Shown piece by piece: positions 1-33,505 of a stretch of 33,505 nt of DNA. The stretch is from assembly GCA_902779315.1 (NCBI GenBank), contig CACZBC010000004.1, positions 1-33,505 on the forward strand, given 5' to 3'. The number at the start of each line of letters is the position of its first letter. Position 1 is the first letter of the stretch. The stretch comes from an uncultured Bacteroidales bacterium (GTDB lineage Bacteria > Bacteroidota > Bacteroidia > Bacteroidales > Bacteroidaceae). A program made the translations under genes and the position numbers. The notes under the pieces were generated by a model. The model worked only from the letters and a program-made list of their open reading frames with translations, did not search any database and was not told where the DNA came from.

Positions 1-32
1 TAAGGTAAGTGAAAATTCTGACATGGCAAAAT

Positions 33-57
33 CCTGGGCAACTTTTTGTTGCTCAGG
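33..57 (-). terminator. hairpin downstream of the DUF1080 lipoprotein gene
   Basis: The arms CCTGGGCAAC (33-42) and GTTGCTCAGG (48-57) pair over 10 bp with one G-U or mismatch around a five-base loop. It lies about 95 bp past the stop of the minus-strand lipoprotein gene. On the minus strand it is followed only by ATTTTGCC, a weak U run, so a terminator role is plausible but not strong. Confidence 0.4.
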
Positions 58-150
58 CACTTATAAATAATGTTAAACTATAGTGTTGCGGAATTAAGGC
101 CTTCTTGAGAAATTGAGAAATCATACTGGGGAAGCAGATATAAAGCATTC

Positions 151-777
151 CTACTTTGCAGCTACGGGAGTCAGATATACATTACGGAACTCCAAAGGAC
201 CTCCTTCGCTCTGGAAGCCGATATATCCTTCCTTAGCCTCACATTGGGCTTCGTTCACCATCACGCCATTTATCGTGACCGTCACATGCCCATCCAGGCA
301 AGAAATCTCCGTCTTGTTCCACTCTCCAGCAGGTTTCTCGACCTTCGTGTCATCCACGAGTTCTTTCTTGTAGAATCCATTGGGAGCATCCACTCCTTCG
401 ATAGGAATGCCACCCATCAGCACGCCTAAATCTTCGCCCTTCATCTGACATTGTAAGCCTGTAGGCCAAACGTGGTCGCCATCCTGAAGCATAACGAAGA
501 TGCCTCCGTCTGCAGGCTCACTCGTCCAGCGCCATTCTGTATGAAGAACGAAGTCGGAGTACTTCTGTTCGGTTCGCATATATCCGAACGGCTGACCCGA
601 GATGCGTATCAGCCCGTCAGAAGAGGTGAATGTCTGGCTGGCATCTTCCTGACTGTTCTCGTCTGTCACAAATACCCAACCCGAGAGGTCTTGTCCGTTG
701 AAAAGCGCTATCTTCTTCTGACTGCAAGAAATGGTCAGCAAGACGAAGCAACAAAGCAGCATAACTTTTGTTTTCAT
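151..777 (-). CDS. DUF1080 (3-keto-disaccharide hydrolase domain) lipoprotein
   Basis: A 208-residue protein with a lipoprotein signal peptide: Lys-containing start, hydrophobic run, and lipobox LTISC with Cys18. The rest is one jelly-roll domain of the DUF1080 (PF06439) type, recognisable from the early FNGQDLSGW motif, the GGIFVMLQDGD stretch and the closing 'GYIGFQSEGGPLEFRNVYL' signature. Some family members act on 3-keto-glycosides made by sugar oxidoreductases; the substrate here cannot be read. Residues after Cys (SQKK) lack the acidic surface-export signal seen in many Bacteroidetes surface lipoproteins, so the periplasm is the likelier site. It starts 30 bp after the thioesterase gene on the same strand, so the two are probably co-transcribed. 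Confidence 0.87.
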   Translation of the reverse strand: MKTKVMLLCCFVLLTISCSQKKIALFNGQDLSGWVFVTDENSQEDASQTFTSSDGLIRISGQPFGYMRTEQKYSDFVLHTEWRWTSEPADGGIFVMLQDGDHVWPTGLQCQMKGEDLGVLMGGIPIEGVDAPNGFYKKELVDDTKVEKPAGEWNKTEISCLDGHVTVTINGVMVNEAQCEAKEGYIGFQSEGGPLEFRNVYLTPVAAK

Positions 778-807
778 ATTCTTTCTCCTTTTATGATTAA
801 TGAATGG

Positions 808-1224
808 TCAACTTATGGATGGGATGCCTTCCTTGCGATAACCGCTGGCTGTAAAGATGGCAAGCAGATTGCCAGCCTCATCTGTTACTCGAACTTCACA
901 GAAAGGCAAATGATGGTGGTTCACAAGTTCCTGAGCCTGAGCCGAGATGATGCCCTTGCTAGCTCCACGAACAAAGGTGATGTTGGCTGTGGATGTGACT
1001 GTCAGGGTGCCATGACTATTGGTGGCAGCCGCAAAGGCCAAGTCAGCAAGCGTGAAGAGCAAGCCTCCCTGCACAAAGCCGCCAGCATTCAGATGACGGG
1101 GCTCTATGCGGACTTGTGTACGAGCATAACCCTCGTCTATTTCAACTATTTCTATCCCATTCTGCCGAGCAAACTCATCATGCTGAAAGAAATCCTTTAA
1201 TGCCTTTTTATCTGTTTGGTTCAT
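808..1224 (-). CDS. PaaI-type hotdog-fold thioesterase
   Basis: A 138-residue cytosolic protein of the usual size for single-domain hotdog thioesterases. The motif NAGGFVQGGLLFTLADLAFA (about residues 46-65) matches the PaaI active-site helix pattern (GG-x-x-x-x-LAD), where the helix N-terminus and Asp position an acyl-CoA. The later strands (TANITFVRGASKG, EVRVTDEAGNLLAIFTASGY) complete the fold. The family hydrolyses acyl- or aryl-CoA esters; the substrate is not evident. It is first gene of a two-gene minus-strand unit with the DUF1080 lipoprotein, and its promoter sits about 50 bp upstream. Nothing else links the two functions. Confidence 0.9.
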   Translation of the reverse strand: MNQTDKKALKDFFQHDEFARQNGIEIVEIDEGYARTQVRIEPRHLNAGGFVQGGLLFTLADLAFAAATNSHGTLTVTSTANITFVRGASKGIISAQAQELVNHHHLPFCEVRVTDEAGNLLAIFTASGYRKEGIPSIS

Positions 1225-1274
1225 GAACTTTTATCTTTATACCTTTAGACGAAAGTTTTTTTATATTTCCTTTG

Positions 1275-1308
1275 CAAAGATACACTTTTTATATGAGATT
1301 TCTGCAAA
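1275..1308 (-). promoter_or_regulatory. promoter of the thioesterase/DUF1080 unit
   Basis: On the minus strand TATCTTTG (1275-1282) matches the Bacteroidetes -7 box TAnnTTTG. A TTTG element (1305-1308) lies 22 bp upstream, slightly longer than the common 19-21 bp. It leaves an untranslated leader of about 45 nt before the ATG at 1224. Confidence 0.65.
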
Positions 1309-1337
1309 CTCGTTCTATTTCTTCTGCTAAAATGTCA

Positions 1338-1345
1338 TACCTTTG
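1338..1345 (+). promoter_or_regulatory. -7 box of the CPBP protease gene
   Basis: TACCTTTG at 1338-1345 fits TAnnTTTG, 25 bp ahead of the ATG at 1370. The upstream element is poor (TTTC around 1318). The TTG inside this box is in frame with the gene and could be mistaken for a start codon; as part of the promoter it should not be translated. Confidence 0.6.
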
Positions 1346-1369
1346 CATACAGATAAAACGGAATTTAGC

Positions 1370-2071
1370 ATGAAACTATACTTAAGTTATAAGAACATTC
1401 ATATTGGTGCAATCGTTACTTTCTATATAATAGCCTTACTGGTACGTCTGATATCATTGTTTTTTGTCAACAAGTATCCTTCAATTGAAACGAACTATGC
1501 ATTTCAGGTTTCTGCAGCGCTTGCCTCGGGACTTGGTCCCGCCATCGGGGCATTGGTGGCTATGCTTATTTTCAAACGTAAAACGGAATACACTCTCGCA
1601 GGCAAATCCATCTGGAAGTCCATTGCAACCATAATTATACCATGTATCGTTTTTGGCATTATCGGCGGATGGGACTTGGGCGTGACATGTTTGTTGGCAT
1701 TTGTGTATGGACTTTTGGAAGAATTTGGTTGGCGAGGATTTTTGCAATATGAACTCAGGGAATTACCGATGTGGCAATATGTACTTATCATCACGGTGAT
1801 GTGGTTTCTATGGCATTTAGATTTAACTCAGCGAAGTGTTTTGCCATTCTTTCTGCTTCTTCTTTTCGCTTCATGGGGAATAGGAAAGGTGGCGAATGAA
1901 ACCCATTCATTGCTATTTTGTGCTGCATTTCATGGCATCGTGAATTTCGTGAAACGTGATCTGTTTTCTGACAAAACTTTCACCATGGCTTTTATATGCA
2001 TAATCGTCTTTTGGATAGTTATGTGGTATTTTGTCGGTATTTCCCCAAAACAGCAAGGAAGAGAAGACTAA
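1370..2071 (+). CDS. CPBP family intramembrane metalloprotease
   Basis: A membrane protein of 233 residues with about seven hydrophobic segments. It carries the three CPBP/Abi motifs: EEFGWRGF (E117-E118, R122), FLWH some 25 residues later, and HGIVNF near the C-terminus. These His and Glu residues form the proposed metal site of the Rce1-like fold. Bacterial members are implicated in bacteriocin self-immunity or processing of membrane peptides; nothing nearby fixes the role. I chose the ATG at 1370 because the in-frame TTG at 1343 lies inside the -7 box. It stands alone on the plus strand, convergent with the GH89 pseudogene. Confidence 0.87.
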   Translation: MKLYLSYKNIHIGAIVTFYIIALLVRLISLFFVNKYPSIETNYAFQVSAALASGLGPAIGALVAMLIFKRKTEYTLAGKSIWKSIATIIIPCIVFGIIGGWDLGVTCLLAFVYGLLEEFGWRGFLQYELRELPMWQYVLIITVMWFLWHLDLTQRSVLPFFLLLLFASWGIGKVANETHSLLFCAAFHGIVNFVKRDLFSDKTFTMAFICIIVFWIVMWYFVGISPKQQGRED

Positions 2072-2166
2072 ACTCCAATCTGCATGTTTCTTTTTACAAA
2101 CTTCCGACAGTTCCCAACACCCCTATTCTTTCCATAGTTTTATTGTTCACTAAGGGCATTCGAAAA

Positions 2167-2247
2167 TTACACGTGTGTCGTTGGCCAACGTGGCACGTGT
2201 AATTCGCCAACGACACACGTGTAGTTTTGAATTTACCCACATGTAGT
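2167..2247. repeat. 22-24 bp periodic palindromic array, locus 1 (between convergent genes)
   Basis: The word ACGTGT recurs at 2171, 2195 and 2217, and a variant ATGTAG at 2241, giving spacings of 24, 22 and 24 bp. The region also forms a perfect 18-bp inverted repeat: arm 2168-2185 (TACACGTGTGTCGTTGGC) pairs with 2206-2223 around a 20-base loop. The loop itself contains the palindrome CACGTG. The word GCCAACGTGGC (2184-2194) is the exact reverse complement of a word repeated twice in locus 3. Lying between two gene 3' ends, it could double as a bidirectional terminator, but no strong U-run follows on either side. Confidence 0.8.
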
Positions 2248-2249
2248 TT

Positions 2250-4315
2250 TTACTTTATGTGAGCCCATTTGTTTTCGAAGTCCCAAATTTCAGCATCGAA
2301 CTTCAGGGCGCGCTCGCATTCCTCTTTTGTCTTGCCTTTGGGAATGTTTGGACCTTTCATGTTGACAAACGGCTCGCCTGCATCATAAGCTGCCAGAACG
2401 GCATCGAAGAACTTCTGCCAGCGGACTTTGTAGAAGGTCTCCACAAGGCCGTCATAGTCGCGATTGGCGTAGTCCGTGAGTCGGTACGTATCACCCCAGA
2501 CAGTAATGATGGTGCGAGCGTTCATCTCGAAGTAGTCTTTCTCCGCCTCAGTCGTGCCCCAAGCACGAGCATCACGAATCCAGTCGTCGAGCGAGAAGTC
2601 CTTGCAGCCCTTTATCGCCGAGACCATCTTGTCGCACATTCCCAAGAACTCTTTGGAAGCCGCTACCATTCCTTCCCTATCACCTGCTTTATAAGCATCC
2701 GAGAAACGTTTCCTTACGGCCAGAGCATTATTGCGAATGGACTGACGGCGTGTGTTGGCGAGGTCGAACTTGAGATAGTTGGACGAGCCTTCCACCTTCT
2801 CCAGGATGGCCAATGCTTCGTCGAGATTCTTGATTTCGTAGCCCTTGCGGAGCTCTGTTGTCCAGTTCCATTCACCCTCCAGGTTGGGGTGAGCATTGAT
2901 GATGCCAGCCGCACCAGTACTCGTGTGAGTGGTGCAGACCTTGTCCACCATTGTGTGCCAGAAAGCCCGATAGTTCGCATCCACGCGGCCAAGATGGCGG
3001 TCGGCTATATTGTCGATATATTCATCAAAGCCGACGCCCGTGTCCCAAGGCTGAGCCAACAAAGCCTCGTAGATAGGCTCGTTTACGCCAAAGCCTTCGA
3101 GCGTGGAGCCGATGCCCACAAACTCCTTTCCACCATCCTTCTTCGCGCCGGCAATCAACTTCGCATTATGTTTGTAGTCGCCTTCTATCTCCGTCATTCC
3201 GCCGAAGTTGCCCAGGTAGCACCAGATGAACTTGTGTCCGTAGAAATGCTCCGTCATTCGCCATATCTCGGTATAGTCGCACTCGTAGTCGAGCATAATC
3301 ATCTTGCCTATGGGAACGGCACCAAGGTAGGCTTTGATGCGTTCGGGCGTCCAGGCTCTCTTGTTGCTGATGAAGAGCCAAGCCATCTGCAGCCAGATTG
3401 CTTCGGGGTCAACACTTGCGAGGGACTGATAGACGCCGGCTGAAATCTTGGCAAGCGAATCGGGTTCCCATGATGGGGGCGAGACTTCGTTGAAGAGGTC
3501 CACGCCATAGATGTGGTTCGTGCCGTACATCTTGGTCTGCTCCTCGAGGAAATCCCTCTGGATGCGGGCAAAGATGGGGTCTGACGGGTTCAGGTAGGTG
3601 CAGCGGTACTTCTCGTCGAAGTTGCACCAGCGGTTCACTTTCGAGGTTCTGATGCCCGGGACAGCCTGTTCCAGGTCAGAGGGAACATGACCGGCGAAGG
3701 CAGGAAGGACTGGCGTCATGTTCAGTTCGCGCTCTCGCTCAAGGATTTGCTTCTGCAACTCAGCCTGCCCGTCAATCCAACTTTGCGGGAGCGGACCTTG
3801 CCAGCGGTCGATATTTATCATCCGTTGCCAAGGCAGATGGGCAGGACCTGTGAAGTAGGCACGGATTTGCTCGTCGGTCAGGCCGTACTTGCGCCACACC
3901 TTCTGCCAGACGGCTTCCTGGCCTGTAATGGCGAGCGGCATGTTCACGCCGTTCAAGGCCATCCAGTCGATGAAGCGTTCCCATTGCGGCCACTTCCACC
4001 AAGGCATCGTGTAGCCGAAAGTGCAGTGAAGTCGTACCAGCTCACATTCGCGAGGCAATACTGCTGGATGTAGCGGTTCAGACCGACGGCCATGGAGTTG
4101 GCATTGTTGCCTCGGATGAGGACTTTCTTGCCCTTCTGGAGCAGTTCGTAGGAATCTACAGGCGATTCGGTCTGTTCGAAGATAACGGCTTTCGCCTTGC
4201 TGCCCATCACTCTGCGGGCCAGAGCTTCTGCAGCCCTCTCATCAGCCGTCTTGAATGACATAAGAACTAACGAAACGACCAAAAGCAAGATAGATTTAAA
4301 GATTTGTTTGTGCAT
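2250..4315 (-). pseudogene. alpha-N-acetylglucosaminidase (GH89, NAGLU-like), interrupted
   Basis: Two overlapping frames encode the N- and C-terminal parts of one GH89 enzyme, which removes terminal alpha-GlcNAc from glycans. The N-part (4315 down to about 4020) has a signal peptide (MHKQIFKSILLLVVSLVLMS) and the NAGLU N-terminal domain ending NRYIQQYCLANVSWYD. The C-part resumes at CTFGYTMPWWKW in another frame and runs to 2250, with FNEVSPPSWEP (likely acid/base Glu) and STLEGFGVNEPIYE (likely nucleophile Glu). From memory of intact Bacteroidetes homologues, some 30 residues between VSWY and the NYCTFGYT motif are missing, so this is a deletion plus frame change. The ATG at 4058 could start the downstream piece, but without a signal peptide. 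An assembly or read error is a less likely alternative. Confidence 0.82.
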
Positions 4316-4395
4316 AGTTATTAGTTATTGTGACGTTCTGTAGTTATATCGAATGATTTCCTTTCATGATAATAACTTTTTCGAGTGCAAAGATA

Positions 4396-4427
4396 CAAAG
4401 ATAAATCCAAAACAGATGCATTCAAAA
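4396..4427 (-). promoter_or_regulatory. promoter of the GH89 gene
   Basis: Minus-strand TTTTG (4423-4427), a 19-bp spacer and TATCTTTG (4396-4403) form a textbook Bacteroidetes promoter. A second overlapping TATCTTTG (4388-4395) lies just downstream. The promoter is intact although the gene it serves is broken. Confidence 0.75.
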
Positions 4428-4507
4428 TAAATAATTTCAAAATTAAAGGAGTTAGAAGGAGATAGAAAGTTGAACACTCTCAAATAATAAGACCTGGTTA
4501 GATTAAT

Positions 4508-4541
4508 AAAAAAAGATTCCCAATCTCCCGACTAAGAATCT
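4508..4541 (-). terminator. rho-independent terminator of the tRNA-Asp gene
   Basis: On the minus strand AGATTCTTAG (4532-4541) pairs with TTGGGAATCT (4514-4523) over 10 bp, with some G-U pairs, around an eight-base loop. It is followed directly by a run of T (plus-strand A run at 4508-4514). It lies 43 bp past the tRNA 3' end, so the tRNA appears to be a single-gene transcript. Confidence 0.75.
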
Positions 4542-4583
4542 CAACCTTAAAAATCTAATACCATGAAAAACACTTTTGCTTCG

Positions 4584-4662
4584 CGGTGCGGACGAGGCTC
4601 GAACTCGCGACCCCTAGCGTGACAGGCTAGTATTCTAACCTAACCATCTGAACTACCGCACC
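4584..4662 (-). tRNA. tRNA-Asp (anticodon GTC) with enlarged D-loop
   Basis: The minus strand folds as a cloverleaf: acceptor GGTGCGG/CCGCACC, D-stem GTTC/GAAT, anticodon stem CTAGC/GCTAG with loop CTGTCAC (anticodon GTC, Asp), five-base variable loop, T-stem GCGAG/CTCGT with loop TTCGAGC, and discriminator G at 4584. CCA is not encoded. The D-loop is 14 nt (AGATGGTTAGGTTA) instead of the 9 nt of a typical tRNA-Asp, because GGTTA is tandemly duplicated. All stems remain intact and it has its own promoter and terminator, so it may be functional. Tertiary contacts of the two G residues in the D-loop could use either copy. Confidence 0.9.
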
Positions 4663-4681
4663 AAATTTGCTTTAGCGAATG

Positions 4682-4713
4682 CAAAGGTAACTCTTTCTTG
4701 CGACATACGCAAA
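4682..4713 (-). promoter_or_regulatory. promoter of tRNA-Asp
   Basis: On the minus strand TTTG (4710-4713), a 20-bp spacer and TACCTTTG (4682-4689) match the Bacteroidetes consensus closely. The -7 box ends 19 bp before the tRNA 5' end. The promoter separates the tRNA from trmB upstream. Confidence 0.75.
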
Positions 4714-4746
4714 TTTTCCTGCAAGAATTTTCTTCCTTTCTTCTTT

Positions 4747-5505
4747 TTATATATGTTTTTCGCAGCCACTTCGCTTTTCGCGACTGTAAGAACGATATTC
4801 GTCGAGGGGAATTTCCACATCAGGTTCCACGAGAGGAGTGCCTTGATGAAGCTTGAAACAGAGGTACTTGATGTCGATACCTCGAGCTCGCCACATACTC
4901 TCGTAATAGGTTTGGATGGAAGAAGCGAAGCCCCCGTCTGCCTCACCATAGAGGTTACGAGTCTTCACTTCTGCCTCGATGTTGTTTGCTTTGAGCAGTT
5001 CCTCGGTATATGTGAAGAGGAAGTTGGAGTCGGTCTTGAGATGAATGAGTCCGTCATCGCAAAGGAACTGCCTGTATCGTTCGAGGAAGAAGGTGCTGGT
5101 GAGGCGCTTCGTGACCTTTTTCATCTGAGGGTCGGAGAAGGTGAGCCATATCTCGCTAACCTCGTTGGGACCAAAGAAACGCTGGATGAACTCGATGTTT
5201 GTGCGGAGGAATCCCACGTTCTTCATGCCTGTCTGCAGGGCTTCCTTTGCTCCTGTCCACATTCGAGCTCCTTTGATGTCTACGCCAATGAAGTTCTTGT
5301 CTGGCACTTGCTTCCCAAGTCCGACTGTATATTCGCCTCGACCACAACCTAGTTCGAGCACAATAGGGTTCTGATTGTGGAAGAAGTCTTCGTGCCAACG
5401 TCCTCGAAGGGGGAAGTCTTCTTGCATGACTGCCGACATAGGGCATTCCACCACAAGAGGGTTTTGTGCCATTTCGGCAAACTTGGCAAGCTTTCCTTTG
5501 CTCAT
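4747..5505 (-). CDS. trmB: tRNA (guanine-N7-)-methyltransferase TrmB
   Basis: A 252-residue SAM-dependent enzyme that methylates G46 in the tRNA variable loop. The SAM-binding motif ELGCGRGEY is at residues 51-59, followed by the acidic strand end IGVDIKGAR. The TrmB active-site region reads [11 protein letters not shown], and [17 protein letters not shown] and the C-terminal segment are also typical. Its ATG overlaps the stop codon of the upstream coiled-coil gene by one base (TAATG on the minus strand), implying translational coupling. Length matches the Bacteroidetes family. Neighbouring tRNA-Asp is on the same strand but has its own promoter, so the pairing is probably coincidental. Confidence 0.95.
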
Positions 5506-6380
5506 TACTTGTCGAACGTGAAATGAGTGGTGCCGATGTTTTGGCCGTCTGCAAAGATGTCCACGCGATAGTTGCCTGCACTCAGAGCCTCAGCAACGTC
5601 CCAATAAACTGTCACGCTTTGTTCTTCGCCAGTATATTCGATGTCTTTGCGAATGCTGTACTCGAGCTGACGGTTCTCGTAGGCAAAGGTTCCACCCTTC
5701 GAGAGCACATCTCCTGTTGGAGTTGTGATGCGGACATAGAGGCTGCGGATGCCTGTTGAGGTTGTGACGTTTCGAGCTATCGTGAAGCCGATTACGAACT
5801 TCTTGACGTCCTTTATCTGCTTGGCTGCCTTACCTTTCTTGTTATGGCCTACAGCATAGATTCCTGTTGCGTCGAGCTGGCTTGCGATTGCAACTTTATC
5901 GGAGAGCGATTCGTTCTCTGTCGAGAGGTTGGAGATGTGCTGACGGGCTTGCTCGTTCTGCGTCTTGAGGTTTGAGTTCTCCTGTGTCAGGGCTTCGTTC
6001 ATGCGGTTAAGCGAGTCAATCTGAAGGACATAGCTTCGCAAGACTTCCCGCAGAGTGGCGAGTTCTTTCTTCAGTCGCATGATTTCGGCTGCGTCGCTGC
6101 TCTTCACTCTGCGCAGTTCCTCGAGCAGTTCCTCTGTTCGCTTCTGCTCCATTTCGAGCTGAGCTACGAGCGAGTCGTTGTTGATCTGCGTCTTCATTTC
6201 GTTGTACTGCATGGCGAACTGTTCGTACTCGTTCTCCATCTCGAGTTTATCCATCTCAGCCAACTCAAGCATCTGTTTGCTTTCGAGAGTCTGTTGACGC
6301 ATTGTATAGAGAAGGAAACCGATGACGAGAGCCGCTATCAGTGCTACTACTCCAAGTATTATCTTTGTCTTCTTATCCAT
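5505..6380 (-). CDS. membrane-anchored coiled-coil protein of unknown function
   Basis: I do not recognise a named family. From the ATG at 6380 the protein has 291 residues. After a short basic N-terminus comes one transmembrane helix (about residues 6-25), then about 140 residues of heptad-rich, Glu/Leu/Lys-rich sequence predicted to be a coiled coil. A C-terminal domain of about 115 residues follows (from [27 protein letters not shown]..., shortened here) that looks beta-rich and contains [15 protein letters not shown] and [21 protein letters not shown]. The C-terminal domain probably lies in the periplasm. The ATG was chosen because an in-frame TTG at 6416 overlaps the -7 box. The gene is translationally coupled to trmB. 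Confidence 0.8.
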
Positions 6381-6413
6381 ATCTGTTTGTTGTCTTTCTT
6401 TAGTTTTCGTTTG

Positions 6414-6421
6414 CAAAGGTA
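6414..6421 (-). promoter_or_regulatory. -7 box of the coiled-coil/trmB unit
   Basis: Minus-strand TACCTTTG (6414-6421) fits TAnnTTTG, about 34 bp before the ATG at 6380. The upstream element is weak (TTTTC near 6441). It sits just downstream of the hairpin at 6455-6492. Confidence 0.6.
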
Positions 6422-6454
6422 CGAAGAAAATTTGAAAGATGAAAATTGATATAT

Positions 6455-6492
6455 AAAAAAAGCTCCGTCATCGTTGTTGATGGCGAAGCTTT
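6455..6492 (-). terminator. minus-strand terminator of a vanished gene
   Basis: On the minus strand the stem AAAGCTTCGCCATC (6479-6492) pairs with GATGACGGAGCTTT (6459-6472) at 13 of 14 positions, with loop AACAAC, and runs into seven T residues. It is a good intrinsic terminator, but the only minus-strand reading frame ending ahead of it is a 14-codon vestige with its stop at 6527-6529. It may now insulate the promoter of the coiled-coil gene. Confidence 0.65.
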
Positions 6493-6526
6493 CTATATTA
6501 TAAATAATGTGTGAACTCTCGATCAA

Positions 6527-6571
6527 TTACCATTCCTCGTCCCAGAATGCAGCATTTTGGCAGTCGAATTT
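6527..6571 (-). pseudogene. possible C-terminal vestige of a small acidic-tailed protein
   Basis: Minus-strand codons read KFDCQNAAFWDEEW followed by TAA at 6529-6527, with an in-frame TGA directly before K. The ending resembles the Trp/Asp/Glu-rich tails I recall from small Bacteroidales proteins of about 50-70 residues. An intrinsic terminator follows 35 bp downstream, as expected after a real gene. The rest of the gene is absent and the upstream DNA is the 22-bp array. This could be chance: 14 codons is short. Confidence 0.3.
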
Positions 6572-6600
6572 TCAAATCGCTAGAGTGAGGCTCCAAAACT

Positions 6601-6733
6601 ACACTAGTGAAGTTTGCAAACTTCACACTAGTAAATCGTAAACTTCACACTAGTAAATCGCAAACGTCACACTAGTAAATCGCAATCGTCGCACTATACA
6701 AATGCAAACGTAACACTATACAAATGCAATCGT
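6601..6733. repeat. 22-bp tandem array, locus 2 (between divergent genes)
   Basis: Five consecutive 22-bp units run from 6624 to 6733 (starting at 6624, 6646, 6668, 6690 and 6712). Units 1-3 are nearly identical (CACACTAGTAAATCGCAAAC plus two bases); units 4-5 diverge together to an ACTATACAAATGCAA-type sequence. Just before them lies a perfect 20-bp palindrome, GTGAAGTTTGCAAACTTCAC (6607-6626), whose left flank is an inverted copy of the unit's ACTAGT word. There are no unique spacers between units. The array lies about 70 bp upstream of the mrp promoter. Confidence 0.85.
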
Positions 6734-6779
6734 CACTAAGGTCGTTTTCCGTCAATCCTGAAACTTCTCCCCTTTTCGC

Positions 6780-6810
6780 TTGCATAAGTCCGATTTTTTC
6801 ATTAACTTTG
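6780..6810 (+). promoter_or_regulatory. promoter of mrp
   Basis: TTG (6780-6782), a 20-bp spacer and TAACTTTG (6803-6810) match the Bacteroidetes consensus. The leader to the ATG at 6829 would be very short, about 12 nt. The rest of 6572-6779 holds only the 22-bp array and AT-rich spacer. Confidence 0.7.
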
Positions 6811-6828
6811 CAGCCAAAAAGAAAACCT

Positions 6829-7929
6829 ATGGAACTCTATCCTCAACTCATACTCGACGCCCTCTCCACAGTTCGCTATCCTGGGACAGGCAAGAACATC
6901 GTGGAAATGAAGATGGTGGACGACGACATGCGAATCGCCGGCCTCAGCGTCTCCTTTACCCTCATCTTCGACAAACCGACGGACCCCTTCATGAAGAGCG
7001 TCGTGAAAGCGGCTGAAGCAGCCATTCACGCCTATGCTTGCAAAGAGGCTGAAGTGGAGATAAAGACAAAGACTTTGCAGGCTCCAAGACCCGATCTGCC
7101 TGACCTTCTGCCTGGAGTGAAGAACATCATCGCAGTCTCGAGCGGCAAAGGCGGTGTGGGAAAGAGCACAGTTGCCGTCAATCTGGCTGTGGCTCTGGCC
7201 AGGATGGGCATGAAGGTGGGCTTGCTCGACTGCGACATTTTCGGCCCTTCCGTACCTAAGATGCTACAGATGGAGGACGCTCGTCCCTATAGTGAGAACA
7301 TAAATGGACGCGACCTGATCCTTCCTGAAGAGAAGTATGGCGTGAAAGTTCTCAGCATAGGATTCTTCGTGAACCCAGAGCAAGGCATAATGTGGCGAGG
7401 CGGAATGGCCAGCAACGCCCTGAAACAACTCATCGGAGACGCTAATTGGGGCGACCTCGACTACTTCATTCTCGACACACCTCCAGGTACATCGGACATC
7501 CATCTCACACTCGTCCAGACCATTCCCATCACCGGTGCCGTCATAGTCAGCACGCCCCAGCAAGTGGCTTTGGCTGATGCCAGGAAGGGTATCGACATGT
7601 ATCAGAACGAGAAAATCAACGTTCCCATTCTGGGTTTGGTTGAGAACATGGCTTGGTTCACCCCAGCACAGCACCCAGAAGAGCAGTATTACCTGTTTGG
7701 AAAGGAAGGCGTCAAGACTTTGGCCGAGCAGATGAAACTGCCGCTTTTGGCTCAGATTCCCGTCGTTCAAGACATTTGCGAGAGTGGAGACAACGGCATT
7801 CCCGCTGCCACAAATCCTGCCAGCATAACAGGGCAGGCATTCCTCCAACTCGCTGCCAAAATCATTACAGAAACGGACAAACGAAAAGCAGAACTTCCGC
7901 CCACACAGATAGTTGGAGTAAAGAGTTAA
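6829..7929 (+). CDS. mrp: Mrp/NBP35 family Fe-S cluster carrier ATPase
   Basis: A 366-residue cytosolic P-loop protein. Residues 1-80 form a MIP18/DUF59 domain (MELYPQLILDALSTVRYPGTGKN). The deviant Walker A motif SSGKGGVGKST lies at about 103-113, followed by LLDCDIFGPSVPKML and the switch DTPPGTSDIHLTL. Family members bind and deliver Fe-S clusters. The C-terminal CxxC that bridges a cluster in many bacterial homologues is absent: the site reads VENMAWFTPAQHPEEQYYLFG, which from memory is the usual Bacteroidetes form. The start was set at 6829 because the promoter occupies 6780-6810, ruling out upstream in-frame starts. The GH16 gene begins 32 bp downstream. Confidence 0.93.
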   Translation: MELYPQLILDALSTVRYPGTGKNIVEMKMVDDDMRIAGLSVSFTLIFDKPTDPFMKSVVKAAEAAIHAYACKEAEVEIKTKTLQAPRPDLPDLLPGVKNIIAVSSGKGGVGKSTVAVNLAVALARMGMKVGLLDCDIFGPSVPKMLQMEDARPYSENINGRDLILPEEKYGVKVLSIGFFVNPEQGIMWRGGMASNALKQLIGDANWGDLDYFILDTPPGTSDIHLTLVQTIPITGAVIVSTPQQVALADARKGIDMYQNEKINVPILGLVENMAWFTPAQHPEEQYYLFGKEGVKTLAEQMKLPLLAQIPVVQDICESGDNGIPAATNPASITGQAFLQLAAKIITETDKRKAELPPTQIVGVKS

Positions 7930-7961
7930 CATAAACGCGTAACAAACACATATTCAGCGAC

Positions 7962-9296
7962 ATGAACCACATTAAAACTTTGCTCTGCATGATGGCTTGC
8001 ACCCTGTCCATAATGGCTCAAAGCATGAGCGTTCACAGGGGAGAAGAACAGACATTCTTCAACATAAGTGAGGTGGACAGCATCACCTTCGATCCGACAC
8101 CCAATTTGTGGCAAAACGCAGAGAAAAGCATCCGCTTCTATTACGCTCCCAGTTGGAACCAGATTGCCGACCCGACTTATACGGAACAGAACGGCACATA
8201 CACCCTGACGCTTACCAGAGCGACCAGCGCACAATGGCAAGCACAAATGCACTTCATCACCAACTTGGCGACAGACGCTCACAAGAACTACAACTTCCGC
8301 ATTAAAATCCGCTCTGACAAAGCGCTCACAGCAACTGTAAAACTCTATCAGGACGGCAACGACAACCTCTATTTCTTCGAAGAACGCCTTCCTGTTGGAG
8401 CAAACGAAGAGTGCTCCTTCGAGCGCAAAGATATGCCAGGACTTGACATGAATCGCGTCTGCCTCGTTCTCGACTTTGGCAGCAACAGAGCAAACACAGA
8501 GGTGAAAATCAGCAGCATATCTTTCACAGAAAAGGACTACGACTCTTCGCTCGACCTGAACTCTTGCCCCCTACCCGACTACAGACTCGTCTGGAATGAC
8601 GAGTTCTCGTCCAGAACCATCAGTTCCACTCGTTGGACTTATCAGACGGCCGATGCAGGATGGGTCAACCACGAATTGCAGACCTACGTCAACGGGAAAA
8701 GTCCGAAAGGTACAAAGGTTGCCGAAAGTAGCGACGGAACCTTGAAAATCCACACTTTCAAGGAAGGGGAAAAGATCTATAGTGCACGGCTTTACGGTCG
8801 CAAATCAGTAGGCTTCAAGTACGGCTACATCGAAGCTCGCATCAAGCTCCCTAAAGGGAAAGGGACTTGGCCTGCCTGGTGGATGATGCCCGTAAGTGGT
8901 GGAGGCTGGCCAGGCTGCGGAGAAATCGACATCATGGAAGAAGTGGGCGTCGATGCCAACGATGTTTCCAGCAGCATTCATTGTGCTGCATACAATCATC
9001 CGGCCAACACTCAGAAGACGCATCACCTCTATTGTGTTGGAGCGGAAGAAGGTTTCCACGTCTATGCCCTTGAATGGACTGAGGACTACATCCGTACTTA
9101 TGTCGACGGAAAGGAGCAGCTCTACTTCGAGAACGACCATGAAGGCAACAACGATACCTGGCCCTTCAACAAAGCTTTCTACCCCATCCTCAATGTGGCT
9201 TGGGGCGGCGATTGGGGCGGCTACAAGGGTGTCGACGAATCGGCCTTGCCTCTAACGATGGAGGTCGACTATGTCCGAGCCTGGCAAAAGGAGTGA
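7962..9296 (+). CDS. secreted GH16 family beta-glucanase (laminarinase-like)
   Basis: A 444-residue secreted enzyme. The signal peptide ends about MAQSM (residues 18-22). Then comes the short 'FFNISEVDSITFDP' motif common in secreted Prevotella/Bacteroides proteins. Residues about 45-190 resemble a CBM4/9-like carbohydrate-binding beta-sandwich. The GH16 catalytic domain runs from YRLVWNDEFS (about 205) to the end, with NHELQTY, GYIEARIKLPKGKGTWPAWW and the catalytic motif GEIDIMEEVG (E321, D323, E326). The family cleaves beta-1,3- or beta-1,3/1,4-glucans by a retaining mechanism. No SusCD pair is nearby. The 32-bp gap and lack of a TAnnTTTG box suggest read-through from mrp. Confidence 0.92.
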   Translation: MNHIKTLLCMMACTLSIMAQSMSVHRGEEQTFFNISEVDSITFDPTPNLWQNAEKSIRFYYAPSWNQIADPTYTEQNGTYTLTLTRATSAQWQAQMHFITNLATDAHKNYNFRIKIRSDKALTATVKLYQDGNDNLYFFEERLPVGANEECSFERKDMPGLDMNRVCLVLDFGSNRANTEVKISSISFTEKDYDSSLDLNSCPLPDYRLVWNDEFSSRTISSTRWTYQTADAGWVNHELQTYVNGKSPKGTKVAESSDGTLKIHTFKEGEKIYSARLYGRKSVGFKYGYIEARIKLPKGKGTWPAWWMMPVSGGGWPGCGEIDIMEEVGVDANDVSSSIHCAAYNHPANTQKTHHLYCVGAEEGFHVYALEWTEDYIRTYVDGKEQLYFENDHEGNNDTWPFNKAFYPILNVAWGGDWGGYKGVDESALPLTMEVDYVRAWQKE

Positions 9297-9303
9297 GGAG
9301 TCA

Positions 9304-9413
9304 AAACATAGGCAGCCACGTTGGCAAACATAGGCAGCCACGTTGGCAAACTTAACGTGTTAAGTTTACAAACACAACATGCCTAGTTTGCGAATTAGGC
9401 ATGCCGCGTTTTA
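9304..9413. repeat. 22-bp tandem array, locus 3 (upstream of the polysaccharide operon)
   Basis: Two identical 22-bp units (AAACATAGGCAGCCACGTTG plus GC, at 9304-9325 and 9326-9347) are followed in the same register by diverged units at 9348, 9370 and 9392. The third is centred on the near-palindrome CTTAACGTGTTAAG. Units four and five together form an inverted repeat, ATGCCTA (9379-9385) with TAGGCAT (9396-9402), echoing the TAGGCA word of units 1-2. GCCACGTTGGC, present twice, is the exact reverse complement of a word in locus 1. It lies just past the GH16 stop and about 50 bp before the operon promoter. Confidence 0.83.
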
Positions 9414-9464
9414 CAGAACCACTTGTCAGACATCCTTAGTTAGCAAATTTTTACTCCTAAACAC

Positions 9465-9495
9465 TTGCGTGTTTCCATAAAAAATCGTATCTTTG
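9465..9495 (+). promoter_or_regulatory. promoter of the surface polysaccharide operon
   Basis: TTG (9465-9467), a 20-bp spacer and TATCTTTG (9488-9495) match the Bacteroidetes consensus. I see no other TAnnTTTG promoter at the start of a cluster gene, so this may drive the whole 15-kb operon. Confidence 0.75.
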
Positions 9496-9501
9496 CAAAG
9501 T

Positions 9502-9627
9502 TATAGGAAGCAGTTTGCAAGCCTCTTTTGCGCAGCAAAGTTTGCAAATTTCGCGTAATTGATTGGATACTAGCACTTTATATGTAATCCAAAGCACCAA
9601 AGGTGTGCACATAACTCAAAAAGCATA
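9502..9627 (+). promoter_or_regulatory. structured 5' leader of the polysaccharide operon
   Basis: About 125 nt separate the promoter from the GTG start. The leader contains CTTTTGC/GCAAAG (9525-9540), two TTTGCAA words (9514-9520, 9541-9547), a bulged stem TTGGATAC/GTAATCCAA (9563-9570 with 9584-9592) and a small GCACC/GGTGT hairpin (9594-9606). No U-run terminator or known riboswitch is recognisable. Antitermination control by UpxY-type factors is known for Bacteroides capsule operons, but no such gene is in the window. Confidence 0.4.
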
Positions 9628-10695
9628 GTGGTAGAATACAACGTTTCACTCGAAGGGAAAACCGTGCTTGTAACGGGTGCTGCAGGGTTTATCGGCAGCA
9701 ATCTTGTCGTACGACTCTTCAAAGAATTCAAAGATATCAAGGTTATCGGCATTGACTCGATGACTGACTACTACGACGTAAATCTCAAGAAGGAACGTCT
9801 GGCAAAAATCGAAGCACTTGGTCGCGATTGGACTTTCATCAAGGTATCCATTGCCAACAAGGCATGCATCGACAGTCTTTTCGCAGAGTACAAACCTGCT
9901 GTGGTAGTGAATCTTGCCGCTCAGGCTGGGGTGCGTTACAGCATAACCAACCCAGATGCTTATATCGAAAGTAATCTCATCGGCTTTTACAACATTCTGG
10001 AAGCCTGTCGACATTACGAAGTAGAACATCTCGTCTATGCCTCAAGCAGCAGCGTTTACGGCTCGAACAAGAAAGTGCCCTACTCTACTGACGACAAAGT
10101 GGACAATCCCGTCAGCCTCTATGCCGCAACGAAAAAGAGCAACGAACTGATGGCGCATGCTTACAGCAAACTCTACGACATACCAAGCACAGGCCTGCGT
10201 TTCTTCACGGTATATGGTCCTGCAGGTCGTCCGGATATGGCTTACTTCGGCTTCACCAATAAGCTTCGCGAAGGAAAGACCATCCAAATATTCAATTACG
10301 GCAATTGCAAACGCGACTTCACCTTTGTCGATGACATCGTAGAAGGCGTAGTCCGCGTCATGCAACATGCACCTGAGAAACAGAAAGGCGAAGACGGGCT
10401 GCCAATTCCACCTTACAAGGTATACAACATCGGCAATAATTCTCCGGAAAATCTGCTGGACTTCGTCACAATTCTGCAGGAAGAACTTGTTGCAGCAAAA
10501 GTGCTCCCATCCGATTACGACTTCGAGTCGCACAAAGAGCTCGTGCCCATGCAACCTGGCGACGTACCTGTCACCTTTGCAGACACAACACCGCTCGAAC
10601 ACGATTTCGGTTTCCGCCCATCCACCCCACTCCGTCAAGGCCTTCGCGCCTTCGCTCGGTGGTATGCGGATTATTACAAGACAAACGAGGCTTAA
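9628..10695 (+). CDS. NAD-dependent epimerase, UDP-glucuronate 4-epimerase-like
   Basis: A 355-residue short-chain dehydrogenase/reductase of the extended type. The NAD-binding motif TGAAGFIGS is at about residues 16-24, SSSSVYG carries the catalytic Ser/Thr region, and Y165-x3-K169 (YAATK) is the catalytic pair. IDSMTDYYDVNLKKERL, YSITNPDAYIESNL and FTVYGPAGRPDMAYFGF are characteristic of UDP-glucuronate 4-epimerases (UDP-GlcA to UDP-GalA). GTG is taken as the start because an in-frame TAG immediately precedes it. It is the first gene of the polysaccharide operon and probably supplies UDP-galacturonate. A UDP-glucose dehydrogenase for its substrate is not in the window. Confidence 0.88.
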   Translation: MVEYNVSLEGKTVLVTGAAGFIGSNLVVRLFKEFKDIKVIGIDSMTDYYDVNLKKERLAKIEALGRDWTFIKVSIANKACIDSLFAEYKPAVVVNLAAQAGVRYSITNPDAYIESNLIGFYNILEACRHYEVEHLVYASSSSVYGSNKKVPYSTDDKVDNPVSLYAATKKSNELMAHAYSKLYDIPSTGLRFFTVYGPAGRPDMAYFGFTNKLREGKTIQIFNYGNCKRDFTFVDDIVEGVVRVMQHAPEKQKGEDGLPIPPYKVYNIGNNSPENLLDFVTILQEELVAAKVLPSDYDFESHKELVPMQPGDVPVTFADTTPLEHDFGFRPSTPLRQGLRAFARWYADYYKTNEA

Positions 10696-10731
10696 CAACC
10701 TATAATTCCAACAACGGATTAGAGATAACGA

Positions 10732-12000
10732 ATGAAACAGACAAAAATATGCGTAATAGGCTTAGGTTATGTTGGGTTACCACTTGCTCGCCTGTTTTCC
10801 ACGAAATATGAGACCATCGGTTTTGACATGAACCAAAAGCGCGTAGATGCGCTAATGCAAGGTCATGATGCGACACTCGAAGTGGCAGACAATCTCCTTC
10901 AAGAGGCTATCAACAAACACGGCTTCAAATGTACTACATCTCTTGAAGACATTAAGGATTGTAATTTCTACATCGTCGCCGTCCCTACCCCTGTCGACGC
11001 CGACAACAACCCAGACCTCACGCCACTCTATGGTGCAAGCACTACTGTTGGCAAAGTCATCAACAAAGGTGATGTAGTAGTTTATGAATCCACAGTATAT
11101 CCTGGAGTCACAGAAGACGAGTGTATTCCTGTCGTCGAAAAAGTTAGCGGACTAAAGATGAATGTGGACTTCTATGCAGGTTATAGTCCTGAACGCATCA
11201 ATCCAGGTGATAAACAACATACTGTAGAGAACATCAAGAAAGTTACCTCAGGATCAACTCCAGAGATTGGGAAGTATATCAACGACATCTACTCTTCCGT
11301 CATCAAAGCAGGAACCCATCTGGCGCCATCCATCAAGGTGGCTGAAGCAGCAAAGGTCATTGAGAATTCACAACGCGACATCAACATTGCCTTTGTCAAC
11401 GAACTCTCAAAAATATTCAACAAGATGGGTATTGACACCCTTGATGTACTTGAGGCTGCTGGAACCAAGTGGAACTTCCTGCCGTTCCGCCCAGGTCTTG
11501 TTGGTGGTCACTGCATTGGTGTTGACCCATATTATCTTGCGCAATGTGCCCAAAGATATGGATACAATCCGGAAATCATCCTTGCTGGCCGTCGAATGAA
11601 CGATAGCATGGGTGAATATGTAGCTACCGAAACCATCAAACTTATGCTCAAGAAAGGCATACAAGTACTCGGTTCTCGACTTCTACTCCTTGGCTTTACC
11701 TTCAAGGAAAACTGTCCGGATGTTCGCAACACGAAAGTGATTGACATTTACCATGCATTAAAGGAATACAACATCGACATTGTTGTATATGATCCGTGGG
11801 CTAGTCCCGCTATCGCCAAGCGCGAATATGGCATCGACATCGTCAATGATTTGCCAACAGAAAAGTTTGATGCTGCAATTGCCGCTGTTGCTCACAAAAA
11901 GTTCGAAGACATCGATGTGCTCTCACTACTGAAGGACAAACATGTCATCTTCGATGTGAAGTGTACATTGGATAGGAAACTAGTGGATGGGAGATTATAA
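10732..12000 (+). CDS. UDP-N-acetylhexosamine 6-dehydrogenase (TviB/WbpO-like)
   Basis: A 422-residue nucleotide-sugar dehydrogenase. The N-terminal Rossmann motif is GLGYVGLPLA (residues 9-18). VAVPTPVD and YESTVYPGVTEDECIP follow, with the hinge AEAAKVIENSQRDINIAFVNE and the catalytic-cysteine motif GGHCIGVDPYYL (C261). The C-terminal domain (LGFTFKENCPDVRNTKV) is also typical. The sequence resembles the Vi-antigen enzyme TviB and WbpO, which oxidise UDP-GlcNAc or UDP-GalNAc to the uronic acid, more than UDP-glucose dehydrogenases. The next gene is a TviC/WbpP-like epimerase, the same pair that makes UDP-GalNAcA in Vi and Pseudomonas O-antigen pathways. Confidence 0.9.
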   Translation: MKQTKICVIGLGYVGLPLARLFSTKYETIGFDMNQKRVDALMQGHDATLEVADNLLQEAINKHGFKCTTSLEDIKDCNFYIVAVPTPVDADNNPDLTPLYGASTTVGKVINKGDVVVYESTVYPGVTEDECIPVVEKVSGLKMNVDFYAGYSPERINPGDKQHTVENIKKVTSGSTPEIGKYINDIYSSVIKAGTHLAPSIKVAEAAKVIENSQRDINIAFVNELSKIFNKMGIDTLDVLEAAGTKWNFLPFRPGLVGGHCIGVDPYYLAQCAQRYGYNPEIILAGRRMNDSMGEYVATETIKLMLKKGIQVLGSRLLLLGFTFKENCPDVRNTKVIDIYHALKEYNIDIVVYDPWASPAIAKREYGIDIVNDLPTEKFDAAIAAVAHKKFEDIDVLSLLKDKHVIFDVKCTLDRKLVDGRL

Positions 12001-12001
12001 A

Positions 12002-12976
12002 ATGAAATACACAGAATTGCAGTTTCCTAAAGATTCACTCTTCCTTGTTACTGGTGGAGCCGGTTTCATTGGTTCCAATCTTTGTGAAGCAATCCTCAAA
12101 ATGGGATATCGTGTACGTTGCCTTGATGACCTCAGTACAGGCAAGCAAGCCAATGTTGATATGTTCAAGGACAATCCTAATTATGAGTTCATCAAGGGCG
12201 ACATCAAAGATCTTGACACATGTTTGAGGGCTTGTGAAGGCGTTGACTATGTTTTGAACGAAGCGGCTTGGGGGAGCGTTCCTCGCTCTATCGAGATGCC
12301 GCTTTTCTATTGCGCCAATAACATTCAAGGCACATTGAACATGATGGAGGCTGCACGGCAAAAGGGAGTCAAGACTTTTGTCTACGCATCTTCCAGTTCT
12401 GTTTATGGCGATGAAGCTCACTTGCCGAAGCAAGAAGGGGTTGAAGGCAATCTCCTAAGTCCTTATGCATTGACAAAAAGAGCTGATGAAGAATGGGCAA
12501 AGCAATACACAAAACACTATGGATTGAAAACCATCGGCCTTCGCTACTTCAATGTTTTCGGAAGAAGACAAGATCCGTATGGAGCCTATGCAGCTGTGAT
12601 ACCCAAGTTCATCAAGCAACTTCTGAATGATGAGCGTCCGACCATAAATGGTGACGGCAAACAGAGTCGTGACTTCACATATGTCGAGAATGTGATTGAA
12701 GCTAACCTCAAGGCTTGTTTGGCACCTGATGAAGCAAGTGGAGAAGCCTTTAATGTGGCATATGGTGGCCGTGAATATCTAATCGACATATACCATGACC
12801 TTACGAAGGCATTGGGTAAGGATATAGAACCCATCTTTGGTCCTGACAGGAAAGGGGACATCAAGCATAGCAATGCAGACATCAGCAAAGCTAAACGCAT
12901 GCTTGGCTATGATCCTCAATACGATTTTGCTCGTGGCTTAAATGAGGCGATTGAGTGGTACAAAAAGAATCTATGA
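12002..12976 (+). CDS. UDP-N-acetylhexosamine 4-epimerase (TviC/WbpP-like)
   Basis: A 324-residue extended SDR with NAD motif TGGAGFIGS near residue 17 and catalytic Y155/K159 (SPYALTK). The stretches LRYFNVFGRRQDPYGAYAAV, IPKFIKQLLNDE and INGDGKQSRDFTYVENVI match the WbpP/TviC group, which interconverts UDP-GlcNAc and UDP-GalNAc or their uronates. The ATG at 12002 follows the dehydrogenase stop by one base; a second in-frame ATG at 11987 inside the previous gene is possible but less likely. With the preceding gene it forms a UDP-GalNAcA supply module. It ends in an ATGA overlap with the acyltransferase gene. Confidence 0.9.
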   Translation: MKYTELQFPKDSLFLVTGGAGFIGSNLCEAILKMGYRVRCLDDLSTGKQANVDMFKDNPNYEFIKGDIKDLDTCLRACEGVDYVLNEAAWGSVPRSIEMPLFYCANNIQGTLNMMEAARQKGVKTFVYASSSSVYGDEAHLPKQEGVEGNLLSPYALTKRADEEWAKQYTKHYGLKTIGLRYFNVFGRRQDPYGAYAAVIPKFIKQLLNDERPTINGDGKQSRDFTYVENVIEANLKACLAPDEASGEAFNVAYGGREYLIDIYHDLTKALGKDIEPIFGPDRKGDIKHSNADISKAKRMLGYDPQYDFARGLNEAIEWYKKNL

Positions 12977-14040
12977 ACATAGAATCTCATAAAACGACTG
13001 AGAAGAAACTTCTATATGAGGTTTCCTTGATTCGTCCTTTTGTGATATTTCTGCTCGTAGTTATGCACTCTTTCACAAAGATTGCAGAAGGAGGACTCCG
13101 TTCTAATACATATCAACTGCCTGAGATATATCAATGGCTTTGTCATTTGATCTCTGGTTTTAGGATTGAGACAATTGCATTGGTCGCTGGTTATGTCTTC
13201 GCTTATCAAAGTATCGACCTACATCGCAAATATGAATTGAAATCATTTGTCATCAAAAAGTTCAAACGTCTTATTCTTCCGATGCTTTTCTTTGGCATCT
13301 TCTATTATGTAATGTTTCTTTACGTCCCTGAAACATTTAGTGTGAGTGGATTCCTCTTGAAATGGTTCTCAGGATGTGGGCATCTTTGGTTCTTGCCGAT
13401 GCTCTTTTGGTGTTTTATGGCCATTTGGCTGATAGACCACTTCCATCTCTCGTCATGGAAAACACTAGTGTTGTTAGCAATAATAGCAGTTCTCCCACTG
13501 CCATTTTATAAACTTCCACTAGGTTTCTCTAGGCTACCCCATTTTTTGTTCTTTGTTTATGGTGGATACTTTTTGTATGAACATCGTCTTCTTATTTTAA
13601 ATCATAGTCTTAATATAAAGACCGCTCTATCCCTTTGGATTGTTTATGTCTTTTGGATCATTATTAGACAGACTGCTTTGGAACATACACCAAACCTTTC
13701 GTTTAATTTTGGACCATTTATATGGAAAGGTTTACAGAACTTTGTTGACCTCTTGATATCATGTATCGGAATACTTGCGCTTTACACCTCTATATCTATC
13801 AAAACTATTCACTCTTCCTTCACTCCGCCGCAATGGGTTATCCGTTCGAGTGATTACTGTTATGGAGTGTATGTTTTTCATCAATTCATACTAGTCTATC
13901 TATATCACTATACACCTATTGTTTCGCAGATTAATCCGTATATCATACCATGGTTAGGACTTATCATTGCCTTACTCGCATCATGGTGCCTAACCAATCT
14001 GTTTTTGCGCACAAGGTTTGGCCGTTACCTCATAGGATAA
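12973..14040 (+). CDS. acyltransferase family 3 membrane protein (WecH/OafA-like)
   Basis: A 355-residue integral membrane protein with about ten hydrophobic helices. The N-terminal helix pattern IRPFVIFLLVVMHSF (His near residue 32) resembles the conserved Arg/His region of acyltransferase-3 proteins. Also typical are IETIALVAGYVFAYQS and GHLWFLPMLFWCF in the middle and YGVYVFHQFILV near the end. Members O- or N-acetylate sugars on membrane-bound glycans. The start ATG overlaps the epimerase stop (ATGA), implying coupled translation. In this cluster it probably acylates a sugar of the repeat unit. Composition looks more AT-rich from here on. Confidence 0.85.
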   Translation: MNIESHKTTEKKLLYEVSLIRPFVIFLLVVMHSFTKIAEGGLRSNTYQLPEIYQWLCHLISGFRIETIALVAGYVFAYQSIDLHRKYELKSFVIKKFKRLILPMLFFGIFYYVMFLYVPETFSVSGFLLKWFSGCGHLWFLPMLFWCFMAIWLIDHFHLSSWKTLVLLAIIAVLPLPFYKLPLGFSRLPHFLFFVYGGYFLYEHRLLILNHSLNIKTALSLWIVYVFWIIIRQTALEHTPNLSFNFGPFIWKGLQNFVDLLISCIGILALYTSISIKTIHSSFTPPQWVIRSSDYCYGVYVFHQFILVYLYHYTPIVSQINPYIIPWLGLIIALLASWCLTNLFLRTRFGRYLIG

Positions 14041-15510
14041 ATGCTTATGCCTACACTCAATCAGCAAGTTGCCAATGCTACCAAGTGGTCTGCAATCACT
14101 GAAGTGATGGGCAAACTAGTGGCTCCTGTGTCAAGCATGATTCTGGCTCGATTATTGACGCCATATGCTTTTGGTGTAGTAGCAACGCTGAACATGGTCA
14201 TTGCCTTCGCAGAGATATTCACTGATGCTGGATTCCAGAAATATCTTATTCAACAACCTTTCAAAGATGCAGATGACCGCGATAAAGATACTAATGTCGC
14301 TTTTTGGACAAATCTGATAATGAGTTGTCTAATATGGGGAATCATTGCAATCTTTGCAGAACAACTTGCTACACTTGTTGGAAATCCAGGTTTAGGAAAA
14401 GTCCTGATTGTTGCATGCGCATCTATTCCTCTCGCAGCATTCTCCAGCATTCAAATGGCTTTGTTCAAAAAGGACTTAGACTTCAAGACACTTTTTTATC
14501 GCCGTTTGGTTGCGATCATTGTACCTTTAGTTGTTACAGTACCACTTGCCTTTATAACACGCAGTTATTGGGCACTAGTTATTGGCACCATTTGCGTTAA
14601 TCTAGCGAATGCAATTATTCTTACGATAAAATCTAACTGGCGGCCACGTTTCTACTATAGTTTCGCCCGTTTGCATAATATGTTCGCTTTTTGCAGTTGG
14701 GCTATTCTAGATGCCATCCTTATTTGGGCGACAGGTTATATGGACATTTTCTTTATCGGCATAATGCTTAATGAGCATTATTTAGGTCTTTATAAAACCT
14801 CCATGACCACGGTAGGACAAATTACCACCATAATCACTGCCACCATCCTACCTGTTGTTATGCCCGCTTTAGCGAAGGTTCGCGACGATCATGCTGCTAT
14901 GCGCGAACTACTACTGAAACTTCAGAAATATACGGCGATATTGCTCCTGCCTATCGGCTTTGGGATATTTGTTTTTAGTGATCTTATTACAAATGTTCTT
15001 CTAGGTTCTCAATGGACTGAGGCAAGTCCTTTCATCGGCCTTTGGGGGCTTGTTGACGTACTGATGATCGTTTTCGCACGTTTCTGCAGCAATATCTATC
15101 CTGCAGTAGGACGTTCTGATATCGCTGTCATTTGTCAGTTATTGCATGTTATTGTACTAATTCCTGCGGTATATATTGCCGCTAGTTATGGATTCACCAT
15201 TCTTTACTGGACTAGGTCATTGGTGCGATTGGAAGGGATGTTAGTGAACATGTTCTTTGCATATTATCTAATACACCAATCACCTTGGCGCATGTTTTTA
15301 AATGTGTTGCCAGTATTAATTAGTTGTGTGGCAATGGTTACTATGGCATATATATTGTTGAACTTAAATAATTCTAATATCTGCTCATTCATATGGGTTT
15401 TTCTCTCTGGAATATCATATGTCTTGATTCTCAGTTTCTTCCCAAAGGAGAAATTGATACTACAAAATATCTATAAGAAAGGAAAACATAAACTCTTTCA
15501 AGATATATAA
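14041..15510 (+). CDS. wzx: polysaccharide repeat-unit flippase (Wzx, MOP superfamily)
   Basis: A 489-residue protein with about 12-14 hydrophobic helices. The N-terminus (NATKWSAITEVMGKLVAPVSS...LARLLTPYAFGVVA, split here) is the classic start of Wzx/WzxC-type flippases, as is the internal IFTDAGFQKYLIQQ segment. It should move the undecaprenyl-linked repeat unit across the inner membrane. The ATG follows the acyltransferase stop with no gap. Similarity to lipopolysaccharide/colanic acid flippases is by family pattern only; substrate cannot be read. Confidence 0.9.
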   Translation: MLMPTLNQQVANATKWSAITEVMGKLVAPVSSMILARLLTPYAFGVVATLNMVIAFAEIFTDAGFQKYLIQQPFKDADDRDKDTNVAFWTNLIMSCLIWGIIAIFAEQLATLVGNPGLGKVLIVACASIPLAAFSSIQMALFKKDLDFKTLFYRRLVAIIVPLVVTVPLAFITRSYWALVIGTICVNLANAIILTIKSNWRPRFYYSFARLHNMFAFCSWAILDAILIWATGYMDIFFIGIMLNEHYLGLYKTSMTTVGQITTIITATILPVVMPALAKVRDDHAAMRELLLKLQKYTAILLLPIGFGIFVFSDLITNVLLGSQWTEASPFIGLWGLVDVLMIVFARFCSNIYPAVGRSDIAVICQLLHVIVLIPAVYIAASYGFTILYWTRSLVRLEGMLVNMFFAYYLIHQSPWRMFLNVLPVLISCVAMVTMAYILLNLNNSNICSFIWVFLSGISYVLILSFFPKEKLILQNIYKKGKHKLFQDI

Positions 15511-15546
15511 TTGTAAGAAAACATCTAATCTCATATTAGGAAACGT

Positions 15547-16797
15547 ATGTATTCGTTTACTCAGTTATATAATATCTTTTATCTGTTTTTTTGCATTATC
15601 TGGCCACCGCTACAAATGTACTATTTAGGAGTAGATGGAGCTGGTCGTACCATTTTAGCTTTATCCATTCCGGCTTTATTATGCAACATCCTCTCTTCAG
15701 AACCACAAAGACACATACTTCGTGCACCCGCCTTTATCTGTTGGATAATCCTAGTTGCTTTCTCCATTGTGAACTCCATAATGAAAGGGTTCGTGTCAGA
15801 AGCGGGGGAACTGGCATTCTTTAAAACTAATTTTATTGCTCCTCTTATATTCTTTTATGTATTGATTAGAGAATTAGACAAAGACTACACAAACTGCTTA
15901 AGGGTATTGTTATATGCTTTACTAACATATATATTTCTTTGCATAGGTAGCATGAGCATTGATGACGAGGAACGAATAGTGGCTGAAGGTTTGAAGAATT
16001 TATTGCCACTTCATTCTACATGTCTTGTTTTTGTTGGAGGTTTGCTTTATCGTAATCGAAACATATCATCTGTTTTTTTCTGTATTGTAGTGATTCTCGC
16101 AATCACCGTTACAATGCTATCTGGAACTCGCAAGGCATTAGGGGCCATAATCATTTTGCTTACAGGAATTATAATTAACAATGGTGATGATGAGAAACGA
16201 AGCATTGGGTATTATGCTCGTTTGATTTTCTTTTTTGTTATTATGTATTGGGGGGTTGGGTATATAATGGACAATACTATGATAGGTAGTAGATTAGCAG
16301 GCACAGCTGAGCAATCTACTGTCGAATTGGTTGGGAATAAGAACATAAACTTGGTGCTGAATACTATGCTCGGTGATCGCGCGATACAATATGAACTTGG
16401 CTATATGACGTTTCTCAAACATCCATGGACAGGCATAGGACTTACTAACTTTATGTCTGTAACAGGATATCCTTATCGTCTGCATACAGAGTATATGACA
16501 CAGCTATGTGAAAATGGCATAATAGGGTTTTCATTATTGGTGTTCTTTTATTTCCTTCTCATAAGAAAATTGTATGTAAATTATAAAAAATACGGTGATG
16601 ATATCACAATAGTGATGTTTGGATTCCTTGCTGTCTTATTCCTAAATATAACTGCTTGGACATATTGCACGGTATTTGGAATGATTTATTATGCCATAAT
16701 CTTCTCCCATGCATATTCTAATGATTACGACATTGATGACGAAGAATTTGATGACCAGAAAGAGAACGAAGAAGAAGGAACTATTCCTCTAATGTAA
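15547..16797 (+). CDS. wzy: polysaccharide polymerase (Wzy / O-antigen ligase-like)
   Basis: A 416-residue membrane protein with about ten to eleven hydrophobic helices. It has the signature region of the O-antigen polymerase/ligase family: SGTRKALGAII in the middle and a large extracytoplasmic loop leading to HPWTGIGLTNFM and HTEYMTQLCENGIIGF. The Arg and His-Glu positions correspond to residues important in Wzy/WaaL-type enzymes. It probably polymerises repeat units in the periplasm. The C-terminal tail is strikingly acidic (DIDDEEFDDQKENEEEG). A WaaL-type ligase role is the alternative, but its place next to wzx favours Wzy. Confidence 0.85.
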   Translation: MYSFTQLYNIFYLFFCIIWPPLQMYYLGVDGAGRTILALSIPALLCNILSSEPQRHILRAPAFICWIILVAFSIVNSIMKGFVSEAGELAFFKTNFIAPLIFFYVLIRELDKDYTNCLRVLLYALLTYIFLCIGSMSIDDEERIVAEGLKNLLPLHSTCLVFVGGLLYRNRNISSVFFCIVVILAITVTMLSGTRKALGAIIILLTGIIINNGDDEKRSIGYYARLIFFFVIMYWGVGYIMDNTMIGSRLAGTAEQSTVELVGNKNINLVLNTMLGDRAIQYELGYMTFLKHPWTGIGLTNFMSVTGYPYRLHTEYMTQLCENGIIGFSLLVFFYFLLIRKLYVNYKKYGDDITIVMFGFLAVLFLNITAWTYCTVFGMIYYAIIFSHAYSNDYDIDDEEFDDQKENEEEGTIPLM

Positions 16798-16827
16798 AAA
16801 CAACTAAGGCATTGCCAATATCTTAAC

Positions 16828-17841
16828 ATGAAAATAGCCATTCATCATCGCAAAGGTTCATTCAGCGACCGTTGGATATCCTATTGTGAAGAGAATAACA
16901 TTGACTATAAATTAGTTAATACTTACGATTCTGACATTGTAACACAAGTCGCTGATTGCAATTTCTTTATGTGGCATTTTCACCAAAACGATTACCGTGA
17001 TACTCAGTTCGCAAAAGCCCTTATTCTCTCACTTGAAGCAAAAGGTATTCGCTGCTTTCCGAACAGCCACACATGCTGGTACTTCGATAATAAAATCTGG
17101 GAAAAATATCTCTTGGAGGCTATTGACGCGCCTTTAGTGCCCTCATACATATTCTACACTAAAGAGGAAGCCTTGAAATGGGTAACCACGACAGATTTCC
17201 CTAAAGTTTTTAAGCTGAAGGGAGGCGCAAGTGCCTCAAACGTACAGTTGGTACAAACTCGTCGAAAAGCAGAAAAACTCATCAATCAATGCTTCGGAAA
17301 AGGATTTTCACAATATCGTTGGAAAGAATGTCTTAAAGAAGAGTGGCGCAAATATAAAGAAGGTAAGGTCGGACTTCGAAATGTTTTACGTCCATTATAT
17401 TATGCACTCAAGCCATATCCAACAGAATATTCACACTATCACCAAAAAGAAATTGGTTATGCGTATTTTCAGGATTATATCAAGGACAATGATTCTGATT
17501 TGAGAGTTGTTATTATAGGCGACAAAGCGATAGGTGAAAAAAGATATGTTCGCAAGGATGATTTTCGCGCTTCTGGTAGTGGTAAGTTCGAATACGTAAA
17601 ATTGAGGGAAGATGTCCTTCAAATTGCTTTTTCAACAGCAAAACGGCTGCATCTGCAATCAGTAGCGTTCGACTTTATCTTCCGCGACAATGAACCATTG
17701 ATTGTGGAAATGAGTTATGGCTTTGGCACCCACGGAATAAGTCGTTGTAATGGTTACTATACAAAAGACTTACAATGGCATGACGAACCGGAGCCAAACT
17801 TCTGGAATTGGATGATACAAAATCTTATTACGCAGAAGTAA
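16828..17841 (+). CDS. ATP-grasp ligase (RimK-like) in the polysaccharide cluster
   Basis: A 337-residue cytosolic protein with an ATP-grasp fold. The N-terminal alpha/beta domain leads to FPNSHTCWYFDNKIWEKYLLE (about residues 75-95 region) and an ATP-binding strand FPKVFKLKGGASASNVQLV. The catalytic half contains DLRVVIIGDKAIGEKRYVRK, DDFRASGSG, VAFDFIFRD and LIVEMSYGFG, with the Glu residues that bind Mg-ATP. Between the halves is a Lys/Arg/Tyr-rich insertion of about 50 residues (roughly 150-205) that ordinary RimK proteins lack. Family members form amide or peptide bonds. Beside uronic-acid pathways, amidation of a hexuronic acid with an amino acid or amine is a reasonable inference, not shown. 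Confidence 0.82.
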   Translation: MKIAIHHRKGSFSDRWISYCEENNIDYKLVNTYDSDIVTQVADCNFFMWHFHQNDYRDTQFAKALILSLEAKGIRCFPNSHTCWYFDNKIWEKYLLEAIDAPLVPSYIFYTKEEALKWVTTTDFPKVFKLKGGASASNVQLVQTRRKAEKLINQCFGKGFSQYRWKECLKEEWRKYKEGKVGLRNVLRPLYYALKPYPTEYSHYHQKEIGYAYFQDYIKDNDSDLRVVIIGDKAIGEKRYVRKDDFRASGSGKFEYVKLREDVLQIAFSTAKRLHLQSVAFDFIFRDNEPLIVEMSYGFGTHGISRCNGYYTKDLQWHDEPEPNFWNWMIQNLITQK

Positions 17842-17860
17842 TTAGACTAAAGAACGAAGG

Positions 17861-18943
17861 ATGAAGCAACAGAGAGTATTAATTTGGTCAAAATCTGTTA
17901 GTGATTTTTTTGATGGTAATGTCTGTGGAATAGGTGTCCAATTATACTTTTGGGCACAGACATTTACTCAGAATAGATGGGAAGTAAGTACACTCACATC
18001 TCACAAATCTTTTATACATGAAAACATACATTTTATTCATTATCGCAATTGGGGAAAACTGGAGTTTTTGCATGAATGGATAGCAATTCTATGGAACATA
18101 GTTCAACTTCATCCACAAATCGTAATACATCGTGGAGCAGGCCGAATAACACTTCCACTTGCAATAATAAGCAAATGCAGCGGGGTAAAATTTGTATTAT
18201 TTAGTGCAAGTGACACAGATTTTGAAACAGGTAGAGAATTGATAGCTGGAGGATCACATAATCGACGAATGTGGCATAAAGCAATAAAATGGCTTCAATA
18301 TATCATTGTACAAAATCAGTATCAACATGATATGTTAAAAAGCAAATATGGTAAAGAAAGTTTAATACTGAACAATGTCTGGGGACACGTAAATATAACT
18401 CGAAAAAACAATCAAGCAACCGATGTCGTCTGGGTGGCTAATTTCAGAAGATTAAAACGAGCAGAATGGTTTATAAATGCAGCTAAAGTAATGCCTGAAT
18501 ATGACTTTACCATGATTGGAGGAGCCTCAAAGCAAGACCATGGTTATTATGAGGAAATAAAACAACAGGCCACTTCTATACCTAACCTTCATTTTCTTGG
18601 CAAAAAAGATTTCAATGAAACAAATTCAATAGTTGCTAACTCACGATTACTATGTTGTACTTCTACATTTGAAGGTTTCCCTAATACTTTTTTACAAGCA
18701 TGGGCCAACAATATTCCCGTAATATCCACTGTAAATCCAAGTTCTATAATAAGTAAAAATCATTTGGGAATCGTTGTGGAAACGGAAGAATCTTTTAAGT
18801 TGCAGATACGAAAGCTATTACAGGACGACAGATTGTATTCATCTATCAGTCAATGTGTTAATCACTACTTTAGTATTAATTACGAGATGACTGTGAATTA
18901 TAACAAACTTGTTAATTTTGTTAACGAGAAGCAAGACTCATGA
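17861..18943 (+). CDS. GT4-family glycosyltransferase (first)
   Basis: A 360-residue GT-B enzyme. The C-terminal domain has the group-1 pattern: VVWVANFRRLKRAEWFINAA, FTMIGGA, NLHFLGKK and the donor-binding CTSTFEGFPNTFLQAWANNI, where the usual second Glu of the E-x7-E motif is replaced by Gln. The N-terminal domain contains GIGVQLYFWAQ and IVIHRGAGRITLPLA. It should add one sugar to the lipid-linked repeat unit on the cytoplasmic face. The gene begins 19 bp after the ATP-grasp gene and is clearly AT-rich. Donor and linkage are unknown. Confidence 0.87.
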   Translation: MKQQRVLIWSKSVSDFFDGNVCGIGVQLYFWAQTFTQNRWEVSTLTSHKSFIHENIHFIHYRNWGKLEFLHEWIAILWNIVQLHPQIVIHRGAGRITLPLAIISKCSGVKFVLFSASDTDFETGRELIAGGSHNRRMWHKAIKWLQYIIVQNQYQHDMLKSKYGKESLILNNVWGHVNITRKNNQATDVVWVANFRRLKRAEWFINAAKVMPEYDFTMIGGASKQDHGYYEEIKQQATSIPNLHFLGKKDFNETNSIVANSRLLCCTSTFEGFPNTFLQAWANNIPVISTVNPSSIISKNHLGIVVETEESFKLQIRKLLQDDRLYSSISQCVNHYFSINYEMTVNYNKLVNFVNEKQDS

Positions 18944-19013
18944 ATTGGAACTATTGTGACTGGTATGCACAAAATTACCATTAGAACACCATATGCTATA
19001 GAAGAATAACCAC

Positions 19014-20120
19014 ATGAGAATCCTTGAAGTTCACTATAGCACAGCATGGGCTGGAGCCGAAAGACTTGTCGTTGACCTATGCAATGAATTATCTGTAAAT
19101 AACGAAGTCCATCTCTGTACTATTGTTGACGACTCACTTTCTGGAAAATCCTATTATAAGAAAGAGTTGTCCCCCTGTGTCAAATATATAAATCTCAAGT
19201 GCAAAAGTGGGATGGATATAAAGGGATTTATACGTCTCTATAAGACAATAAAAAATATAGAACCAGATATCGTTCATGCTCATACTGATGCTATAAACCT
19301 CTGGGGGCCTTCCCTATTATACAAAAGAGCGAAATTCTTTCACACAATACATAGTTTAGCACAGAAAAGACAATATAGGTCATGGCTCACACCCATCTAT
19401 CGATATTTTTACGAACGGCATATTCATGCAGTAACCATATCTGAACAATGTTGGCAGTCTTATGTTGATTTGTATGGGATGACTAATGCTCTGCGCATTG
19501 AAAACGGTCGTTCGACGATGATACCATCTACAGAATTACAATCTGTAGAAATTGAAATTCAAGGATACAGGAAAGATGATGGAACAAGAATCTTTATCCA
19601 TGTAGCAAGATGCAGCGAAGCTAAGAACGAGCCACTGCTCTTTAAAACATTTTCTCGTTTATACAGGGAGAATAAGAATTGTACTCTTCTTATTATAGGT
19701 GCAAACTATGATTCTCCTAAATACAAATACTTGTTGGAGGAGGCTACGCCGAATATCCACTGGCTCGGCCTGAAGAATAATGTATGCGATTATCTGATGA
19801 AAAGTGACTTCTTTATTTTATCTTCTGAATGGGAGGGGCTTCCCATTTCACTATTAGAAGCACTTTCTGTTGGCACTATTCCCATATGTACCCCTGCTGG
19901 TGGCATTCCAGATGTAATCAAGGACAGAACCATTGGATTCCTTTCTCCAAGTATGGATGAGGAGGACTTTTATAGAACAATTATTGACGCACTCCAAGGG
20001 TTTGAATCCTTCAACAAAGAAAAACTCATTGAGTATTTTCAGAACAATTATTCCATGAAGCATTGTTCAAACCAATACATACAAGCTTTTCAGTCAAATA
20101 ATGATAAAAACAAAAAGTGA
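19014..20120 (+). CDS. GT4-family glycosyltransferase (second)
   Basis: A 368-residue GT-B enzyme. The N-terminus MRILEVHYSTAWAGAERLVV has the glycine-rich acceptor loop typical of group-1 transferases, with DIVHAHTDA in the first domain. The C-terminal domain shows FIHVARCSEAKNEPLLFKTF, TLLIIGANYD and ILSSEWEGLPISLLEALSVG, an intact E-x7-E motif. It probably builds the repeat unit; the donor is unknown. A 70-bp gap separates it from the first GT4, and its 3' end overlaps the acetyltransferase gene by 20 bp. Confidence 0.9.
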   Translation: MRILEVHYSTAWAGAERLVVDLCNELSVNNEVHLCTIVDDSLSGKSYYKKELSPCVKYINLKCKSGMDIKGFIRLYKTIKNIEPDIVHAHTDAINLWGPSLLYKRAKFFHTIHSLAQKRQYRSWLTPIYRYFYERHIHAVTISEQCWQSYVDLYGMTNALRIENGRSTMIPSTELQSVEIEIQGYRKDDGTRIFIHVARCSEAKNEPLLFKTFSRLYRENKNCTLLIIGANYDSPKYKYLLEEATPNIHWLGLKNNVCDYLMKSDFFILSSEWEGLPISLLEALSVGTIPICTPAGGIPDVIKDRTIGFLSPSMDEEDFYRTIIDALQGFESFNKEKLIEYFQNNYSMKHCSNQYIQAFQSNNDKNKK

Positions 20121-20652
20121 CCTTAAACGATTCAACCAAACGGATTCCATTGAGAATTCTGGTTCCAACATGTTTGTCAAATGGATTACATGTTCCGATG
20201 ATTACCTTCCAACTCTTATGGTGAGGTGTCTACGAAAATACGAATTCTATCTCAACCAGAAACGTAGCATCCTCAATACTATCCCATACTTATGGTATTG
20301 GTGGACTTTCCGGAGACTAAGAGTAAAAACTGGAATTATGTTATTTCCTAACACAATTGATGAAGGACTGAATTTGGTTCATCCTGGTTTTAGGAGAATT
20401 GGAGTATTCACTCATATTGGGAAAAATTGCACAATTCTTCCGAATGTTCTAATTGGTAGGAGAAAGCCTGGAATAAAATCAGATGTATACATTGGAGACA
20501 ACTGCTATATTAGCACAGGAGTAACCATCTTAGGTCCTGTCACAATTGGGAAAAATGTTACCATAGGAGCAGGAGCTGTTGTGACAAAAGATATTCCTGA
20601 TAATGTTGTTGTAGTTGGTGTTCCCGCTAAAATAATAAAGACAAAGTCATAG
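20101..20652 (+). CDS. serine acetyltransferase-like hexapeptide-repeat transferase
   Basis: A 183-residue protein with an N-terminal helical part (about 1-90) and a left-handed beta-helix of hexapeptide repeats (IGVFTHIGKNCTILPNVLIG, VYIGDNCYISTGVTILG, VTIGKNVTIGAGAVVTKDIP), ending in the usual VVVGVPAKII. This resembles CysE-type acetyltransferases, but such copies in polysaccharide operons commonly acetylate sugars. The protein is shorter than housekeeping CysE, fitting that role. Its ATG overlaps the preceding GT4 by 20 bp, so translation is probably coupled. Confidence 0.86.
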   Translation: MIKTKSDLKRFNQTDSIENSGSNMFVKWITCSDDYLPTLMVRCLRKYEFYLNQKRSILNTIPYLWYWWTFRRLRVKTGIMLFPNTIDEGLNLVHPGFRRIGVFTHIGKNCTILPNVLIGRRKPGIKSDVYIGDNCYISTGVTILGPVTIGKNVTIGAGAVVTKDIPDNVVVVGVPAKIIKTKS

Positions 20653-20653
20653 C

Positions 20654-21781
20654 TTGATACCACGTATATACTTCTTCGCCAACTTTGGTAATTGGAACCA
20701 GCAACCTTTTGGTGGTGGCGAGATTGGCAACCGCCGCACACTTGAGATGTTGCGAAAAGCTGGGTATGACGTTCACCTGATTGAAAAATACAATCGAGTG
20801 TTCAAACATACTCGTAAAGATGCTTTTATCATCGGCTTTTTAATGGCCGGGAATATTATTAAGTTCTTCTATTCATTACTTTTCGTCAGACGAAGAAACA
20901 GTCTTGTTCATATTGCAGGTTTTTATGGCTCAACTATTTACTTCGAGCGCATCCTTGTAAGCATAGCACATCTACTTGGCTATCGCACGATTTATGAAAT
21001 GCGGGGTGGTGGAGCATCCTTTTACTATAATAATGGTTCACGTTTATACAAACACTTTTTTGCCTCAACAATCAGGCAAGCTGATTACATCTTCAGTCAG
21101 GGACAGGAAAATAAGTTTTTGATTGATAGCATTACACCAGAGAAACATTTCTTCTATTATCCCAATTATGTAATGCACGATTTCTATCCTGACGTCTACC
21201 CCAATAAACCAACCGATCGAATAAACATGCTTTACTTTGGTCGCGTGTCAAAACAAAAGAATATTGACGTTGTTGTTGACACGTTCAATCTGCTTGCAGC
21301 AAAGTACAACAACATATATCTAGATATTGTCGGTAACTGGACAGAACCTGCATACGCAAAGAAGATAAAGCTTCGAATCGGCTCTATAGAACACACAGAA
21401 AGAATCACAATTCATCCTGCTTGCGATCACAAAAGACTAAAAAAACACCTGATTGATAAGCATATCTATATCTTCCCAACCCAAGAGCCGCGAGAAGGAC
21501 ATAGCAATGCACTCACCGAAGCTATGGCATGGGGGCTTATTCCCATTACCACAGATATTGGTTTTAATCGGACAGTTGTTGGAAATGATACTTTGATTGT
21601 AAAAGACCTATCACCAAAATCTTTTGCTTCTGTAATAACACGAATTATAGAGGGCGGAGAGATTCAGGATTTTTCTAAACAAGCTTATCAACGAATACAG
21701 AACAATTACACGGAGGTTATTATATTTAATAAGTTAAAAGAGGAATACAATACCCTTTTCAAATTACAATCATTTGGCTAA
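20654..21781 (+). CDS. GT4-family glycosyltransferase (third), TTG start
   Basis: A 375-residue GT-B enzyme. The N-terminus PRIYFFANFGNWNQQPFGGG is the acceptor-side glycine-rich loop. The C-terminal domain has MLYFGRVSKQKNIDVVVDTF, LDIVGNW and REGHSNALTEAMAWGLIPIT, the E-x7-E donor motif. A TTG start is the only reasonable one: it falls two bases after the previous stop, and the family's conserved first strand begins immediately. No ATG precedes it in frame near this point. Its stop overlaps the next start (TAATG). Confidence 0.87.
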   Translation: MIPRIYFFANFGNWNQQPFGGGEIGNRRTLEMLRKAGYDVHLIEKYNRVFKHTRKDAFIIGFLMAGNIIKFFYSLLFVRRRNSLVHIAGFYGSTIYFERILVSIAHLLGYRTIYEMRGGGASFYYNNGSRLYKHFFASTIRQADYIFSQGQENKFLIDSITPEKHFFYYPNYVMHDFYPDVYPNKPTDRINMLYFGRVSKQKNIDVVVDTFNLLAAKYNNIYLDIVGNWTEPAYAKKIKLRIGSIEHTERITIHPACDHKRLKKHLIDKHIYIFPTQEPREGHSNALTEAMAWGLIPITTDIGFNRTVVGNDTLIVKDLSPKSFASVITRIIEGGEIQDFSKQAYQRIQNNYTEVIIFNKLKEEYNTLFKLQSFG

Positions 21782-22518
21782 TGCCGCTACATCTTAAAGA
21801 CATAAAAATCGTCTGTTCTCGAGAAGAACTACATCAGATTCCTGCTGGTAAGACGCTCATCAACACGATCAATGCCCATTCGTATAATACAGCGCAAAAA
21901 GACGAGGCATTTGCTGAGGCACTTTGTAAGGGCGATTATCTTATTCCTGATGGGGCAAGTATCGTCAAGGCTTGTCGATGGATAAATGCTCAAAGTCAAC
22001 CACGAGAACGCATTGCTGGTTGGGACTTATTCATATTCGAAATGCAAGCCCTAAATCGCAAAACCACGAAGTCAAAGGTTATGTTCCTTGGCTCCAGCGA
22101 AAAGGTGTTGTCCATGATTCGCAAAAGGGCCGTCCATGATTATCCCAATCTGGAAGTCATAACCTATTCCCCACCCTACAAACAGGAGTTTTCGGACGAA
22201 GACAATCAAGCAATGATTAAGGCCGTCAACGATGCTGACCCCGATCTCCTTTGGATTGGAATGACAGCGCCCAAGCAAGAAAAATGGACATACAAACATT
22301 GGGACGAACTCGATATCCATTGTCATTGCGGAACTATTGGAGCCGTGTTCGACTTCTATGCCGGAACCGTGAAGCGAGCCCCATTATGGTGGCAGAAAAA
22401 TTCCCTTGAATGGCTCTACCGATTGCTTATGGAACCAAAACGTATGTGGCGACGCTACATCATCGGCAATGCAAAATTCCTATATTACATATATAAGGAA
22501 AAAAGAATGACATTCTGA
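21781..22518 (+). CDS. WecG/TagA/CpsF family glycosyltransferase (GT26)
   Basis: A 245-residue protein of standard GT26 length. It shows the conserved order: NTINAHSYNTAQKDEAFAEA, LIPDGASIVKA (Asp-Gly catalytic region), ERIAGWDLF, VMFLGSSEKVL, LLWIGMTAPKQEKW and IGAVFDFYAGTVKRAPLWWQ. Enzymes of this family transfer ManNAc or ManNAcA, or related sugars, usually to the second position of a lipid-linked unit. Here it would act soon after the initiating transferase encoded two genes downstream. Its start overlaps the third GT4 stop by one base. Confidence 0.93.
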   Translation: MPLHLKDIKIVCSREELHQIPAGKTLINTINAHSYNTAQKDEAFAEALCKGDYLIPDGASIVKACRWINAQSQPRERIAGWDLFIFEMQALNRKTTKSKVMFLGSSEKVLSMIRKRAVHDYPNLEVITYSPPYKQEFSDEDNQAMIKAVNDADPDLLWIGMTAPKQEKWTYKHWDELDIHCHCGTIGAVFDFYAGTVKRAPLWWQKNSLEWLYRLLMEPKRMWRRYIIGNAKFLYYIYKEKRMTF

Positions 22519-22522
22519 CTTC

Positions 22523-23605
22523 ATGCTTTTCTTTGAACTCATACGCATAGCTCTTGGCAGACAGAACACGTTTAGCCATACTCCTACCGAAAAGGAGTGG
22601 CACGATCTATTTGAAGAGGCGAAGCAACAAACCCTTTTAGGGGTGCTTTACGATGGTCTGTGCCGACTCTCTGCTGACCAAAAACCACCACGGCAATTAC
22701 TCATCGATTGGCATGCTTCTGTCCAGAAGATTATCTGCGATAACAAACGCCTCAACCACGATACTGTATGGGTTAGTCAGCGTTGGGAGAAGCTGGGTTA
22801 TCGAAACATCATATTGAAAGGCCAAGGCAATGCCCTGCTCTATCCTGATCCGATGTTGCGCATTCCTGGCGACATTGATATATGGCTCGATGGAGACCGA
22901 AAGAAGATTGTCAATTATGTCCGCAGTCACTTTCCCAAACTCGAAGTGACACGTATTGAGATGGAGTTCCCTGTCCGAAAAGACACACCTATTGAAATCC
23001 ATTTCTTGCCGAGTTTCCTCTACGACCCATTCAAAGATAAGAAAATGCAGAGCTACTTCTGTCAGCAACTGGTTCAACCCAAGCAAGTTGAACTGCCAGA
23101 AGAAGGTATCATCAACATTCCCAACGACGAGATGAACTTAGTGTTCCAGTTGAGCCACATATATCGCCACCTCTTCTATGAAGGCATTGGATTAAGGCAG
23201 TTGATGGACTTTTACTATTTGAGTCAGCACACCCTTGCTTCAACAACAGGAGAAAAATTGAAGGGAAAAGTTTTGCCTGTCATTCGCGACCTTGGCCTGA
23301 TGGACTTTTGTAAGGCTTTGATGTGGATTTTGGGCGAAGTGTTTTACATGCCTAAAGACCAAATGTTGGCTGAACCTGATGAACATCGGGGCCGATTCCT
23401 TCTCAGCGAGGTAATGCGTGCTGGCAATTTTGGCCATTCAGACGAACGTGTCGGCAATTGGGCAGAGATGAACCGATGGAAACGCCTGACTTGGGGCACT
23501 CGTTGGAGCTGGCGACTTATCGGACAGTATCCTCGAGAAGTGTTCTGGCATCCTTATTATCGAATATCACAATACTTTTGGCGACTTTTTAATGGTTATT
23601 TATAA
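22523..23605 (+). CDS. nucleotidyltransferase-fold protein (NTP_transf_5 type)
   Basis: A 360-residue protein of the family called uncharacterised nucleotidyltransferase (PF14907). The signature is LKGQGNALLYPDPMLRIPGD then DIDIWLD around residue 115, giving the G-(D)-x-D-x-D acidic pair of the polymerase-beta superfamily. The segments IEIHFLPSFL and FQLSHIYRHLFYEGIGLRQL are also typical. Its biochemical role is not established to my knowledge. It starts 4 bp after the GT26 stop and its stop overlaps the initiating transferase start (TAATG), so it is firmly part of the operon and presumably modifies or regulates glycan assembly. Confidence 0.83.
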   Translation: MLFFELIRIALGRQNTFSHTPTEKEWHDLFEEAKQQTLLGVLYDGLCRLSADQKPPRQLLIDWHASVQKIICDNKRLNHDTVWVSQRWEKLGYRNIILKGQGNALLYPDPMLRIPGDIDIWLDGDRKKIVNYVRSHFPKLEVTRIEMEFPVRKDTPIEIHFLPSFLYDPFKDKKMQSYFCQQLVQPKQVELPEEGIINIPNDEMNLVFQLSHIYRHLFYEGIGLRQLMDFYYLSQHTLASTTGEKLKGKVLPVIRDLGLMDFCKALMWILGEVFYMPKDQMLAEPDEHRGRFLLSEVMRAGNFGHSDERVGNWAEMNRWKRLTWGTRWSWRLIGQYPREVFWHPYYRISQYFWRLFNGYL

Positions 23606-25002
23606 TGGTTAGAGAAAATAAGACTTCCGATAATAGCATACGTTGGATGATACTGGCAGGTGAATTGCTGGCTCTTAATGCCGCCCTGCTGACAATGTCC
23701 TACGTATACAAAAGCATGGGTAACGCCACAACTCCACACTACAAGCGTCTAATGGTGCTTATGTCGTTGGTGTATATACTATGCGATATTCAAAGCCGTC
23801 ACCACATTTACGACCGCTTCGTTCGAGGCGACCAGTTGCTGCGAAGCTTTTTGTTCAGCACAACACTCTTCGTAGTGCTCAGCCTCATGGTGATGTGGGT
23901 GTTCCGTTGGCCTTTGATGACGTGGGACTTCATGCTGCCCTTCTATGGTTTCATCATCCTGTTCCTGTTCTTCTATCGTTGGACTTTGAGGAAATGCATT
24001 AAGTGGTATCGCAAACGTGGTCGTAACACCATGACCGTTATCTTCATTGGCAATATCAATGTTGCAAGCGAGCTCTACAAGACGATGGAATCCGATCCTA
24101 CAACCGGTTACAAGGTAAAGGGATATTTTGCTGACGAACCGCGAACAAATGTTACGGGAGAGAACTATCTTGGCAAACCTGAGGAAGCACTTGACTACAT
24201 CGAGAATCACCAATTGCATCAGGTTTATTGTCTGCTTCCTTCATCGCAAAATGATTTGATTAACAAGCTCATGCAAACGTGCACAAACAACATTGTACGC
24301 TACAATCACATCCCCGATTCCTTTAATTATCAGCGGCATACGATGGCTCTCAACTTGATGGACGGCACGCCTGTCTTCTGCTTGCATAACGAGCCACTTT
24401 CTATGCTGGGCAACCGTATCATCAAACGGACTTTCGACCTGATTGTCTCGAGCATCTTCCTGCTAACCATCTTTCCAATCGTCTATATCGTTTTTGGTCT
24501 GCTCATCAAACTCAGCTCGCCAGGGCCAGTCCTTTTCAAGCAAAAGCGTTCCGGCTTGAACGGCAAAGAGTTCTATTGCTATAAGTTCCGTTCGATGCGA
24601 GTGAATGTGGATAGTGACAAAGTCCAAGCCACAAAGAACGACCCTAGAAAGACACGAATCGGAGAGTTCATGCGTCGGACCAGCATTGACGAGCTTCCGC
24701 AGTTCATCAATGTCTGGCTGGGCAATATGAGCATCGTCGGCCCACGCCCTCACATGGTCATGCACACGGAACAGTACAGCCAACTCATCTCCAGCTATAT
24801 GGTGCGCCACTTTGCCAAGCCGGGCATCACCGGTTATGCGCAAGTGACGGGCTTCCGTGGAGAGACCTCTGAACTATGGCAAATGGAAGGGCGCATCAAG
24901 AAGGATATCTGGTACATCGAGCATTGGAGTTTTGCCCTCGACCTCTTCATCATCTGGAAGACCATCTACAATGGTATCATCGGAGAAGAAAACGCATACT
25001 GA
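23605..25002 (+). CDS. polyprenyl glycosylphosphotransferase (WcaJ/EpsE-like initiator)
   Basis: A 465-residue membrane enzyme that starts the repeat unit by transferring a sugar-1-phosphate to undecaprenyl phosphate. Four N-terminal helices (about 15-130) are followed by a CoA-binding-like Rossmann domain ([19 protein letters not shown]). Then come the fifth hydrophobic segment and the catalytic domain, with [47 protein letters not shown] and IVGPRPHM. C-terminal [10 protein letters not shown] is also typical. Large five-helix members often use UDP-glucose or galactose; the donor here is unknown. Its place as last operon gene, after the glycosyltransferases, is common in Bacteroidetes clusters. 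Confidence 0.93.
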
Positions 25003-25045
25003 TCAAATTCATAATTTTTTAATTCATATTTCAAATACAGTAAGG

Positions 25046-27559
25046 ATGAAAAAGATTGTTCTATCGATTGCCCTAGCTGCAATCAGTCTGACAGGCTTGG
25101 CCCAAAGCGCTGAGTTCTTCAAACCCTACAAGCAGACAGACTTGCGTCTGCCTAGTGTTCCACTCGTCGTCAGCGACCCCTACTTCTCCGTTTGGAGCCC
25201 ATATGATAAGTTGACTGACGGAAGCACTCGCCATTGGACAAACGACGAGAAACCCCTCGAGGGCTTGCTATACGTGGATGGTACAACCTATCGCTGGATG
25301 GGTTCTGCCCAGCGCACGCTCATGGAAAGCGTGGTTCCCATGGCAAACGAGGCAGAATGGGAGGCACAGTACACCGACCAAAAACCTGCCAACGACTGGA
25401 TGAAGCCCGACTTCAACGCCTCTTCATGGAAGAATGGGAAAGGTGCCTTCGGTTCGGACAATTACGACAACATCCGTACTTCATGGACGAAGGAGGACAA
25501 CGACATTTGGGTGCGCCGTACTGTTGACTTGACGGCCAGCCAGCTTCAGGGCGACCTCTATCTCATCTTCTCGCATGACGATGCCTGTGAAATCTACATC
25601 AACGGCAAGAAGGCCGCTACGGGCATCATGGATTATGTGGATGGCGTGGTGGTTCGTCTTGATGGGGAAAGGGCAGGTCTGCTCAAAGAAGGCAAGAACG
25701 TCTTTGCCGTGCATTGCTACAACAAGACAGGCGGCGCTTTGGTCGATTTCGGCATTTTCCGCAACATTGCCAAGGGTAACGACAGAATTGTGACTGCCGA
25801 GCAGAAGAGTGTGGATGTGCTGGCTTGCAACACATACTACACCATGACTTGTGGCCCAGTCGAGCTCGATGTGGTCTTCACGGCTCCACATATTATCGAC
25901 GACTACGACCTGCTTTCTGCTCCCATCAACTATATTTCCTATCAGGTTCGAGCTACTGACGGCAAGCGTCATGATGTGAAATTCTACCTCTCCACTACGC
26001 CTCAGATGGCTGTCAATAAGATTCAGCAACCCACCATCTCGACGATGGAGTTCAAGAACGGTGCACAGTACCTCAAGGCCGGAACCATCCAGCAACCCAT
26101 CCTCGCCAAGACTGGCGACGGAATCTGCATCGATTGGGGCTATGTCTATCTGGCTGGCACAAACGGCCGTCTCTGCCTGGCCAGCGATGCTGACATCAAA
26201 ACGCAATTCTTGGCTGACGGACGCTTGCCTCGAGGCGAACGCCAAGTCGTTTGCCAGAAGCAAGTTTCCCTGCCCACCCTGGCTTACGTTCACGACTTCG
26301 GCACGACGGAACAGGGCAGCAGCTTTGCCATGATTGGTTACGACGAGATTTGGGACATCGAGTACTTCTTCAAGCGCTACAAGGGCTATTGGGCTCACGA
26401 AGGCAGTGTCAGCATCTATGACATGTTCGACCGCATGAGAGGCAACTATACCAGCATTATGCAACGTTGCCGCCAGATGGACAAGACCATCTACGACGAC
26501 GCTTTCAATGCTGGTGGCGTAAAATATGCCGAGATTCTCAGCGGTTCCTATCGTCATGTCAACGCCGCCCACAAGCTCTTCCGCGACGATGAAGGCAATG
26601 TGCTCTTCTTCTCGAAGGAGAACAACTCGAACGGCTGCATCAATACTGTGGACCTCACCTACCCCGAGGCTCCGCTCTATCTCTGCTACAATCCCGAACT
26701 GCAGAAAGGCATGATGACGTCTATCTTCGAATATAGCTACACAGGCCGCTGGACGAAGCCTTTCGCAGCACACGACCTTGGACAATATCCCAAAGCAAAC
26801 GGCCAGGTTTATGGTGGCGATATGCCTCTTGAAGAAGCAGGCAATATGATAACTCTGGCTGCCCAAATCTGCAAGCAGGAGGGCAACACGCTCTATGTGG
26901 ACAAGTACTGGCGCATCATCACAACATGGGCCGACTACCTTGTTGAGAACGGTCTACACCCCGCCAACCAGCTATGCACCGACGACTTCGCAGGCCATTG
27001 GGCTGGCAACTGTAACCTCGCCATCAAGGCCATCATGGGCGTGGCTGGCTATGCTGAGCTGGCCAAGATGAAGGGCCTCAACGAAATCTACGAGAAGTAC
27101 AATGCGAAGGCCAAAGAGATGGCTGCGACTTGGGAAAGCGAGACGAAAGTCAAGGACCACTACGAGCTAGCTTACGGCGCTGGGGCCGACACTTGGAGCC
27201 AAAAGTACAACATGGTTTGGGACAAACTATGGCAGACGAACATCATTCCCAACAATGCCATGCAGACCGAACTGAAATACTACCTGAAAAAGCAGAACCA
27301 ATACGGCCTTCCACTCGACTGCCGCAAGGACTACACTAAGAGTGACTGGATTATGTGGAGCGCTGCAATGGCAGCTACAGACAAGGACTTCCAAGCCTTC
27401 GTTGACCCACTTTATAAGTACATCAACGAGACAGAGAGCCGCGTGCCCATCAGCGACTGGCACGACACGAAAACTGGTCGCATGACAGGCTTCAAGGCCC
27501 GCTCGGTCATCGGCGGCTACTGGATGCGAGTGCTGATGAACAAGGCTGCAGTCAAGTGA
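25046..27559 (+). CDS. secreted glutaminase A-like protein (DUF4965 family)
   Basis: An 837-residue secreted protein. The signal peptide MKKIVLSIALAAISLTGLAQ ends at the Bacteroidetes-typical Ala-Gln. The sequence matches the fungal GtaA-like family (DUF4964/DUF5127/DUF4965/DUF1793): LRLPSVPLVVSDPYFSVWSP at the start, an inserted galactose-binding-like beta-sandwich (about 100-230, WVRRTVDL to FGIFRN), and the alpha/alpha toroid with LCTDDFAGHWAGNCNLAIKA and SDWHDTKTGRMTGFKARSVI near the end. The annotated activity is glutaminase, but Bacteroidales homologues may act on glycans. The ATG at 25046 heads the signal peptide. It begins 43 bp after the initiator gene with no clear promoter, so read-through from the operon is possible. 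Confidence 0.88.
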   Translation: MKKIVLSIALAAISLTGLAQSAEFFKPYKQTDLRLPSVPLVVSDPYFSVWSPYDKLTDGSTRHWTNDEKPLEGLLYVDGTTYRWMGSAQRTLMESVVPMANEAEWEAQYTDQKPANDWMKPDFNASSWKNGKGAFGSDNYDNIRTSWTKEDNDIWVRRTVDLTASQLQGDLYLIFSHDDACEIYINGKKAATGIMDYVDGVVVRLDGERAGLLKEGKNVFAVHCYNKTGGALVDFGIFRNIAKGNDRIVTAEQKSVDVLACNTYYTMTCGPVELDVVFTAPHIIDDYDLLSAPINYISYQVRATDGKRHDVKFYLSTTPQMAVNKIQQPTISTMEFKNGAQYLKAGTIQQPILAKTGDGICIDWGYVYLAGTNGRLCLASDADIKTQFLADGRLPRGERQVVCQKQVSLPTLAYVHDFGTTEQGSSFAMIGYDEIWDIEYFFKRYKGYWAHEGSVSIYDMFDRMRGNYTSIMQRCRQMDKTIYDDAFNAGGVKYAEILSGSYRHVNAAHKLFRDDEGNVLFFSKENNSNGCINTVDLTYPEAPLYLCYNPELQKGMMTSIFEYSYTGRWTKPFAAHDLGQYPKANGQVYGGDMPLEEAGNMITLAAQICKQEGNTLYVDKYWRIITTWADYLVENGLHPANQLCTDDFAGHWAGNCNLAIKAIMGVAGYAELAKMKGLNEIYEKYNAKAKEMAATWESETKVKDHYELAYGAGADTWSQKYNMVWDKLWQTNIIPNNAMQTELKYYLKKQNQYGLPLDCRKDYTKSDWIMWSAAMAATDKDFQAFVDPLYKYINETESRVPISDWHDTKTGRMTGFKARSVIGGYWMRVLMNKAAVK

Positions 27560-27614
27560 TGGCAATAAACAGAATCAAGAAACTTCGCTAAAGTTTCTCC
27601 AGCACAATCAATGA

Positions 27615-27652
27615 GGGGGAGCGGGACAAAATCCTGTTCCCCCTTATTTTGT
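27615..27652 (+). terminator. strong rho-independent terminator after the DUF4965 gene
   Basis: GGGGGAGCGGGA (27615-27626) pairs with TCCTGTTCCCCC (27632-27643) over 12 bp, including two G-U pairs on the plus strand, around loop CAAAA. TTATTTTGT follows. On the minus strand the G-U pairs become A-C mismatches, so it works best for plus-strand transcripts. It probably ends the polysaccharide/DUF4965 transcript. Confidence 0.85.
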
Positions 27653-27691
27653 ATTTCTCTCAAAATGGCTTGACCTTTGTGCGAGACGCGG

Positions 27692-28573
27692 CTAGTTTTC
27701 AGCGAGTTCGGAAGGTATGACTGGCATAGCACCGTTTTGCGTGCAAACATAGGCACTCACAGCAACGGCTTTGTTGTGAGCTTCGCGAATCGTTTTGCCA
27801 GCAAGTATTTGCGCCACAAAGGTTGCGGTAAAGCTGTCGCCTGCTCCAACGGTATCAGCAACCTCGACTTTTGGCGTCGGAATATAGGACGTCTCGTTTG
27901 CAGTGAAGACATAACTACCAATGGACCCGCAGGTCAGGATGACGATTCGCAACTTCGGATAAAGCATCAATATCTGTCGGCACTGCTCTTCCAAACTGCC
28001 GTCAAAAAGTCCGAGAAGCTTAGACACGACACCTATCTCGTCGTCATTGAGCTTGAGTATTGTGGCGCAGCGAAGGCTCTCTTCGACAATCTGGAGGTTA
28101 TAGAAATGCTGGCGAAGGTTAATGTCATAGATACGCTCCGTGTCCTCGTCCATCGAGGCGATGAAACGCATGATGGTGTTTCGACTGACGGCTGAACGCT
28201 GCGCCAACGAGCCGTAGCAAACGGCCTTTGTCCGGGCAGCCAAGGCAACCAGCTCGTCCGTCCATGGGATGTTGTCCCAGGCCACATTCTCGCAAATCTC
28301 GTAGGAAGGAATGCCGTCAGCGGAAAGCGTAACTTGCACGGTTCCTGTGGGTTGATTTACTCGAGCGATATCGTTGGCGAGTTTTGCCTCCTTGAAAATC
28401 TGCAGGATTTCGTCGCCTAAAGCATCGTTTCCGACTGCAGAAACAACCGAACTTTGCCAGCCAAACTGGCCGACATGATAAGCAAAATTGGCTGGAGCAC
28501 CGCCCAACTTGCGACCTTCCGGCAAGCAGTCCCACAAGACTTCGCCGATGCCTACAATCGTGTCCTTCATCAT
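27692..28573 (-). CDS. PfkB family sugar kinase (fructokinase-like)
   Basis: A 293-residue ribokinase-family enzyme. The substrate-binding N-terminus reads GEVLWDCLPEGRKLGGAPAN with the paired-glycine motif, followed by VVSAVGNDALGDEIL. The C-terminal ATP/catalytic motif is DTVGAGDSFTATFV, with the catalytic Asp. The overall pattern fits fructokinases better than ribokinases. Its ATG overlaps the MlaD stop by four bases (ATGA on the minus strand), so it is the last gene of the amidase-MlaD-kinase unit. No transporter or glycosidase is beside it, so the sugar is uncertain. Confidence 0.9.
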   Translation of the reverse strand: MMKDTIVGIGEVLWDCLPEGRKLGGAPANFAYHVGQFGWQSSVVSAVGNDALGDEILQIFKEAKLANDIARVNQPTGTVQVTLSADGIPSYEICENVAWDNIPWTDELVALAARTKAVCYGSLAQRSAVSRNTIMRFIASMDEDTERIYDINLRQHFYNLQIVEESLRCATILKLNDDEIGVVSKLLGLFDGSLEEQCRQILMLYPKLRIVILTCGSIGSYVFTANETSYIPTPKVEVADTVGAGDSFTATFVAQILAGKTIREAHNKAVAVSAYVCTQNGAMPVIPSELAEN

Positions 28574-29457
28574 TTTCCCTCCTTCTTTCCAAAGACAGAG
28601 AAGTGCACATAGCGCTTCGGATGAGCTTTGAGGTCGCTGACGAGGCTGTCGGCACTCTGGACCGTGTGGTTCAGATTGTCAAAAACCGATGGGTCGTTCA
28701 TCAGCTTGCCAAGTGTCCCATTCGGGCTTTGCATCTGCTCCATCATGTTATGAACGCTGCCGATAGTCTGGTTGACGCTCTCGAGCGTGGCCTGAATATC
28801 GAGCTGGTTCATCTTGTCTGTCAATGTTGCCACATTCTCACCAGCCTTCGTAAAGGTGCCCGTCATCTGCGGTATGTCGTTACGTAACAAAGTGTTAAGC
28901 TGATTTGTGCTCTTGTTAAGATTCTCCGTAATGAGTTCTGCATTCTGGATGATGAGGGGCAGATTGGGGTTGGAAAGCAGGGTGTTGAGTGTTGTAACAA
29001 GGGTATCAACCTTAGCCACGACCTCTTCCAGCTGAGGCACCATGCCTCCCACTTTTGCCATCAAACCGTTCACATCGCTGCCCTCGATGGTATCGCCTGG
29101 GTGATAAGCTTCGCGCAGGTTGGTTGCGAGCAGCATATTGAGGGTGCAACCGCCCAAAACGGCTTCATCGAGTTGTGCCGAACTGCCTTTAGGAATGCGA
29201 AGTCCTTTGTCCGTACTGATTTCGACCACGACCTTTCCAGGGTGGCGGAAGTCGTATTCTATGTCGCTCACAATGCCCACTTTATAGCCGTCAGCATAGA
29301 CGGAACTGCTTTTTGTCAGTCCTTTAGTATTGCTAAAAACAATATAGTATTTCTCGCTGGAACTGAACAAGTTAACGCCTTTCAAGAAATTGATTCCAAG
29401 GAAGAGTGCCACGATGGCGACGACACCAGTTATACCTATCTTTACTTCTGTTTTCAT
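28570..29457 (-). CDS. MlaD family (MCE domain) lipid-transport protein
   Basis: A 295-residue protein with one N-terminal membrane helix (KIGITGVVAIVALFLGINFL) and an MCE domain (about 38-115: YYIVFSNTKGLTKSSSVYAD, GYKVGIVSDIEYD, LDEAVLGGCTLNML). A long helical region with regular hydrophobic repeats follows to the end. MCE proteins form hexamers that carry phospholipids between the membranes with MlaE/MlaF partners, which are not in this window. The ATG at 29457 lies one base after the amidase stop; the longer frame upstream overlaps the amidase gene and lacks a sensible N-terminus. Amidase followed by MCE protein is an arrangement I recall from other Bacteroidetes. Confidence 0.9.
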   Translation of the reverse strand: MKTEVKIGITGVVAIVALFLGINFLKGVNLFSSSEKYYIVFSNTKGLTKSSSVYADGYKVGIVSDIEYDFRHPGKVVVEISTDKGLRIPKGSSAQLDEAVLGGCTLNMLLATNLREAYHPGDTIEGSDVNGLMAKVGGMVPQLEEVVAKVDTLVTTLNTLLSNPNLPLIIQNAELITENLNKSTNQLNTLLRNDIPQMTGTFTKAGENVATLTDKMNQLDIQATLESVNQTIGSVHNMMEQMQSPNGTLGKLMNDPSVFDNLNHTVQSADSLVSDLKAHPKRYVHFSVFGKKEGK

Positions 29458-29458
29458 C

Positions 29459-30199
29459 TTATTTCTTATAAGCGACAAACGCGTTGTAAATACTCTTTGC
29501 GAGGGCATTCACGCCGGCAGTCGAGGTGAGGTAGGACGATTCGCTCGCATTGTTTATGTAGCCGAGCTCAATCAGAACACTTGGCATACTGGTGGCACGA
29601 AGAACGAGGAATCCAGCCTGGTGAACTCCCTTGTCAACGCGGCCAGCGGTTGTGCGGAACTGCTTTTGGATGAGTCCGGCAAGCTTCACGCTGCTTTCCA
29701 TGTTCTTGTCCTGCATGAGCTCGAAGATGATATAGCTTTCGCTGGAATTGGGGTCGAAGCCTTCGTACTTCTGCTCGTAGTCGTTCTCGAGGGTGATGAC
29801 GGAGTTCTCGCGTTTAGCGACGGCAAGGTTGTCGGCAGCTCTGTGCATACCCAGAGTATACGTTTCAGTGCCTCTGGGACCGACTTTTGCAGCCGTAGCA
29901 TTCGTATGGATGCTGATGAAGAGGTCGGCCTTTGCCTTATTGGCGATGTTAGCACGTTCGTTCAACTCGACGAAAACGTCAGTCTTGCGCGTATAGACCA
30001 CCTTTACATCTTTGCAATTCTGCTCGACAAGTTTTCCGAAAGCAAGAGCGACAGCCAGATTGATATTCTTTTCCTTTGCGCCATTACTCATTGCCCCAGG
30101 GTCTTTTCCGCCATGACCTGCATCGATGACAAGCGTGTAGGGCATAGCCAAAAGGCTGACGAAAAGCAACAGAGAAGTGGCGATGTAGCGTCGTATCAT
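29459..30199 (-). CDS. N-acetylmuramoyl-L-alanine amidase (Amidase_3)
   Basis: A 246-residue exported zinc amidase that cleaves the bond between MurNAc and the stem peptide. The signal peptide is IRRYIATSLLLFVSLLAM. Motifs in order: VIDAGHGGKDPGA (first Zn His), ADLFISIHTNA (third Zn ligand region), TYTLGMHR, and PSVLIELGYINNASE (catalytic Glu). It lacks LysM or SPOR domains, so it is a minimal form. The ATG at 30199 was chosen because upstream in-frame codons run through the promoter. It is first in a minus-strand operon with MlaD and the sugar kinase. Confidence 0.93.
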   Translation of the reverse strand: MIRRYIATSLLLFVSLLAMPYTLVIDAGHGGKDPGAMSNGAKEKNINLAVALAFGKLVEQNCKDVKVVYTRKTDVFVELNERANIANKAKADLFISIHTNATAAKVGPRGTETYTLGMHRAADNLAVAKRENSVITLENDYEQKYEGFDPNSSESYIIFELMQDKNMESSVKLAGLIQKQFRTTAGRVDKGVHQAGFLVLRATSMPSVLIELGYINNASESSYLTSTAGVNALAKSIYNAFVAYKK

Positions 30200-30224
30200 A
30201 TGGTAAAATACATTGTTCCGCGTG

Positions 30225-30256
30225 CAAAGGTACAATTTTAAATTCAAAATTCAAAA
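30225..30256 (-). promoter_or_regulatory. promoter of the amidase-MlaD-kinase operon
   Basis: On the minus strand TTTTG (30252-30256), a 19-bp spacer and TACCTTTG (30225-30232) match the consensus. The TTTTG lies within a 15-bp tandem repeat, so further TTTTG copies occur at 30267-30271 and 30245-30249. Confidence 0.75.
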
Positions 30257-30279
30257 TTTATAAATTCAAAATTTATAAA
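30243..30279. repeat. 15-bp AT-rich tandem repeat across the promoter and the receptor stop codon
   Basis: TTCAAAATTTATAAA occurs as two perfect adjacent copies (30250-30264 and 30265-30279), preceded by a partial copy TTCAAAA (30243-30249). The second copy includes the stop codon and last Leu codon of the TonB receptor. The first contains the -33 element of the amidase promoter. Confidence 0.85.
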
Positions 30280-32288
30280 CTCAGTCTGAATCGTGCTCCC
30301 GCCATCACCCATATACCTGGTTGAGGGACCGAGCCAAGGTCGTAATAGCGGTGATTGGTGATGTTTGTCGCTTGGACGAAAAGCTGGTAGCGAGGCGCAT
30401 CCCATTGCATCTTGGCGTCGAGCATGGCATAGGGATGATAACCGACTAGTTTTCCATCACTTACATAGCTGCCTATGCGCTCTTGCCAATGGAAATCCCA
30501 ACTCATCGAAAGGCGATTGTAGATGCGATGTGAAAGGCTAGCCACAAACTTGTGACGCAGGTACTCCATTGCCACATTGCTCTTCACAACACCTTCCGCA
30601 TCGTGCTTCTTCTGATGGATGAAGGTATAGCCCATACTGAGGGAACGCATCCAAGTATCGCGTCCAAGAAGCTCTGGAAAAGCAATCTTTCCTTGAACCT
30701 GAACACCCACATTATCAAGGTTGAAAGAAGCAGTATGGAAGATGTCGTCAGCCGAATACATCACCCAGTCAATCATCTGTGTTCCACGATGATAGAAGCC
30801 TTTCACGCTTGCTTCTGCCCCATTCCAACGATGCTCTGCTCCAAGCGAAAGGGAATGGTTGTGCTCGGCTTTCAAGTCGCGATTGCCTTCGTGAGTCGGG
30901 CTCTTATAATAGAGTTCCGTAAAGGTGGGCAAGCGGAAACCTTTGTTGTAGGAGAAGAGCAACTTCCATCGAGAAGTGGGACGATAGGCAACATCGATGC
31001 CCGGATAGAAGCGGAAACGATGGTCGATGGCCGACGTCATGCTCGCCATCAAGCCTGCCGAAATGGTCCAACGCCTCAGCAGGATGTTGTGTTCGAGGCT
31101 GAAGGAAACTGTCGTCCGATTGTCGCTCCAAGTATAGAAACTCCCTTCTGGTCGGAGATTGCAGCCAAGATTCGTGCTGAGGATGTTTTCGTGGCGAAAC
31201 AAAGCCGAAACTGCTGTCTTGCCAAGTTTCCAGTCGAAATGCCCTCCAGCCTTGACGCCATAGACGTCCGAACGATGGAAATTCTCGCCGAAAGTGGTGC
31301 CTCGAACAAGCTCGAAATTGTCGTAGGAACGGTTCCAAAAGACTTGTGGCGTGAAGTGGAAACGACCTTTCGTTTCGGCACTGACGCTCGTCATAAGTCG
31401 TTGATTCCGTTCATATTGGTCAGGATAATTGGCGCTGTAGAAGGTGTTGGCTCCGTAGCTTTTTTTCGAGAAACCGAACTGCCAGTCGAGCTTGAAAGAA
31501 CTGTCCTCGTAATCGCCTTGATAGAAGAGTTGCCCTTTTCGCCAAGAACTGTTGAGGGTGCCGCCATCGCTTCTGCCTCCACCACCGCTGATGCGGTTCG
31601 AAACTTTGCCTGTCGCGAGAGAGAAGCGAGCCTCGCCTTCTCCTGTGCCGAAGGAACCACCCCTGGCAGCAAGTTCGAGGTTCCTTCCGGACTCATGCTT
31701 CGTGACGATGTTGATGGCTCCACCAAAACTTTGCCCGCCATAAACACGACTGGCCGCGCCTTCGAGCACCTCGATGCGTTCTATGTCGCTGATGCTGACG
31801 GGAAAGTCTGCCGAAAGATGTCCTGTTTGGGGATTGCCGATGTCGATGCCGTTGAGCAGAAGCGTGACCTGGTCAAAGGTGCCGCCATCGATGCTGATGT
31901 CCGTCTGAATACCAAAGCCACCACGCTGACGGACGTCCACGCCTGTGACTAATTTGAATAGGTCGTTGATACTTTGTACCGCCGCCTGCTCGATTTCCTG
32001 ACGGCTAAGTACACTGACGATTCGTGCCGACTGCAATTGCGTCAGTGGTGCCATAGTGCCGCTCACGGTCACCTCCGCCAATTCCTCCTCTTCGACGATG
32101 TTCTCCTCTTCATAAGAGACAACTGGAGAACTCTGCCTTTGTGCTTGTGCCGCTGCAGCCACACCAAGAGTGGCGACGCTGAGGACACCGATACGCACTT
32201 GCCGATGAAGGCTGGCAAAGGCGCTGTAACCCTTGTTGGCAAACTGCTTCCAAGTAATTACGGCTGGCCTTTTCTGATGTCTGTGCAT
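30273..32288 (-). CDS. TonB-dependent outer-membrane receptor (BtuB-like size)
   Basis: A 671-residue receptor. It has a long N-terminal extension, about 50 residues, with RPAVITWKQFANKGYSAFAS before the hydrophobic signal core GVLSVATLGVAAAAQAQ, a form seen in several Bacteroidales receptors. An acidic stretch (EEENIVEEEELAEV) precedes the plug domain (about 75-190: INDLFKLVTGVDVRQRGG, VTLLLNGIDIGNPQTGHL, IERIEVLEGAASRVYGGQSF, GGAINIVTK). The remainder is a 22-strand-type beta barrel. There is no carboxypeptidase-like SusC domain and no SusD partner, so uptake of a cofactor or chelate is likelier than of glycans. It begins 23 bp after asnA and probably shares its transcript. Confidence 0.92.
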   Translation of the reverse strand: MHRHQKRPAVITWKQFANKGYSAFASLHRQVRIGVLSVATLGVAAAAQAQRQSSPVVSYEEENIVEEEELAEVTVSGTMAPLTQLQSARIVSVLSRQEIEQAAVQSINDLFKLVTGVDVRQRGGFGIQTDISIDGGTFDQVTLLLNGIDIGNPQTGHLSADFPVSISDIERIEVLEGAASRVYGGQSFGGAINIVTKHESGRNLELAARGGSFGTGEGEARFSLATGKVSNRISGGGGRSDGGTLNSSWRKGQLFYQGDYEDSSFKLDWQFGFSKKSYGANTFYSANYPDQYERNQRLMTSVSAETKGRFHFTPQVFWNRSYDNFELVRGTTFGENFHRSDVYGVKAGGHFDWKLGKTAVSALFRHENILSTNLGCNLRPEGSFYTWSDNRTTVSFSLEHNILLRRWTISAGLMASMTSAIDHRFRFYPGIDVAYRPTSRWKLLFSYNKGFRLPTFTELYYKSPTHEGNRDLKAEHNHSLSLGAEHRWNGAEASVKGFYHRGTQMIDWVMYSADDIFHTASFNLDNVGVQVQGKIAFPELLGRDTWMRSLSMGYTFIHQKKHDAEGVVKSNVAMEYLRHKFVASLSHRIYNRLSMSWDFHWQERIGSYVSDGKLVGYHPYAMLDAKMQWDAPRYQLFVQATNITNHRYYDLGSVPQPGIWVMAGARFRLSL

Positions 32289-32311
32289 TGATTAATGTGT
32301 TTAGTGATAAA

Positions 32312-33349
32312 TTATATCAGTTGCATTCCTGCTTCCTTGCATTCCCTCCGCATTTCTTCGGGCCAAATGCTGGCTTGCGTTTCGCCGATGTGAGCCTTGT
32401 GGAGGAGCACCATGCAGAGTCGGCTCTGACCGATGCCGCCACCAATCGTCAGGGGAAGTGTGTCGTTCAACAAGCGTTGGTGGAAATAGAGTTCCTTGCG
32501 CTCTTCCTTTCCTTGCAGGGCGAGTTGGCGAACCAACGCTTCCTTGTCGACTCGAATACCCATCGAACTGAGCTCGATGCTACGGTTGAGAATGGGATAC
32601 CATACAAGCAAATCGCCGTTCAGCCCAAGGAAACCGCTCTCGTTTGGCGAGCTCCAATCGTCGTAGTCTGGAGCGCGGTTGTCGTGGACTTCTCCATTCG
32701 AGAGTTTGCCTCCTATACCTATTATAAATACGGCGCCATAAGTCTTGCAGATAAGGTCTTCGCGCTCTTTCGGAGTCTTGTCGGGATAGAGCTTCAAGAG
32801 TTCTTCGCTATGAATGAAATGGATATCTTCCGGCAAGTAGGGTTTTAGCTGGGGATAGTTCTCACAGACATAGAACTCGGTTCGCAGGATTGCGCAATAG
32901 ATTTTCCTGACGATTCGACGCAGATAGGCTTCGTTGCGGTTCTCGGCAAGGAGAACACGCTCCCAGTCCCATTGATCGACATAGAGGCTGTGGAGGTTGT
33001 CAAGCTCTTCGTCGGCTCGGATGGCGTTCATGTCCGTCACGATGCCGAAACCGGGCTGCGTCTGATACTCTGCGAGGGTAAGGCGTTTCCACTTTGCCAA
33101 CGAGTGCACGACTTCGGCCGTAGCATCGCCCATGTCCTTGATGGGGAACGAGACTGGCCGCTCCACACCATTCAGGTCGTCGTTGATGCCAAGTCCGCGA
33201 AGCACGAACAGGGGCGCAGTTACGCGACTGAGGCGCAACTCGGTTGAAAGACTGCTGAGGAAAAAGTCCTTGATTTTCTTGATTGCCTGCTCTGTTTGGT
33301 TCAAAGTCAGCAAAGCAGTATAATCTGCGGGTTTTATAAGTTTGCTCAT
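32312..33349 (-). CDS. asnA: aspartate-ammonia ligase AsnA
   Basis: A 345-residue enzyme that makes asparagine from aspartate, ammonia and ATP, with a class II aminoacyl-tRNA synthetase fold. Length matches the family. Characteristic segments include LRLSRVTAPLFV, GVERPVSFPIKDM, VHSLAKWKRLTL, YVDQWDWERV, APDYDDWSSP, ELSSMGIRVDKEAL and the C-terminal LTIGGGIGQSRLCMVLL (motif 3, ATP-binding Arg). A promoter lies directly upstream and the TonB receptor gene follows 23 bp downstream. Confidence 0.96.
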   Translation of the reverse strand: MSKLIKPADYTALLTLNQTEQAIKKIKDFFLSSLSTELRLSRVTAPLFVLRGLGINDDLNGVERPVSFPIKDMGDATAEVVHSLAKWKRLTLAEYQTQPGFGIVTDMNAIRADEELDNLHSLYVDQWDWERVLLAENRNEAYLRRIVRKIYCAILRTEFYVCENYPQLKPYLPEDIHFIHSEELLKLYPDKTPKEREDLICKTYGAVFIIGIGGKLSNGEVHDNRAPDYDDWSSPNESGFLGLNGDLLVWYPILNRSIELSSMGIRVDKEALVRQLALQGKEERKELYFHQRLLNDTLPLTIGGGIGQSRLCMVLLHKAHIGETQASIWPEEMRRECKEAGMQLI

Positions 33350-33371
33350 ATCGTTATCAACAATCTGCCTG

Positions 33372-33402
33372 CAAAATTACCGCTTTTATTTCAATTTGGC
33401 AA
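33372..33402 (-). promoter_or_regulatory. promoter of asnA
   Basis: Minus-strand TTG (33400-33402), a 20-bp spacer and TAATTTTG (33372-33379) fit the consensus. The -7 box ends about 22 bp before the ATG at 33349. Confidence 0.65.
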
Positions 33403-33428
33403 CAATTTCGGGGGAAAAAGTTGCAAAA

Positions 33429-33505
33429 TTAATCATCAAAGTCGTATCTGTCTAACAGTTTGCCGCATTTAGAGCAAAATACTTCATGTTTGTAGATGAC
33501 ATTTC
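33429..33505 (-). CDS. C-terminal end of a zinc-ribbon-like protein (partial, runs off the window)
   Basis: The minus strand encodes, to the window edge, NVIYKHEVFCSKCGKLLDRY then DFDD and TAA (stop at 33431-33429). The CSKCGKLL motif is half of a zinc ribbon, so the protein probably ends in a metal-binding finger, its other Cys pair lying outside the window. The stop is 27 bp upstream of the asnA -33 element. Only 24 codons are visible, so no function can be named. Confidence 0.6.
   Translation of the reverse strand, partial: NVIYKHEVFCSKCGKLLDRYDFDD

Follow-up and report, generated by a model that had tools for sequence, protein, structure and literature searches.

What are the short, regularly spaced repeats in three intergenic regions of a 33,505-nucleotide stretch of DNA (hereafter the window, i.e., the whole stretch analysed) from an uncultured Bacteroidales bacterium, and do they belong to one element or to several? 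A first-pass annotation made from the letters alone had described them as arrays with a 22-bp period, and had suggested a binding platform or a self-copying repeat.

Three arrays in the window

Lag matching confirmed the arrays at all three loci. The best lag is 22 at each of them, with a second peak at 44, and the lag-22 matched fraction amounts to 0.58 for locus 1 (positions 2150-2260), 0.75 for locus 2 (6590-6740) and 0.65 for locus 3 (9295-9415). These loci are also the top three places of the window in a 120-bp sliding scan of lags 10-44. Furthermore, TRF called period 22 for 2216-2257, 6615-6736 and 9304-9351; the period of 22-24 initially given for locus 1 is corrected to 22. As the first-pass annotation had stated, the gene settings differ: locus 1 is located between convergent genes (Rce1-like, 1343-2071, plus strand; NAGLU, 2250-4058, minus strand), locus 2 between divergent genes (5505-6416, minus strand; NUBPL/ParA type, 6829-7929, plus strand) and locus 3 between tandem genes (GH16, 7962-9296, and epimerase, 9628-10695, both plus strand).

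Locus 1 contains three internal 22-bp units (2163-2184, 2185-2206 and 2207-2228; model scores 21.4, 22.2 and 21.3; lag 22). They are preceded by a possible cap (i.e., distinct end) unit, TATTGTTCACT AAGGGCATTCG, at 2141-2162 in the in-register unit printout, which contains CACTAAGG and, because its model score is -6.0, was named a cap from this core alone. A degenerate or cap unit (2229-2250, score 5.9) lies where the convergent gap ends. The locus, array included, aligns with that of another species (G054) at 85% identity across 577 bases. Locus 2 starts with a unit reversed ('<') relative to the rest (6595-6616, score 15.8), continues with five internal units, three of the ACTAGT and two of the ACTATA type (6617-6726; scores 23.2-28.9; TRF), and ends with the cap unit CAATCGTCACT AAGGTCGTTTT (6727-6748 in the unit printout), where its edge matches, by eye, the edge of the G039 ortholog. 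In locus 3, two cap-like units (9303-9346; scores 6.7 and 9.8; TRF), both with CATAGGC AGCCACGTTGG (CATAGCC AGTGTCGTTGG in the G058 ortholog), are followed by two internal units (9347-9390; scores 21.7 and 15.8). The first of these, CAAACTTAACG TGTTAAGTTTA, is of a word type frequent in G039 arrays, and the terminal unit CGAATTAGGCA TGCCGCGTTTT (9391-9412, score 10.8) has a near-identical end unit in G058.

The 11-bp word said to be common to loci 1 and 3, GCCAACGTGGC, is indeed present at 2184-2194 on the plus strand and, in opposite orientation, at 9315-9325 and 9337-9347 on the minus strand. These three matches compare with 0.02 expected, and none of 100 shuffles reached this count.

A genome-wide family located mostly behind genes

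The three arrays belong to a genome-wide family. The sample of this genome (G000) comprised the window and 20 further stretches, together 419,163 bases, of which 505 at the start of L018 duplicate the end of the window. It contains 41 segments scoring at least 22 at lag 22, compared with 23 at lag 44, 9 at lag 66, 14 at lag 7 and at most three at each remaining lag from 5 to 89. A first-order Markov control yielded none at lags 21, 22, 23 and 44, and the idea that such arrays exceed chance in the genome was thus upheld (41 vs. 0 at lag 22). At a looser threshold (score of at least 20), 44 arrays were found in the 419 kb; extrapolation gives roughly 300 arrays per genome, provided that the sample is typical. 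With the locus-2 array as BLAST query, at least 41 other places were found at 77-94% identity, a lower bound with 40 of the 281 first-look candidates scored. The words are confined to the arrays: ACTAGTGTGA occurs 63 times in arrays, twice in other intergenic DNA and never in called genes, and the six words tested are all confined to arrays, apart from a few occurrences elsewhere in intergenic DNA.

The 22-bp unit consists of two 11-bp half-words facing each other (CGTC is present inside the G000 half-words). A single 22-column model accommodates 75 of 82 arrays pooled from this genome and its relatives, whose stretches were selected mostly around BLAST matches. In the symmetry test, which left out the seven misfitting arrays, the best dyad correlation is 0.618, with axes at the linker and at the centre of the unit. 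As this one model covers most arrays, and words related to those of loci 1 and 3 are found at other loci, the three loci do not represent separate designs, contrary to what had been supposed. The palindromic symmetry of the words is weak in this genome (mean z 0.68), absent in G054/G058 (-0.31) and clearer in other genomes (e.g., G039, z 2.56). Note that the G000 arrays, judged from their repeats, are not CRISPRs, as the units stand head-to-tail and lack unique spacers.

Many arrays carry distinct cap units at their ends. A cap rule, formulated after inspection of the data, fits 39 of 84 end units vs. 3 of 360 internal-unit readings, the internal units having been pre-selected at a model score of at least 15 and thereby biased toward AC/GT centres, and vs. 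5.7% of intergenic 22-mers (70 arrays were used in one cap test, 42 arrays of this genome in another). With respect to bounding terminal inverted repeats, a criterion for MITEs, this post hoc rule applies, among 42 arrays, to both ends of 8, to one end of 23 and to neither end of 11. Unit orientations are mixed within 19 of 40 arrays, and the unit order TATAG then ACTAG is repeated in several of them.

Most arrays are located just past stop codons, regardless of their orientation (of the tandem arrays, 13 are oriented with their genes and 11 opposite, with one tie). Between tandem genes, 20 of 27 lie closer to the upstream stop than to the next start (medians of 28 nt and 161 nt, respectively), and an array is present in 8 of the 14 convergent gaps with a length of 100-200 bp. 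Among the 42 sampled arrays flanked by a called gene on either side, four are found between divergent genes and one overlaps a called gene.

The 22-column pattern, which detects G000-like dialects only, matches 40 of 139 genomes of the genus. In 20 zero-hit genomes of the genus (2.5-20 kb sampled from each), lag-22 segments with very different words were present in 10; it is therefore the dialect and not the architecture that is restricted to some species. One of these ten cases is a simple low-complexity repeat. In DNA sampled from other genera of the family, 22 likewise ranks first among the lags. Carriage by phages was considered as well, and two exact dialect patterns gave no matches in viral_contigs.

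Array positions are kept while their words are replaced

In comparisons with other species of the genus (gaps of 60-900 bp), the ortholog of an array-bearing gap contains an array in 22 of 24 cases, and that of an array-free gap in 1 of 22 (Fisher p=1.5e-9, although the comparisons are not independent; six array-free gaps had orthologs, two of them divergent). If the gaps above 900 bp, i.e., L024:1620 (3/3) and locus 1 (2/7), are added, the former count becomes 27 of 34. For locus 1, the two species with lag-22 arrays are G054 (score 14.4) and G128 (28.8, with unrelated words); mostly the NAGLU side alone is alignable in other species.

The words behave differently. The fraction of shared 9-mers is 0.042 for orthologous loci of distant species (48 pairs), 0.037 for different loci in distant species (357 pairs) and 0.169 for different loci of one species (98 pairs), a contrast reached in none of 2000 label permutations (25 arrays, four species). 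Distant orthologous arrays are thus scarcely more similar than unrelated loci, whereas words are common within a genome: the presence of the array and its 22-bp frame are retained, and the sequence is rewritten in concert. The earlier impression of one design rewritten each time was correct as to the design and the rewriting, which, however, proceeds mainly by species and not by locus.

Sister species provide examples. At L016:15369, the frame is retained, with the same flanks and end units, but the ACTAG units of this genome are replaced by TATAG units in G054/G058; at L016:3575, the array orientation is opposite in G054/G058; at L016:9576, there are seven internal units in G000, five in G058 and three in G054. 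The proposed self-copying is supported solely in the sense that words are common across each genome and units vary within conserved arrays of sister species.

A putative reader and the alternatives

We tentatively propose, with a probability of about 0.4, that the arrays are protein-binding platforms at the ends of transcription units, recognised by a putative fast-changing reader and homogenised by copying. They would serve as DNA platforms at the 3' ends, and the paired facing 11-bp half-sites of each unit would present dyads approximately once per helical turn to a putative sequence-reading factor, probably an oligomeric protein. The bound factor may mark, insulate or organise the DNA between adjacent transcription units, whichever the direction of transcription. 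If the preference of this factor shifts over time and units are exchanged among arrays through copying, either conversion or short-range transposition, together with local duplication of units, the words would be rewritten in concert and the positions and the 22-bp frame would persist. The binding platform suggested at the outset is still the best reading, its binder being putative. However, copying alone could produce homogeneity within a genome without any reader, several word families coexisting in one genome strain the reading by a single protein, and the symmetry of the words is weak here and absent in G054/G058. The few arrays between divergent genes or overlapping a called gene, the locus-1 array in only two of seven other species and the cap rule at both ends in only 8 of 42 arrays also speak against such platforms.

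The arrays could instead be selfish palindromic repeats of the REP/BIME or MITE sort, copied by an enzyme encoded elsewhere, with a preference for landing inside or on top of older arrays, and tolerated after genes as the least harmful place, so that the succession of words would be a succession of subfamilies. This is unlikely in our view, although the many BLAST relatives of locus 2, the recurrent TATAG-then-ACTAG order, the inverted array at L016:3575 (as though replaced) and the older-looking word types persisting at some loci (e.g., locus 3) agree with it. The arrays are indeed high-copy palindromic extragenic repeats, although the symmetry is weak in the G000 dialect. As to an enzyme, the Y1_Tnp domain of RAYT transposases (PF01797) is present in 10 of 30 genomes searched. 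Among the ten high-copy genomes of these 30 (at least 53 pattern hits), it matched in G016 and weakly in G128 and was not found in the other eight (G000, G054, G058, G039, G092, G088, G124 and G085; 62-89% complete), which argues against RAYT-driven REP elements; a co-occurring REP-type transposase, proposed as a check in the first-pass annotation, was thus seen in two of the ten. Moreover, retention in the same gap across species, with blocks approximately 70-85% identical, is unexpected for a useless insert.

It appears improbable that the arrays act through RNA structure, as bidirectional tandem-hairpin terminators or as mRNA 3'-end stabilisers. Apart from the location after stop codons, this is suggested by RNA folding (z of -2.15 for 88 folds and -2.26 for 76 folds vs. 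-0.86 for 61 control gaps), by the strong-hairpin appearance (by eye) of the GC-rich G092 and G128 dialects, and by terminator-like hairpins with a U-run at 25 of 36 array-bearing ends, array included and each convergent array counted for two ends, and at 16 of 20 array-free convergent ends. The excess is small, however, because 18.6 of the 36 ends still score with the array shuffled, and the T content after arrays is no higher (0.30 vs. 0.30). Exclusion of terminators by arrays was not seen in a first scan. A second scan suggested that terminators are fewer beside arrays (11 of 36 vs. 32 of 50 array-free ends, p=0.004), a result set aside because equal masking of the array-free ends reversed the difference (11 of 36 vs. 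6.8 of 50, Fisher p 0.11); array ends are then no poorer in terminators, and arrays and terminators therefore coexist. For a hairpin, an exact 22-bp period would not be required, nor would a single word set per genome. The earlier statement that the arrays are not simply terminators or promoters stands insofar as no terminator role was demonstrated against a fair control; their placement is nevertheless non-random, mostly behind stop codons. A terminator noticed by eye at 6456-6500 was not found by the terminator scan, and the only Rfam match in the window at the gathering score is a tRNA.

Still less probable is a functionless satellite formed by slippage and spread by ectopic recombination; the different unit numbers at L016:9576 and the similarity of units within arrays would fit, but an identical 22-bp frame with unrelated words in the genus (22 being the top lag of other genera too), post-gene location, shared positions and distinct caps would not. 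DNA uptake sequences also have species dialects, which the words near gene ends resemble, but uptake words occur one by one throughout a genome, also within coding DNA, and with none of the six tested words in called genes such a role is scarcely credible.

If the platform reading is extended to the family Bacteroidaceae, the capped post-gene arrays may, more speculatively, constitute a genome-wide punctuation system with a fast-evolving DNA-binding reader. Every species would have a dialect of its own for the same positions, and the factor and hundreds of arrays would therefore co-evolve. That the position is conserved and the sequence freely replaced is the opposite of the usual behaviour of intergenic elements, and this pattern is invisible to alignment-based methods. 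A reader, if it exists, would add a new layer to chromosome organisation or to the insulation of transcription in this family of gut and rumen bacteria, and would provide a tractable case of concerted evolution in bacteria; selfish arrays would imply a repeat that overwrites its own older copies in place. Under either reading the arrays offer a genome-wide test bed.

A description of this family was not found in the open-licence papers searched, and the accessible portions of PMC6344855, PMC7366714, PMC5771137 and PMC4060949 contain no match to it. REP/BIME elements and REPINs, as far as covered by the available text of PMC3733652, share with the arrays short palindromic units, high copy number, extragenic clustering and species-specific sequence; the arrays differ in their strict 22-bp tandem frame, their caps, the RAYT gene not found in eight of the ten high-copy genomes, and positions common to species while words change. 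According to the accessible part of PMC4596501, the BrickBuilt MITE of Porphyromonas gingivalis (also reported in P. gulae) is an intergenic bounded element with tandem 23-nt repeats, leader and tail segments and inverted ends closest to ISPg1/ISPg9, present in 19 copies in ATCC 33277. Host phylum (Bacteroidota) and intergenic tandem repeats are common to both; the arrays differ in their estimated number of 300, in their few units and 22-bp caps, and in that neither a leader nor a tail was seen. Clusters of hairpins acting as intrinsic terminators, in the portion of PMC8355165 available, likewise place several hairpin-capable units just past stop codons, but in the arrays the hairpin-plus-U excess over shuffled sequence is small, and period and common words would not be explained. 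The punctuation system, should it exist, could be regarded as a bacterial counterpart of the concerted evolution of satellite DNA and its binding proteins. The Sal boxes of mammalian rDNA, bound by TTF-I, are arrayed protein terminator sites. Like them, the present arrays are repeated sites after a transcription unit that would co-evolve with a reader, here putative; unlike them, they are many, dispersed and bacterial.

Period and abundance of the arrays

At all three loci of the window, i.e., at about 2167-2247 (locus 1), 6601-6733 (locus 2) and 9304-9413 (locus 3), the strongest short-period signal was at lag 22 (matched bases 0.58, 0.75 and 0.65, respectively; second peaks at 44). Tandem Repeats Finder was in accord, and the 22-bp period proposed in the first-pass annotation was thus confirmed. 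The 11-mer that it had described as common to loci 1 and 3 was recovered as well (3 matches vs 0.02 expected), as were the convergent, divergent and tandem gene settings of the three loci. Other elements of the window include a minus-strand tRNA at 4584-4662 (Rfam RF00005, 55.6 bits), an A-T-rich 15-bp tandem repeat (30240-30283) where a TonB-dependent receptor gene on the minus strand (30273-32288) has its 3' end, and, between the divergent genes of locus 2, a minus-strand hairpin with a T-run (6456-6500) seen by eye and not reported by the scan tool.

BLAST with the locus 2 array revealed at least 41 other places in the window's own genome (G000; assembly of 2.83 Mb in 107 contigs, 84% complete), with 40 of 281 first-look candidates scored. 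A sequence-blind lag search of the window and 20 further stretches (L006-L025; together 419,163 bases, 505 of these counted twice) resulted in 41 segments with a score of ≥22 at lag 22, 23 at lag 44 and 9 at lag 66, whereas a Markov control gave 0 segments at the four lags tried. Among the other lags from 5 to 89, the sole period clearly in excess was 7 (14 segments, heptamer tandem repeats), every remaining lag giving ≤3. At a score of ≥20, the sample contained 44 arrays, i.e., ~300 per genome if it is typical. The words are restricted to the arrays: ACTAGTGTGA occurs 63 times in arrays, twice in other gaps and never in called genes. The array at L019:3515-3629 has words (ACTCTGCACGATGTTTCCCTTC) unlike the rest, and a second repeat family of ~22-24 bp (GAAAAAGTGTGATTTTCGC-like) was seen by eye beside or inside arrays at L008:13351-13579 and L012:15678-16059.

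Anatomy of units and caps

A single 22-column model, fitted to 82 arrays of G000 and its relatives, was good for 75 of them. Since this model is most symmetric about the GC linker (columns 3-4) and the unit centre (correlation 0.618), the 22-bp unit is composed of two facing 11-bp half-words, e.g., CAAACGTCACA and, on the opposite strand, CAATTTACTAG. The symmetry is imperfect, as the two innermost bases are complementary in 3% of cases (12% expected); therefore, the centres are AC or GT, as found in 272 of 290 internal units (pre-selected by model score). Units just outside the array run differ, with such centres in 39 of 139. A cap rule, written after the units had been viewed (inner half starting with AGT, AAG, AGG or AGC), applies to 39 of 84 just-outside units in G000 vs 3 of 360 internal-unit readings and 374 of 6,598 intergenic 22-mers. 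Of 42 arrays, 8 obey this rule, in inverted sense, at their two ends, 23 at a single end and 11 at none. In the short array at L006:7397, a single unit is enclosed by two caps.

Conserved positions and replaced words

Genes were called with a simple codon-usage script, which missed the Rce1-like ORF beside locus 1, and the gene context is approximate. Forty-two sampled arrays were flanked on each side by a called gene; 26 of them were in tandem, 11 in convergent and 4 in divergent gaps (locus 2 among these), and one overlapped a called gene. None of 133 tandem gaps shorter than 50 bp had an array. The frequency was 8 of 14 for convergent gaps 100-200 bp long and 13 of 26 for tandem gaps measuring 200-500 bp. 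In 20 of 27 tandem arrays the upstream stop was nearer than the next start (medians 28 nt vs 161 nt). Array direction showed no dependence on that of the genes (13 arrays pointing the same way, 11 the opposite way and 1 tied). Units of both directions occurred together in 19 of 40 arrays.

Orthologous blocks around the window, L016 and L024 were sought in eight or five same-genus genomes, and the comparison covered 14 gaps, each 60-900 bp long and flanked by called genes, of which 13 could be aligned with one or more orthologs. For gaps with an array in G000, the ortholog likewise had one at lag 22 in 22 of 24 comparisons; for gaps lacking an array in G000, this was so in 1 of 22 (Fisher p=1.5e-9). 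This p-value is flattering, as the same species and loci enter several comparisons and two of the six array-free gaps with orthologs are divergent; the contrast may partly be an effect of gap type. The two orthologs scored as lacking an array were that of locus 2 in G091 and that of locus 3 in G039; in the latter, array-like words are visible (score 11.2 vs the threshold of 15). Beyond the length limit, arrays were found at L024:1620 in all three aligned species and at locus 1, where mostly the NAGLU side alone aligns, only in G054 (score 14.4) and G128 (28.8, with unrelated words) of seven species. With these two loci, the total is 27 of 34 comparisons.

The words themselves are not conserved between species. 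By the fraction of shared 9-mers, orthologous arrays of distant species (0.042, 48 pairs) barely exceed arrays of such species at unrelated positions (0.037, 357 pairs), whereas separate loci within a single species reach 0.169 (98 pairs) and orthologs within the close trio G000/G054/G058 0.409 (14 pairs). When species labels were permuted 2000 times within loci (25 arrays, four species), the observed contrast was never reached. Inspection by eye of sister species showed flanks and end units kept at L016:15369, with TATAG units at the place of the ACTAG units of G000; 7, 5 and 3 internal units at L016:9576; and a reversed array at L016:3575. The dialects comprise ACTAGT and TATAG words in the trio, AACGTGTTA in G039, CCGCGTGCGG in G092 and GTCGCGTGCGGCG in G128.

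The G000-type pattern (1 mismatch permitted; 56 of 82 arrays recovered, 6 matches outside, none at spacings 21, 23 and 24) is present in 40 of the 139 genomes of the genus and reaches hundreds of matches in a few (G000, 503; G058, 406; G054, 377; G016, 279; G039, 279; G092, 249; G128, 165). Beyond the genus it is at background: the 399 genomes of the family set have 0-2 matches each, and the 147 further genomes in the phylum set 0-1. When named genomes were scanned with an exact pattern, 18 stretches were obtained, all in two yak omasum/rumen MAGs labelled Bacteroidaceae. The 22-bp architecture is wider than this dialect. Among 20 genomes of the genus without a match to the pattern, 10 contained lag-22 segments built from different words; some of these are clearly palindromic (AAGACGCGCGTCTT, TTTCTGCAGCAGAAA, TCACTCGAGT), and one is a simple repeat. 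In other genera of the family (752,576 bases), the top lag was 22 (12 segments), followed by 44 (5) and 21, 33 and 66 (3 each). In genome G146, from one of these genera, palindromes (AAACAATATTGTTT, AAGTATTATACTT) are centred every 22 bp with short variable spacers (L234-L238), and two word families lie side by side at L236:8542-8800.

Possible function and known systems

Because presence outlasts sequence, there is probably selection for having an array at its position. A word set common within a genome and differing between genomes needs a shared sequence-recognising factor or copying between arrays, and both may act together. We favour the arrays as a putative protein-binding platform, because of the exact frame, the facing half-sites about one helical turn apart, the differing caps and the irrelevance of direction. 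Action through RNA, as terminator or hairpin, is a weaker explanation: folding is modestly better than in shuffles (z ~-2.2 vs -0.9 in control gaps), but palindromes alone could yield this, and although a hairpin with a U-run is found at 25 of 36 array-bearing ends (18.6 with the array shuffled), T is not enriched past the array, and terminator-like hairpins are found next to arrays as well (11 of 36 ends when the arrays are masked). There is no support for RAYT-type mobility: of ten high-copy genomes, Y1_Tnp was found in G016 and weakly in G128 and is missing from the other eight, which are 62-89% complete.

A literature search restricted to open-licence papers found no description of these 22-bp arrays. 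Of the systems described, REP/BIME elements and, in P. gingivalis, the BrickBuilt MITE come nearest. The exact 22-bp frame, the caps, the shared positions and the concerted word replacement form a combination seen in neither, and we file the arrays as a new form of intergenic palindromic repeats.
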